Assembly (NCBI GenBank): GCA_947449035.1
Contig: CANFQC010000013.1
Location: 1-49,834 of the forward strand
Origin: Actinomycetota bacterium
GTDB lineage: Bacteria; Actinomycetota; Actinomycetes; S36-B12
Reading direction: 5' to 3'
Length of the DNA stretch: 49,834 nt
Shown: piece by piece, positions 1 through 49,834 of the stretch
How the letters are laid out: every line of letters starts with the position of its first letter
How positions within the stretch are numbered: position 1 is the stretch's first letter
Translations under genes and position numbers: made by a program
The notes under the pieces: model-generated
Databases searched by the model: none
What the model was told of the DNA's origin: nothing
Seen by the model: the letters and a program-made list of their open reading frames with translations, nothing else

Positions 1-519
1 CTCTCGGCCGCGAACGGGCAGTTCATTGCGATGACTGCGAGCGCGTATCGGCGCATTGACGGTCACGCCGCAGTGAAGGCCGAGGTCATCGAAGATGTCG
101 CGCTGATGCGCGTGATCAAGACCGATGGCGGTCTCACCGAGACGATGGACGGCTCTCAGATTGCTCAGTGCCGGATGTACGAAGGCACGCAAGCAGTGGT
201 CGACGGCTACTCGAAGTCACTGTGGGCTGCTTTCAATGGTCCCGCGGGCTCGGTGGCCGTGAATGCCCTTCTCGTCGGGGCATTCGTGGTGCCGGCGGTC
301 GGCATGATCGCAGCACGTGACCGCACGACACGTCGAATCGGAGCAATCGGCTACGCCGCAGGAGTACTGAGTCGCACTCTGGTTGCTCAACGCACCGGCG
401 AATCCCTTGCCGCCGCTGCTGCGCAGCCTGCATCGATCGCCGCTTTCACAGCACTGAACGTCATCTCCTGGCGCCGACACCTGCAGGGCACGGCATCATG
501 GAAGGGCCGCTCGGTATGA
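1..519 (+). CDS. Glycosyltransferase family 2, C-terminal part (5' end outside window)
   Basis: The reading frame is open from base 1, so the gene starts upstream; 172 residues are visible. The conserved stretch NGQFIA, the EDVALMR motif and the CRMYEG segment are typical of the C-terminal half of the membrane-bound GT2 glycosyltransferases often found in carotenoid clusters (CrtQ-like). Two or three hydrophobic segments follow (about residues 83-105, 110-130 and 140-155). Its stop overlaps the ATG of the next gene in an ATGA junction at 516-519, so it is probably coupled to the downstream CrtI-type gene. A role in glycosylating a carotenoid end group is inferred from context. The acceptor is unknown, and a glycolipid acceptor is possible. 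Confidence 0.72.
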   Translation, partial: LSAANGQFIAMTASAYRRIDGHAAVKAEVIEDVALMRVIKTDGGLTETMDGSQIAQCRMYEGTQAVVDGYSKSLWAAFNGPAGSVAVNALLVGAFVVPAVGMIAARDRTTRRIGAIGYAAGVLSRTLVAQRTGESLAAAAAQPASIAAFTALNVISWRRHLQGTASWKGRSV

Positions 520-2012
520 GCCGTGTAATCGTCATCGGCGGCGGTGTCGGCGGCATGGCCACAGCGGCACGACTGTCGGTGAAAGGTCACACCGTCACAC
601 TGCTCGAGCAATCCGATCGACTTGGCGGCAAGCTCGGCCGTTACGAGCGCGATGGCTTTGTGTTCGACACCGGGCCTTCACTGTTCACCCTGCCTGCGGT
701 CTATCGCGACCTGTTCCTCAAGACCGGTGGCGCTCTGGAAGATGCAGTTGACCTGCAAGAGGTGGATCCCGCATTCGGATATCACTTCGCTGATGGCACA
801 AGTGTGGTGATCCCCGGCGTAAGCCCTGCACGAGCAGCCGAGGCCATGCAGGCAGCCTTCGGCGGCACCGCAGGCGCTGACTGGCGCACCTTCATGGATC
901 GCGCCGGAGCCATGTGGCGCATTACGCGCGAACCATTCCTGCAGTCGCCGCTTCCCGACTGGCGCACATTGATGTCGCTCGCGCGCAATCCCGGTGACGT
1001 GCGCACGATCGCCCCGTTCTCGACCTTGCGCAAACTCGGCCGCGAGTACCTCAAGGATCCGCGACAGCGTCAGCTTCTTGATCGCTACGCGACCTACACC
1101 GGCTCTGATCCGCGCCAGGCTCCTGCCGTGCTCGCGACAATTCCCTATATCGAGCAGACCTTCGGCGCTTGGCATCTCGGTGGCGGCGTCAGCGATCTTG
1201 CCCGCGCGCTCGAGCAGCGTCTGGGTGAGCGCGGAGTCACCGTGCGCCTGAACACCTCGGTCTCTCGCATCACACTCGCGAACGGTTCAGTCAGCGGAGT
1301 CGAACTCAGCGACGGAAGCGTTCTCGAGGCAGACATCGTCGTAGCCAATGCTGATGCATCACAGGTGTATGGAACGCTCGTCGATGACCCTCGCGCCCGC
1401 AAGGCCGATGATCGGCTCGCCAAGGCGACACCGTCACTCGCCGGCTTCGTCATGCTTCTCGCGGTCAATGGCCGAACAGATGGTCTTCAGCATCACAACG
1501 TGTGGTTCCCGAAGGACTACGACATGGAGTTCGATGACATCTTCGGTCGCACTCCCCGCCCGCCTCGAGATCCGGCGATCTATGTGTGCGCACCAGATGA
1601 CCCGAAGATGCGTCCGAATGACGACACCGAGGCATGGTTCGTGCTGATCAATGCGCCTCGACATTCCGCGACGGATGCAAAGGGCGCCATCGACTGGGAT
1701 GCACCCGGTCTCGCGGAGTCATATGGCACGCAGGTGCTTGACCTCCTGGCATCGCGCGGGATGGACATCCGCGATCGCATTCGCTGGAGCGAAACTCGCA
1801 CGCCTGCCGATCTCGAGCGACGCACGCTCGCTCCTGGCGGCTCGATCTATGGCACCTCGAGTAATGGCTCGCGTGCCGCATTCCAGCGACCGGCGAATCA
1901 GTCAGAGATCCCCGGGCTGTTTCTCGTCGGCGGATCCTCACATCCCGGTGGCGGCCTGCCGTTGGTCGGAATGGGTGCAGAGATCGTCGCCGAATTGATC
2001 GGTCGCGCCTGA
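516..2012 (+). CDS. CrtI-family carotenoid desaturase/oxidase (first copy)
   Basis: This is a 498-residue FAD-dependent oxidoreductase of the phytoene desaturase family. The dinucleotide-binding motif GGGVGG lies at residues 8-13, followed by LGGKLG. The C-terminal FAD signature around LFLVGGSSHPGGG leads into GMGAEIV. I chose the ATG at 516, which overlaps the upstream stop (ATGA) and puts the Rossmann motif right at the N-terminus; an in-frame ATG at 498 would add six residues. A second, more typical CrtI lies at 4067, so this copy probably modifies a later intermediate, like CrtD (3,4-desaturation) or CrtP/CrtNb (terminal oxidation). Pairing with a glycosyltransferase fits terminal oxidation followed by glycosylation. 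The exact reaction cannot be read from the sequence. Confidence 0.82.
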   Translation: MSRVIVIGGGVGGMATAARLSVKGHTVTLLEQSDRLGGKLGRYERDGFVFDTGPSLFTLPAVYRDLFLKTGGALEDAVDLQEVDPAFGYHFADGTSVVIPGVSPARAAEAMQAAFGGTAGADWRTFMDRAGAMWRITREPFLQSPLPDWRTLMSLARNPGDVRTIAPFSTLRKLGREYLKDPRQRQLLDRYATYTGSDPRQAPAVLATIPYIEQTFGAWHLGGGVSDLARALEQRLGERGVTVRLNTSVSRITLANGSVSGVELSDGSVLEADIVVANADASQVYGTLVDDPRARKADDRLAKATPSLAGFVMLLAVNGRTDGLQHHNVWFPKDYDMEFDDIFGRTPRPPRDPAIYVCAPDDPKMRPNDDTEAWFVLINAPRHSATDAKGAIDWDAPGLAESYGTQVLDLLASRGMDIRDRIRWSETRTPADLERRTLAPGGSIYGTSSNGSRAAFQRPANQSEIPGLFLVGGSSHPGGGLPLVGMGAEIVAELIGRA

Positions 2013-2020
2013 CGCGCGAC
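2002..2020. terminator. Short hairpin across the stops of two convergent genes
   Basis: Seven-base arms gtcgcgc (2002-2008) and gcgcgac (2014-2020) enclose a 5-nt loop. The hairpin covers the stop of the CrtI-type gene and touches the metF stop. It could act as a weak bidirectional terminator. There is no clear T tract. Confidence 0.35.
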
Positions 2021-2925
2021 TACTTCGCGTGAGCGCCGAGGCCAAGCGCCTCGTAGACCTGACGGGTCGAGCTTGAACGATTCAGTGTGTAGAAGTGAAT
2101 GCCGGGAGCACCCATGTCGAGAAGCTCCTGAGCCATCTCGGTAGCGACCTCGACGCCGAGGGCACGCACGGCGTCAGAGTCATCGGCGATCGCGTGGAAG
2201 CGGACGGCGAGCTCCTCAGGGAATTGCGCACCGGAGAGGGCGGCGAAGCGCTCGATCTGTGACACGTTGGTCACGGGCATGAGGCCGGGGACGATCGGCA
2301 TGGTGCATCCGTGCACTGCACTGCGATCGCGAAGGCGCGCGTAATCCTCGGCGCGGAAGAAGAACTGGGTGATCGCGAACTCGGCGCCGGCGTCCTGCTT
2401 CATCGCGAGCACTCGTGCGTCTTGCTCAAGATTGGGTGATTCAGGGTGACCCTCGGGGAAGGCAGCCACACCGATGCTGAAGTTGCCGAGTGACTCGATG
2501 AGTTCGACCAGCTCGGTGGCATTGGTCAGACCGTCGGGGTGGGGGTGCCAGTCGGCTTCCGGGCCGCCGGGCGGATCGCCGCGCAGGGCCAAGATCGTGT
2601 TAATGCCGGCAGCGGCGTACTGGCCGATGACCCCGCGCACCTCATCGCGGCTAGCGCCGACGCAGGTGAGGTGGGCCACGGGAAGCAGGGTGGTCTGCTC
2701 GGCGATCTGCTGGGTGATGCGGACGGTGCGATCACGAGTGGAGCCGCCGGCGCCGTAGGTGACCGACACGAAGCTGGGGTTCAGTGACTCGAGGTCACGA
2801 ACGGTCTCCCAGAGGGCGGTCTCGCCCTCGTCGGTCTTCGGGGGGAAGAGCTCGAAGGAGAAGGACCGCTCGCCCTCAGCCAATGCTTGCCCCAGGGACA
2901 GGCGTTCGGCGGAGGATTCAGACAT
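2020..2925 (-). CDS. metF: Methylenetetrahydrofolate reductase MetF
   Basis: This 301-residue protein matches the usual MetF length. It reduces 5,10-methylene-THF to 5-methyl-THF with FAD and supplies methyl groups for methionine synthesis. FSFELFPPK at residues 22-30 holds the catalytic glutamate (E25). Other family segments include VTYGAGGS, LTCVG, the FAD-binding LALRGDPP, and ITQFFF. The frame stays open into the opposite crtE gene, but the protein family begins at ATG 2925. That start sits 7 nt after a TAGGCT hexamer (2933-2938), so the mRNA is probably leaderless. This leaves no room for a SAM or cobalamin riboswitch. It is divergent from crtE and convergent with the CrtI-type gene. Confidence 0.95.
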   Translation of the reverse strand: MSESSAERLSLGQALAEGERSFSFELFPPKTDEGETALWETVRDLESLNPSFVSVTYGAGGSTRDRTVRITQQIAEQTTLLPVAHLTCVGASRDEVRGVIGQYAAAGINTILALRGDPPGGPEADWHPHPDGLTNATELVELIESLGNFSIGVAAFPEGHPESPNLEQDARVLAMKQDAGAEFAITQFFFRAEDYARLRDRSAVHGCTMPIVPGLMPVTNVSQIERFAALSGAQFPEELAVRFHAIADDSDAVRALGVEVATEMAQELLDMGAPGIHFYTLNRSSSTRQVYEALGLGAHAK

Positions 2926-2932
2926 GGGGTGA

Positions 2933-2988
2933 AGCCTACGGTGCATGCCCTTCTCGGGCATGCAGGGTGGGAAGCGCTCCCGTAGGCT
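2933..2988. promoter_or_regulatory. Divergent leaderless promoters of metF and crtE with nested inverted repeats
   Basis: TAGGCT occurs on both strands: 2933-2938 read toward metF (7 nt before its ATG) and 2983-2988 read toward crtE (6 nt before its GTG). The two hexamers form the ends of a 9-bp inverted repeat, agcctacgg (2933-2941) and ccgtaggct (2980-2988). Inside is a second, perfect 9-bp inverted repeat, tgcatgccc (2942-2950) and gggcatgca (2956-2964), with a 5-nt spacer. The inner repeat is placed like an operator that could control both promoters. No regulator can be named. Confidence 0.6.
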
Positions 2989-2994
2989 CACCTC

Positions 2995-4065
2995 GTGACC
3001 TCGCCCCTGGATGCTGCTGACCTTCGGGCCCGCGTCCAGCCGCTCATCGATACCGCACTGGTCGAGCAAGGAGTCATCCTCACCTCGGTCGGTGACGATC
3101 TCACCCCCATGATCGAGTCCCTTCAAGGCCTGCTGGCCGGCGGCAAGCGCCTGCGCCCGGCCTTTTGCTACTGGGGCTGGCGCAGCACCGGCTTCGATCC
3201 CGCCCTCGACGACCAGGCAATGAAGGCAGCCGCCTCCCTGGAGTTCCTGCAGGCCTGCGCCCTCATTCATGACGATGTCATGGACGGCTCCGACACCCGT
3301 CGCGGCATGCCTGCTGCTCATCGCCGCTTCGCTCACCTGCATCGCGGCGAAGGTTGGTCGGGTTCCCCCGAGAACTTCGGTTTGGGCGCAGCAATCCTGC
3401 TCGGTGATCTGTGCCTGTCATGGGCCGACGAAATGCTGCTCGGAAGCGGAATGCCTGCCGAGGCCACGAACCGCGCGAAGGCCGTCTACGACGTCATGCG
3501 CACCGAACTGATGGCCGGCCAGTACCTCGACCTACTTGAGCAGGCGCGTGGCGGCGGCTCAGTCGAGCGTGCACTTCGGGTCGTGCGCTACAAGTCGGCT
3601 AAGTACACGATCGAGCGTCCGCTACATGTCGGTGCCGCACTTGCCGGGGCATCACCCGAGGTCTTCGAGGCCTTGTCGGGCTACGGCCTGCCGCTCGGCG
3701 AAGCTTTCCAGCTGCGCGATGACATCCTCGGCGTCTTCGGCGATCCGGCCGAGACAGGCAAGCCCGCAGGCGATGATCTTCGCGAAGGCAAGCGCACCGT
3801 GCTCATCGCCATCGCGCATGAGCGCGCGAACCCCCACCAGGAGCGCACCTTGCGCGAACTCGTCGGCGACCAGGGGCTTGATGCCTCCGGTGTCACCGAA
3901 TTGCGCACGATCATTGCCGACACCGGCGCACTCGAATACACCGAGAACCTCATCACCGAACTTCTCGAGACCTCGTTGAATGCGGTCACGCATCCAGGTA
4001 TCTCCGCCGAGGGCCAGGAGATCCTCACCCAGCTTGCCTATGCAGCAACCAAACGATCGGTCTGA
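2995..4065 (+). CDS. crtE: Geranylgeranyl diphosphate synthase (polyprenyl synthetase)
   Basis: This 356-residue trans-isoprenyl diphosphate synthase has the first Asp-rich motif DDVMD at residues 93-97 and the second motif DDILG near residue 242. It should condense IPP with allylic diphosphates to make GGPP for the carotenoid pathway, and may also feed other prenyl lipids. The start is a GTG placed 6 nt after TAGGCT, with no Shine-Dalgarno site, so the transcript is probably leaderless. The gene heads a run crtE-crtI-mannosyltransferase-crtB; crtI begins 1 nt after its stop. From memory the position corresponds to idsA2 of M. tuberculosis, next to metF. The product chain length is inferred from context. 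Confidence 0.93.
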   Translation: MTSPLDAADLRARVQPLIDTALVEQGVILTSVGDDLTPMIESLQGLLAGGKRLRPAFCYWGWRSTGFDPALDDQAMKAAASLEFLQACALIHDDVMDGSDTRRGMPAAHRRFAHLHRGEGWSGSPENFGLGAAILLGDLCLSWADEMLLGSGMPAEATNRAKAVYDVMRTELMAGQYLDLLEQARGGGSVERALRVVRYKSAKYTIERPLHVGAALAGASPEVFEALSGYGLPLGEAFQLRDDILGVFGDPAETGKPAGDDLREGKRTVLIAIAHERANPHQERTLRELVGDQGLDASGVTELRTIIADTGALEYTENLITELLETSLNAVTHPGISAEGQEILTQLAYAATKRSV

Positions 4066-4066
4066 C

Positions 4067-5617
4067 ATGAACCCGCTCTCCCGCTGGATCCCCACCGGCA
4101 CTCCTCGCACCGTCACGGGCCCGACCGACAACGTCGTCATCGTGGGCGCCGGCCTCGCCGGGCTCTCGACGGCGATGCGACTGGCAGGTGCGGGCCGCAA
4201 GGTCACCGTGATCGAAAGCGAGTCCGTGCCGGGCGGTCGTGCGGGCCGACTGAATCTCACCTCGCCCGATGGCGTGTTCCGGATCGACACCGGCCCCACC
4301 GTGCTGACCATGCCCGATCTCATCGCCGACTGCTTCGACTGCCTCGGCGAGGAGATGAGCGACTGGCTGACCCTCGAGCCCGTGGCGCCGCTGTATCGCT
4401 CGTTCTATCCCGATGGCTCGGTACTCGACGTGCACTCCAATGTCGATGAGATGGCCGCCGAGATCGAATTAGTAATCGGCCCTGACGAGGCTGCCGGCTA
4501 CCGCCGCTACGTCGATTTCGTCTCCAAGCTCTACAAGTACGAGATGAAGGACTTCATCGATCGCAATATCGACTCCCCGCTCGACCTGCTGACCCCGGAT
4601 CTTGCGAAGCTCGTCGCGATCGGCGGCTTCCGCAAACTCGCACCGAAGGTGCGCGAGTTCATGAAGGATCCCCGCACCGAGCGAATCTTCTCCTTCCAGG
4701 CGATGTATGCCGGGCTGTCGCCGTACGACGCACTTGCCATCTATGCAGTGATCGCCTACATGGATTCAGTAGCGGGTGTCTTCTTCCCCAAGGGTGGAAT
4801 GCATGCTCTGCCCGAGGCGATGGCCAAGGCAGCCGAGAAGCACGGTGTCACGTTCATGTACGACACGACGGTCACCTCCGTCGAAACCTCAGGCAACCGC
4901 GCTGTCGCAGTTCTCACCTCGAATGGCGAGCGCATCGCGGCCGACACTGTCGTACTGAACCCTGACCTGCCGGTTGCCTATCGCGATCTGCTCGGCAAGG
5001 AGCCCTGGTCGGTGCGGCGCCTGAATTACTCACCCTCGTGCTTCCTGCTGCTCGCCGGCTCGAGTGCGAAGTACACGAAGACCACTCATCACAACATTCA
5101 CTTCGGCAAGTCGTGGCGCGGCGTGTTCGATGAGCTGATCGACAAGCAGCAGCTCATGAGCGATCCGAGCATCCTCGTCACGAACCCCACGTACTCAGAT
5201 CCCGACCTTGCACCCGCAGGCAAGGAGATCTACTACGTGCTTTTCCCGACGCCAAACCTCGATGCAGATATCGACTGGCGCGTCGAGGCTCCCCGCTACC
5301 GAGATCACATGGTCGAGATGCTCGAGAAGCGTGGCTACATCGGCTTCGGCGATGCCATCGAGGTTGAGAGCACGACCTCCCCGCTCGACTGGCAGGCACG
5401 CGGCATGGAGCGCGGCGCTCCCTTCGCGGCTGCGCACTCGTTCTTGCAGACCGGCCCGTTTAGGCCAAGCAACATCTGGGGAGAAAACGTCGTCTTCACC
5501 GGCTCGGGCACGCAGCCCGGCGTCGGCGTGCCGATGGTGCTGATCTCCGGCCGACTCGCGGCCGAGCGCATCACCGGTGTCGATCACTCGTATTCCTCGC
5601 GCGCCCGTAGGGTCTAA
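4067..5617 (+). CDS. crtI: Phytoene desaturase CrtI (second CrtI-type copy)
   Basis: This 516-residue FAD enzyme has GAGLAG at residues 27-32 and PGGRAG after the first beta-alpha-beta unit. The segments FSFQAMYAGLSP and YAVIAYMDSV resemble classical phytoene desaturases, and the C-terminal FAD signature is GTQPGVGVPM. It should desaturate phytoene stepwise to lycopene. The chosen ATG lies 1 nt after the crtE stop, and no clear Shine-Dalgarno precedes it, which suggests reinitiation after crtE. The frame is open further upstream, but that part overlaps crtE and has no family similarity. The last codons contain a TAGGGT hexamer that may be the promoter of the next gene. Confidence 0.93.
   Translation: MNPLSRWIPTGTPRTVTGPTDNVVIVGAGLAGLSTAMRLAGAGRKVTVIESESVPGGRAGRLNLTSPDGVFRIDTGPTVLTMPDLIADCFDCLGEEMSDWLTLEPVAPLYRSFYPDGSVLDVHSNVDEMAAEIELVIGPDEAAGYRRYVDFVSKLYKYEMKDFIDRNIDSPLDLLTPDLAKLVAIGGFRKLAPKVREFMKDPRTERIFSFQAMYAGLSPYDALAIYAVIAYMDSVAGVFFPKGGMHALPEAMAKAAEKHGVTFMYDTTVTSVETSGNRAVAVLTSNGERIAADTVVLNPDLPVAYRDLLGKEPWSVRRLNYSPSCFLLLAGSSAKYTKTTHHNIHFGKSWRGVFDELIDKQQLMSDPSILVTNPTYSDPDLAPAGKEIYYVLFPTPNLDADIDWRVEAPRYRDHMVEMLEKRGYIGFGDAIEVESTTSPLDWQARGMERGAPFAAAHSFLQTGPFRPSNIWGENVVFTGSGTQPGVGVPMVLISGRLAAERITGVDHSYSSRARRV
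5608..5613 (+). promoter_or_regulatory. -10 hexamer TAGGGT inside the crtI 3' end
   Basis: TAGGGT lies 6 nt before the GTG at 5620, within the last codons of crtI. It would allow a separate leaderless transcript of the mannosyltransferase gene and crtB. Confidence 0.5.
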
Positions 5618-5619
5618 CC

Positions 5620-7074
5620 GTGTCGAACGGCCGGGCTTTCGTGCTGCGCCACGGCCTGCCGGGCCTGGCCGGAACGGGGCTCGTCGCCATCGGCGCGCTG
5701 GGAATCGGTTGGCTTCCACTCGAAACCAACCTCCTCTCCAATCCGCTGGTCAGCTCACTTCACAGTTCGCTCACCGGTTCGCTGATCGCCCGCGCCTTTG
5801 TCTTCATCGGCCTGGCCGTGCTACTGCAGTCATGGCTGGTGCTCGGCGCCGAACTTCGAGTCGTCCATCGCACGCGCGACATCCTCGGCGTGCTCGCACT
5901 CTGGTCAATTCCGCTGCTACTCGCTCCCCCGCTCTTCAGCCGCGACGTGTACTCGTATTACGTGCAAGGTCGCCTGCTCGACTCCGGAATCGATCCGACA
6001 AGCAATGGAGTCGGCAGTGTCTCGGGCTGGTTCCAAGATGGCGCCGACCCGATGTGGGCCGAAGCACCAACCCCCTACGGCCCCCTCTTCCTGATGATCG
6101 AGCGCGCGGTGGCGACCTTTGCTCACCCAAATGCCTATCTCGCCAGCATCATGTTCCGTCTCGTCGCCATCATCGGAGTCGTACTGCTGGCGATTTACGT
6201 GCCGCGCCTGGCACGCAGTCTTGGCGTGAACGAAGGCCGAGCACTGTGGCTCGGCGTGCTCAACCCGCTGATCCTCATGCACTTCATCTCTGGTGCACAT
6301 AACGATGCGCTCATGGTCGGACTGCTCGTGGCCGGCCTGAGTCTGGCCGCCTGCAATCGATGCGTGTGGGGCGGCGTGCTCGTCGCGGGTGCCGCATGCG
6401 TCAAGCCCATCGCTCTCATCGCACTGCCTTTTGTCGGCCTGCTGTGGGCAGGAATGAACTCGAGCTGGTGGGTGCGCATTAAGGCGTGGCTGATCACCGC
6501 GCTCGTTGCGGGTATCACCATCGTGTGCGTCTATCGCATCGCCGATACCGGCTACGGCGTGATCAGCGCCGCCTTCAGTACACCCTCTGGTGTGCTCACC
6601 TGGCTGTCACCATCGACGGCAATCGGACAGATCATCGGCTACGCGACCACGTGGTTGGGCCTGACTGCTGATGGCATGAGCGCAGTCGCCGTGGTGCGGG
6701 CCATCGCGAGCCTTGCTGCACTCGTCATCGTCGCCTGGCTGATTTTGCGCCCAGGCACCAGAAATCCAGTGCGTGGCGCCGCCTTGGCCTTGGCCACCGT
6801 GGTCGTTCTCGGGCCGGTGATCCAGCCCTGGTACCTGCTGTGGTTCCTGCCGCTCTTTGCCGCTTCGGGCCTCACAGGTCGCGAAACCCAGATCGCCGTT
6901 CTCGCCACGGCGGCCTTCACTGTGCACGGAATGGTGGAGAGCAGCGCGACATCCGATAACTTCCTTGACGTGACTGATGGCATCACCTTCTTGCTCGCCG
7001 TGGCAATCACCGCAGTGATCTTGCTTGCGAGCCCGCGCGAGCGTCGACTCGTGCTCGGCGGTGATCCCGCATGA
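5620..7074 (+). CDS. MptB-like polyprenol-phosphomannose-dependent alpha-1,6-mannosyltransferase
   Basis: This 484-residue polytopic membrane protein has about 11-13 hydrophobic segments. The extracellular loop after the second or third segment contains SRDVYSYYVQGRLL, the acidic motif region typical of GT-C enzymes of the MptA/MptB family. QPWYLLWFLPL lies near the C-terminus. Family members add alpha-1,6-mannose to lipomannan-type glycolipids using polyprenyl-phosphate mannose on the outer membrane face. The start is GTG, 6 nt after TAGGGT. Its stop overlaps the crtB ATG (ATGA at 7071). The place next to GGPP synthase matches mptA in mycobacteria (from memory). A direct link to carotenoids is not shown. 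Confidence 0.82.
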   Translation: MSNGRAFVLRHGLPGLAGTGLVAIGALGIGWLPLETNLLSNPLVSSLHSSLTGSLIARAFVFIGLAVLLQSWLVLGAELRVVHRTRDILGVLALWSIPLLLAPPLFSRDVYSYYVQGRLLDSGIDPTSNGVGSVSGWFQDGADPMWAEAPTPYGPLFLMIERAVATFAHPNAYLASIMFRLVAIIGVVLLAIYVPRLARSLGVNEGRALWLGVLNPLILMHFISGAHNDALMVGLLVAGLSLAACNRCVWGGVLVAGAACVKPIALIALPFVGLLWAGMNSSWWVRIKAWLITALVAGITIVCVYRIADTGYGVISAAFSTPSGVLTWLSPSTAIGQIIGYATTWLGLTADGMSAVAVVRAIASLAALVIVAWLILRPGTRNPVRGAALALATVVVLGPVIQPWYLLWFLPLFAASGLTGRETQIAVLATAAFTVHGMVESSATSDNFLDVTDGITFLLAVAITAVILLASPRERRLVLGGDPA

Positions 7075-8042
7075 GCAAGCGCGATCTCGACGAGGCAGGC
7101 ATCATCGGGCAGCAGATGCGCGAGTCATATGAACTGTGCCGTGAGCTGAATAAGAAGTACGGCCGCACCTACTACCTCGCGACCTTGCTCCTGCCGCCGG
7201 GCAAGAGGCCCTACGTGCACGCGCTTTACGGCTTCGCCCGCTACGCCGACGAAATCGTCGATGACTTGAACTCGACCCTCACTGACGAAGAGAAGGCCGA
7301 GTGGCTTCGTGGCTGGGGCGAGGGCTTCCTCGCGGATGTCGCCCGTGGTCACTCCGATGACCCGGTATGTCGCGCAGTGGTCGACACAGTGCTGCGCTGG
7401 AACATCCCACTTGAGTACTTCACGGCCTTCCTGCACTCGATGACCATGGATCTCACCGTGACCGAGTACCGCACCTTCGATGATCTCTATGAGTACGTGT
7501 ACGGCTCCGCGGCGGTCATCGGTTTGCAGATGGTGCCGATTCTCGAGCCCGAAGCGCCAGAGGCCTTCGATCGCGCGCGAGACCTGGGCATTGCCTTCCA
7601 GCTTGCGAACTTCATTCGCGACGTCAACGAGGATCTCGATCGCGGACGCGTGTACCTGCCTCTCGACGATCTGGCCGAATTCGGCGTGACTCGCGCAGAT
7701 CTTGAGAAGCGCGTAGCCACCCCCGCGGTCAAGGCCGCACTTGCCGCGCAGATCGCTCGAGTGAAGGATCTCGAAGAGCGCTCACGCTCAGGTATTGCAC
7801 TGCTGCATCCGTCTTCACGCGATTGCATTGAGGCAGCGCGCATCCTGTACTGCGGCATCGTCGACGAGGTCGTCAATCAGGACTACGAGGTGTTCAGCAC
7901 TCGCGCCACCGTGCCGATGCGTCGCAGGCTCGCCGTGGCACTGCCTGCCTGGCGCCGCGCACGCAAGGCTCGACGGACATTCGGCCCCGGTCACGTGCAG
8001 GGAATCAGCCCCGGCGATACCACCGCGGAGGCCCGGCCGTAG
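7071..8042 (+). CDS. crtB: Phytoene synthase CrtB
   Basis: This 323-residue squalene/phytoene synthase joins two GGPP molecules head to head to give phytoene. Both Asp-rich motifs are present: DEIVDD at residues 60-65, and DVNED at 184-188, followed by RGRVYLP. FQLANFIRD is the usual signature. The start overlaps the upstream stop (ATGA). The last 38 bases overlap the 3' end of crtYd on the other strand, so the two transcripts converge with no spacer. It is the committed carotenoid step, and its products are used by the crtI gene upstream. Confidence 0.95.
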   Translation: MSKRDLDEAGIIGQQMRESYELCRELNKKYGRTYYLATLLLPPGKRPYVHALYGFARYADEIVDDLNSTLTDEEKAEWLRGWGEGFLADVARGHSDDPVCRAVVDTVLRWNIPLEYFTAFLHSMTMDLTVTEYRTFDDLYEYVYGSAAVIGLQMVPILEPEAPEAFDRARDLGIAFQLANFIRDVNEDLDRGRVYLPLDDLAEFGVTRADLEKRVATPAVKAALAAQIARVKDLEERSRSGIALLHPSSRDCIEAARILYCGIVDEVVNQDYEVFSTRATVPMRRRLAVALPAWRRARKARRTFGPGHVQGISPGDTTAEARP

Positions 8043-8388
8043 GAGTGCGCTGCACTCCCCTGCGCCCCCAGAAGATCCACAGCGACAGCGACAGCAGCAC
8101 GATCGCGAAGCCGAAGAGCAGATCTTCGACAGGTGCATAGGCAAGGCGTCCGTCACCGATAAACGGCGGTGGGCCGTCAACCGGTGAACTACTACCGATG
8201 ATCGCGTCACCGTCGTACTTCACAATGCCGAAGCCGGTGAACATGCCGTTCGTGATGAGCTGGAAGAACACGATGATCGCGTATGAGGCCCAGAAGACCT
8301 TGCGGGTGATCAGTCGGGTGCGTAGTAACCACATGTCGACGATCACCATGAGGATGACAGCCACGACTCCCAGTTGCGTATAGGTCAT
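8005..8388 (-). CDS. crtYd: Lycopene cyclase subunit CrtYd/CrtYf type
   Basis: This 127-residue membrane protein has three predicted helices and carries PVEDLLFGF, the acidic motif of the lycopene cyclase domain. It is the second half of the heterodimeric actinobacterial cyclase (CrtYcYd for beta-carotene, or CrtYeYf for C50 carotenoids). The start ATG at 8388 overlaps the crtYc stop in an ATGA junction. The 3' end overlaps crtB by 38 bases. No lycopene elongase (crtEb, UbiA family) is visible in the window, so beta- or gamma-type C40 rings are as likely as C50 products. The crtYd/crtYf choice is therefore open. Confidence 0.85.
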   Translation of the reverse strand: MTYTQLGVVAVILMVIVDMWLLRTRLITRKVFWASYAIIVFFQLITNGMFTGFGIVKYDGDAIIGSSSPVDGPPPFIGDGRLAYAPVEDLLFGFAIVLLSLSLWIFWGRRGVQRTPTAGPPRWYRRG

Positions 8389-8723
8389 TGCGGCTCCTCG
8401 TCGCCGGCCTGCCAACCCTTGGCCGAGCGCACGGCCTCCAGGGTCAAGATCGAGGCGAAGGGAATCACGATGAAGAACAGCACCTCATCGAGAGGCACGG
8501 CCGGCGGGATGAATACGCCGAGGATCCGATTTTCATCGAATGACCAGTGATCGGCAGCGACCGCGTACGCATCCCAGAGGAAGAAGACGACAACCACAGG
8601 TGCGATAGAGAGCAGAAGTCGCTTCCAGCGCTTCAGCACGCGAGTGCGAAGCATGATCTCGAGCCAGCCCGAGCCGATGAGCACGAAGCCCAGAACGGCG
8701 ACGTAGGACAAATGGCTGAGCAC
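8385..8723 (-). CDS. crtYc: Lycopene cyclase subunit CrtYc/CrtYe type
   Basis: This 112-residue protein has three hydrophobic segments and the motif PLDEVLFFIVIP, the signature of the first subunit of heterodimeric lycopene cyclases. The frame is open upstream into the opposite gene, but family similarity begins at LSHLSY. I placed the start at the GTG at 8723, which lies 6 nt after a CATACT hexamer (8730-8735) and has no Shine-Dalgarno. It forms a two-gene operon with crtYd. It is divergent from the NadR-like gene, and the two promoters use almost the same bases. Confidence 0.85.
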   Translation of the reverse strand: MLSHLSYVAVLGFVLIGSGWLEIMLRTRVLKRWKRLLLSIAPVVVVFFLWDAYAVAADHWSFDENRILGVFIPPAVPLDEVLFFIVIPFASILTLEAVRSAKGWQAGDEEPQ

Positions 8724-8729
8724 ATGACA

Positions 8730-8737
8730 AGTATGGT
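8730..8737. promoter_or_regulatory. Overlapping divergent -10 hexamers
   Basis: The eight bases agtatggt read CATACT toward crtYc (8730-8735, 6 nt before its GTG) and TATGGT toward the NadR-like gene (8732-8737). Polymerase bound for one gene would block the other. Confidence 0.45.
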
Positions 8738-8772
8738 CGCTCCACGCGCAGCAAGCGTCAGGGAGGAACAAC

Positions 8773-9297
8773 ATGCGGCAAGTAGGGCTCATCGGCGCCG
8801 AGTGCACCGGCAAAAGCTCAGTCGCCGCTGCCCTGGTCGTCGAACTCGACGCCATTCACGTGCCTGAGGCGCTCCGCAGCTTCGTCGAGACTCGCGGACG
8901 AGTACCCGAGGGAGCGGACCAGGCCGGCATCATGAGCGAGCAGCGCGCAAGCGCCCTGATGGCTCGCCTGGATCATCCAGATGCTCTGATCATCGTCGAC
9001 CCGCTTCCGCTGATGACCGCGATCTACTCGATCGCTTACTTCAATGACGCGAGCCTGCTGACCGATGCGATCGATGATGCGCGTACCTACGACCTCATTT
9101 GGTGGTGCCGCCCCGATTTACCGTGGATCCCCGATGGCGAGCAGCGCGATGGCGAGGAGCGCCGAACGCAGGTCGATGTGCTCATCGATCAGGTTGTGCG
9201 AGATTCCGGGCTTTCCGTGATTGAACTGCGCGGCAGCGTTGAAACTCGTATGCGTGAGGCGATCGACAGCCTGCAGGGGCGTGTGACTCCCGAGTAG
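8773..9297 (+). CDS. NadR/Ttd14-like P-loop kinase domain protein
   Basis: This 174-residue protein has the Walker A motif GAECTGKS at residues 8-15, an acidic IIVDPLP strand, and an LPWIPDG segment typical of the nicotinamide riboside kinase domain of NadR (AAA_28 family). It lacks the HTH and nucleotidyltransferase domains of full NadR, so it is a stand-alone kinase-like protein. The ATG has a Shine-Dalgarno gggagg 6 nt upstream, unlike most genes here. A role in phosphorylating ribosyl-nicotinamide would fit with nadA at 46.8 kb, but this is inference. Another small-molecule kinase role is possible. Confidence 0.7.
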   Translation: MRQVGLIGAECTGKSSVAAALVVELDAIHVPEALRSFVETRGRVPEGADQAGIMSEQRASALMARLDHPDALIIVDPLPLMTAIYSIAYFNDASLLTDAIDDARTYDLIWWCRPDLPWIPDGEQRDGEERRTQVDVLIDQVVRDSGLSVIELRGSVETRMREAIDSLQGRVTPE

Positions 9298-9313
9298 GGG
9301 TCTCTGCGACACC

Positions 9314-9319
9314 TAGACT
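9314..9319 (+). promoter_or_regulatory. -10 hexamer TAGACT of the PASTA kinase gene
   Basis: TAGACT lies 7 nt before the ATG at 9327. No Shine-Dalgarno is present, so the transcript is probably leaderless. Confidence 0.55.
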
Positions 9320-9326
9320 CGCGTGA

Positions 9327-11186
9327 ATGGAGACCCCTGCGCGCGGAAGCCTCGTGGGCACCGTCGTTGACGGTCGCTATGAGGTACGCGCCATGCTGGC
9401 TCGCGGGGGTATGGCCACGGTCTACGAGGCCGTGGATCTCCGCCTCGATCGCGTCGTGGCTCTCAAGGTCATGCATGCCCATCTGGCCGATGATCCTGAT
9501 TTCGTCAGCCGTTTCGAGCGCGAGGCCAAGGCCGCTGCTCGCCTGACCCATCCGCATGTGGTCGGTGTCTACGACCAGGGCAAGGCCGACGGCCATGTGT
9601 ATCTGGCGATGGAATACGTGCCTGGCCGCACTCTGCGCGATGTGATGAAGCAGTTCGGTCCGCTGACCTCTGAGCAGGCTCTCGTCCTTCTCGACCCGAT
9701 TCTGGAAGCACTCGAAGCAGCGCATGGCGCAGGTTTCGTCCATCGCGACGTGAAGCCCGAGAACGTGCTCATCTCCGACGACGGCCGAGTAAAGGTGGCC
9801 GACTTCGGGCTAGCTCGCGCAGTCGAGACCAGTAACACGAGTGCCACGCAAGGCATGATCATCGGCACCGTTGCGTACCTCTCCCCCGAGCAGGTCGAGC
9901 GCGGCGATGCTGACGGCCGTTCTGATGTCTACGCCGCAGGCATCCTGCTGTTCGAAATGATCACCGGCCAGGTGCCGCATACCGGTGACAGTCCGCTCTC
10001 GGTTGCCTACAAGCATGTGAACGCTGACGTGCCCGCACCCTCGACGATCAACTCCTCAATTCCCGCCGATGTTGACGCACTCGTCATCACCTCGACCCGC
10101 CGCGATCCCGGGCAGCGCTACCAGGACGCCGCTGACTTCCTTGCCGACGTTCGACGCGTGCGGGCCACTCTCCCGCGTCCCCGCCCCTTCACCGATGCGC
10201 GCGACACTCTCGTGGTCGATGCATCAATGACCCAGCGCATCGCAGCGGGCGCTCGCCCGCCGCAGCAGACGGTGGCGCCCGTCGAACAGCGCCGATCGCG
10301 CAAGGGCCGCTGGATCGCCTTGATCGTGATCGTCGCCGTGGCCCTTGCGGCCATCGGTGGCTGGCTGGTGGCCGGCAGCATCTTGGCACCGAAGGTTCCG
10401 GTGCCGTCGATCATCGGCCAGACCCAGGCTGATGCCACGACCACCTTGACCGCCGCAGGGCTCTCCCTGGCCATCAGTGAGCAGCAGTTCAGTGAGAGCG
10501 CACCCAAGGACACCGTTATCAGCTCTGATCCGGAGCCTGGAGGCCAAGTAGCCGAGGGCGGCACGGTCGATGCCGTGATCTCCAAGGGCCCTGAGCGCTA
10601 TGCGGTGCCTGACGTCACCGGAATGTCTCCCGCTGCTGCAGCAACGGCCATCACCGACGCGAAGCTCGTAGCCGGCGCACAGACCGAGGTCTTTGACGAC
10701 ACTGTTGCCGTCGGCTCTGTTGCCGGCACCGACCCGAAGATCGGCGCGTCCGTTAAACCAGGCACGTCGGTGAGCATCCTGATCTCCAAGGGGCCTAAGC
10801 CGGTACCCGTGCCGGAGATCGACGGAAAGAAATCCACAGTGGCACAGGCTGCGCTCACTGAGCTTGGCCTGATCCCCTCGATCACCGAAAAGTATTCGGA
10901 GAAGGTGCCGGAGGGCGAGGTCATCAAGGTCAACCCGAAACCGGGCACCGTCGTGAACTCGGGCACGACGGTCGAACTCGTGGTCTCGAAGGGTCCGCCT
11001 CCGGTCGAGGTACCCCGCCTGATTGACATGCGCAAATCACAGGCAGTGGCGCTGCTCAAGAAACTCGGCCTCGTCCCGAAGGTCATCTCTGCCGGCTTCA
11101 CTCCGCTCAATCGCGTCTTCAGCCAAGATCCCGCCCCGGGCACCGAGATTCCCAAGGGAAGCGTCGTCACGATTCGCATCGTGTGA
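9327..11186 (+). CDS. Ser/Thr protein kinase with four PASTA domains (PknB/PknL type)
   Basis: This 619-residue membrane kinase has its kinase domain at residues 18-280, with the glycine loop ARGGMATVYEA, the ATP-binding K47, the catalytic HRD at 139-141 and DFG at 159-161. A proline- and charge-rich linker leads to one transmembrane helix near 330-352. Four PASTA repeats (about 66 residues each) fill the outside part. Such kinases sense muropeptides or lipid II and control cell wall growth and division. From memory, pknL occupies the corresponding position before aroG in mycobacteria, so I would compare it with PknL first; the PASTA layout resembles PknB. Confidence 0.93.
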   Translation: METPARGSLVGTVVDGRYEVRAMLARGGMATVYEAVDLRLDRVVALKVMHAHLADDPDFVSRFEREAKAAARLTHPHVVGVYDQGKADGHVYLAMEYVPGRTLRDVMKQFGPLTSEQALVLLDPILEALEAAHGAGFVHRDVKPENVLISDDGRVKVADFGLARAVETSNTSATQGMIIGTVAYLSPEQVERGDADGRSDVYAAGILLFEMITGQVPHTGDSPLSVAYKHVNADVPAPSTINSSIPADVDALVITSTRRDPGQRYQDAADFLADVRRVRATLPRPRPFTDARDTLVVDASMTQRIAAGARPPQQTVAPVEQRRSRKGRWIALIVIVAVALAAIGGWLVAGSILAPKVPVPSIIGQTQADATTTLTAAGLSLAISEQQFSESAPKDTVISSDPEPGGQVAEGGTVDAVISKGPERYAVPDVTGMSPAAAATAITDAKLVAGAQTEVFDDTVAVGSVAGTDPKIGASVKPGTSVSILISKGPKPVPVPEIDGKKSTVAQAALTELGLIPSITEKYSEKVPEGEVIKVNPKPGTVVNSGTTVELVVSKGPPPVEVPRLIDMRKSQAVALLKKLGLVPKVISAGFTPLNRVFSQDPAPGTEIPKGSVVTIRIV

Positions 11187-11206
11187 TGGATTTCAGTTCC
11201 CGTACA

Positions 11207-12055
11207 TCAGAAAGCGCGGATCGGACGAACCCTCATCGACAAGTCGGCGTTCTGGCCCGACTCGTGCAGACTGCCATTGGCGAAACGTCTAGTCCAGGCC
11301 GCACTCGCATTAGCCTGGCTCGAACTCCAGTAATTGCGATTGGAATTCGAGAACCCGAACGACGAACCTGAGGCAAACGTTGAATCTTGCAAGCCTGCGC
11401 AGGCACCCGTGGGTGGCGATACGGGGCTTCGCGAGTAGTTGCACATCGCATTCAGCTCATCCTGTGACGGCAAGAACCACTCGCCTGCATTCGTGCCCGC
11501 GGGGGCGTACGACAACACGGCCGCAGCAGCATCGGAACCACAAGATCCATCCGCAGCCATCGCCGCAGTGTTCGCCGCACCCGTTCCAATCGCTGTTTGC
11601 GTAGCGATGAGATACACGAGGGGTCCGTCACACCACGTCAGGCCGTTCTCTCCTGCTCCCCATGTCTTCGGAGCCATTTCGTAGCGCACACCGTTGTTGA
11701 TGAGGAATACGAGTCCTCCACCAGGGCCAATGTCACCCACGGCGTACATCTCGCTTGCTGAGGCGTCCGAACTCCTCGCCCAGGTGATAGCGCGAGTGCA
11801 CGTCCAGCCACCCTGACCGCTATTCGCCCACTGCTCCCAGGACGGGTGCCAACTCGAATCACTTCCCCAGGAGGCCTGCCATGCAGTCTCACCCGGCTGG
11901 GAAGTGCAGGTCTCCGACTGGTTCGCTCGTTGATACGACTGGTACTGAATTGAATCTGCCGAGGCCGTATTTGCCCACAGCACAACGGGACAGGCAAACA
12001 CAAGTGCCATCACGAGGGCAAGAGCACTTCTCGTCCACGTTCGCACGTGTGCCAC
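11207..12055 (-). CDS. Secreted Lcl/DUF1566-like protein
   Basis: This protein of about 282 residues has an N-terminal signal peptide (hydrophobic stretch, then a cleavage site near ANTASA). The rest contains features of the Lcl C-terminal/DUF1566 fold: VGDIGPGGGLVFL, EWFLPSQDELN, NYWSSSQ and a terminal VRPIRAF. Proteins of this kind are extracellular and some bind polysaccharides. No enzyme function can be assigned. Several cysteines (CTS, WTC, WCDG, GSCGS, MCNY) could form disulfides. The start is uncertain: GTG 12055 is used here, and TTG 12058 or GTG 12046 are alternatives. It breaks the conserved kinase-aroG neighbourhood, so it is probably an accessory insertion. Confidence 0.72.
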   Translation of the reverse strand: MAHVRTWTRSALALVMALVFACPVVLWANTASADSIQYQSYQRANQSETCTSQPGETAWQASWGSDSSWHPSWEQWANSGQGGWTCTRAITWARSSDASASEMYAVGDIGPGGGLVFLINNGVRYEMAPKTWGAGENGLTWCDGPLVYLIATQTAIGTGAANTAAMAADGSCGSDAAAAVLSYAPAGTNAGEWFLPSQDELNAMCNYSRSPVSPPTGACAGLQDSTFASGSSFGFSNSNRNYWSSSQANASAAWTRRFANGSLHESGQNADLSMRVRPIRAF

Positions 12056-12123
12056 CAATCGTCATAGGCGAATGAAACGGCCTTGCTCGGACCACCGCAG
12101 CGAAGCACTCGGTTGGATCCAGC

Positions 12124-12573
12124 CTATATGCCGGAGTAGCCCTCGTGCCGGAGTAACGCTCGCTTGAACTCAAGGCCGTAGGCGTAACCGCCGAGGCCGT
12201 TGCTCGCCACGATGCGATGGCACGGCACGAAGAGCATCACCGTGTTGAGCGCACAGGCGGTGCCTGCAGCACGAGCCGCACCAGGGTTACCTGCACGTGA
12301 TGCAAGATCGCCGTACGTGAGTACCTCACCTGCCGGGATCGTGCGCATTGCCTTCCAGGCACGCATCCGGAAGTCAGGGCCGTGCTGGACGATGGGTGCC
12401 TCGTCGAGAGCTGCGACATCGCCATCGTTGTAGCGCTGCATGATGTCAGCGAGCCACGGAATACGGCTTCCGCCCGCGCGCTCATCACTCTTGCGCGCTG
12501 AGATGATCGCGTCATCGTCGACGACGACCTCCATCACACCGCACGGAAGGCGATACCGCGCGGCCTGGCTCAT
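12124..12573 (-). CDS. ogt: Methylated-DNA-[protein]-cysteine S-methyltransferase (Ogt/MGMT)
   Basis: This 149-residue protein has the active-site motif VPCHRIV, with the acceptor cysteine at residue 118, plus the IPAGEVLTYGDLA helix-turn-helix segment and a C-terminal GLGGYAYG. It removes O6-alkyl groups from guanine by irreversible transfer to its own cysteine. The start ATG lies 2 nt after the aroG stop, so it is co-transcribed with aroG and has no promoter of its own. At the lower end of the family length range, it has only a short N-terminal domain. The pairing with aroG has no obvious functional reason. Confidence 0.88.
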   Translation of the reverse strand: MSQAARYRLPCGVMEVVVDDDAIISARKSDERAGGSRIPWLADIMQRYNDGDVAALDEAPIVQHGPDFRMRAWKAMRTIPAGEVLTYGDLASRAGNPGAARAAGTACALNTVMLFVPCHRIVASNGLGGYAYGLEFKRALLRHEGYSGI

Positions 12574-12575
12574 GG

Positions 12576-13916
12576 CTACTTTGCGAGCAGCATGTCAGCG
12601 ACGAGGAAGGAAAGCTCGAGGCTCTGCTCCCGGTTCAGTCGCGGATCGCAGGCAGTTTCGTAGCGGTCACCAAGATCGCTCTCGAGCACACCGCCGGTGC
12701 CACCGACACACTCTGTGACGTCGTCACCGGTGAGCTCGATGTGAATGCCGCCGGGAACGGTGCCGAGTGAGTGATGCACCTCGAAGAAGCCCTTGACCTC
12801 GTCGACGACATCGTCGAACACGCGAGTCTTGTGACCAGTGGTCGCCTCGCGGGTGTTGCCGTGCATCGGGTCGCAGACCCAGACGACCGGAATACCTGAG
12901 TCGCGAACGGCAGCCACGATCGCAGGAAGCGCTTCGCGCACCTTGCCCGCACCCATACGAGTGATGAGGGTCAGGCGACCGGGCACGCGCTCGGGATTGA
13001 GCAGCTCGCACATCTGCACGATGTCGGCGGGGTCAGCGGTCGGGCCGACCTTCACGCCGATCGGGTTGTGAATGACCGAGGCGAAATGCACGTGGGCACC
13101 GTCGACCTGGCGAGTGCGCTCCCCGATCCATAGGAAGTGACCCGACACGTCGTAGGCATTGCCGGTGCGGGAGTCGATGCGGGTGAGGGCACGCTCGTAA
13201 TCGATGGAGAGCGCCTCATGTGCGGCGTAGAAGTCGACGCGCTGGAATTCCTCCGGGTCGGCGCCGCAGGCGGTCATGAAGGCGAGTGCGCGATCAATAT
13301 CGCCGGCCATCTGCTCGTAGCGCTGACCTGCCGCGGAATCGCGCACGAAGTCCTGGTTCCAGGAGTGCACCTGGCGCAGATCGGCGTAACCGCCCTGGGT
13401 GAAGGCCCGCACGAGGTTCAGTGCGGCGCTCGAGGCGTTGTAGGCGCGCACGAGGCGCTGGGCATCGGGGCGACGCAGGGCCGGCTCGAAGTCGATGGCA
13501 TTGACGGCATCGCCGAAGTAGGAGTTGAGTTCAACGCCCTCCCGGGTCTCATGCGCCTTGCTACGGGGCTTGAAGTACTGGCCCGCCATGCGGCCAACCT
13601 TGATGACGGGCAATGACGCTGCGTACTGCAGCACGACTGACATCTGGAGCACCGTCTTCAGGCGCGCACGAATGCTCTCGGCGTTGTTGGCCTCGAAGGT
13701 CTCGGCGCAGTCGCCGCCCATGAGCACGAAGGCCTCGCCACGAGATGCAGCGGCCAGCTGGTGCAGGAGTTTGTCGCACTCACCCGCGAAGACCAGGGGC
13801 GGCAGCACGCTGAGTTCGTCGACGGCAGCCTGCAACTCGGCAGCATCGGGCCACGGCGGCTGCTGCGCAGCGACCAGGTCGGGCCACACGAGTCCATTGA
13901 GGGAAGTCGACGACAT
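12576..13916 (-). CDS. aroG: 3-deoxy-7-phosphoheptulonate synthase, class II
   Basis: This 446-residue class II (plant/mycobacterial type) DAHP synthase condenses PEP and erythrose 4-phosphate, the first step of the shikimate pathway. Family motifs include PPLVFAGE, MGGDCAETF, KVGRMAGQYFKPRS, the WIGERTRQ region, and the C-terminal CDPMHGNT and GGIHIELTG. The ATG at 13916 sits 7 nt after TAGGAT (13924-13929) and lacks a Shine-Dalgarno. The -10 hexamer is embedded in the foot of the hairpin that follows the phosphofructokinase gene. ogt is downstream in the same transcript. trpD at 28.9 kb draws on the same pathway. Confidence 0.97.
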   Translation of the reverse strand: MSSTSLNGLVWPDLVAAQQPPWPDAAELQAAVDELSVLPPLVFAGECDKLLHQLAAASRGEAFVLMGGDCAETFEANNAESIRARLKTVLQMSVVLQYAASLPVIKVGRMAGQYFKPRSKAHETREGVELNSYFGDAVNAIDFEPALRRPDAQRLVRAYNASSAALNLVRAFTQGGYADLRQVHSWNQDFVRDSAAGQRYEQMAGDIDRALAFMTACGADPEEFQRVDFYAAHEALSIDYERALTRIDSRTGNAYDVSGHFLWIGERTRQVDGAHVHFASVIHNPIGVKVGPTADPADIVQMCELLNPERVPGRLTLITRMGAGKVREALPAIVAAVRDSGIPVVWVCDPMHGNTREATTGHKTRVFDDVVDEVKGFFEVHHSLGTVPGGIHIELTGDDVTECVGGTGGVLESDLGDRYETACDPRLNREQSLELSFLVADMLLAK

Positions 13917-13923
13917 GTCGTAA

Positions 13924-13929
13924 ATCCTA
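13924..13929 (-). promoter_or_regulatory. -10 hexamer TAGGAT of aroG
   Basis: TAGGAT on the minus strand lies 7 nt before the aroG ATG. It overlaps the distal end of the upstream terminator-like hairpin by three bases. Confidence 0.55.
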
Positions 13930-13964
13930 GAGGGGCCGTCCGAATGCTCGGACGACCCCTCTAG
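13927..13964 (-). terminator. Long hairpin between the phosphofructokinase gene and aroG
   Basis: Two 17-base arms (13927-13943 and 13948-13964) with a 4-nt loop pair with one exception. Read as minus-strand RNA the exception is a G-U wobble; read as plus-strand RNA it is an A-C mismatch. It therefore suits the minus-strand transcript leaving the phosphofructokinase gene. It is followed by GATTTA. Confidence 0.7.
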
Positions 13965-13979
13965 ACGGATAGTGATGGC

Positions 13980-15005
13980 TTAGCCGAAGAACGACTTTGC
14001 CTCTTCGTAACGCTCAATCGGCACGGTCTTGAGCTTCTCAGTCGCGGCCTGAAGCGGAACTCGAACGATGTCGGTGCCCTGCAGAGCCACCATGGTGCCC
14101 CAGGCCTCGTCCTTGACTGCCGTGATGGCGTTCAGGCCGAAGCGGGTTGCGAGCACTCGATCGAAGGAGGTCGGGGTGCCACCGCGCTGGATGTGACCCA
14201 GCACCGTGGTGCGCGCCTCGTAACCGGTACGCGCTTCCACCTGCTGCGCCAGCCACTCGCCAATGCCCGAGAGCTTGACGTGACCGAAGGAGTCGAGGGT
14301 GGCGTCCTTGGTGACCAAGGTGCCGCCCTTGGGCAGTGCGCCCTCGGCAACGACGATGATCGGTGCGTAGGAAGCCTTGAAGCGAGACTCGACCCAGCCG
14401 ACGACCTCGTCGAGATCGAACTCAACCTCGGGAATGAGGATGGCGTTGGCGCCACCGGCCATGCCCGAGTGCAGGGCGATCCAGCCGGCGTGACGACCCA
14501 TGACCTCGCAGATCAGGATGCGGTGATGTGACTCTGCCGTGGTGTGCAGGCGGTCGATGGCCTCTGTGGCGATCTGCACTGCAGTGTCGAAACCGAAGGT
14601 GTAGTCGGTTGCACTCAGGTCGTTGTCGATGGTCTTCGGAACGCCGATGACATGGAAGCCATGCTCGGTAAGCGTGGTAGCGACACCAAGGGTGTCTTCG
14701 CCGCCGATGGCGACGAGTGCGTCGATGCCGAGCTTGCGCAAGTTCTCTTCGGTGCGCTCAATGCCGCCCTCGATCTTCACGAGGTTCGTGCGCGAGGAAC
14801 CGAGAATGGTTCCGCCGCGGGGCAAGATGCCGCGGACCTGCTCGATGCCGAGCTCCATGGTCAGGCCTTCGAGCGGACCACGCCAGCCATCGCGGAAGCC
14901 GACGAACTCGTAGCCATACTCCTGGACGCCACGGCGGACGACGCCACGGATCACTGCATTAAGGCCGGGGCAGTCTCCGCCACCGGTCAGGACACCAACG
15001 CGCAT
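13980..15005 (-). CDS. pfp: 6-phosphofructokinase, residues of the PPi-dependent type
   Basis: This 341-residue group III phosphofructokinase converts fructose 6-phosphate to the 1,6-bisphosphate. Near the phosphoryl-donor site it has GGEDTLG, with Asp at 104, and PKTIDND, with Lys at 124. ATP-dependent enzymes have Gly at both places; Asp104 plus Lys124 mark pyrophosphate-dependent enzymes such as that of Amycolatopsis methanolica. A PPi enzyme could work reversibly. The ATG has GAGGAG upstream, and a TAGATT hexamer lies about 55 nt upstream at 15060-15065, so this mRNA has a leader. It is divergent from glpK, and glycerol entry through glpK would benefit from reversible flux. Confidence 0.92.
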   Translation of the reverse strand: MRVGVLTGGGDCPGLNAVIRGVVRRGVQEYGYEFVGFRDGWRGPLEGLTMELGIEQVRGILPRGGTILGSSRTNLVKIEGGIERTEENLRKLGIDALVAIGGEDTLGVATTLTEHGFHVIGVPKTIDNDLSATDYTFGFDTAVQIATEAIDRLHTTAESHHRILICEVMGRHAGWIALHSGMAGGANAILIPEVEFDLDEVVGWVESRFKASYAPIIVVAEGALPKGGTLVTKDATLDSFGHVKLSGIGEWLAQQVEARTGYEARTTVLGHIQRGGTPTSFDRVLATRFGLNAITAVKDEAWGTMVALQGTDIVRVPLQAATEKLKTVPIERYEEAKSFFG

Positions 15006-15059
15006 GTTTCGCTCTCCTCGATTGATCGCCTCGTGGGCATGTAATCGCTGTCATGGAGA

Positions 15060-15065
15060 AATCTA
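15060..15065 (-). promoter_or_regulatory. Candidate -10 hexamer TAGATT of the phosphofructokinase gene
   Basis: TAGATT on the minus strand would start transcription near 15054, leaving a leader of about 48 nt that includes GAGGAG before the ATG at 15005. An ATG lies 5 nt after it and opens a short frame overlapping the gene start; I do not call that a gene. Confidence 0.4.
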
Positions 15066-15100
15066 GCGGATCCCAGGGCGGACGGTGCCCAGTACCTGCC

Positions 15101-15106
15101 TAGAGT
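15101..15106 (+). promoter_or_regulatory. -10 hexamer TAGAGT of glpK
   Basis: TAGAGT lies 6 nt before the glpK ATG, with no Shine-Dalgarno between. Confidence 0.55.
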
Positions 15107-15112
15107 CGCCCC

Positions 15113-16588
<1,476 letters not shown>

Positions 16589-17314
16589 CTAGCTACGCCC
16601 CATGTCGACTGATGCCTGCGAGTCGGCCATTCCGCCTTCAGCGATGAGTTCCTTGGCACGGGTGGCGTACATGTCGACGTACTCCTGGCCCGACAGGCTC
16701 ATCAACTCGTACATCACTTCGTCAGTCGCCGAACGCAGCACGAATCGATCGTCTTCCATGCCTTCATAGCGCGAGAAATCGAGCGGCTTACCGAAACGAA
16801 TCCCGACTCGGTGAAGTCGTGGACGAATGGTGCCGGGAGGCTGGATCTCGAAGGTGTTGATCATCGCGACGGGAATGACGTTCACTTCGCCCTCGAGGGC
16901 CATGCGCGCGATGCCGGTCTTGCCACGGTAGAGGTTGCCGTTAGGCGAACGCGTGCCCTCGGGATAGATGCCGAGCAGGTGGCCTTCGTTCAACACTCGC
17001 AACCCGGTGCGCAGCGCGGCCTCGGAGGCGCGACCACCGGAGCGATCGACAGGCACCTGACCCACGCCATTGAAGAACCACTTGGTTAAGCGCCCCTTGA
17101 GGCCACGACCGGTGAAGTAGTCGCTCTTGGCCAAGAAGGTGATGTGACGCGGAACTACCAGCGGGCAAAAGAAGGAATCGGAGAACGAGAGGTGATTACT
17201 GGCGATGATCGCCGGGCCTTCCGTGGGGAAGTTCTCCAGGCCCTCAACCCACGGTCGCCACAAGATCTTCAGCCACGGGCCGATCAGCACGTGCTTGAGA
17301 AAGAGGTAGAGCAT
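16589..17314 (-). CDS. plsC: 1-acyl-sn-glycerol-3-phosphate acyltransferase (PlsC)
   Basis: This 241-residue enzyme makes phosphatidic acid from lysophosphatidic acid. The acyltransferase motif NHLSFSD is at residues 40-46, the GQVPVDRSGG region follows, and the glycerolphosphate-binding YPEGTRSP comes next. The frame is open upstream, but family similarity begins at MLYLF (ATG 17314). No Shine-Dalgarno precedes it. Instead the ATG overlaps the stop of a 22-codon upstream frame in a TGATG junction, so translation is probably coupled to that frame. From memory this corresponds to Rv2182c. The fadD gene at 22.3 kb could provide activated fatty acids. Confidence 0.93.
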   Translation of the reverse strand: MLYLFLKHVLIGPWLKILWRPWVEGLENFPTEGPAIIASNHLSFSDSFFCPLVVPRHITFLAKSDYFTGRGLKGRLTKWFFNGVGQVPVDRSGGRASEAALRTGLRVLNEGHLLGIYPEGTRSPNGNLYRGKTGIARMALEGEVNVIPVAMINTFEIQPPGTIRPRLHRVGIRFGKPLDFSRYEGMEDDRFVLRSATDEVMYELMSLSGQEYVDMYATRAKELIAEGGMADSQASVDMGRS

Positions 17315-17382
17315 CAGGTGGCCCGCCCGATCCGGCGGAGGACAGACGCATGCCTCGCCTCGACCCACTGCTGCCCGATCAC
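17314..17382 (-). CDS. Leaderless 22-codon upstream ORF coupled to plsC
   Basis: A GTG at 17382 begins 22 codons that end in TGA overlapping the plsC ATG (TGATG). The GTG lies 6 nt after TAGTCT (17389-17394), the spacing seen for leaderless genes in this window. The predicted peptide is MIGQQWVEARHASV followed by an Arg-rich tail (RRIGRAT). It is soluble, with no recognised family. Its likely role is to deliver ribosomes to plsC, which has no Shine-Dalgarno of its own. It could also be a regulatory leader peptide. The alternative is that plsC starts here by a longer frame, but the stop rules that out. Confidence 0.5.
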   Translation of the reverse strand: MIGQQWVEARHASVLRRIGRAT

Positions 17383-17388
17383 GGTGGC

Positions 17389-17394
17389 AGACTA
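17389..17394 (-). promoter_or_regulatory. -10 hexamer TAGTCT of the plsC transcript
   Basis: TAGTCT on the minus strand is 6 nt before the GTG of the 22-codon frame and 74 nt before the plsC ATG. Confidence 0.55.
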
Positions 17395-17432
17395 TCGGGT
17401 AAGGCCGTGCCAGCGGCCAACTCGGAGGACCC

Positions 17433-18185
17433 ATGAACCTGCTTCCCGATGCGGAGCCGTTCAGCTTCGACGCCCCCGATGCCACCGTCGGAGTTCTCGT
17501 ATTGCACGGGTTCACCGGCTCCCCTAAGTCCATGATGCCCTGGGGTCGCGCACTGGCTGCCGAGGGCTGGAGCGTGCGCGTTCCGCGCCTGCCAGGTCAC
17601 GGCACGCGCTGGCAGGACATGAACCTCACTACGTGGCAGGACTGGTACGCCGAGGCAGACCGCGCCCTGGCAGAGCTCACCGCCACGTGCTCGAAGGTCT
17701 TCGTCATGGGGCTGTCGATGGGCGGGTCACTCACGCTGCGCCTGGCCGAGCAGCATGGTGATCGCATCAGCGGCATCGTGCTCGTGAACGCGGCCGTGCA
17801 CTCCGAGCGACCTGATCGCTTCCTGCTGCCCTTCCTGCAACGGCTCATCCCCGCCTTCCCCGGCATCTCGAATGACATTCGCAAGCCGGGTGTCGACGAG
17901 GGCGCTTACTCGAAGATCCCGCTGAAAGCTGCACATTCGCTGACCCAGCTCTGGGCGGCAATCAAGTCAGATATCGGGCGCGTAACACAGCCGGTGCTGC
18001 TGTTCCGCAGTTCAATCGATCACGTGGTCGAGGCCAGCAACGCGCAGTGGATTCTCGACAACGTCAGTTCCGGTGACGTCACGTCAATCGAGTTGATCAA
18101 TTCGTATCACGTGGCCACCCTCGACTTCGACGCAGAGTTCATTCATGAGCGCAGCATTGACTTCGTGCGGCGACTGAGCGTCTGA
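17433..18185 (+). CDS. Alpha/beta hydrolase (carboxylesterase/monoacylglycerol lipase type)
   Basis: This 250-residue serine hydrolase resembles bacterial monoacylglycerol lipases and carboxylesterase Est30. It has an oxyanion segment LHGFTGSP, then RLPGHGT, and the nucleophile elbow GLSMGG with Ser95. The acid is probably the Asp in SSIDHVV and the His lies in SYHVAT. It has no signal peptide, so it is cytoplasmic. A Shine-Dalgarno ggagg lies 5 nt before the ATG. The small membrane protein gene begins 1 nt after its stop. Lying next to plsC and near fadD, it may recycle acylglycerols, which is an inference from context. Confidence 0.82.
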   Translation: MNLLPDAEPFSFDAPDATVGVLVLHGFTGSPKSMMPWGRALAAEGWSVRVPRLPGHGTRWQDMNLTTWQDWYAEADRALAELTATCSKVFVMGLSMGGSLTLRLAEQHGDRISGIVLVNAAVHSERPDRFLLPFLQRLIPAFPGISNDIRKPGVDEGAYSKIPLKAAHSLTQLWAAIKSDIGRVTQPVLLFRSSIDHVVEASNAQWILDNVSSGDVTSIELINSYHVATLDFDAEFIHERSIDFVRRLSV

Positions 18186-18186
18186 C

Positions 18187-18585
18187 ATGCCGGCCGAGAA
18201 CGAGCAACCTGAGAACGAGAAGCCCGAACTTTCCGCGCAGCAGGAGAAGCATGCCTGGGACGCCATCGTCGCTGATCTCTCCGGCACGCTCGATATCGGC
18301 GATCTCGTCCCGACTCCCGATCCCGTCATCGACGAACTGCTCGAACCAGAAGGTGACTACGTACCGCCCCATCCCCCGCCGTTGAAAGCACCCCGCGACG
18401 CCGTCGCGCGATTTGCGTGGGCAGGCGCGCTGGGCGGCCCGGTCTTCGTCGTCGTGGCCTACGCCATGGATCTCGGCCGCTGGATCGGCGCTGCAGGAAT
18501 CCTCGCAAGCATTGCCGGCTTTGCCACGCTGGTGGCTCGTATGCCGCATGAGCGCGACAGCGACGACGACGGAGCCGTGGTCTAA
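18187..18585 (+). CDS. Small conserved actinobacterial membrane protein, function unknown
   Basis: This 132-residue protein has an acidic, proline-rich N-terminal half that should be cytoplasmic (rich in E, D and P; PPHPPP near residue 61). Two hydrophobic segments follow (about 73-93 and 97-117) and a charged tail. I do not recognise a characterised family; similar proteins occur near glucokinase genes in actinobacteria. It is co-transcribed with the hydrolase (1 nt gap). Its stop TAA overlaps the glucokinase stop on the other strand in a CTAA tetramer. Confidence 0.7.
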   Translation: MPAENEQPENEKPELSAQQEKHAWDAIVADLSGTLDIGDLVPTPDPVIDELLEPEGDYVPPHPPPLKAPRDAVARFAWAGALGGPVFVVVAYAMDLGRWIGAAGILASIAGFATLVARMPHERDSDDDGAVV

Positions 18586-19538
18586 AGAGCTGCGCGTCGG
18601 GCGATATCGGCAGAGCCGATCAGGCCTGCATCGTTACCGAGTGACGCCACGCGAATCTGCGGCATTGGTCGCAGATCGCCACCGGGCATCTGCTCCGCGA
18701 GTCGCGTGCGTGCAGGATCCAACAGGAGATCACCGGCCTCCGAGACACCGCCGCTGATCACGAACGCTGCCGGATCAAGAACAGCCGTGAGGTCAGCAAG
18801 ACCGGTGCCGAGCCACTCGCCACAGATGCGGAAGGCCTCGACTGCGACGGGGTCGCCGGCGATGGCTGCCTGGGTGACATGCAGACCTTCAATACCGTCG
18901 GGAGTGCCGTCACCGAGTGAGCGCAGCAGTGATGCTTCGGCGGGGCGTTCGGCGGCAAGTTCACGTGCCTGCCTGACGAGCGCCGTGCCACTTCCGTACT
19001 GCTCCCAGCAGCCGAGTCGACCGCAACCGCATTGACGACCGCCGGGCACGACGGTGATGTGACCAATTTCGGCAGCCCCGCCTGTCGCGCCACGAAGCAT
19101 GGTGCCTCCGACGATGACTCCGCCGCCGATTCCGGTGCCGACTGTGACAACAGTGAGATCGTCGACATCAGCACCGGCACCGAACACGAACTCGCCCCAG
19201 GCCGCTGCATTGGCGTCGTTCTCGGCAATAACCGTGACTCCGAGGTCTGCCTCGAGAATTGCGCGGACTTCAACTCGCGACCACTTCAGATTTGGCGCCC
19301 ACAGCACTGTGGACCTGGTGTTCTCGACCTGGCCGGCGATGCCCAGTCCGACGCCGACGACGGGCACCGAGGATTCGGCCATGAGTTCGCGTACGACCTC
19401 GGCGACGACAGCCAGCACGGCTTCGGGGTCGTGAGCGGGAGTGGGGCGTCGAGCCGTGGTGAGCACGTTTCCGGCGTCGTCGACCAGGCCAGCGAGGATT
19501 TTCGTCCCGCCGACGTCGATGCCAATGGAGTTGCTCAC
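18582..19538 (-). CDS. glk: ROK-family glucokinase
   Basis: This 318-residue ROK kinase has the ATP loop DVGGTKI at the N-terminus, the sugar-binding and catalytic segment ENDANAAAWGE, the phosphate loop VGTGIGGG, EIGH, and the zinc-binding CGCGRLGCWEQY. It should phosphorylate glucose with ATP. In Streptomyces the homologous glkA also takes part in carbon catabolite control (family knowledge). The start is GTG, 6 nt after TAGGCT. The first three bases of that hexamer are the stop codon of the preceding gene, so glk has its own promoter at the end of the upstream operon. Confidence 0.94.
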   Translation of the reverse strand: MSNSIGIDVGGTKILAGLVDDAGNVLTTARRPTPAHDPEAVLAVVAEVVRELMAESSVPVVGVGLGIAGQVENTRSTVLWAPNLKWSRVEVRAILEADLGVTVIAENDANAAAWGEFVFGAGADVDDLTVVTVGTGIGGGVIVGGTMLRGATGGAAEIGHITVVPGGRQCGCGRLGCWEQYGSGTALVRQARELAAERPAEASLLRSLGDGTPDGIEGLHVTQAAIAGDPVAVEAFRICGEWLGTGLADLTAVLDPAAFVISGGVSEAGDLLLDPARTRLAEQMPGGDLRPMPQIRVASLGNDAGLIGSADIARRAAL

Positions 19539-19544
19539 GGCTAC

Positions 19545-19550
19545 AGCCTA
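19545..19550 (-). promoter_or_regulatory. -10 hexamer TAGGCT of glk overlapping a stop codon
   Basis: TAGGCT lies 6 nt before the glk GTG. Its TAG is the stop codon of the gene ending at 19548. Confidence 0.55.
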
Positions 19551-19883
19551 GAACCCTTGACGTTCCACGGAGATCCACGTGATCTCACGAGGGGCACGCG
19601 GGGAGGTCGGCTGACTGCGCACGCCCTGGACGAGGGACGTGCCCTTGCAGATCAGGCAGTCAGGGTGCTCACGGGGATCGCCGTGATCGGCGTGCGGGGC
19701 GAGCACGAGTTCAGATGCCCAGTCGAACAACTGCTGGGCACCGGCAATGAGTGAGCCAAGGCTCATGCCGGACTCAGCCGAGCCAAGGTTGGTCGAGCCG
19801 GGAGTCGTCGATGAATCACCGGAAGCGGGATCCCCTGCAGAGGAATCGCCAGAGAACCACCATGGAGTCGAGCGATCAGCCAT
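19548..19883 (-). CDS. Small conserved actinobacterial protein with HPDCLICK motif
   Basis: This 111-residue protein has a Ser/Gly/Pro-rich, probably disordered N-terminal half. The conserved part has LIAGAQQLFDWASE and a short cysteine motif, HPDCLICK, that could bind metal. No catalytic family is recognised. From memory it corresponds to the Rv2183c type of protein. The ATG at 19883 has a good Shine-Dalgarno (GGAGGAG) and overlaps the end of the ArsA-like gene by 8 bases, so SRPBCC, ArsA-like and this gene form one operon. The conserved operon suggests a shared role, which is unknown. Confidence 0.72.
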   Translation of the reverse strand: MADRSTPWWFSGDSSAGDPASGDSSTTPGSTNLGSAESGMSLGSLIAGAQQLFDWASELVLAPHADHGDPREHPDCLICKGTSLVQGVRSQPTSPRAPREITWISVERQGF

Positions 19884-20922
19884 TGCTCCTCCACACATCG
19901 GGATCAGGTGCGAGCTCAATTCTGAGCCCTGCCGGCGTTGCGACAGCCCGCACGATGATGCAACGGCGCAGAACCGACGGCAATTCGCGCACTCGTGTCA
20001 CGCCATCGATCTCGATAATGACTCGATCGTCAGCGCGACCAATGCGCAGTTCACCGCGGGCGGGAATGTGCACCGGAAAGTTCCAGGCGAACCCCGTTTC
20101 CGTCGACTCGACTCTCTCGGAATCCGACTCGGCGTGATGACTCCAAACGGGGCGGTTCTTCTTGACCACGCGCAATCGCGTCACGACCGCGTCACCGTGT
20201 TGCTCGCGCAGGGGCAATATGCGAGTGGGAATGGTCAACGAGCTTTCCACGATGGCTCGGGCTTGGCGACGACGAGATGAGGCCCAGGACTTCGGCCAAT
20301 CATCTTTCTCGCGTGGCACTTGATTCACGTAGATCAGGTCGACATCGACGCCGTAAAGGGAAGCGATCAGTGCCGCGCTCTCGATCTCTCGAATGCTGCG
20401 ATCATCGGGCAAGCACACAAGTCGGATTGCCGTATCGGCACTCTGAAGACATTCGCGAATTCGTTCCAGCTCTGCACGCAGCTGGCCCAGCGGCGCGTCA
20501 ACATCGTCGCGCGCTACGGCCATGGCCGGAGTCATCAAGGCGGCCGCAAGCACGTCAAGGGTGTCGATCGTCATAAGAAGTCGTGCGAGATGGTCGAGCG
20601 GGCCTACGTCAACGACGACGAAGTCAATCTCTTGATCATTTGCGCATTCCGCGATTGCAGCCAGCGCCAGGAACTCGTCAATGCCCGGCCCGATGGCGAG
20701 CTCCTCGGGCAGGACTCGTTCTGATTCCCGAAGCACCAAGATGTCGGCAACAAGAGCGCCAAGCCACTGCCCGGCAGCTGCGCGGGCAACCGAGGCCTCA
20801 CGCACATTGCCCAGGTCGATGAGTTGAACACGAGCACCATCAGCAACGGCCTGCAGACCGGTCGCGCGAGCGATGGTGCTGGTGCCAGCACCACCGGTGC
20901 CGCTAAGAAGCAGAAGTCGCAC
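19876..20922 (-). CDS. ArsA-like P-loop protein with degenerate Walker A
   Basis: This 348-residue protein of the ArsA/GET3 superfamily carries a C-terminal ArsA-type HSP20-like domain (segment FPVHIPARGELRIGR onward). The N-terminal loop is SGTGGAGTST. Compared with the family pattern GKGGVGKST, both lysines (the signature lysine and the Walker A lysine, residues 9 and 14 here) are threonine. A DVGPLDH segment follows in the Walker B/switch region. ATP hydrolysis is therefore doubtful, although binding is possible. The start is GTG 20922, with GGAG just upstream, and overlaps the SRPBCC gene by 20 bases. From memory the neighbour order matches Rv2183c-Rv2185c. Confidence 0.85.
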   Translation of the reverse strand: MRLLLLSGTGGAGTSTIARATGLQAVADGARVQLIDLGNVREASVARAAAGQWLGALVADILVLRESERVLPEELAIGPGIDEFLALAAIAECANDQEIDFVVVDVGPLDHLARLLMTIDTLDVLAAALMTPAMAVARDDVDAPLGQLRAELERIRECLQSADTAIRLVCLPDDRSIREIESAALIASLYGVDVDLIYVNQVPREKDDWPKSWASSRRRQARAIVESSLTIPTRILPLREQHGDAVVTRLRVVKKNRPVWSHHAESDSERVESTETGFAWNFPVHIPARGELRIGRADDRVIIEIDGVTRVRELPSVLRRCIIVRAVATPAGLRIELAPDPDVWRSNG

Positions 20923-21358
20923 CGGACTCCACACGCTTCTTCAGGCCCTTGAGAGCTGTCTCGACGATGACCTTCTCGGCTTTGCGCTTGATCATCCCGA
21001 TCATCGGGATCTTGACGTCGACCGCGAGCTTGTACTCGACGGTTGTCGAGCCGTTGCCGTTGTCAGTGAGGATGTAGGCGCCGTCCATCGCGGTGAGCAC
21101 ATTAGCCTTAGTGAGTTTCCAGGTGACCTTATGGTCACCTTCCCAGTCGTACTCGAGTTCGTACGTGTCCTTGATCGGACCGGACGCCAGTTGGAAGCGC
21201 GCATCGACCGGACGGCGATCCTCTTCGTAGATGCTGAGGATCTTCACCGAGGTAATGCCATCGCTCCAGTCGGGGTAGGCCACGAGATCGGCAATCACCG
21301 CCATGATCTGGGCGGGTGAGGCATCGATGACGATGCTGGACTGCGTCTGCTCGGCCAT
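20903..21358 (-). CDS. SRPBCC-family (START/polyketide cyclase-like) lipid-binding protein
   Basis: This 151-residue protein has the typical N-terminus of the SRPBCC family (SSIVIDASPAQIMAVIADL, then YPDW), a YELEYDWEGDHKVTW strand region and a long C-terminal helix rich in Lys and Val. The fold forms a hydrophobic pocket for lipids or other ligands; no ligand can be named. It is the first gene of the operon with the ArsA-like and HPDCLICK proteins. The ATG lies 6 nt after TAGCCT, so the start is leaderless. From memory it corresponds to Rv2185c. Confidence 0.88.
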   Translation of the reverse strand: MAEQTQSSIVIDASPAQIMAVIADLVAYPDWSDGITSVKILSIYEEDRRPVDARFQLASGPIKDTYELEYDWEGDHKVTWKLTKANVLTAMDGAYILTDNGNGSTTVEYKLAVDVKIPMIGMIKRKAEKVIVETALKGLKKRVESGATSAS

Positions 21359-21364
21359 AGACGA

Positions 21365-21370
21365 AGGCTA
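21365..21370 (-). promoter_or_regulatory. -10 hexamer TAGCCT of the SRPBCC operon
   Basis: TAGCCT on the minus strand is 6 nt before the ATG at 21358. Confidence 0.55.
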
Positions 21371-21392
21371 CTCCGTGGGAGGAAGCCTTGGA

Positions 21393-22172
21393 TCAGACCT
21401 CGAGCACGTAGGGGACGCCCGTTCCGTGGAAGTGCCCGACGTTTAGGCATTCGGTGCGCCCGATCCGAAATCGCGGCTGCAAGGGCTGATGCACATGGCC
21501 GAACAGCGCATAGTCGGGCTGTACTCGCTCGATGTACTCGCGCACTGCAGCGCTGCCTATCTCAAAGCGTCGGGCCACGACGTCGTAGTTGAGCTCAGGC
21601 ACCTTGGGCGGGATATGAGTGAAGAGGATGTCGACCTCACCTAAGCCGGCGATCTTGGCCGCATAGTCCTCGGGAGTGAGTTCATAAGGAGTGCGCATGG
21701 GGCTCACGAGTCCGCCTCCAACGAAGCCAAGGCGAAGGCCCCCATACTCGACCACCTCGCCATCGACCACTCGGTGACCCTCCCGCAAGAAGTCGGGCCA
21801 CAAGCTCGGGACGTCGACATTGCCGTAGGTCAACAGGGCGGGAGTCGGCATTGCGGCGAAGAGCTCGGCGTACTGCGCGGCCACCATCCCCTCGAGAACT
21901 GCCCAGCGATCCTTCGGGTCGACGATGCCTCGCCCAGCCCAGGCCGCCGCACTGATCTCACGGGCGTCCTCGAACCGACCGGCCGTGCGAGCCGCGATAT
22001 ACGCCCGAGTGTGATCAGGCCCGAAGAGATCAGCGTGGATACCCCGTTCGGGGTTGTCGTAATCGAGGAACAAGATCAGGTCGCCAAGGCAGACGAAGAG
22101 GTCGGCCCCGTCACCGGCGCGGGCGAGTTCCTCGGCGGCACCATGTACATCGCTGACGACATGGATCCGCAT
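21393..22172 (-). CDS. Calcineurin-like metallophosphoesterase
   Basis: This 259-residue protein has the metallophosphoesterase motif set: DVHG at residues 8-11, GDLI, the GNVD asparagine motif, THIPP and a C-terminal GHVHQP. The enzyme should hydrolyse phosphoesters with two metal ions. The substrate is unknown and no signal peptide is present. The weak -10 CATTGT lies 6 nt before the ATG. The gene is divergent from fadD. The ATG at 22172 fits the family start, with the first metal motif eight residues in. Confidence 0.88.
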   Translation of the reverse strand: MRIHVVSDVHGAAEELARAGDGADLFVCLGDLILFLDYDNPERGIHADLFGPDHTRAYIAARTAGRFEDAREISAAAWAGRGIVDPKDRWAVLEGMVAAQYAELFAAMPTPALLTYGNVDVPSLWPDFLREGHRVVDGEVVEYGGLRLGFVGGGLVSPMRTPYELTPEDYAAKIAGLGEVDILFTHIPPKVPELNYDVVARRFEIGSAAVREYIERVQPDYALFGHVHQPLQPRFRIGRTECLNVGHFHGTGVPYVLEV

Positions 22173-22239
22173 GTGCCCACAATGCCATGACTCGAATATC
22201 TACTTGCCCGAACCTCCCTGAGCGGGGCGAGGAATCGCG

Positions 22240-22245
22240 TAACGT
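22240..22245 (+). promoter_or_regulatory. Candidate -10 hexamer TAACGT of fadD
   Basis: TAACGT is followed after about 22 nt by the Shine-Dalgarno GAGGAG (22268-22273) and the GTG at 22280. This would give a leader of roughly 28 nt. Confidence 0.4.
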
Positions 22246-22279
22246 GATCGGCAAGAAAGCCCACATTGAGGAGACGGCA

Positions 22280-24082
22280 GTGCTGCGCGAATTCACCACC
22301 CCGGCCCGGGTGCACCCACCCGTGAATGGCTGCGTTGTCGACTACATCCTCGACAATGCCCGGCTATACCCGCAGATGGCCACGATGAGCGTCGAGCGCG
22401 ATGGCATCTGGCACGACGTCACGTCAGTGCAGTTCCTTGACGAGGTACGCGCACTGGCCAAGGGCCTGATCGCTAATGGCCTCGAGGCCGGTCAGCGCAT
22501 CGCGATCATGTCGCGCACCCGCTACGAGTGGACGTTGCTGGACTACGCCGTCTGGTACGCCGGCGCGATCAGCGTGCCCGTCTACGAAACCTCCTCGGCC
22601 GAGCAACTGGAGTGGATCCTCACCGATTCGGGCGCCACCGCAATCGTCGTCGAGAGCATGAAGAACAAGCGACTCTTCGACGAGGTGTCATCACGCACTC
22701 CCGATGTACGCAACTGCTGGGTGATCGAGAGTGACGATTTGTCGCTCCTGAATGCATCCGGCATGTCAGTCAGCGACGAGACACTCGAGGACCGCCGCGC
22801 GACCCTCAATCCTGACTCTGTCGCGACCTTGATCTATACGTCTGGCACCACCGGCCGACCCAAGGGCTGCGTGCTCACCCACAAGAACTTCATGTTCGAG
22901 GTGCAAAACGTCGTGCATGGCCTGCCCGATGTTTTCCTGCAGAAGGACTCCTCGACCCTGCTCTTCCTTCCCATCGCGCACGTGTTCGGTCGCGCGATCC
23001 AGCATGGCTGCGTGCTCGCTCGCGTGCGCATGGGGCACTCCCCTGACATCACCAACCTGCTGCCTGCATTGGCGGCGTTCAAGCCGACCTTCCTGCTCGC
23101 TGTACCGCGCGTCTTCGAAAAGGTCTACAACTCCTCGCAGCAAAAGGCCGTAGCCGCAGGCAAGGGCCACATCTTCGACACCGCGGCGCAGGTGGCCATT
23201 GATTACAGCACTGCGCAGGAGAACGGCCGCCCAGGCATCATGCTCTCGCTTAAGCACAAGGTGTTCGACAAGCTCGTGTACTCGAAGCTGCGTGCGGCCC
23301 TCGGCGGCAAGGTTGAGTGGGCGATCTCCGGTGGCGCTCCCCTGGGCGAACGCCTCGGTCACTTCTACCGCGGCATCGGCATCACCATCCTCGAGGGCTA
23401 CGGCCTCACCGAGACCACCGCGGCTGTCACTGTCAATCGACCCGATGCGCTGCGCATCGGAAGTGTTGGCCAGCCGATTCCGGGAACAATCGCCCGCGTG
23501 GGCGCCGATGGCGAGCTGCTCTGGAAGGGCGCACAGGTCTTCCCCGGCTACTGGAACAATCCGGAAGCCACCATGGAGGTCATCGACTCTGAGGGCTGGT
23601 TCCATTCCGGTGACCTCGGCGAGATCGATGACGACGGCTTCGTGCGCATTACCGGCCGCAAGAAGGAGATCCTGGTGACCGCCGGTGGCAAGAATGTCGC
23701 GCCGGCCGTGCTTGAGGATCGCCTTCGCGGTCACTGGCTCGTCTCGCAGTGCATGGTCGTGGGTGACGCACAGCCGTTCATCGCCGCACTCGTCACCATC
23801 GACCGCGACACTCTTCCCGCCTGGCTGAGCATGCATAACAAGCCTGCTGACACCACTCTTGAGTCACTCGTCAACGACGACGAACTGCGCGCGAGCGTGC
23901 AAGAGGCCGTTGACGATGCGAATAAGTCGGTCTCCCATGCCGAGGCAATCAAGAAGTTCGCGATCTTGCCCGTTGACTGGACAGAGGCGGGCGGCCAGCT
24001 GACCGCGAAGCTCAGTCTCAAGCGCGGTGTCGTGATGAAGGAATCAGCCAACGAGGTAGCCGCGCTCTACGCAAAGGACTAA
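22280..24082 (+). CDS. fadD: Long-chain fatty-acid-CoA ligase (FadD15 type)
   Basis: This 600-residue AMP-forming ligase activates long-chain fatty acids with ATP and CoA. The AMP-binding motif is YTSGTTGRPKG. YGLTETTAAVTV, HSGDLGEID and the C-terminal GRKKEILVTAGGKNV hinge also fit the family. I placed the start at GTG 22280: GAGGAG lies just upstream and the N-terminus then matches related proteins. The frame is open to 22187, but that part has no family features. It is divergent from the phosphoesterase gene and followed, after 26 nt, by the GT87 gene. From memory this is the position of fadD15 (Rv2187) in mycobacteria. Confidence 0.94.
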   Translation: MLREFTTPARVHPPVNGCVVDYILDNARLYPQMATMSVERDGIWHDVTSVQFLDEVRALAKGLIANGLEAGQRIAIMSRTRYEWTLLDYAVWYAGAISVPVYETSSAEQLEWILTDSGATAIVVESMKNKRLFDEVSSRTPDVRNCWVIESDDLSLLNASGMSVSDETLEDRRATLNPDSVATLIYTSGTTGRPKGCVLTHKNFMFEVQNVVHGLPDVFLQKDSSTLLFLPIAHVFGRAIQHGCVLARVRMGHSPDITNLLPALAAFKPTFLLAVPRVFEKVYNSSQQKAVAAGKGHIFDTAAQVAIDYSTAQENGRPGIMLSLKHKVFDKLVYSKLRAALGGKVEWAISGGAPLGERLGHFYRGIGITILEGYGLTETTAAVTVNRPDALRIGSVGQPIPGTIARVGADGELLWKGAQVFPGYWNNPEATMEVIDSEGWFHSGDLGEIDDDGFVRITGRKKEILVTAGGKNVAPAVLEDRLRGHWLVSQCMVVGDAQPFIAALVTIDRDTLPAWLSMHNKPADTTLESLVNDDELRASVQEAVDDANKSVSHAEAIKKFAILPVDWTEAGGQLTAKLSLKRGVVMKESANEVAALYAKD

Positions 24083-24096
24083 TCGAGGGCACTCGA

Positions 24097-24102
24097 TAGT
24101 CT
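24097..24102 (+). promoter_or_regulatory. -10 hexamer TAGTCT of the GT87 gene
   Basis: TAGTCT lies 6 nt before the ATG at 24109, in the short gap after fadD. Confidence 0.55.
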
Positions 24103-24108
24103 GGCGAC

Positions 24109-25281
24109 ATGATCAACCGATGGCGGCCGAGTGCGCCCGCTGTCGTAGTCGGGTGGGTAGCCACCCGCGCACTGATCCTCGTGCAGGTGCTCATCTGGGC
24201 CGATAACTTCCTGCCCGATGTACGCCTGTACTCGACCTGGACGATTTTGCTGTCGAATCGACAGTTCCCTGTCGGCGATGCGTACTGGCAGTACCCGCCC
24301 GGCGCTGGCGTGCTCTTCTGGCTCTCGCGTTTCACCGGCCCCGACCCCGTGTTCGGTTTCGTCGTTCTCGCCTTCCTCGCTGATCTCGCACTCGTGCTCA
24401 TGCTGATGAACACCGGCCGCAAGGAATCAGGCATCAGTCGCTTCAATGGCGCCTGGGCTTGGGTCATCGGTGGCTTAGCGGTCGGCCCGGTACTTGTTGC
24501 GCGCTTCGACATCTTCCCGACCGTGTTTGCGGTGGCCGCGGTACTTCTTGCGACTAAGCCGGTGCGCTCGGGCGTGATGGCCGCTATCGGAGCTCTACTC
24601 AAGGTATGGCCGATCCTGATGCTCGCGGTCATCTCCCGCCGCCAACTCCCCAAGGCTGTCATCGCCGCGATCGCCACCGGCATCGTCGGCGTTCTGGCGA
24701 TCAATGCTTGGGCCAGCGGTGGCATCAGCTTCCTTGGTGAACAGAGCTCGCGCGGTCTGCAGATCGAGTCAGTGGGCTCACTGCCCTACATGATCGCCGG
24801 CGCCCTTGGCTTCGAGCAGAACGTCGTGCTGCGATATGGCGCCTACGAGTTCGTCATGTCGGGCGTGGGCCTGATCGGCCTGGCCATCACCGTGATCGGC
24901 CTGCTTCTCTTCGCAACAATCGCAGTACTTCGATTGGCCGGGCGCTTGGAGCAGACTCCCCCGGGCGATATTGCCCTTGCACTCATCTTGATTGCCGTGG
25001 CCACCAGCCGGGTGTTCTCGCCCCAGTACGACATCTGGATCGTGGGGCTCGGCGCTGCGTGTATTGCTGACCCGCGAACACGCCTTCGCAAGGTCGTGAT
25101 CGCGTTGATCGTGATGTCAGCAATCACGTCAGTGATCTTCCCGTGGGCCTACGGCTCACTCATGGAGACAGCGCCCTACGCGGTAGTACTTCAGGTGATT
25201 CGCATCGTGCTGCTCGTCGGGTGCACCGTCGTGGCAGTGAAGTCGGTGGCCTTCACGCGACGAAAAATCAGCGCCAGCTAG
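24109..25281 (+). CDS. GT87 (DUF2029)-like membrane glycosyltransferase
   Basis: This 390-residue polytopic membrane protein has about ten hydrophobic segments. The first outer loop contains WQYPPGAG, and an ARFDIFPT segment follows, resembling the DUF2029/GT87 polyprenol-phosphate-mannose-dependent mannosyltransferases. Rv2181, an alpha-1,2-mannosyltransferase of lipomannan synthesis, lies in the related mycobacterial region (from memory). Together with the MptB-like gene it suggests that this organism makes a mannosylated lipoglycan. The start is leaderless. The stop TAG shares bases with the NlpC/P60 stop (CTAG, read as TAG on both strands). Confidence 0.78.
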   Translation: MINRWRPSAPAVVVGWVATRALILVQVLIWADNFLPDVRLYSTWTILLSNRQFPVGDAYWQYPPGAGVLFWLSRFTGPDPVFGFVVLAFLADLALVLMLMNTGRKESGISRFNGAWAWVIGGLAVGPVLVARFDIFPTVFAVAAVLLATKPVRSGVMAAIGALLKVWPILMLAVISRRQLPKAVIAAIATGIVGVLAINAWASGGISFLGEQSSRGLQIESVGSLPYMIAGALGFEQNVVLRYGAYEFVMSGVGLIGLAITVIGLLLFATIAVLRLAGRLEQTPPGDIALALILIAVATSRVFSPQYDIWIVGLGAACIADPRTRLRKVVIALIVMSAITSVIFPWAYGSLMETAPYAVVLQVIRIVLLVGCTVVAVKSVAFTRRKISAS

Positions 25282-26336
25282 AGAACGCGACCAGCACCGG
25301 TGAAGTAACGGCGGTACCAGGCATCGTTAATCGGCGTAATGATCACGCCTGAACTCGGGTTTGCCGCCTGCACCATGCGACCGCCGCCGATGTACATCGA
25401 CACGTGATGAACGCTGCCGCCGAAGTAGAACAGCAGGTCGCCCGGCTGAATCTGGCTCAGCGGAATGTGCTTGGTGCGTGCGTACTGCGAGTAACTCAGG
25501 TGCGGGAGTGAGACGCCGGCCTGGCGCCAGGCGGCCAGGGTCAGGCCCGAGCAATCGAAGGAATTCGGCCCGGCCTGTGCCGCGACATAGCGGTCACCGA
25601 CCTGCTGAAGTGCGTAACGCACAGCGAGGCCCGCGCGGGAGTTGACCTTCAGCTTGCCGAGGGGTTGCGTGTACTGATGCAGAGCCTTCTTAGCCTGCGC
25701 GGCTGCTGCCTTGCGCTCGGCTGCCTGAATCGCTTCGAGGCGGCGGCGCTGTGCCGATTCGAGACCGTTGAGCACCTTCTCGGCGGCGGCAAGTGCGTCA
25801 TCGGCATCACGTTTGTCACCGGCCATTTGGTTGCGCACGTTTTGAGCCGCTTCCTGCTTCTGTGCAACAGCGGCCTCAGTCTGGGCAAGACGCAGGCGGG
25901 CGGTCTGGGTACGGCGCAGTGACGCGCCCTGCGACTGGGCCACCTGATCGAGTGCGGAGGCCTGGGCGAGGAACTGGGTCGGGTTATCGGCGAGTAGTAC
26001 CTGCAGCGAGGTGTCGACGCCGCCACTGGCGTAGGTCGCGCGAGCAAGGGCATTGACCTGGCCGACTACGGCCTCGAGGGCCTTCTTCTGCCGGGCTCGA
26101 CGGTCATTGAGCACGCGCAGGTTGTTCGTGAGTTCATTGAGGGTCGCCTGGGCCTCGTTGTAGCGTTCGGTTGCTGACTCGGCCTTAGCCTGGAGATCCT
26201 GCACTTGATTGCGCACGTCATTAAGGCTCGGCGCCGCCTCCGCGGTACCCGGAAGTAGGGTCACCATCAGCACGGACGCGGCCAGGGCCACGACGCCTGC
26301 GCGCAGCGCGCGCAGTTTCGAGGAGGCAGGGCTCAC
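25278..26336 (-). CDS. NlpC/P60 peptidoglycan endopeptidase (RipA-like)
   Basis: This secreted protein of about 352 residues has a signal peptide ending near GTAEAAP, a long alanine- and glutamine-rich coiled coil (about residues 40-230) and a C-terminal NlpC/P60 domain. The catalytic Cys is in DCSGLT and the His in SVHHVSMY. It should cut stem peptides during cell separation. The GTG at 26336 has AAAGGGA 8 nt upstream and starts directly before the signal peptide; a GTG at 26381 in the same frame would add 15 residues. The gap to the next gene is too small for a c-di-AMP riboswitch. The stop is shared with the GT87 gene. Confidence 0.9.
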   Translation of the reverse strand: MSPASSKLRALRAGVVALAASVLMVTLLPGTAEAAPSLNDVRNQVQDLQAKAESATERYNEAQATLNELTNNLRVLNDRRARQKKALEAVVGQVNALARATYASGGVDTSLQVLLADNPTQFLAQASALDQVAQSQGASLRRTQTARLRLAQTEAAVAQKQEAAQNVRNQMAGDKRDADDALAAAEKVLNGLESAQRRRLEAIQAAERKAAAAQAKKALHQYTQPLGKLKVNSRAGLAVRYALQQVGDRYVAAQAGPNSFDCSGLTLAAWRQAGVSLPHLSYSQYARTKHIPLSQIQPGDLLFYFGGSVHHVSMYIGGGRMVQAANPSSGVIITPINDAWYRRYFTGAGRVL

Positions 26337-26422
26337 GCCTGTCGTCCCTTTCGTCGCCGGATAATGCTCGTTCAGTTCCACGGTAACACGGGATTTCGGG
26401 GGCTACCCGCGGGTCTCCCCAG

Positions 26423-26444
26423 GGGGAAAATCACATATTTCCCC
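26423..26444. repeat. Short inverted repeat after the 73-residue gene
   Basis: Arms ggggaaa (26423-26429) and tttcccc (26438-26444) with an 8-nt AT-rich centre lie at the stop of the small gene and before the NlpC/P60 gene. It could be a weak terminator or an operator. Support is only the symmetry. Confidence 0.3.
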
Positions 26445-26665
26445 TAGGCCAGGCGGCGCCTACGAGGGGCTCGTGAGGGCTGATCGGGGGCCGGGGGCAC
26501 CAGGCGAAGGGGTGGAATCAGGCCGGAATCGGCCAATATGCCCAGTGCGCTGGCATGCTCGTCAGGAACGAAGGCAGCCGGGCTGATCGGGCCGAGGAGG
26601 ACGGACACCACGCAGTCAGAGCACGCGGAGGCCGGAGCCTGGCAGGTACCGCAGTCAATGTTCAT
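26444..26665 (-). CDS. Small conserved cysteine-rich actinobacterial protein
   Basis: This 73-residue protein begins MNIDCGTCQAPASACSDC, so four cysteines fall in two CxxC motifs that may bind zinc. It then has VVSVLLGP and a central ALGILADSGLIPPLRLV segment, and an Arg-rich tail. I recognise the general type as a short conserved hypothetical protein next to NlpC/P60 genes in actinobacteria, but its role is unknown. The ATG is 6 nt after TAGCCT (26672-26677), a leaderless arrangement, which supports it as a real gene. Confidence 0.75.
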   Translation of the reverse strand: MNIDCGTCQAPASACSDCVVSVLLGPISPAAFVPDEHASALGILADSGLIPPLRLVPPAPDQPSRAPRRRRLA

Positions 26666-26671
26666 GGCTCG

Positions 26672-26677
26672 AGGCTA
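26672..26677 (-). promoter_or_regulatory. -10 hexamer TAGCCT of the 73-residue gene
   Basis: TAGCCT on the minus strand is 6 nt before the ATG at 26665. Confidence 0.5.
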
Positions 26678-26695
26678 CGAACGGGGTCTGACACT

Positions 26696-26769
26696 GGTCA
26701 GGGACCGCCGTCTCCAGCGGCCGCGAGTTGTGCTCCGACGACGGTCAGGGACCGCCGTCTCCAGCGGCC
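26696..26769. repeat. 27-bp direct repeat around a gene 3' end
   Basis: The same 27 bases occur at 26696-26722 and 26743-26769, with a period of 47. The second copy includes the stop and the last codons (AAGDGGP) of the zinc-ribbon gene on the minus strand. The first copy lies just downstream of it. It looks like a small tandem duplication of the gene end. Confidence 0.75.
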
Positions 26770-27017
26770 TCTTGGGTCGGCCCACCGAACTCCGGCCGGG
26801 CCACGATCTCGATGCGATCGGGCGAACCGCACCAGCGGCAGGTGATCGACTCGATGGTCTCGCTGAGGATCTCGGTCTCGTCGACCGAAGGCTCACCTGC
26901 CATGTCGAGGTGCCAGAACTCGCGCACGCGCGAGGACCGCACGATGTCGAATCGGGTGAGGTTGCCGCAGTGCGCACAGCGCAGGCGGCTCTTGGCATCA
27001 GGCAGGGTCACGGACAC
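26745..27017 (-). CDS. Small zinc-ribbon protein
   Basis: This 90-residue protein has two CxxC pairs, CAHCGN near residues 14-17 and CRWCGS near residues 61-64, the spacing of a zinc ribbon. Between them is a conserved RFDIVRSSRVREFWHLD segment. Related short proteins are found in many actinobacteria next to DnaQ-UvrC genes; the function is not known to me. The GTG start lies 6 nt after TAGGCT. The C-terminal end falls inside the 27-bp repeat. Confidence 0.78.
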   Translation of the reverse strand: MSVTLPDAKSRLRCAHCGNLTRFDIVRSSRVREFWHLDMAGEPSVDETEILSETIESITCRWCGSPDRIEIVARPEFGGPTQEAAGDGGP

Positions 27018-27023
27018 CCCGCA

Positions 27024-27071
27024 AGCCTATCGGTCGTGCCGTCGGCCAATGTCCGCCCCGTGACGTAGCGT
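27024..27071. promoter_or_regulatory. Divergent leaderless promoters of the zinc-ribbon and exonuclease genes
   Basis: TAGGCT on the minus strand (27024-27029) is 6 nt before the GTG at 27017. TAGCGT on the plus strand (27066-27071) is 7 nt before the GTG at 27079. The whole intergenic region is only 61 bases. Confidence 0.55.
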
Positions 27072-27078
27072 GCACCGC

Positions 27079-28896
27079 GTGATCGACGCCACGCCTCTTC
27101 AGCTCAGCATCGCTGATGCGGGTACCTCCTTGGCCGAGGCCGTGTTCGTCGTCGTCGACCTCGAGACCACCGGTGGCGCTCCGTCCGAAGCCGGCATCAC
27201 CGAGATCGGGGCCGTGAAGGTGCAAGGCGGTGAGGTCATTGGCGAGTTCACCACCTTGGTGAACCCGGGCGTTCCGATTCCCCCCTTCATTGCTTCGCTC
27301 ACTGGCATCACCAACGCAACGGTCGCGTCCGCTCCGCGTTTGGGCACTGCACTTCCAGCCTTTCTGGAGTTCGCCGGCGATGCGATCCTCGTCGCGCATA
27401 ACGCGCCCTATGACATTGGCTTCCTTAAGGGCGCGTGCGCACTTCACGATCAGCCGTGGCGAGGTAATCGAGTGCTCGACACCGCACGCCTGGCACGCGT
27501 GATCTTGCATCGCGATGAAGTGCGCAACTGCAAGCTCGCCACTTTGTCTGCATATTTCCGCACAACTGTCTCCCCTACTCACCGTGCCTTTGACGATGCG
27601 CGAGCAACCGCTGACATCCTGCATCGCCTGATCGAGCGTGTCGGCAATCTCGGGGTGTACTCCGTTGAGGATCTCCAGGCACTGTCAGGTCGTGTGTCCA
27701 CGGCGCAGCGCACCAAGCGACATCTGGCCGACGGCCTGCCCGCCAAGCCCGGCGTCTACGTCTTCAACGACCCCGAGGGCAAGGCGCTTTACGTCGGCAC
27801 CTCGCGCAATATCCGCACGCGCGTGCGCAATTACTTCACTGCCTCGGAACAACGTCGTCGCATGAGCGAGATGATCGGCATCGCTGTATCGGTCACTCCG
27901 ATTGTCTGCGCCACCGCACTCGAGGCGCGCATTCGCGAACTTCGCCTGATCAACGAGCAGCAGCCGCGCTACAACCGCGCATCCCGCAGGGCCGACTCAA
28001 AGCCGTGGGTGAAACTCACAGCCGAGGCCGCACCCCGACTATCGATCGTGAGCACTCTCGCTGACGACATGAGCGATGGCGCGATGTATCTCGGGCCATT
28101 TAGCTCACGTTCTGGCGCGCAGTCGGCGATTGAAGCGATCATGTGTGCATTCCCGGTACGCACGTGCACTCCAAAGCTCGCACGCGCACCGCGCGCAGAA
28201 AGTGCTGGCTGTATTCGCTACGAGTTGGGTAGTTGCGCCGCGCCATGCATGAAAGACGGCGGTCACGACGACTACGCGCGCACCATCGAGCAAGTACGCG
28301 CCGTGTTCAGTGGCGACGCCCGCGCGGTAGTGAGCGCTGTCGAGCAGCGCATGCGTGAGCTATCTGCCGAGACCCGCTTTGAGGATGCCGCCACCTGGCG
28401 CGACTACCTCGCCACCTTCAGCCGCATCAGCATGCGCACTCACGCACTTCGCATGCTTGCCACCAACGCCGAGATCATCGCGGCACGTCCGACAGCCGAG
28501 CGCGGCTGGGAGATTCACTGCATTCGCTATGGCTCACTCGCAGGAGCCATCACTGTCGAACCAGGCGTCGATCCGCGTCCTTCCGTCGAAATCCTCTCTG
28601 ATGCCGCATCGGTGTTCGCGCAACCGGCCACTCCGGTGCCCGCCGGCTTAATCGAGGAAGCGACAGAGTTGCTGAGCTGGCTTGAATCCGAGGGCACGCG
28701 ACTCGTGCGCGTCAGTGACCCACTCTCGATCCCCATGAACTGCGGTGGCGACGCGGCGGCGCATCTGCTCAGCGTGCAAAAGCGCATGCAGCGCAGTTCA
28801 TTGCACGATGCTGACTTCGCGTGGATGTCACGGTATTCACGGCCTGCAGGGCCAGTTGCCTCGGCGTCGGTAAGCCGAATAGGTCACGCGAGCTAA
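27079..28896 (+). CDS. DEDDh exonuclease fused to a UvrC-like GIY-YIG domain
   Basis: This 605-residue protein has a DnaQ-type 3'-5' exonuclease domain (about residues 20-185), with DLET at 27-30, the NAPYD motif and HRAFDDA. A GIY-YIG nuclease domain follows (about 215-295: PGVYVFNDPEGKALYVG), then a UvrC-like cysteine-containing region (CIRYELGSCAAPC). The architecture is typical of actinobacterial Rv2191-like proteins and suggests DNA repair or processing. The in-frame GTG at 27070 overlaps the -10 hexamer, so I place the start at GTG 27079. The stop shares bases with trpD (CTAA). Confidence 0.92.
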   Translation: MIDATPLQLSIADAGTSLAEAVFVVVDLETTGGAPSEAGITEIGAVKVQGGEVIGEFTTLVNPGVPIPPFIASLTGITNATVASAPRLGTALPAFLEFAGDAILVAHNAPYDIGFLKGACALHDQPWRGNRVLDTARLARVILHRDEVRNCKLATLSAYFRTTVSPTHRAFDDARATADILHRLIERVGNLGVYSVEDLQALSGRVSTAQRTKRHLADGLPAKPGVYVFNDPEGKALYVGTSRNIRTRVRNYFTASEQRRRMSEMIGIAVSVTPIVCATALEARIRELRLINEQQPRYNRASRRADSKPWVKLTAEAAPRLSIVSTLADDMSDGAMYLGPFSSRSGAQSAIEAIMCAFPVRTCTPKLARAPRAESAGCIRYELGSCAAPCMKDGGHDDYARTIEQVRAVFSGDARAVVSAVEQRMRELSAETRFEDAATWRDYLATFSRISMRTHALRMLATNAEIIAARPTAERGWEIHCIRYGSLAGAITVEPGVDPRPSVEILSDAASVFAQPATPVPAGLIEEATELLSWLESEGTRLVRVSDPLSIPMNCGGDAAAHLLSVQKRMQRSSLHDADFAWMSRYSRPAGPVASASVSRIGHAS

Positions 28897-29993
28897 GCGG
28901 CAGCGAGTTTTTTGGTGAGGGCAATCCATCGCTCAAGCACACCGAGAGCTGCACCACTCTCAAGAGCCTCGCGCGCTATCGGAATACGTGCGGCGATCGC
29001 TGCAACAAGCTCCTCAACTGGCTTACCCATCGCGGCGTCGTAGGCAGTCAAGGCGGCCGCGGCATTCAAGGTGACAGAGTCGCGAATAGCGCTCACGCGA
29101 TCAGCGTCGGGGTCAGTTGCATCGACACCGCGGAAGGTCTTGAGCAGTAGCTCAGCATTGCGCTCGGGCATGCCGCCGGAGAGCAAAGTCTGATCAACGC
29201 GTGCGATACCCCAGTCGGCCGGATCAATGCTCAAGATCTTCACTTCTGAGGTGCGCGCATCCCACACAGTGGTCGTGGTTGCCGTCGAGATCTCATCGAG
29301 GCCGTCGTCACCGCGCACCACAACGCCACGCACTCCGCGCAGAGCAAGGGTTTTGGCGAGCGCGGGAGCGAGAGTCGGGTCAGCGCAGCCGATGAGGGCA
29401 GCCTGGGCACCTGCCGGATTCGCGAGCGGTCCGAGGATGTTGAAGAAGGTCGGGAAGGCGACTTCCTTGCGCACCGGTGCCGCATGGCGCAGTGCCGGAT
29501 GATGACGCGGCGCAAAACAGAAGCCGATACCGACGCCGTTGACGCAGGCTGCGACCTGCTCCGGACTCAGATCGATCACGACACCGAGTTCGGCGAGAAC
29601 GTCAGCGGTGCCGGTTGACGACGAGGCGGCGCGGTTGCCGTGCTTGGCAATGGGCGCACCCACTGAAGATGCGACCAGAGCAGCCATCGTCGAGATGTTG
29701 ACCGAGTGCGACAGATCGCCACCTGTGCCGACGACATCGAGTCGAATCAGGTCAGCGGGCAGCGGAACCCAGTCGCAGTGCTCGAGCATGACGCTGACAA
29801 GCGCGCTGATCTCATCAGGAGTCTCGCCCTTGGCTCGAAGGCCCATGGCGAAGGCGCCGATCTGGGCGGGGGTGGCCACGCCGTCGAGGATCTGCTCCAT
29901 GGCCCAGGTGACGCTGGCCTGGTCAAGGTCGGTTCGTGAACTGAGGCTGCGCAGAACCGACGCCCAGGTTGGCGACGTGGGAAGGGTCGTCAT
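28893..29993 (-). CDS. trpD: Anthranilate phosphoribosyltransferase
   Basis: This 366-residue enzyme transfers the phosphoribosyl group of PRPP to anthranilate in tryptophan synthesis. The PRPP-binding loop is VGTGGDLSHSVNIST, close to the family pattern GTGGD followed by FNIST but with Leu-Ser-His-Ser in the loop. KHGNRAASS and GFCFAPRHHPA are standard. The ATG follows TAGACC, whose TAG is the stop codon of the receiver gene, at 5-nt spacing. No other trp gene is adjacent. The position between the exonuclease fusion and ctaE matches other actinobacteria (from memory). Confidence 0.94.
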   Translation of the reverse strand: MTTLPTSPTWASVLRSLSSRTDLDQASVTWAMEQILDGVATPAQIGAFAMGLRAKGETPDEISALVSVMLEHCDWVPLPADLIRLDVVGTGGDLSHSVNISTMAALVASSVGAPIAKHGNRAASSSTGTADVLAELGVVIDLSPEQVAACVNGVGIGFCFAPRHHPALRHAAPVRKEVAFPTFFNILGPLANPAGAQAALIGCADPTLAPALAKTLALRGVRGVVVRGDDGLDEISTATTTTVWDARTSEVKILSIDPADWGIARVDQTLLSGGMPERNAELLLKTFRGVDATDPDADRVSAIRDSVTLNAAAALTAYDAAMGKPVEELVAAIAARIPIAREALESGAALGVLERWIALTKKLAAA

Positions 29994-30001
29994 GGACGGG
30001 T

Positions 30002-30424
30002 CTAGACGGTGGCGACAGCCTGGCGCGCGGCCAGGAGTCGAACGACCTCGCCGGCCAGGGCGATGCCATTGATGGGGTGGGCCACAGCCGCATCAGCACG
30101 TGACCAGGTGGCCAGCCAGGCATCCTGCGGACGTCCGACGAGCACGAGGATCGGCGGGCACTTGTAGATCTCGTCCTTGAGCTGGCGGGAGACACCAAGG
30201 CCACCGGCCGGGGCTGCCTCACCATCAAGAATCAGAAGATCGAATCCGCCCTTGTCGACCGCGGTGATGACGGCGGGCTCAGTGGCGCACTCGGTGTACT
30301 CGATCTCCGGGAGATCAGCGCTCGGACGCGGGCCAAGGGCCAAGTAGACCTGCTGGCGCACGGTGCGGTCATCGCTGTAGACGAGCACCTTGAGCGGACG
30401 GGCGGGGGCGGAATTCTGGCTCAC
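30002..30424 (-). CDS. Pseudo-receiver-domain protein
   Basis: This 140-residue single-domain protein resembles a response regulator receiver. The acidic pair is SDD (residues 17-19) and the likely phospho-acceptor is D67 in LILDGEAAP. At the switch positions, the Ser/Thr place has VGRP and the conserved Lys-Pro place has AHPIN, so the usual Thr and Lys are missing. Phosphorylation-driven switching is therefore doubtful. There is no output domain. The GTG start lies 7 nt after TAGAGT. It is transcribed toward trpD and diverges from ctaE, a constant neighbour in actinobacteria (from memory), so it may be tied to respiration. Confidence 0.75.
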   Translation of the reverse strand: MSQNSAPARPLKVLVYSDDRTVRQQVYLALGPRPSADLPEIEYTECATEPAVITAVDKGGFDLLILDGEAAPAGGLGVSRQLKDEIYKCPPILVLVGRPQDAWLATWSRADAAVAHPINGIALAGEVVRLLAARQAVATV

Positions 30425-30431
30425 GGGCCGA

Positions 30432-30437
30432 ACTCTA
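30432..30437 (-). promoter_or_regulatory. -10 hexamer TAGAGT of the pseudo-receiver gene
   Basis: TAGAGT on the minus strand is 7 nt before the GTG at 30424. Confidence 0.5.
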
Positions 30438-30549
30438 TCCGTGAGGGGCTACCTCGTGACGACGACCCCAGGCACCCGTGGTGACAAACGCGACATTTTC
30501 TGCAGGCCATTTCACGGGGGGTCAGGAGGCAACCTGAGCGGGGATCTGC

Positions 30550-30555
30550 CAGACT
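30550..30555 (+). promoter_or_regulatory. -10 hexamer CAGACT of ctaE
   Basis: CAGACT is 6 nt before the GTG of ctaE, with no Shine-Dalgarno between. The preceding 112 bases up to the divergent gene show no further clear element. Confidence 0.45.
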
Positions 30556-30561
30556 CCCCCC

Positions 30562-31167
30562 GTGGCGACAGCAACTTCAGTACCTGCGGCGTACGCGCAC
30601 GCACCGGCAAATCGACCCAACATGGTCTCGATCGGCACCATCGTGTGGCTGTCGAGTGAGCTCATGTTCTTCGCGGCTCTGTTCGCGATGTACTTCACCC
30701 TGCGGGCGGTGAACCCCGAGCTCTGGGCTAATGAGACCAAGCTGCTGAACGTCCCCTTCGCGAGCGTCAACACCACCGTGCTTGTGCTCTCGTCGGTCAC
30801 CTGCCAGCTCGGTGTCTTCGCAGCTGAGCGCGGCGACGTCAAGGGCCTACGTCGCTGGTTCGTCATCACCTTCTTGATGGGCTCGTTCTTCATCGGCGGC
30901 CAGGTCACTGAGTACACGTCGCTAGTGCGCGACGGACTCACGCTCTCGTCGAATGCCTACGGTTCGGCCTTCTACCTCACCACCGGCTTCCACGGCTTGC
31001 ACGTGACCGGCGGGCTCATCGCCTTCCTTTTCGTCCTCGCGACCACCTATGTCTCGAAGCGCTTCACGCATGACGAGGCCACGCGCGCAATCGTCGTGTC
31101 GTACTACTGGCACTTCGTCGACGTCGTCTGGATCGCACTGTTCTTCATGATCTACATCCTCAAGTAG
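30562..31167 (+). CDS. ctaE: Cytochrome c oxidase subunit III
   Basis: This 201-residue protein has five hydrophobic segments and the subunit III pattern: [14 protein letters not shown] in the first, [11 protein letters not shown] in the fourth region and a C-terminal [15 protein letters not shown]. It is part of the aa3 oxidase that reduces oxygen. The GTG start is leaderless. It heads the ctaE-qcrC-qcrA-qcrB operon. The other oxidase subunits lie at 39.7-42.6 kb on the opposite strand. Confidence 0.96.
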
Positions 31168-31236
31168 CACCAGCACTACCCTCAACGCAGCCTGAAAAGT
31201 GCTGCAATTGCTCGATAAACGGAAGGTACGACCAAG

Positions 31237-32031
31237 GTGAAGTTCCTGGCCGCAAGACGGCGCAGCCCCCTGGCTGCCGTTGCCATGCTGCTGATCGCGC
31301 TCATCGGCATTGGTGCCGGCTACGCGGTCATCGCGAATGCACGCCCCGCCGAGGCTGCTGCAGTCGCAAGCACTGAGACTCAGGTCGAGCAGGGCAAGCG
31401 CCTTTACCTCGAGGGCTGCGCTTCCTGCCACGGCATGCAGTCTCAGGGCACCTCCCAGGGCCCGACCCTCGTCGGTGTCGGTGCAGCGTCGGTTGACTTC
31501 CAGGTCGGTAGCGGTCGAATGCCGATGGCAGCGCCGGGGTCACAGGCTGTTGCCCGCGATCCCGCTCAGTACACCGATGACCAAATTGCCGCGATGGCTG
31601 CTTACGTCGCCTCCCTTGCACCCGGCCCAGCCATCCCCACCGCCGAAGACGTCAACTTCGAGTCGGCTGACGCGGCACAAGGCGGCGTGCTCTTCCGCAC
31701 CAACTGCTCGCAGTGCCACCAGGCCGCAGGCCAGGGCGGCGCATTGACCCAGGGCAAGTGGGCACCGAGCCTGATGCAGGCTGAGCCCAAGGAGATCTAC
31801 GAGGCCATGATCACCGGCCCGCAGAGCATGCCCGTGTTCAGCAATGCCACGATCCCCACCCAGGACAAGCAGGCGATCATCAAGTACATCGACACCCTGC
31901 AGACTCTCCCTGACCCGGGCGGACTCGCCCTCGGTCGCCTGGGCCCGGTGCCTGAGACCGTCTTCCTCTGGACCGCCGTCTTCGCCGCTCTCATCGGAGT
32001 GGCCATCTGGATCGGAATCAAGGCACGATGA
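31237..32031 (+). CDS. qcrC: Diheme cytochrome c of the bc1 complex (QcrC)
   Basis: This 264-residue protein has an N-terminal membrane anchor (about residues 12-32), two c-type heme motifs, CASCH near residue 62 and CSQCH near residue 158, and a C-terminal hydrophobic anchor. This is the fused diheme cytochrome c typical of actinobacterial bc1-aa3 supercomplexes, which need no soluble cytochrome c. The GTG has ggaagg 10 nt upstream. Its stop overlaps qcrA (ATGA). Confidence 0.96.
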   Translation: MKFLAARRRSPLAAVAMLLIALIGIGAGYAVIANARPAEAAAVASTETQVEQGKRLYLEGCASCHGMQSQGTSQGPTLVGVGAASVDFQVGSGRMPMAAPGSQAVARDPAQYTDDQIAAMAAYVASLAPGPAIPTAEDVNFESADAAQGGVLFRTNCSQCHQAAGQGGALTQGKWAPSLMQAEPKEIYEAMITGPQSMPVFSNATIPTQDKQAIIKYIDTLQTLPDPGGLALGRLGPVPETVFLWTAVFAALIGVAIWIGIKAR

Positions 32032-33089
32032 GCGACCACAACACTCCCACCTCGCTTGAGAGTGGCTCCCACGAGAACCTGCCTGCACGCCTGGGCTACT
32101 CCCCCTTGGCTGATATCGAGCACAAGCCCCGCTTGACCGATACCGATCCCAAGGCAGCACGTCGTGCCGAGCGCCAGGTCGCGACCATGTTCGTCCTGTC
32201 GATCCTGCTGGTCATCGCTTTCGTCGCCGCCTACATAGGCATCGACAAGTCGACGATCGTCTACATCCCGCTCTTCGGTGAGGTCGGTGCGCTCACCTTC
32301 GCCCTCGGTCTGTGCATGGGCCTCGGCGTCTTCTTGATCGGCGCCGGCGCGATCCAGTGGGCTAAGAAGCTCATGCCCGATACCGAGGTTGTCGCCCAGC
32401 GTCACGAAATGGCATCTCCCGAAGAAGCCACCGAAGAGGCCGAGGCGAACTACCAGCGCGGCAAGACCGAGTCGGGCTTCGCCCAGTACAAGATCATTCG
32501 CCGCACGCTCATTGGTGCGCTGGCCCTCTTCCCGATCCCGCTGGTTCTCATGCTGCGCGATCTGTGGGTCACCCCGGCCGGTAGCCCCAGCCCCGATGCG
32601 ATCCTCTCCAAGACCTTGTGGAAGAAGGGCGAGCGCATCGTCGTCGATGGCACCTACGTCCCTGTAAAGGCCGAGGATCTTCCCGTCGGTGGCCTGATCT
32701 CCGCCGTTCCCGCTGATCTCCAGGAAGTCGAGGAGGTCGAGGGCAATCTCAACGCCCGCGCCAAGGCCGCAATCATCGTGATTCGCATGGATCCCAGCGA
32801 TATTCGCTCGCAGCAGGGCGACGGATGGGATTACCAGGGAATCCTCGCGTACTCGAAGATCTGCACCCATGTGGGTTGCCCGATCGCCCTGTACGAGCAG
32901 CGCACCCATCACCTGCTGTGCCCGTGCCACCAGTCGACCTTCGATCTCGCTGATGCCGGCAACGTCATCTTCGGCCCGGCTGCACGACGTATGCCGCAGT
33001 TGCCGATCGGCGTCGATGCGGAAGGCTATCTCGTAGCAATGTCTGACTTCGCCGAGCCCATCGGCCCGAGTTTCTGGGAGCGTGGATGA
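32028..33089 (+). CDS. qcrA: Rieske iron-sulfur subunit of the bc1 complex (QcrA)
   Basis: This 353-residue protein has three transmembrane helices in the N-terminal half and a C-terminal Rieske domain. The cluster ligands are in CTHVGC and CPCHQS. The first helix pair is followed by a charged cytoplasmic loop rich in Glu. It carries electrons from menaquinol at the QcrB site to the diheme cytochrome. Start and stop both overlap neighbours by ATGA junctions, so the qcr genes are tightly coupled. Confidence 0.96.
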   Translation: MSDHNTPTSLESGSHENLPARLGYSPLADIEHKPRLTDTDPKAARRAERQVATMFVLSILLVIAFVAAYIGIDKSTIVYIPLFGEVGALTFALGLCMGLGVFLIGAGAIQWAKKLMPDTEVVAQRHEMASPEEATEEAEANYQRGKTESGFAQYKIIRRTLIGALALFPIPLVLMLRDLWVTPAGSPSPDAILSKTLWKKGERIVVDGTYVPVKAEDLPVGGLISAVPADLQEVEEVEGNLNARAKAAIIVIRMDPSDIRSQQGDGWDYQGILAYSKICTHVGCPIALYEQRTHHLLCPCHQSTFDLADAGNVIFGPAARRMPQLPIGVDAEGYLVAMSDFAEPIGPSFWERG

Positions 33090-34831
33090 CCGCGACAAGT
33101 CCGGTTGAGCAGGTAGGCGGCGGCGTCGCCACCTACGTCGATCAGCGCACAGGCAGTAATAAGTTCCTGGCCCGCAACCTCGGCAAGGTCTTCCCCGATC
33201 ACTGGTCCTTCATGCTGGGCGAGATTGCCCTGTACAGCTTCATCGTCGTGTTGCTCACCGGCACCTTCTTGACGCTGTTCTTCAAGCCCTCGATGGCCGA
33301 GGTGCTCTACGACGGCTCGTACGTGCCGCTCAAGGGCATCAAGATGTCCGAGGCCTATTCCTCGACTCTCGACATCTCCTTCGATGTTCGCGGCGGTCTC
33401 CTGCTTCGCCAGATGCACCACTGGGCAGCCCTGATCTTCATCGCCGCCATGAGCGTGCATATGTTCCGCGTGTTCTTCACCGGTGCATTCCGCAAGCCGC
33501 GTGAGTTCAACTGGATCATCGGCGTTGCGCTGGTCACCTTGGGTCTCGGCGCGGGCTTCTCCGGCTACTCCCTCCCGGACGATCTCCTGTCCGGCACCGG
33601 CCTGCAGATCGCCCGCGGCATCATGCAGTCGATCCCGGTCATCGGTACCTGGATGGCTTTCCTTCTCTTCGACGGTGAGTTCCCCGGCACCGAGTTCATT
33701 TCGCGCCTCTACGGCGTCCACATCCTCCTGATCCCTGGCCTCATCCTGGCGCTGGTCACGATCCACCTCATGCTCGTGTGGACCCAGAAGCACACCCAGT
33801 TCCCCGGCCCGGGCCGCACCAACGACAACGTCGTCGGCTACCCGCTCATGCCGGTGTACATGGCCAAGGCCGGCGGCTTCTTCTTCGTCGTGTTCGGCGT
33901 GATCGCTCTGATTGGCGGCCTTGTCACGATCAACCCGATCTGGATCTTCGGACCATTCATGCCAGATCAAGTGAGCGCAGGCTCGCAGCCTGACTGGTAC
34001 ATCGGCTGGCTCGACGGTGCTCTACGAACGATGCCGAACATCGAATCCTCGCTTTTCGGCTTCACGATCTCCTGGAACATTCTCATTCCGGCAGTGGTGA
34101 TCCCCGGCATCATCTTCACCGCGCTCGCCCTCTACCCGTTCCTCGAGGCCTGGGTTACCGGCGATAAGAAGGAGCATCACCTTCTTGATCGTCCGCGCAA
34201 CGCTCCGACCCGTACGGGCATCGGCGTCATGGCGCTGACCTTCTACCTACTCCTGTGGGTCGGTGGCGGAAACGACATCATCGCGATCACGTTCGGCCTG
34301 TCGATCAACTCGATCATCTGGTTCCTGCGCATCGCCTTGATCATTCTTCCGCCGATCATGTTCATCGTGACTCGTCGTATCTGCCTGAGCCTGCAGCGTC
34401 GCGACCGCGACAAGCTGCTTCATGGCTACGAGTCCGGCCGTATCCTGCGCCTGCCGCATGGCGAGTTCATTGAGGTCCACCAGCCAATCAATGCAAAGGA
34501 AATGGCAGTGATCACCGGCAAGACCGACATCGCTCCCCTGCCGCTGCCGGCGGCCACCGATGCAGATGGCGTACGCAACAAGCACTTCCAGGTCAAGAAG
34601 CTGCGCGCCAAGCTCAGCGGATTCTTCTACTCGGAGAACGTCGCTCTGCCGACTGCCGCCGAGATCGAAGCAGGCCAGCACCACGCCGCTCATGACGCAG
34701 CTATCGAGGCTCCTCTGCATGCATACGAAGACGCTGACCAGCTCAACCGTGCTCACGGCGGAGTTCTGCATCACCCGGGCATGCCCCTGACGAATGCAGA
34801 GCAGCTCGCCGAAGACGGCGGTCATCTGTAA
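33086..34831 (+). CDS. qcrB: Cytochrome b subunit of the bc1 complex (QcrB)
   Basis: This 581-residue cytochrome b has heme-ligand histidines in RQMHHWAAL and MSVHMFRVF in the second helix and in GVHILLIPG and VTIHLMLV in the fourth. A long C-terminal extension of actinobacterial type carries cytoplasmic charged segments, and its last part is His-rich. It holds the quinol oxidation and reduction sites. It is the last gene of the ctaE-qcrCAB operon and is followed by a strong hairpin. Confidence 0.97.
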   Translation: MTATSPVEQVGGGVATYVDQRTGSNKFLARNLGKVFPDHWSFMLGEIALYSFIVVLLTGTFLTLFFKPSMAEVLYDGSYVPLKGIKMSEAYSSTLDISFDVRGGLLLRQMHHWAALIFIAAMSVHMFRVFFTGAFRKPREFNWIIGVALVTLGLGAGFSGYSLPDDLLSGTGLQIARGIMQSIPVIGTWMAFLLFDGEFPGTEFISRLYGVHILLIPGLILALVTIHLMLVWTQKHTQFPGPGRTNDNVVGYPLMPVYMAKAGGFFFVVFGVIALIGGLVTINPIWIFGPFMPDQVSAGSQPDWYIGWLDGALRTMPNIESSLFGFTISWNILIPAVVIPGIIFTALALYPFLEAWVTGDKKEHHLLDRPRNAPTRTGIGVMALTFYLLLWVGGGNDIIAITFGLSINSIIWFLRIALIILPPIMFIVTRRICLSLQRRDRDKLLHGYESGRILRLPHGEFIEVHQPINAKEMAVITGKTDIAPLPLPAATDADGVRNKHFQVKKLRAKLSGFFYSENVALPTAAEIEAGQHHAAHDAAIEAPLHAYEDADQLNRAHGGVLHHPGMPLTNAEQLAEDGGHL

Positions 34832-34841
34832 CGCACGATCA

Positions 34842-34877
34842 ATGCGAAAGGCCCGGGAATTGCCGGGCCTTTCGCAT
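34842..34877. terminator. Terminator after qcrB
   Basis: Perfect 15-base arms (34842-34856 and 34863-34877) with a 6-nt loop lie between the convergent qcrB and P450 genes. The hairpin is symmetrical enough to act from both sides. The T tract is short. Confidence 0.75.
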
Positions 34878-34886
34878 GTTCAGGGT

Positions 34887-36068
34887 CTACCAGCGCACGT
34901 GAAGTGAAGTGGGAGCACGGAACTCCCAGCCCCGGAACTCCACCTCGTAGTCGTCATCGAGTCGTAGGCCGGGCATCGCGTCGGTGAGCAGGCGCAAAGC
35001 GATGGCTTCCTGACCTCGCGCAAAGGCGTGACCGGCGCAAAAGTGCGGGCCGTAGCCGAAGGCAGCGTTGGGCACACGCGGTCGGCGCACGTCGAAGTCA
35101 TCGGCGTTGTCGAACACGCTCTCATCACGGCAGGCACTGGAGACGAGCGCTCCGACCATCGCACCGGCCGGGATCACCGCTCCCCCGAGCTCGATGTCAT
35201 TGACCGCCTGACGAGTCTGAGTGCCAATGGGTGCTACCCATCGCAGGCCCTCATGCACGGCGTCGTCCCAACGGCTGGTGTCCTCGCGCACCCAGGCCAA
35301 TTGATCGGGGTGGCGAAGCAGTCCGTACATGGTGCTGCCAGCGCTATGCCCCGGCTCCTGCATGCCGCCGAGCAAGATCACCTTGAGCGAGGGCATCACA
35401 TGATCGATGGTGCGGGGCTGGTCAACTGGGCAGCCGCTCGTGAGCATCGACGCGATGGTCGAGTCATCAGGCTGCTGTTGCAACTGGGTCATATACGGCC
35501 GAAGTTCGGCATCGATCAGCGCGGCCGTCTCATCATTGATGCGCTGCTTCTCGGGGTCGCGCTCGAAGTTAATGGCGCCCATCGCCAACCCGTGGAACCA
35601 CTCCTGCAAGGTGTCAGCGCTGAGATGGCCGACGCCGAGCACTGCACCCAGGCTCAGTACCGAGATCGGCTCGAAGTAATCGTGCACGAGATCAGCGCGA
35701 CGATCCTGGCGAGCCAGCAGTGAGGTGAGTGCCGCTTGGGCGATCGGGGTCACGAGTTCGTCGATATAGCCGCTGACGACACGCGGCTTGTACTTCGCAT
35801 CCAGGCTGCGGCGTAGCTCCAGGTGCGGCTCGCCATCCATGGTCATCAAGGTAGGGCCGCCGAAGGAGCGGTCAATGGGACCATCTGCGACAGTCGCAGT
35901 GAAGTGCTCGGGATGCGTGGTCACGTACTCGACGTCGGCAGCCCGGGTCACCATCCACATATTCACGGCGGGCACATAAGCCACGGGCTTCTCACGGCGC
36001 AGGTAGGCATAGAACGGGTACGGGTCAGCGTCGAGTTCCTCGACGGTGATCGTGGCTTCGAGGGACAT
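34887..36068 (-). CDS. Cytochrome P450
   Basis: This 393-residue soluble P450 has the heme motif FGYGPHFCAG with the Cys ligand near residue 344, and the ExxR motif in HEGLRW. The I-helix has LLGGMQEPGHS where most P450s have (A/G)Gx(D/E)T, so the conserved threonine is not in place. The substrate is unknown. The ATG has the strong Shine-Dalgarno GGAGGT 6 nt upstream and TAGGAT at 36087-36092. No redoxin gene is adjacent. It lies in the conserved qcr-cta region as an accessory insertion. Confidence 0.9.
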   Translation of the reverse strand: MSLEATITVEELDADPYPFYAYLRREKPVAYVPAVNMWMVTRAADVEYVTTHPEHFTATVADGPIDRSFGGPTLMTMDGEPHLELRRSLDAKYKPRVVSGYIDELVTPIAQAALTSLLARQDRRADLVHDYFEPISVLSLGAVLGVGHLSADTLQEWFHGLAMGAINFERDPEKQRINDETAALIDAELRPYMTQLQQQPDDSTIASMLTSGCPVDQPRTIDHVMPSLKVILLGGMQEPGHSAGSTMYGLLRHPDQLAWVREDTSRWDDAVHEGLRWVAPIGTQTRQAVNDIELGGAVIPAGAMVGALVSSACRDESVFDNADDFDVRRPRVPNAAFGYGPHFCAGHAFARGQEAIALRLLTDAMPGLRLDDDYEVEFRGWEFRAPTSLHVRW

Positions 36069-36086
36069 TCATTTACCTCCGAAATG

Positions 36087-36092
36087 ATCCTA
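36087..36092 (-). promoter_or_regulatory. -10 hexamer TAGGAT of the P450 gene
   Basis: TAGGAT on the minus strand precedes GGAGGT (36075-36080) and the ATG at 36068, giving a short leader. Confidence 0.4.
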
Positions 36093-36147
36093 GGGATCGG
36101 GAGCCGAGGAATCCCGGACTTGACAGGTCTGGCAGAGTAGAGGCCCC

Positions 36148-38304
36148 ATGAGCGATGCACTTGAATCAGAGCAGCGGAATGTCACCGCGTTCTACAGCCT
36201 GCTCGATTCCTACACCGAGCACGTGATCGAGCGCATAGACAAGACCGCCTCGGCTCCGTCCACAGGCACTGGCCAGGACACCGTGGAGCGTCAGGCCGAA
36301 ATCGATCACTGGAGTACCCAACTGCGCTCTGCTCGTGCTGCAGCGGACCGGCTGACTTTCGGCCGCGTCGATCTTGAAGTCGACGGCCAGACCGAAATCC
36401 GTCACATCGGCCGCATGGGCTTGCGCGACTCCGAGGGGAATCCCGTCCTTCTCGACTGGCGCGCGCCCACGGCCGCCGGTTTTTACCAGGCCACTGCACT
36501 GCAGCCGATGGGCGTCTCGCTTCGCCGTCGCATCATCACGCGTGGTCGTACGGTCACCCACATCGACGATGAGGATCTCCTGGATCCGGTGCACGATGTC
36601 ACCGATGCCGCGGCGGCATCCGTCGAGGCGCCGCGCGAAGGTCGAATGGGCGACATCGTCGCCACCATCGCCGCCGATCAGGACTCCATCGTGCGGAGCC
36701 CGCTGTCACAAATCACGATCGTCGAAGGTGGTCCGGGTACTGGAAAGACCGTCGTGGCGCTTCACCGCGCTGCCTGGCTGCTCTATACCTACCGCGATCA
36801 GCTCGCCCGAGACGGCGTGCTCATCGTCGGGCCGTCGGGCGCCTTCTTGCACTACATCGACCAAGTGCTGCCGAGCCTTGGCGAGACCGACGTCGTGCTC
36901 CTCACCCCCGGCCAGCTCTACCCGGCTGTCAACGCCACTCACTATGACGACGCGGCCGCTTCTGCCATCAAGGGCAGTACCCGAATGGTCCAGGTCATCG
37001 CCGCGGCGCTGGAGTCGATGATTCGTGTTCCGTCGTCCGACGTCACGATCGACCTCGAGGACGGCAGCAGCGTGCGCATCACGGCCAAGCAGTTGGCCGA
37101 GGCCCGCCGGCAGGTCCCCAAGGATGCGTCCTTCCACGAGGCTCGAGAGCCCTTCCTGGAGAAGGCCCTTCAGCACCTGTGCCGCTACCGCGCCCGTCAG
37201 CGCGGTTGGGATGAACGTGATGCCGATATCCGCGCCGACGTGCTCTCCGATCTCACCGGTGATCGGCACGTACGTCGGGTGCTGAATCTGATGTGGATGC
37301 CGAGCAGCCCAGAGCGTCTGATTTCCCGACTCCTCGAGGATCCGGCTTTCCTGGCGGTTGCTGCGAACGGCATTCTCAGCCGAGATGAGCAGCGCATTTT
37401 GCTAGCCGCTCGAATTGAGCGCCCCATCTGGACAGTCGACGATGCCGCACTCCTGGACGAAGCAGCCGAGCAGCTCGGTCCCTGGGATCCCGATTCCCAC
37501 AAGGTGGAGGCACAGGCCAAGCGGGAACGCGCTGCCGAGGTCGAGCACGCCTCGCAGTCCCTGAGCTCACTGGGCATGGGCGCCTGGATCTCCGCTGATC
37601 GTCTTGCCGACCGCAGCCTGAGCTCGCATACGCGCCTGAGCGTCGCCGAGCGAGCGCTGAACGATCGCACCTGGACCTACGGGCACGTGATCGTCGACGA
37701 GGCCCAGGAACTCTCGCCGATGGCCTGGCACTGCCTGTCCCGCCGCACGAACCGCATCTCGATGACCGTGGTGGGCGATCTGCAGCAGACCACGCATGCC
37801 GCTGGTGTTACCTCGTGGGACGACGTGTTCACCTGGGCCGCCGGCCGCACCGACCTGCATACCTTGACCATCACGTACCGCATTACCCGCCAGACCGCGG
37901 CGAAGGCAGCAGAGCTACTCGCTCAGTTCGGCGGCACTCCGCCAGTACTCCAGGCCGTGCGTGATGGCGAGGCTCCGATCGAGTGCACGCGCCCCGTAGG
38001 CGAGCTCGCCGCATATGTACTGGAGTCCATCGGTGAGGCAGAAGGGCGTTACGCAGTGATCGTCCCTGATCGCGATCGCGATACCTACGCAGAGGTGCTC
38101 GACGGCCCGCAGTTCAGCGCCGGAGAGGACGCCCTCGATGCCACAGTCGCCGTGCTGACCGCGCGCGAGACCAAGGGCCTGGAATTCGACATCGTGTTCG
38201 TCATTGACCCTGATGCCATTGGCGCACAGACCGTGCGCGGCTCAGACCTCTACGTGGCCGCGACGCGAGCAACGCATCGCCTGCACTTGGTGACGATTTC
38301 CTAA
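36148..38304 (+). CDS. HelD-like UvrD-family helicase (RNA polymerase-associated)
   Basis: This 718-residue protein has an N-terminal helical region with a GRVDLE segment and LLDWRAP, as in HelD/HelR proteins. It then has a superfamily 1 ATPase core: Walker A GGPGTGKT at residues 194-201, Walker B VIVDEAQELSP and a C-terminal YVAATRATHRL motif. Family members free stalled RNA polymerase from DNA, and the HelR branch displaces rifampicin. Which branch this belongs to cannot be told here. The ATG has no Shine-Dalgarno; a CAGAGT hexamer is 9 nt upstream. The stop is shared with the L,D-transpeptidase gene in CTAA. Confidence 0.88.
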   Translation: MSDALESEQRNVTAFYSLLDSYTEHVIERIDKTASAPSTGTGQDTVERQAEIDHWSTQLRSARAAADRLTFGRVDLEVDGQTEIRHIGRMGLRDSEGNPVLLDWRAPTAAGFYQATALQPMGVSLRRRIITRGRTVTHIDDEDLLDPVHDVTDAAAASVEAPREGRMGDIVATIAADQDSIVRSPLSQITIVEGGPGTGKTVVALHRAAWLLYTYRDQLARDGVLIVGPSGAFLHYIDQVLPSLGETDVVLLTPGQLYPAVNATHYDDAAASAIKGSTRMVQVIAAALESMIRVPSSDVTIDLEDGSSVRITAKQLAEARRQVPKDASFHEAREPFLEKALQHLCRYRARQRGWDERDADIRADVLSDLTGDRHVRRVLNLMWMPSSPERLISRLLEDPAFLAVAANGILSRDEQRILLAARIERPIWTVDDAALLDEAAEQLGPWDPDSHKVEAQAKRERAAEVEHASQSLSSLGMGAWISADRLADRSLSSHTRLSVAERALNDRTWTYGHVIVDEAQELSPMAWHCLSRRTNRISMTVVGDLQQTTHAAGVTSWDDVFTWAAGRTDLHTLTITYRITRQTAAKAAELLAQFGGTPPVLQAVRDGEAPIECTRPVGELAAYVLESIGEAEGRYAVIVPDRDRDTYAEVLDGPQFSAGEDALDATVAVLTARETKGLEFDIVFVIDPDAIGAQTVRGSDLYVAATRATHRLHLVTIS

Positions 38305-39587
38305 GCAGCGGGGGTTGAAGCACTGGGCGAAGCAGAAGCGCTCGGCGAAGCAGATGCGCTCGGCGGTGCTGGTGCCACAGCAGCGGCAAGATCGGGATCC
38401 GCAGTTGTCCAGACTGCGCCCGTGGCCGAATTGGCCAGCCATTGGCTCCACGTCTCAGTCCACACGGTGATGCCATTTCCGAGGTTCTGCGGAACGCCGG
38501 TGCCGGTGATTTCGACGACATCGCCAAGGCTCGACTGGTCGAACAGCCACTGGGCGTTGTCAGTGCTCATTCCGACACACCCGTGGCTGACGTTCGCGCG
38601 ACCTTGGGCGCCAACAGACCAGGGGGCCCCGTGCAAGAACTCCCCCGACGACGTGATGCGCATCGCGTTGTGCACCTCGATGCGGTAGTACTCGGGATCC
38701 TTTTTATCGGTGCCACCCGTCGAGGCATCCATGACGCGCACAGGCTCCTTGGTGGTGATCACCAGGATTCCAGAACGCGTCTCGAAGCCGGGCTTACCGG
38801 TCGTGATCGGGATCTTGCGAATTTCCTGGCCATCACGGAAGACCGTGGCGGTGTGCGTGATCGCATCGACCTTCGTCACCATCGAGACGCCGGTGGTGAA
38901 GGAGGTGGAGAGATTGCTCTCGCCAAAGACGCCCTTCTTTGCGCGCACGCCCATGAGATTGAGATCAACCTGCACGGGGGTGTGTCCAGGCCAGTACGTG
39001 GCCGGGCGGAACACCACAGTGTTCGCCGACTTCCATGCCCAGGCACCCTCGATTGGTGTGGGCGTTCGGACGACAAGTGCTTTCTCCACGGCAGCGCGAT
39101 CGCGAATCGACTGATCAAAGGTCACAGTGATCGGAGTACCGACACCGACGACAGAACCGTTTTCGGGTGTCACCTGGCCGGTGAAGAGCGCGCGCGGATC
39201 AACGGTGCGGAAGCTGCTCGTGGTCTCGACCGGAACTCCACGGGTATCGACGGCTCGGGCGTGCACCTGGTACTCAGTGGCGTACTTGAGGGCGTTCGTC
39301 TGCGCTACCCACGTGCGTCCATCGGCGGACAGCTCACCGGTGACCTCGCCCTTGGGGCCGGTGATGCTGACCTCGGCCAGTCGACCGCCATTGGCGGTGA
39401 TCTGCAGGGGCTGCCCCATCTGAACAGGCTCGGTGATCTCGGCGCTGATGGTGGCAGCGGAGGTGCTCGGGATGGTTGCCGTCGTGAGGTCGAGGGTTGG
39501 AGTCAGGCCCTGGACGGAACTGCAGCCGCTGACCAGGGCTACCGCCGCGCAGACAAGCAGCGCAGAGCGGAGTGCCGGGGTGCGCAT
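38301..39587 (-). CDS. Lipoprotein L,D-transpeptidase (YkuD, Ig-like domains)
   Basis: This 428-residue protein has a lipoprotein signal (VSGC lipobox at about residues 19-22), two Ig-like domains and a YkuD catalytic domain. The active-site Cys is in NVSHGCVGMS and the upstream His in EFLHG. It forms 3-3 cross-links in peptidoglycan, like LdtMt enzymes. The C-terminal tail is a Ser/Ala/Pro repeat. The ATG has AGGAG 5 nt upstream. The gene follows ctaF on the same strand after a palindromic hairpin. Confidence 0.93.
   Translation of the reverse strand: MRTPALRSALLVCAAVALVSGCSSVQGLTPTLDLTTATIPSTSAATISAEITEPVQMGQPLQITANGGRLAEVSITGPKGEVTGELSADGRTWVAQTNALKYATEYQVHARAVDTRGVPVETTSSFRTVDPRALFTGQVTPENGSVVGVGTPITVTFDQSIRDRAAVEKALVVRTPTPIEGAWAWKSANTVVFRPATYWPGHTPVQVDLNLMGVRAKKGVFGESNLSTSFTTGVSMVTKVDAITHTATVFRDGQEIRKIPITTGKPGFETRSGILVITTKEPVRVMDASTGGTDKKDPEYYRIEVHNAMRITSSGEFLHGAPWSVGAQGRANVSHGCVGMSTDNAQWLFDQSSLGDVVEITGTGVPQNLGNGITVWTETWSQWLANSATGAVWTTADPDLAAAVAPAPPSASASPSASASPSASTPAA
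38323..38358. repeat. Two 18-bp tandem units in the L,D-transpeptidase 3' end
   Basis: Two units (38323-38340 and 38341-38358) differ at two bases, and a third partial unit follows. They encode the Ser/Ala/Pro tail in steps of six residues. Confidence 0.7.
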
Positions 39588-39650
39588 GAGTTCTCCTGGG
39601 AAGCGTCGAGGGTCGTCCTACACAGGTTACGACGCGTGTGACGCATGTGG

Positions 39651-39672
39651 CGTTCCCCCGCGCGGGGGAACG
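39651..39672. terminator. Perfect palindrome after ctaF
   Basis: A perfect 22-base palindrome gives arms cgttccccc and gggggaacg around gcgc. It lies between the ctaF stop and the L,D-transpeptidase gene and could terminate the cta transcript. No T tract follows, so an operator or attenuator is possible. Confidence 0.5.
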
Positions 39673-39678
39673 GCAGCA

Positions 39679-40074
39679 CTAGTGGGCGAATTCGCCTCGG
39701 TAGTACTCGAACATCCACCCGACCAGGGCGATCAGCAGCAAGAAGAAGCCGAACACGATGATCCAGACAGCGAAGATCAGGCCAAAGGCGATGACCACGG
39801 CGGCGATGCCGATCATCAGCGGCCACCACGAGTGCGGGCTGAAGAAGCCATACTCGGGGTCGGCCTCCTCGATATCGCCATTGAGGCGATCCTCGGGGCG
39901 CGGGTAGACGCGCTTGGAGGTGTACAGCGTGTAGAAGGCCACCAGGAATGCCAGTGCACCCGTCAGCGCAAGTGCGGTGGTGCCGATCTGGTCACGGCTG
40001 AAGTACCAGTAGATCGCGGCAATCAGCAGGTAGAACGCCGAGCCGAGGGCGAAGAGAAGGCCTTCGATCTTCAC
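39679..40074 (-). CDS. ctaF: Cytochrome c oxidase subunit IV, actinobacterial type (CtaF)
   Basis: This 131-residue protein has four hydrophobic segments. The family pattern includes an N-terminal [21 protein letters not shown] and the central [13 protein letters not shown] segment, then two closing helices. It is a small structural subunit of the aa3 oxidase in actinobacteria. The start is GTG and overlaps the ctaD stop (GTGA), so it is translated with ctaC-ctaD. Confidence 0.94.
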
Positions 40075-41765
40075 TGAGTGCCTCCTGTGGTCGCCGGAGC
40101 GTGTGCACCGGGTGCAGCCAGTTCCGGATGGTGGAGATCAAATGCCGGGCGCTCCGAGCGGATGCGGGGCAAGGAGATGAAGTTGTGGCGCGGGGGCGGG
40201 CAGCTGGTGGCCCACTCCAGGGAGGCGCCCCAGCCCCACGGATCATCGCAATTAACCTTCGGCGCAGTGCGCGTGGTCTTGATGACGTTCCAGATGAAGA
40301 AGATCGTCGAGACAGCGAGGATGCCCGCACCGACGGTGGACACGATGTTGTACGCCTGGAATCCGTCGGAAGGCAGGTAATCGCCGTAGCGACGGGCCAT
40401 GCCCTGCACGCCCAGCCAGTGCTGGATCAAGAAGGTGACCTGGAAGCCGACGAACAGCAGCCAGAAGTGGATCTTGCCCAGGCGCTCGTCGAGCATCTTG
40501 CCGGTCATCTTCGGCCACCAGAAATACAGGCCGGCGAAGAACATGAACACGACCGTGCCGAACACCGTGTAGTGGAAGTGAGCCACGACGAAGTAACTGT
40601 CGGACACATGGAAGTCCAGCGGCGGGGCCGACAAGATGATGCCGGTCAGCCCGCCGAAGAGGAAGGTGACCAGGAAGCCGAGGGTCCAGAGCATCGGGGT
40701 ATCGAAGGAGACAGAGCCCTTCCACATCGTGCCGATCCAGTTGAAGAACTTCACGCCGGTCGGAACCGCGATGAGCATCGTCATCAAGGCGAAGAACGGC
40801 AGGTAGACCGAGCCCGTGACGTACATGTGGTGAGCCCACACCGCGACGGAGAGAGCTCCGATTGCCATGGTCGCGAAGATCAGGCCCTTGTAGCCGAAGA
40901 TCGGCTTGCGCGAGAAGACCGGGATGATCTCGCTCGCGATACCGAAGAACGGCAGGGCGAGGATGTACACCTCAGGGTGGCCGAAGAACCAGAACAGGTG
41001 CTGCCACAAGATCGCGCCGCCGTTTGCCGGGTCGAAGACGACAGCCCCGTAATGACGGTCGATGAAGGCAACGACCAGTGCGGCAGCAAGAACCGGGAAG
41101 GCGATCAGCACGAGGATGCTGGTAACGAATGCTGTCCAGGTGAAGATCGGCATGCGGAACATGGTCATGCCGGGGGCGCGCATGCAGAACACGGTGGTCA
41201 CGAAGTTAACCGAGCCGAGGATCGTGCCCAGACCACCCATCGCAAGGCCGAGGAACCAGAGATCGGCGCCCACCTGCGGGGAGTTAATGGCGTTGCTCAG
41301 CGGCTCGTACGCGAACCAGCCGAATGAGGCAGCGCCACCGGGGGTGAAGAAGCCTGCCGCCACGGTGATTCCGCCGAAGAGGAAGAGCCAGTAACCGAGC
41401 ATGTTCAGTCGCGGGAACGCGACGTCGGGGGCACCGATTTGCAGGGGCATGATCACGTTGGTGAAGCCGATGAACAGCGGCGTCGCGAAGAGGAACAGCA
41501 TGATTGTGCCGTGCATCGTGAACATCTGGTTGTACTGCTCGAGCGAGAGGAACTGCATGCCCGGTGCTGCGAGTTCCGCGCGAATGGCAAGTGCCATCGC
41601 ACCGGCGATGAAGAACCAGAAGGTCGAGGTGACCAAGTACATGTAACCGATGGTCTTGTGGTCAGTGGAGGTGATCCACGAGACGACGGCCGCACCGGGG
41701 CTGCGCTTCTTGGCCGGAGCCTGAACCGGCGCAGAGGTGCTGATCGGATCGTTAAGAAGTGTCAC
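40071..41765 (-). CDS. ctaD: Cytochrome c oxidase subunit I
   Basis: This 564-residue heme-copper oxidase subunit has twelve helices. The copper-B and cross-linked His-Tyr site is in [14 protein letters not shown]. Heme-ligand histidines are in FTMHGTIML and [11 protein letters not shown]. It reduces oxygen to water and pumps protons. The GTG start overlaps the ctaC stop (GTGA), and the stop overlaps ctaF. Confidence 0.98.
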
Positions 41766-42613
41766 AGTGTCCGCTCCCCTGGGATAGCGCCCTCGTTTGT
41801 GGTGCGATCGGTATCAAGTAGGCCGGTGTTGCCTCGAGCTTTGAGCGAGGCGATGTAGGCATCGAACTCAGGCTTCTCCACGACCTTGACGTTGAAAAGC
41901 ATGCCGGAGTGGTAGGTGCCGCAGAGTTCTGCGCACTTGCCAGGGAAAGTGCCCAGCTTGTTCGGGGTGAGCTCGAAGACGTTTGTCTTGCCGGGGATGA
42001 CGTCCATCTTGAACAAGAATGCCGGCACCCAGAAGGAGTGAATGACATCGGGCGAGGTGAGCTCGAAGCGCACCTTCTCGTTCACAGGCAGCACCAAGGT
42101 TGGGCGGTAATCAGGCGTGCCTGACTCGAACACACCCTGGTCGATGTAGTTAAAGCCCCAGCTCCACTTGAAGCCGACGGCATTGACTGTCAGCGCCTGG
42201 TCGTTCTTGACCGTAAGGATCTCCGACTGGTCCTTTGCGGTGAACCAGAACAGGCCGAGAATCATGATGAGCGGGACGACCGTGTAGAGAAGCTCGATCG
42301 GAACGTTGTACATGGTCTGCTCGGGCACATCGCTCTGACGACGGCGACGGTACGCGAAGCAGGCCCACAGAATGAGGATCAAGGTGACTGCGCCGACTGC
42401 CCATGCGGCAATCCAAGATCCCTGCCAGAGGTTGACGATGGTCGGGCCTTCGACAGTGGCCGGTGCGGGCTGATCGAAGAAGAACGCCTCATTGGCAGTG
42501 CAGCCGGAGGCCACGAGGGCGACGGTGGCCGCCCCCAGCGCCAGAGCACCTGCGCGCACGGCGCGGCGCTTGCCGGACACGTCACTGCGGTGACGGGAAT
42601 TACTGAGGGCCAC
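41762..42613 (-). CDS. ctaC: Cytochrome c oxidase subunit II
   Basis: This 283-residue protein has a lipoprotein-type signal (VASGC), two membrane helices, and a cupredoxin domain. The CuA site is in [12 protein letters not shown], with the further ligand His in VIHSFWVP. It takes electrons from the bc1 complex. The GTG has AAAGG 6 nt upstream and a TAGTCT hexamer at 42646-42651, so unlike many genes here it has a leader. It is the first gene of the ctaC-ctaD-ctaF operon. Confidence 0.97.
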
Positions 42614-42645
42614 GGATCGCCTTTCCCCTTATACGGACGTTCGGG

Positions 42646-42651
42646 AGACTA
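42646..42651 (-). promoter_or_regulatory. -10 hexamer TAGTCT of the ctaCDF operon
   Basis: TAGTCT on the minus strand would start transcription near 42639, leaving about 27 nt before the ctaC GTG, including AAGGGGAAAGG. Confidence 0.45.
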
Positions 42652-42718
42652 GCGCACCTCCCCTAAGGATGCTCTCTCGGGCCACGGGGAATTCGGGGCA
42701 TGTCGGGCATGTCACAGT

Positions 42719-42724
42719 TAGCGT
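42719..42724 (+). promoter_or_regulatory. -10 hexamer TAGCGT of the desulfurase-like gene
   Basis: TAGCGT ends directly before the GTG at 42725, which is too close for a start codon, and is 6 nt before the next in-frame GTG at 42731. This is why 42731 is taken as the start. Confidence 0.5.
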
Positions 42725-42730
42725 GTGCCT

Positions 42731-43879
42731 GTGGTCCAGAACCTCCCCGACGAGCAGGGCTCCGCGTTCGCGCCGACCCCGCCCGGGTACCTCGACGCAC
42801 TCGGCGGCTCCCCCATGCTCCCTGCCGCCACTTCTGCACGACATGCCGCCGAAAATGTGGCCTGGGCCGACCCCGCGCGACTGCACCATGCCGGCCGCAC
42901 AGCAGGTCTGGTGCTCGACTCCGCCCGCGCCTCGATCGCCGGGTTCCTCGGCGTGCGGCCCGCTGAAGTTCACCTGACCTCCTCCGTACGCGCTGCACTC
43001 GAATTCGGGCTCAGCGGGCTGCTGGCGGCCCGCCCTACAGGTGCCGTGGCCCTCAGCGCTGTCGAACCGTTAGCCCTCCTCGAAGCCGGTGACCACTGCG
43101 GCCGCGAGGTAGAGATCCTGCCCGTCGATTCCACGGGTCAACTGATCCTGGATTCCGTTCCGGACAAGCCCACGTGGGCAATCGCCTGCCTTCAAGCGGC
43201 CAACCCCGAAGTTGGCACCCGCCAGCCCGTGGATGAGCTGGCCACCCTCCTGGATCCGCACGGCATTCCCCTGCTCGTCGATGCCACCGCGTGCACAGCT
43301 CGCATCGCATTGCCCGCAGGGTGGACTGCCCTGGCAGTTTCGGCACGCGACTGGGGCGGCCCGGCCGGGGTCGGCGCGCTGGTGATCCGTCAGGGCACTT
43401 CCTGGGTCGCGCCCCGCGGCAGCGAGCGCGGCTGGCTCGGCGGATTCCCGGATATCCCCTCGGCGGCCGCCGCCGGCATCGCGGCCGAAACCATCGAGTC
43501 GATCTGGGAGCCCGAGGCCAGACGGGCGCATGCCTTGATCGCACGCATCCGCGCTGCGCTGACTGAATCGATCGCTGACATCGATCTCGTCGGAGATCCC
43601 GATGACAGGCTTCCGCATGTCGTGACCTTCTCTGCGCTCTACTGCAGTGGTGAGGCAGTGGTCACCGAACTCGATCGCCGCGGCATCGCGGTCGCGAGCG
43701 GCTCCGCCTGCGTCGCTGACACAGAGCGACCTAGTCATGTGCTCGCTGCGATGGGCGCACTGACCGGCGGGAACGTGCGAGTGTCACTGCCGTTCGGCTG
43801 CACCGATGCGACCGTCGATCACTTCATTCGCGAGATCCCCGACGTGATCCAGATGGTGCGAGCAGATGCCGGTCTCTGA
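42731..43879 (+). CDS. Cysteine-desulfurase-like protein lacking the PLP lysine
   Basis: This 382-residue protein has the class V aminotransferase/NifS fold. It keeps the PLP-ring aspartate (D184 in LLVDATA), the GGPAGVGAL loop and a catalytic-loop cysteine (C327 in SGSACVADTERPSHVL). Where desulfurases have Ser-x-His-Lys, it has SARDW, so the Schiff-base Lys is Asp207. The usual active-site His region reads AVEPLALL, with Pro in place of His. It probably cannot act as a normal PLP enzyme. Its end overlaps tusA by 14 bases. Its 5' end is divergent from ctaC. Confidence 0.82.
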   Translation: MVQNLPDEQGSAFAPTPPGYLDALGGSPMLPAATSARHAAENVAWADPARLHHAGRTAGLVLDSARASIAGFLGVRPAEVHLTSSVRAALEFGLSGLLAARPTGAVALSAVEPLALLEAGDHCGREVEILPVDSTGQLILDSVPDKPTWAIACLQAANPEVGTRQPVDELATLLDPHGIPLLVDATACTARIALPAGWTALAVSARDWGGPAGVGALVIRQGTSWVAPRGSERGWLGGFPDIPSAAAAGIAAETIESIWEPEARRAHALIARIRAALTESIADIDLVGDPDDRLPHVVTFSALYCSGEAVVTELDRRGIAVASGSACVADTERPSHVLAAMGALTGGNVRVSLPFGCTDATVDHFIREIPDVIQMVRADAGL

Positions 43880-44120
43880 CGAATGGCCCGAGCGCGACCA
43901 GTGGATCGACAAGCGCGGAACTCTGTGCCCTGCGCCGGTGATTGCACTCGCACGTGCTGCGAAGTCATGTGCCGTCGGCGAGGTAGTCGTGGTTCTGGCT
44001 GATGATCCTGCTGCAGAGTTCGACATTCCCGCGTGGTGTCGCATGACGAGAAATACCTACATCGCTGCGGAATTGCAGGATGTCGGCTCGGCGTACGCCG
44101 TGCGCATTAACGAGGGTTGA
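43866..44120 (+). CDS. tusA: TusA-like sulfurtransferase
   Basis: This 84-residue protein has the TusA motif RGTLCPAPVI with the sulfur-carrying cysteine at residue 21, and the VVLADDPAAEFDIPAWC region. TusA proteins pass persulfide sulfur on to further acceptors. The start lies inside the end of the desulfurase-like gene, so the two are made together, and similar pairs are fused in some actinobacteria (from memory). The last 14 bases overlap the 3' end of aat on the other strand. Confidence 0.88.
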   Translation: MPVSDEWPERDQWIDKRGTLCPAPVIALARAAKSCAVGEVVVVLADDPAAEFDIPAWCRMTRNTYIAAELQDVGSAYAVRINEG

Positions 44121-44775
44121 GCACCGGCGGTCGTTGCAACGCCTCATCCAGTAACGCGAGGTAGGCATCACGACGAATCTCAATCGCACCCATCGACACA
44201 AGGTGGTCAGTCGCCCACTGCACATCGAGCAATCGCGAACCTCCGACGGACAGCGCATCAACGAGCCCGACAAGTGCGGCCTTCGATGCATCGCGCTCTA
44301 GGTGGAACATCGACTCTCCCGCGAAGAGCCCTCCGACTTCTATTCCGTACAGACCGCCGACAAGTTGGCCATCGGCATTCCAGGCCTCGACCGAATGTGT
44401 CCAACCAAGATCGTGGAGAGTGCAGTACGTATCGATGAATTCCTCGGTGATCCAGCCATGTTCGCGCGGGGTCTCAGCACATGCGCGCATCACGCCGGCA
44501 AAGTCTCGATCAATCGTGATCTCGTAACGACGTAGTGAGGCGCGCAATGACTTCGACACTCGAAGTGAGTCCAGCGGCAAGATTCCGCGCGGATCAGGAC
44601 TCCACCAGGCGAGGAGGTTCTCCTCAAGATGCATGGGGAATAGTCCGCGTCGATACGCCTGCAGCACTGTGCCGGGCTCTAGATCAGCACCGACACCGAC
44701 AACATCCTCGAACGGGTCCGCTTCACGCGGATCCGGCAAGTCCCAGACGGATTGCTGGGGCTCGCGCGGTGACAT
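44107..44775 (-). CDS. aat: Leucyl/phenylalanyl-tRNA-protein transferase
   Basis: This 222-residue protein adds Leu or Phe to N-terminal Lys or Arg of proteins, marking them for the N-end rule pathway. Family motifs are GLFPMHLEE, AWWSPDPRGILP, THSVEAW, GGLYGIEVGGLFAGESMFH and LLDVQWATDHL. The ATG lies 3 nt after the stop of the adenosine-kinase-like gene, with no Shine-Dalgarno, so it depends on that transcript. No clpS is in the window. Confidence 0.95.
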   Translation of the reverse strand: MSPREPQQSVWDLPDPREADPFEDVVGVGADLEPGTVLQAYRRGLFPMHLEENLLAWWSPDPRGILPLDSLRVSKSLRASLRRYEITIDRDFAGVMRACAETPREHGWITEEFIDTYCTLHDLGWTHSVEAWNADGQLVGGLYGIEVGGLFAGESMFHLERDASKAALVGLVDALSVGGSRLLDVQWATDHLVSMGAIEIRRDAYLALLDEALQRPPVLNPR

Positions 44776-44778
44776 GAG

Positions 44779-45765
44779 TTACGGACGCGGGCAGCTGACG
44801 TGCGCTGCGACCTCTGCCGCAGCGGCATCGCCGTACGTCTTGGCCATGCGCTCGAGGAAGTGGCGCTGCGCGAGCTCGTACTCCTGCGTGCCTACGGTCT
44901 CGATCACATAGGTTGCAAGCAATGCGCCGGTCTGAGCTGCACGTTCGTCGGAGAGTCCCCAGGACTTCGCGGAGAGGAAGCCGGCACGGAAGGCGTCTCC
45001 CACGCCGGTCGGATCAGCCTTGCGCTCCTCGTCGGGAACGGCCACCACGACGGGTGCTTCGCCCCGGCGCTCGATGCGCGCACCCTCGGCGCCGAGAGTG
45101 GTGACACGAGTCTCGACGATCGCGGCGATATCAGCTGCCGACCAGCCTGTCTTCTGGTGAATCAATGCGGCTTCGTACTCATTGGTGAACAAGTAGGTCG
45201 CGCCCTCGATGAGCGGCTTGATGTCGTCGCCTTCCATATAGGCGAGCTGCTGGGAGGGATCTGCAGCGAAGGCATAGCCGCGGAAACGGCACTCATCAGT
45301 GTGACGCGCCATCGCGCCGGGATCATTCGCACCGATGAGGACGAGGTCAGCAGAGCCGACAACATCGACGATCGGCTTGAGCTCGATGTTGCGCGCCTCG
45401 CTCATCGCGCCGGGGTAGAACGAGGCGATCTGGTTCTGCTCCTGATCGGTGGTGCAGATAAAGCGCGCGGTGTGATGCGAGGTAGAAACATGCACGCCGC
45501 GGGTGTCGACCCCGTGACGATTGAGCCACGACTCGTAATCCGCGAAATCTGGGCCGACCGCGCCGACGAGTACGGGCTTCAGACCGAGACATCCCATACC
45601 GAAGGCAATATTCGGCGCAACACCTCCGCGACGCACATCGAGTTCCTCGACGAGGAACGAAAGGGAGATCTTGTCGAGCTTGTCGGCGACGATCGAGTCG
45701 GCGAACTTGCCCGGAAAGGTCATGAGGTGATCGGTCGCAACGGACCCGGTGATGAGGACGGCCAT
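44779..45765 (-). CDS. PfkB-family kinase, adenosine kinase/CbhK-like
   Basis: This 328-residue ribokinase-fold enzyme has the N-terminal GSVATDHLM, RRGGVAPNIAFG and the C-terminal catalytic DPTGVGDAFRAGF. In M. tuberculosis the gene in this position (Rv2202c, from memory) is an adenosine kinase, so adenosine is the leading substrate; another sugar or nucleoside is possible. I put the start at ATG 45765, because the sequence upstream overlaps the divergent lipoprotein gene and a TAAGGT hexamer is 8 nt before it. aat follows in the same operon. Confidence 0.87.
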   Translation of the reverse strand: MAVLITGSVATDHLMTFPGKFADSIVADKLDKISLSFLVEELDVRRGGVAPNIAFGMGCLGLKPVLVGAVGPDFADYESWLNRHGVDTRGVHVSTSHHTARFICTTDQEQNQIASFYPGAMSEARNIELKPIVDVVGSADLVLIGANDPGAMARHTDECRFRGYAFAADPSQQLAYMEGDDIKPLIEGATYLFTNEYEAALIHQKTGWSAADIAAIVETRVTTLGAEGARIERRGEAPVVVAVPDEERKADPTGVGDAFRAGFLSAKSWGLSDERAAQTGALLATYVIETVGTQEYELAQRHFLERMAKTYGDAAAAEVAAHVSCPRP

Positions 45766-45773
45766 GGGGCAAG

Positions 45774-45798
45774 ACCTTAGCGGTCCATGCGCCATACT
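45774..45798. promoter_or_regulatory. Divergent leaderless promoters of the kinase and lipoprotein genes
   Basis: TAAGGT on the minus strand (45774-45779) is 8 nt before the ATG at 45765. CATACT on the plus strand (45793-45798) is 7 nt before the ATG at 45806. The two starts are only 40 bases apart. Confidence 0.45.
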
Positions 45799-45805
45799 CG
45801 CCTCT

Positions 45806-46210
45806 ATGAAGACACGACGATTGATTGCAGCCGTTGCTCTATGCGCCGTGCCGCTGACACTTGCCGCGTGCGGCGGAAGTGATTCAGCCATTCCAAACCT
45901 GAAGGGCACCTGGACGGGCAATTACCAATACCCGACCACAGACAAGACCATCGAGAAGTCAACCCTGACCATCGAGATCACCAAGCAAGAGGGCTCGCTG
46001 GTCTGGGGTACCGAAAGTTGGGTGAACAACGGGAAATCGCTGTCTACCGACCTGCTCGGCTCACTCTCGACCGACAACACGTCGGTGATCCTCTCCGAGG
46101 TCGGCGGCTTCTACTCCGGCAACATCGGCGACAACTCGATGCGCCTTCGTTTCGTACGCACCGAAGATCCCCCCACCGCGTTCGTCGTCACTGTCACACG
46201 CGGCAACTAA
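45806..46210 (+). CDS. Small predicted lipoprotein, function unknown
   Basis: This 134-residue protein has a lipoprotein signal (KTRRLIAAVALCAVP, then lipobox LAAC with the acceptor cysteine near residue 22). The mature part contains GTWTGNYQYP and many beta-type strands, suggesting a small lipocalin-like or beta-barrel domain. No function is recognised. The start at 45806 is chosen because it begins the signal peptide and lies 7 nt after CATACT; an in-frame start upstream would overlap the divergent gene. Confidence 0.8.
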   Translation: MKTRRLIAAVALCAVPLTLAACGGSDSAIPNLKGTWTGNYQYPTTDKTIEKSTLTIEITKQEGSLVWGTESWVNNGKSLSTDLLGSLSTDNTSVILSEVGGFYSGNIGDNSMRLRFVRTEDPPTAFVVTVTRGN

Positions 46211-46221
46211 GACTCAGAGAA

Positions 46222-46258
46222 TGCGAACGGCCCGCCGGATTCCGGCGGGCCGTTCGCA
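46222..46258. terminator. Bidirectional terminator between the lipoprotein and erpA
   Basis: Two perfect 17-base arms (46222-46238 and 46242-46258) with a 3-nt loop sit between convergent genes. It has the same AATGCGAA-type foot as the hairpin after qcrB. This is the strongest hairpin in the window. Confidence 0.8.
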
Positions 46259-46269
46259 CAAGTTACGGA

Positions 46270-46635
46270 CTAGCTGAACGAGTCACCGCATGCGCAGGAG
46301 CTGCCCGCGTTGGGGTTGTCGATGGTGAAGCCCTGCTTCTCGATGGTGTCGACGAAGTCGATGGTGGCACCGTTGAGGTACGGGGCGCTCATGCGATCAG
46401 TCACGACGGCAACTCCGCCGAAGTCCTTCGAGACATCGCCATCGAGGCTGCGGTCATCGAAGAAGAGCTGGTAGCGAAGACCCGAACAACCACCGGGCTG
46501 CACGGCAACGCGCAGGGCGAGGTCATCGCGACCCTCAGACTCGAGCAGCGCCTTGACCTTGGAGGCCGCGGTCTCGGTGAGGACGATGCCGTCAGCGGTG
46601 ACGATCTCGACGGGCACAGCGGTTTCAGTCGACAT
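46270..46635 (-). CDS. erpA: Iron-sulfur cluster insertion protein ErpA
   Basis: This 121-residue A-type carrier has the three cluster-ligand cysteines: C50 in GGCSGLRY, and C114 and C116 in the C-terminal CACGDSFS. It hands iron-sulfur clusters to target enzymes, and NadA next to it is such a target. The ATG has AAAGG 8-9 nt upstream and a leader. The presumed -10 region (CTAAGGC) overlaps a partial iron-box at 46652-46670. Confidence 0.95.
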   Translation of the reverse strand: MSTETAVPVEIVTADGIVLTETAASKVKALLESEGRDDLALRVAVQPGGCSGLRYQLFFDDRSLDGDVSKDFGGVAVVTDRMSAPYLNGATIDFVDTIEKQGFTIDNPNAGSSCACGDSFS

Positions 46636-46651
46636 GGTGTGGCCTTTCAGG

Positions 46652-46670
46652 TGAGGTAAGCCTTAGTCGG
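46652..46670 (-). promoter_or_regulatory. Possible DtxR/IdeR-type iron box at the erpA promoter
   Basis: The 19 bases fit the consensus TWAGGTWAGSCTWACCTWA at 13 positions: the first half and centre (AGGTAAGCCTTA) match well, while the last five bases do not. It overlaps the putative -10 of erpA. Confidence 0.35.
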
Positions 46671-46766
46671 AGTGTATGCCAGGAGTAACGCGAGCGCCTA
46701 GCGGCGTATTCCCGTGTCCGAGCAGCAGCCGCTGCCCACATCCTTGCAATAGGCAACAATGAGCCT

Positions 46767-47936
46767 GTGACCTCACAGGTGGATCCGCAACCAACCCCGC
46801 TGGCCTTGCTGCTGCTCGGGCGCGGAGCCGATGCGTCCAGCGAGCTCGGCGTCGAGTGCCCGGGCGCCCTGCCCCCTGCCTCTGACCCCGATCTGGTCGA
46901 GCGGGCCGAGCGGGCCAAGGCCGCTCTCGGCGATCGCGTCTACATTCTCGGACACCACTACCAGCGCGATGAGGTCATTGCCTTCGCTGATGTCACCGGC
47001 GACTCCTTCAAGCTGGCCCAGCAGGCAGCCGCGCATCCCGAGGCCGAGTACATCGTGTTCTGCGGCGTGCACTTCATGGCCGAAAGTGCCGACATCTTGA
47101 CCAGCGACAACCAGGCCGTCATCCTCCCCGACCTTGCTGCCGGGTGCTCCATGGCAGACATGGCCGCAATCGAGCAGGTCGAGCAGTGCTGGCGTGACCT
47201 CGAAGCGGCTGGCGTTGCCGACGTCACCATTCCGATCACCTACATGAACTCCACTGCAGCCATCAAGGCATTTACCGGTCGTCACGGTGGCTCAATCTGC
47301 ACCTCGAGCAATGCAAAGGTCTCACTCGAATGGGCTTTCGAACGCGGCGAGAAGGTGCTCTTCATGCCCGATCAGCACTTGGGCCGTAACACCGCCGTAC
47401 GCGATCTCGGGATGTCTCTCGACGACTGTGTCGTCTACAACCCTCGGCGACCAAACGGCGGCCTCACCGTCGAGCAGCTTCGAAATGCGCGCATGATCTT
47501 GTGGCTTGGCCACTGCTCCGTGCACGGACGCTTCACCCCTGAGTGTGTCGATGAGGTGCGTGAGCGGGTACCGGGCGTCAACGTGATCGTTCATCCCGAG
47601 TGCGCGTACGAAGTAGTTGAGAAAGCTGATTTCGTCGGCTCCACCGAGCGCATTATCGCGATGATCGATGCGGCACCGGCCGGAAGCAAGTGGGCTGTCG
47701 GCACTGAACTGAACCTCGTCAAGCGACTGGCACTGCGCCACCCCGAAAAGGAAATCGTGTACCTCGACCGCACGGTGTGCTTCTGCTCGACCATGAATCG
47801 CATCGATCTCCCCCACCTCGTCTGGGCGCTCGAGAACCTGGCGGCAGGCAACGTCATGAACCGCATCGAGGTCGATGGCGATACCCAGGAATGGGCACGC
47901 ATCGCACTCGATCGCATGCTCTCCCTCGCCTCCTAG
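46767..47936 (+). CDS. nadA: Quinolinate synthase
   Basis: This 389-residue enzyme makes quinolinate from iminoaspartate and dihydroxyacetone phosphate in NAD synthesis and holds a 4Fe-4S cluster. Conserved parts are GHHYQRDEV, FCGVHFMAESADIL, DLAAGCSMADM, GHCSVHGRF, HPECAYEVV and VCFCSTMNRIDL, which give cysteines for the cluster. The GTG has no Shine-Dalgarno; AACAAT ends 6 nt upstream, a weak leaderless -10. nadB and nadC are not in the window. Confidence 0.97.
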   Translation: MTSQVDPQPTPLALLLLGRGADASSELGVECPGALPPASDPDLVERAERAKAALGDRVYILGHHYQRDEVIAFADVTGDSFKLAQQAAAHPEAEYIVFCGVHFMAESADILTSDNQAVILPDLAAGCSMADMAAIEQVEQCWRDLEAAGVADVTIPITYMNSTAAIKAFTGRHGGSICTSSNAKVSLEWAFERGEKVLFMPDQHLGRNTAVRDLGMSLDDCVVYNPRRPNGGLTVEQLRNARMILWLGHCSVHGRFTPECVDEVRERVPGVNVIVHPECAYEVVEKADFVGSTERIIAMIDAAPAGSKWAVGTELNLVKRLALRHPEKEIVYLDRTVCFCSTMNRIDLPHLVWALENLAAGNVMNRIEVDGDTQEWARIALDRMLSLAS

Positions 47937-47954
47937 CGCTCCCCACCCGCCGAC

Positions 47955-47960
47955 TAGGCT
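47955..47960 (+). promoter_or_regulatory. -10 hexamer TAGGCT of the DUF3043 gene
   Basis: TAGGCT is 6 nt before the ATG at 47967 and lies in the 30-base gap after nadA. Confidence 0.55.
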
Positions 47961-47966
47961 TCCCCC

Positions 47967-48572
47967 ATGTTCGGACGAGGCAAGAGCGACGAGACACCGG
48001 CCCCCACCCCCGCGACGGACGAGACCCACGCGGGCTCCAAGGGCCGTCCGACTCCGTCGCGCAAGGAAGCCCAGCGCGCGCGCAAGCAGTTCCTCAAGAC
48101 TCCCAATGACCCCAAAGCCGCAAAGGCCGCTCAGCGCGATGCCGAGCGCACCGCGAAGCAGCGTGCACGTGAGGGCATGGCCGCCGGCGACGAGAAGTAC
48201 CTGCCGGCGCGCGATCGCGGCCCGGCGAAGGCTTTCACTCGAGACTTCGTCGATGCACGATTCACCATCGCCGAGTACTTCATCTTCATCGCGGTTGCGG
48301 TCCTGCTGCTCGGCTTCGTCAAGAATCAGACCCTCTCGACCTTTATCTCGACCGGCTTCTTCGCCATCACGGCTCTGATCGCACTCGACTCGATCATCTT
48401 GGTATTCCAGCTCAACAAGCGCGCCAAGGAAGCCTTCCCGAACGAGGCCGATCGCAAGGGCATCACGCTGTACGCACTTCTGCGCACCCTGCAGTTGCGT
48501 CGCCTGCGACTTCCTCCGCCCCGCGTGCGTCGCGGCGGCAAGCCCGTGCTGCCCAAGGGCTCCAAGAAGTAG
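47967..48572 (+). CDS. DUF3043 membrane protein
   Basis: This 201-residue protein has a basic, Ala/Lys-rich N-terminal domain (SRKEAQRARKQ and the AAKAAQRDAERTAK run), two membrane segments (about residues 104-120 and 128-150) and a basic C-terminal tail. This is the DUF3043 family, which is common in actinobacteria and has no known function. The start is leaderless. The order nadA-DUF3043 fits the actinobacterial backbone. Confidence 0.9.
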   Translation: MFGRGKSDETPAPTPATDETHAGSKGRPTPSRKEAQRARKQFLKTPNDPKAAKAAQRDAERTAKQRAREGMAAGDEKYLPARDRGPAKAFTRDFVDARFTIAEYFIFIAVAVLLLGFVKNQTLSTFISTGFFAITALIALDSIILVFQLNKRAKEAFPNEADRKGITLYALLRTLQLRRLRLPPPRVRRGGKPVLPKGSKK

Positions 48573-48707
48573 TCGTTCATCCATCAACTGCTACACATAA
48601 GGCGCGTTGAGGCACGTCGGTGTCGTGCACTGACGTACTGACAAACACATGTTCCGTAATGCAGCATCGGAATCAACACGAGGGCACGCGACATCCATCA
48701 CTCCCTG

Positions 48708-48727
48708 TAGTGTGCAGAGTCAGGGGG
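48708..48727 (+). promoter_or_regulatory. Promoter and ribosome binding site of the protease gene
   Basis: TAGTGT (48708-48713) is followed by AGGGGG (48722-48727), 4 nt before the ATG. The rest of the 159-base gap after DUF3043 shows no further element. Confidence 0.4.
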
Positions 48728-48731
48728 AATC

Positions 48732-49834
48732 ATGTTGCGAAGAATCGCGCTCGGATTAGTTGTTGTACTCACGGGACTTTCATGGGGATCGAGCCCAGCC
48801 TTTGCCGGCGATTCATCAAGTGGCTCTGACGTATCAATCAACGTCGTAGGTGGCGTCCAGATTCCGATTTCTTCCGCTCCCTGGCAGGTTGCCTTGGTAT
48901 CCAGCAGTGCATCAACAAACTTCCTGGGTCAATTTTGCGGTGGGTCACTCATCAGCACCGAGTGGGTGGTCACAGCAGCTCATTGCGTCGTGAACTCAAG
49001 CGGGAGTCAGCGGCAACCGTCAGAGTTCAGCATCCTTGCGGGAACTTCCTCGCTCAGCACCACTGGCCGTTCAGGATTGCTCGGAGTTTCTTCCGTCGTC
49101 GTGAACCCTCAGTACTCACGATCAGCACTTGCCAACGACATCGCGTTGGTCAAGTTGTCGCAGCCCATCACACTTCAAGCTGGATCAGTGAGCACCATTT
49201 CCCTCATGCGTGGGCAGGTGGGAACTGGCCAATCAGCATTGATCTCCGGATGGGGAGCGACCCAGTACCTATCACCGTCAAGTTCGCCCTCTTACTATCC
49301 GAGTGCGCTCTACGGTGCCACTGTCTATGTACAGTCGGATTCGACTTGCACGTCTTACCTAAGTTCCAGCTACCAATCCGCATCCATGATGTGCGCAGGC
49401 ACGAGTGGATTTTGGCAGGACACTTGCTATGGAGATAGCGGTGGTCCACTCGCCGTCACAGACAATGGCGCCTACGCCTTAGCCGGAATTACGAGCTGGG
49501 GAAGGGGGTGCGGCTGGACAACTCCTGGTGTTTACACACGAGTTTCATCGTTTGCGAACTGGATTGATTCGACGATCACCGGGCCAGCGCTCACACCGAC
49601 GTTCTCGACCCCGGTTCGTACCGCGACCGGGTTCACCGTCAACGTCACGAATTACAACGCGGCCTACACCTTCACCTCGACCGTGACCTCCGGCACCGTC
49701 ACTGCCGGCGCAGCTAACGGAGCCACTCTCCCGCTGACCGTCACCGGCGTCGCCGCCAACGCATCCGCCACGATCACCACGACCGTGACCCGCACCGGCT
49801 ACACCAACGGAACAGGCACCGTCACCGGAACCGC
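48732..49834 (+). CDS. Secreted trypsin-like serine protease, S1 family (3' end outside window)
   Basis: The frame is open to the window end (367 codons). A signal peptide (cleavage near AFAG) is followed by a short pro-segment, a VVGG activation site at residues 38-41 and a complete S1A domain. The triad is H84 in TAAHC, D136 in NDIALVKL and S236 in GDSGGP. D230, six residues before the serine, corresponds to Asp189 of trypsin, so Arg/Lys specificity is expected. After about residue 280 a Thr-rich beta-type domain begins and runs off the window. The protease part uses more A/T-ending codons (TCA, GGA, TTA) than its neighbours, while the Thr-rich part returns to GC-ending codons. Confidence 0.9.
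   Translation, partial: MLRRIALGLVVVLTGLSWGSSPAFAGDSSSGSDVSINVVGGVQIPISSAPWQVALVSSSASTNFLGQFCGGSLISTEWVVTAAHCVVNSSGSQRQPSEFSILAGTSSLSTTGRSGLLGVSSVVVNPQYSRSALANDIALVKLSQPITLQAGSVSTISLMRGQVGTGQSALISGWGATQYLSPSSSPSYYPSALYGATVYVQSDSTCTSYLSSSYQSASMMCAGTSGFWQDTCYGDSGGPLAVTDNGAYALAGITSWGRGCGWTTPGVYTRVSSFANWIDSTITGPALTPTFSTPVRTATGFTVNVTNYNAAYTFTSTVTSGTVTAGAANGATLPLTVTGVAANASATITTTVTRTGYTNGTGTVTGT

Follow-up and report, generated by a model that had tools for sequence, protein, structure and literature searches.

Get3-type factors are ATP-driven targeting machines. To our knowledge, Get3d has been described only from photosynthetic lineages. Get3d proteins (AtGet3d, and NosGet3d/All4481; PDB 3igf and 8egk) combine a Get3 core with a C-terminal alpha-crystallin-like domain and lack the CxxC zinc clasp. 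They have a hydrophobic chamber with lipid-like density and bind a tail-anchored client, and the catalytic residues of some members are partly degenerate (PMC10248533). In NosGet3d itself an arginine replaces the P-loop lysine, yet slow ATP hydrolysis persists, with a kcat of 0.28 per min (PMC10248533). Here we describe an actinobacterial family that shares this architecture but is encoded by non-photosynthetic hosts, in a fixed operon with an SRPBCC gene and a DUF5304-type gene.

The whole stretch of DNA analysed (the window) is a 49.8-kb contig from a draft genome of 2.36 Mb in 87 contigs, the closest named relatives of which are uncultured actinobacteria, mostly labelled Nanopelagicales. 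The features of the three-gene unit and its surroundings are listed in Table 1. As originally predicted, the three genes form a tightly packed operon on the minus strand: the SRPBCC and ArsA-like genes overlap by 32 nt, and the small cysteine gene, which has GGAGG upstream of its ATG, overlaps the stop region of the ArsA-like gene by 8 nt. The SRPBCC protein matches PF10604 (Polyketide_cyc2) at 49.2 bits, above the cut-off of 27.4, and the ArsA-like protein matches PF02374 (ArsA_ATPase) at 67.9 bits, above the cut-off of 24.3. The lipid-type neighbourhood that had been proposed is also borne out, with fadD and an acyltransferase present near the unit; a candidate direct role in lipids is suggested by the SRPBCC fold and these neighbours. 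A promoter and terminator scan of the window gave no excess over shuffled sequences. Beside glk, positions 18187–18585 (+) encode a 132-aa conserved hypothetical protein that occupies the same place from Nanopelagicales to Streptomyces and for which a Pfam search returned zero matches at E values up to 1. Elsewhere in the window, a 608-aa frame (27070–28896, +) looks by eye like a DnaQ-type exonuclease followed in one chain by a GIY-YIG region of UvrC/Cho-like type.

Table 1. Positions of the three-gene unit, its internal sites and its neighbours in the window
Feature	Position	Strand	Details
fadD-type acyl-CoA ligase	22187..24082	+	Divergent conserved neighbour; named from sequence reading and synteny
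Metallophosphoesterase	21393..22172	-	Upstream, conserved neighbour; PF00149 42.4 bits and synteny
SRPBCC (START-like) protein	20903..21358	-	151 aa; gene 1 of the unit; Polyketide_cyc2 match
ArsA/Get3-like protein, pseudo-ATPase candidate	19876..20934	-	352 aa; GTG start; ArsA_ATPase match
P-loop remnant GTGGAGTST	20875..20901	-	Residues 12–20; both lysines absent; sequence and alignment
Site of missing switch I segment	20785..20814	-	About residues 41–50; intact relatives have DPAHS and some 50 residues here; alignment
C-terminal alpha-crystallin-like domain	19906..20115	-	About residues 274–343; R-x3-LP-x2-L-x-RC motif; PF17886, model and motif counts
Small cysteine protein (HPDCLICK)	19548..19883	-	111 aa; ATG start; DUF5304/SCO2127 position
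H-x2-H-x5-H-x2-C-x2-C motif, candidate metal site	19647..19694	-	Residues 64–79; conserved in the window's family
ROK glucokinase (glk)	18582..19538	-	Next operon gene; TIGR00744 293 bits, cut-off 260

A single-sequence scan of genome contigs gave no match, and an alignment of the SRPBCC protein was used as the query instead. This identified 80 named loci, which range from Nanopelagicales to Streptomyces, Nocardioides, Kribbella and Pseudonocardia, among others, in agreement with the earlier statement that the three genes are kept together across actinobacteria. The widely kept order is fadD, metallophosphoesterase, SRPBCC, ArsA-like, small protein, glk, small hypothetical, lipase-like, acyltransferase and pfk. 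The position of the SRPBCC gene immediately upstream of the ArsA-like gene is conserved. An ArsA-like sequence was counted as an orthologue only if its gene immediately followed an SRPBCC gene, giving 120 non-redundant sequences, among which no fusions between the three genes were found. Some loci carry additional copies: one (L029) has a tandem pair of SRPBCC genes ahead of the ArsA-like gene, and in three Nocardioides-type loci another ArsA-like gene lies some 3 kb away from the unit, on the other strand (L064 1999–3192, L074 1945–3165 and L096 1852–3063). Literature searches on Rv2184c, SCO2128 and Get3 pseudoenzymes turned up no study of function.

The ArsA-like protein is predicted to have a Get3/ArsA-type fold, a type associated with the membrane-protein handling that had been proposed. 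A confident AlphaFold2 model (pLDDT 86.3, pTM 0.86) comprises a Get3-like core followed by a C-terminal domain of seven strands, and in Foldseek searches archaeal TRC40 came first by E value and NosGet3d was best by whole-chain overlap (TM 0.63). Among solved structures, NosGet3d alone aligns with almost the whole family profile. The C-terminal domain is intact, as predicted: it matches Pfam ArsA_HSP20 (PF17886) at 23.0 bits (cut-off 22.5), the same domain is found in 34 of 34 aligned family members, and its R-x3-LP-x2-L-x-RC motif is conserved. The zinc-clasp CxxC of cytoplasmic Get3 was found in none of the 120 orthologues; the window protein has DDWPKSW at that place, and a W-x3-W pattern occurs in 61 of them. 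By profile score, however, the core lies nearer to TRC40 and ArsA1 (E values of 1e-52 to 1e-56) than to NosGet3d (1e-30), and the actinobacterial family is therefore not filed as Get3d despite the shared architecture. It is also distinct from BagA/BagB (Rv3679/Rv3680, PDB 6bs3), mycobacterial and likewise actinobacterial Get3-like proteins that are encoded by different genes: the window protein scores 28 bits against NCBIfam BagA, with a cut-off of 400. A separate BagA/BagB-like Get3-type pair, with P-loop lysines present, lies elsewhere in the window's genome (G000:C22:22154-23988).

Get3d keeps the intradimer lysine, whereas the window protein has lost both Walker A lysines together with switch I. 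The alignment confirms the predicted change from the P-loop of relatives, GKGGVGK[ST]T, with threonine at both lysine places, so that the deviant Walker A motif with its two lysines is absent although the glycine-rich turn is retained. The original prediction understated the decay. A deletion takes out the segment containing switch I (D[PA]AHS), leaving no D-x-[AGS]-H, and the switch II consensus is gone too, with DVGPLDHL in place of DCAPTAET. A congeneric genome (G002) has the identical P-loop remnant in an open frame at 68% identity to the window protein; this, together with a dN (0.256) far below dS (1.506; dN/dS about 0.17), shows that the motif is no sequencing error and that the gene is not dead. 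Judging from its sequence, the window protein probably works without ATP, and we infer an absence of hydrolysis.

Both lysines are present in 61 of the 120 orthologues and the site is broken in 59, proportions that reflect deliberate sampling from the window's relatives and Streptomycetaceae and are not natural frequencies. Switch I follows the same division, being present in 61 of 61 intact and 0 of 59 broken sequences. The family shares fold and profile match with Get3, TRC40 and ArsA, and its intact members also share their deviant Walker A motif and switch I, but it differs in its extra C-terminal domain and in the loss of the ATP site from the broken half of the sample. The site is intact in Nocardioides, Kribbella, Mumia, Pseudonocardia, many families of the class survey and part of f9 (apparently Mycobacteriaceae). 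The window's family (f1) has lost both lysines, as have Streptomyces, Kitasatospora and Streptacidiphilus and genomes sampled from f9, f30 and f43; a single lysine is lost in f21, which seems to be Frankia-like (GKGGxGTTT), and in one f9 genome. Streptomyces members have arginine at the P-loop lysine place, and in Kitasatospora and the genera g2, g9 and g10 the P-loop is wholly absent. A degenerate ATPase was thus the right call for the window protein and the wrong one for the family as a whole, because many actinobacterial families are intact. The prediction had also allowed that a majority of homologues with both lysines would point to single-strain decay; about half of the sampled orthologues have them, and decay in a single strain does not hold.

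On a tree of the orthologues made without the P-loop and switch columns, the site changed state five times (both lysines) or four times (the P-loop lysine alone). Intact Get3-like outgroups set the direction of change as loss, and on this reading of the tree the ancestor had both lysines, which were lost repeatedly, each time in particular clades. The window's Nanopelagicales family and Streptomycetaceae are the two largest groups with a broken site. A single origin of their losses was rejected in an AU test on a careful 39-row tree (51.6 log-likelihood units worse, p-AU 0.005). At least two independent losses are therefore well supported by the phylogeny; several long branches make the exact number unsure.

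Within family f1 the locus forms a graded series. The site is intact in g3 and broken in g1, g4, g5, g6, g12 and g14, and the P-loop region is fully gone in g2, g9, g10 and g13. In g2, g9 and g10, where an apparent absence of the ArsA-like gene proved to be an artefact of the first query, there is an open frame with a recognisable C-terminal end, and in g13 only a badly diverged frame. In g7, g8 and g11 the ArsA-like and cysteine genes are both absent and the SRPBCC gene is still there. Strict co-loss of the two genes does not hold: three loci have a C-x-C-P-x-C small protein between the SRPBCC gene and glk without an ArsA-like gene (L055 6411–6785, L059 6420–6791 and L070 6399–6767). Broken copies remain as open frames at the same operon place over whole families, including all Streptomycetaceae examined. 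Their dN/dS was below 0.5 in five of six pairs, the divergent pair L009/L014 giving about 0.49–0.5 at near-saturated sites; intact pairs ranged from 0.07 to 0.31. Broken copies are thus constrained, mostly by purifying selection, yet less so than the tightest intact copies.

The fold is predicted to be retained in broken proteins. Even for a P-loop-less relative (L045; model pLDDT 77), the top Foldseek match was still NosGet3d. Conservation is higher in the C-terminal domain than in the core for most broken clades, whereas most intact clades show the reverse; as a universal mark of loss this shift fails, being a trend with exceptions in intact Mycobacteriaceae-like sequences and one broken subgroup. 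The cysteine of LxRC was likewise rejected as a mark of loss: it is ancestral, and most intact lineages other than the Nocardioides/Kribbella group retain it as well.

The third gene of the window's unit sits between the ArsA-like gene and glk, the position of SCO2127/DUF5304. In Streptomyces the gene at this position matches DUF5304 (PF17230) and has no cysteine motif, so the His/Cys motif of the window protein is absent there. In most intact lineages it encodes CxxCPxC, and seven of ten such members match DUF5304. A direct Pfam match to the window protein was not found, but profile comparison (hhalign) links it to the CxxCPxC form (81.9%, E 1.1e-5) and that form to the Streptomyces form (97.6%, E 3.5e-12), and the window protein probably belongs to the DUF5304 family on the strength of this chain and its position. 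A readable neighbour was available for 59 intact orthologues, and in every case it has a cysteine motif; clear loss of such a motif, in few independent events, is seen only beside broken ArsA-like genes. SCO2126 is glk, and the adjoining gene is therefore taken as SCO2127, which affects glucose uptake, glucokinase and catabolite repression according to a title cited in PMC3871631, and is reported to be needed for OsdR expression (PMC11472566). The description of the unit as an uncharacterised system therefore stands for a conserved actinobacterial operon but not entirely for its small protein.

The proximity of glk raises the idea of a regulatory adaptor, in which the ArsA-like and DUF5304 proteins act on the glk product in carbon catabolite repression. 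The position of the small protein and the record of SCO2127, as far as that title conveys it, speak for such a role. It is weakened by seven relatives (G016, G021, G025, G028, G036, G044 and G051) that have both genes although their genomes contain no close glk orthologue, and by others that have glk but neither gene, and we consider it improbable; the ROK glucokinase is, by this distribution, a neighbour that is dispensable for the unit. One locus (L038), on a contig shared with the G016 locus, has only a glk-like fragment. That the broken site is an artefact of sequencing or assembly, or decay in one strain, would fit a contig from a fragmented draft genome, but the congeneric genome has the same motif and similar losses recur across many independent genomes, cultured Streptomyces among them, which rules this out for practical purposes.

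Concerted loss of the site, its recurrence, purifying selection and the kept C-terminal domain and operon lead us to read the ArsA-like protein as ATP-independent. We tentatively favour a pseudo-ATPase of Get3d architecture that serves, with the SRPBCC and cysteine proteins, as a scaffold or holdase for hydrophobic clients. The ancestor would have been an ATP-driven Get3-type factor, its gene lying between those of the SRPBCC protein and a cysteine-knuckle protein of the DUF5304/SCO2127 kind; several actinobacterial lineages would have discarded the ATP site and kept the protein as scaffold or holdase. Clients would be held in the helical chamber and partners bound by the alpha-crystallin-like domain, with the SRPBCC and cysteine proteins working alongside; we infer both client binding and a physical complex of the three proteins. 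Against the pseudo-ATPase reading, the f1 gene shades to near-unrecognisable or absent, which fits decay as well, and dN/dS in broken pairs exceeds that of intact pairs, reaching about one half in one of them, while the core-versus-domain trend has its exceptions. An eroding relic, its ATPase unneeded and the protein gradually being lost, with residual structural function and the translational coupling of the operon preserving it for a while, would account for the graded series, the long branches of broken copies and their relaxed dN/dS. Open frames under purifying selection over whole families, together with the invariant C-terminal motif, count against it, and we consider it unlikely, if a serious contender.

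NosGet3d gives a further warning, as it hydrolyses ATP slowly despite its arginine. Together with the arginine of Streptomyces members and the glycine-rich turn of the window protein, it favours a weak but functional NTPase or nucleotide sensor in which other residues contact the phosphate. The two threonines and missing switch I in the window, and the lack of any P-loop in Kitasatospora, g2, g9 and g10, speak against this, and we give it little credence. The clasp missing from all orthologues and the CxxCPxC usual in the next gene also invite speculation: a Get3-type machine could have become ATP-independent at least four times, with the conserved function passing to the alpha-crystallin-like domain and the zinc clasp provided in trans by the DUF5304-type CxxCPxC protein encoded next door, its cysteines later dropped in Streptomyces. 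This, too, we regard as a long shot.

These data extend the Get3-plus-alpha-crystallin architecture past photosynthetic lineages, and SCO2127/DUF5304, known from glucose-repression genetics, gains a probable partner. With intact, broken and missing ATP sites at a single locus, the orthologues would reveal what in the Get3d-type architecture is indispensable, and comparing intact Nocardioides or Kribbella with broken Streptomyces as matched pairs lets the need for ATP be tested.
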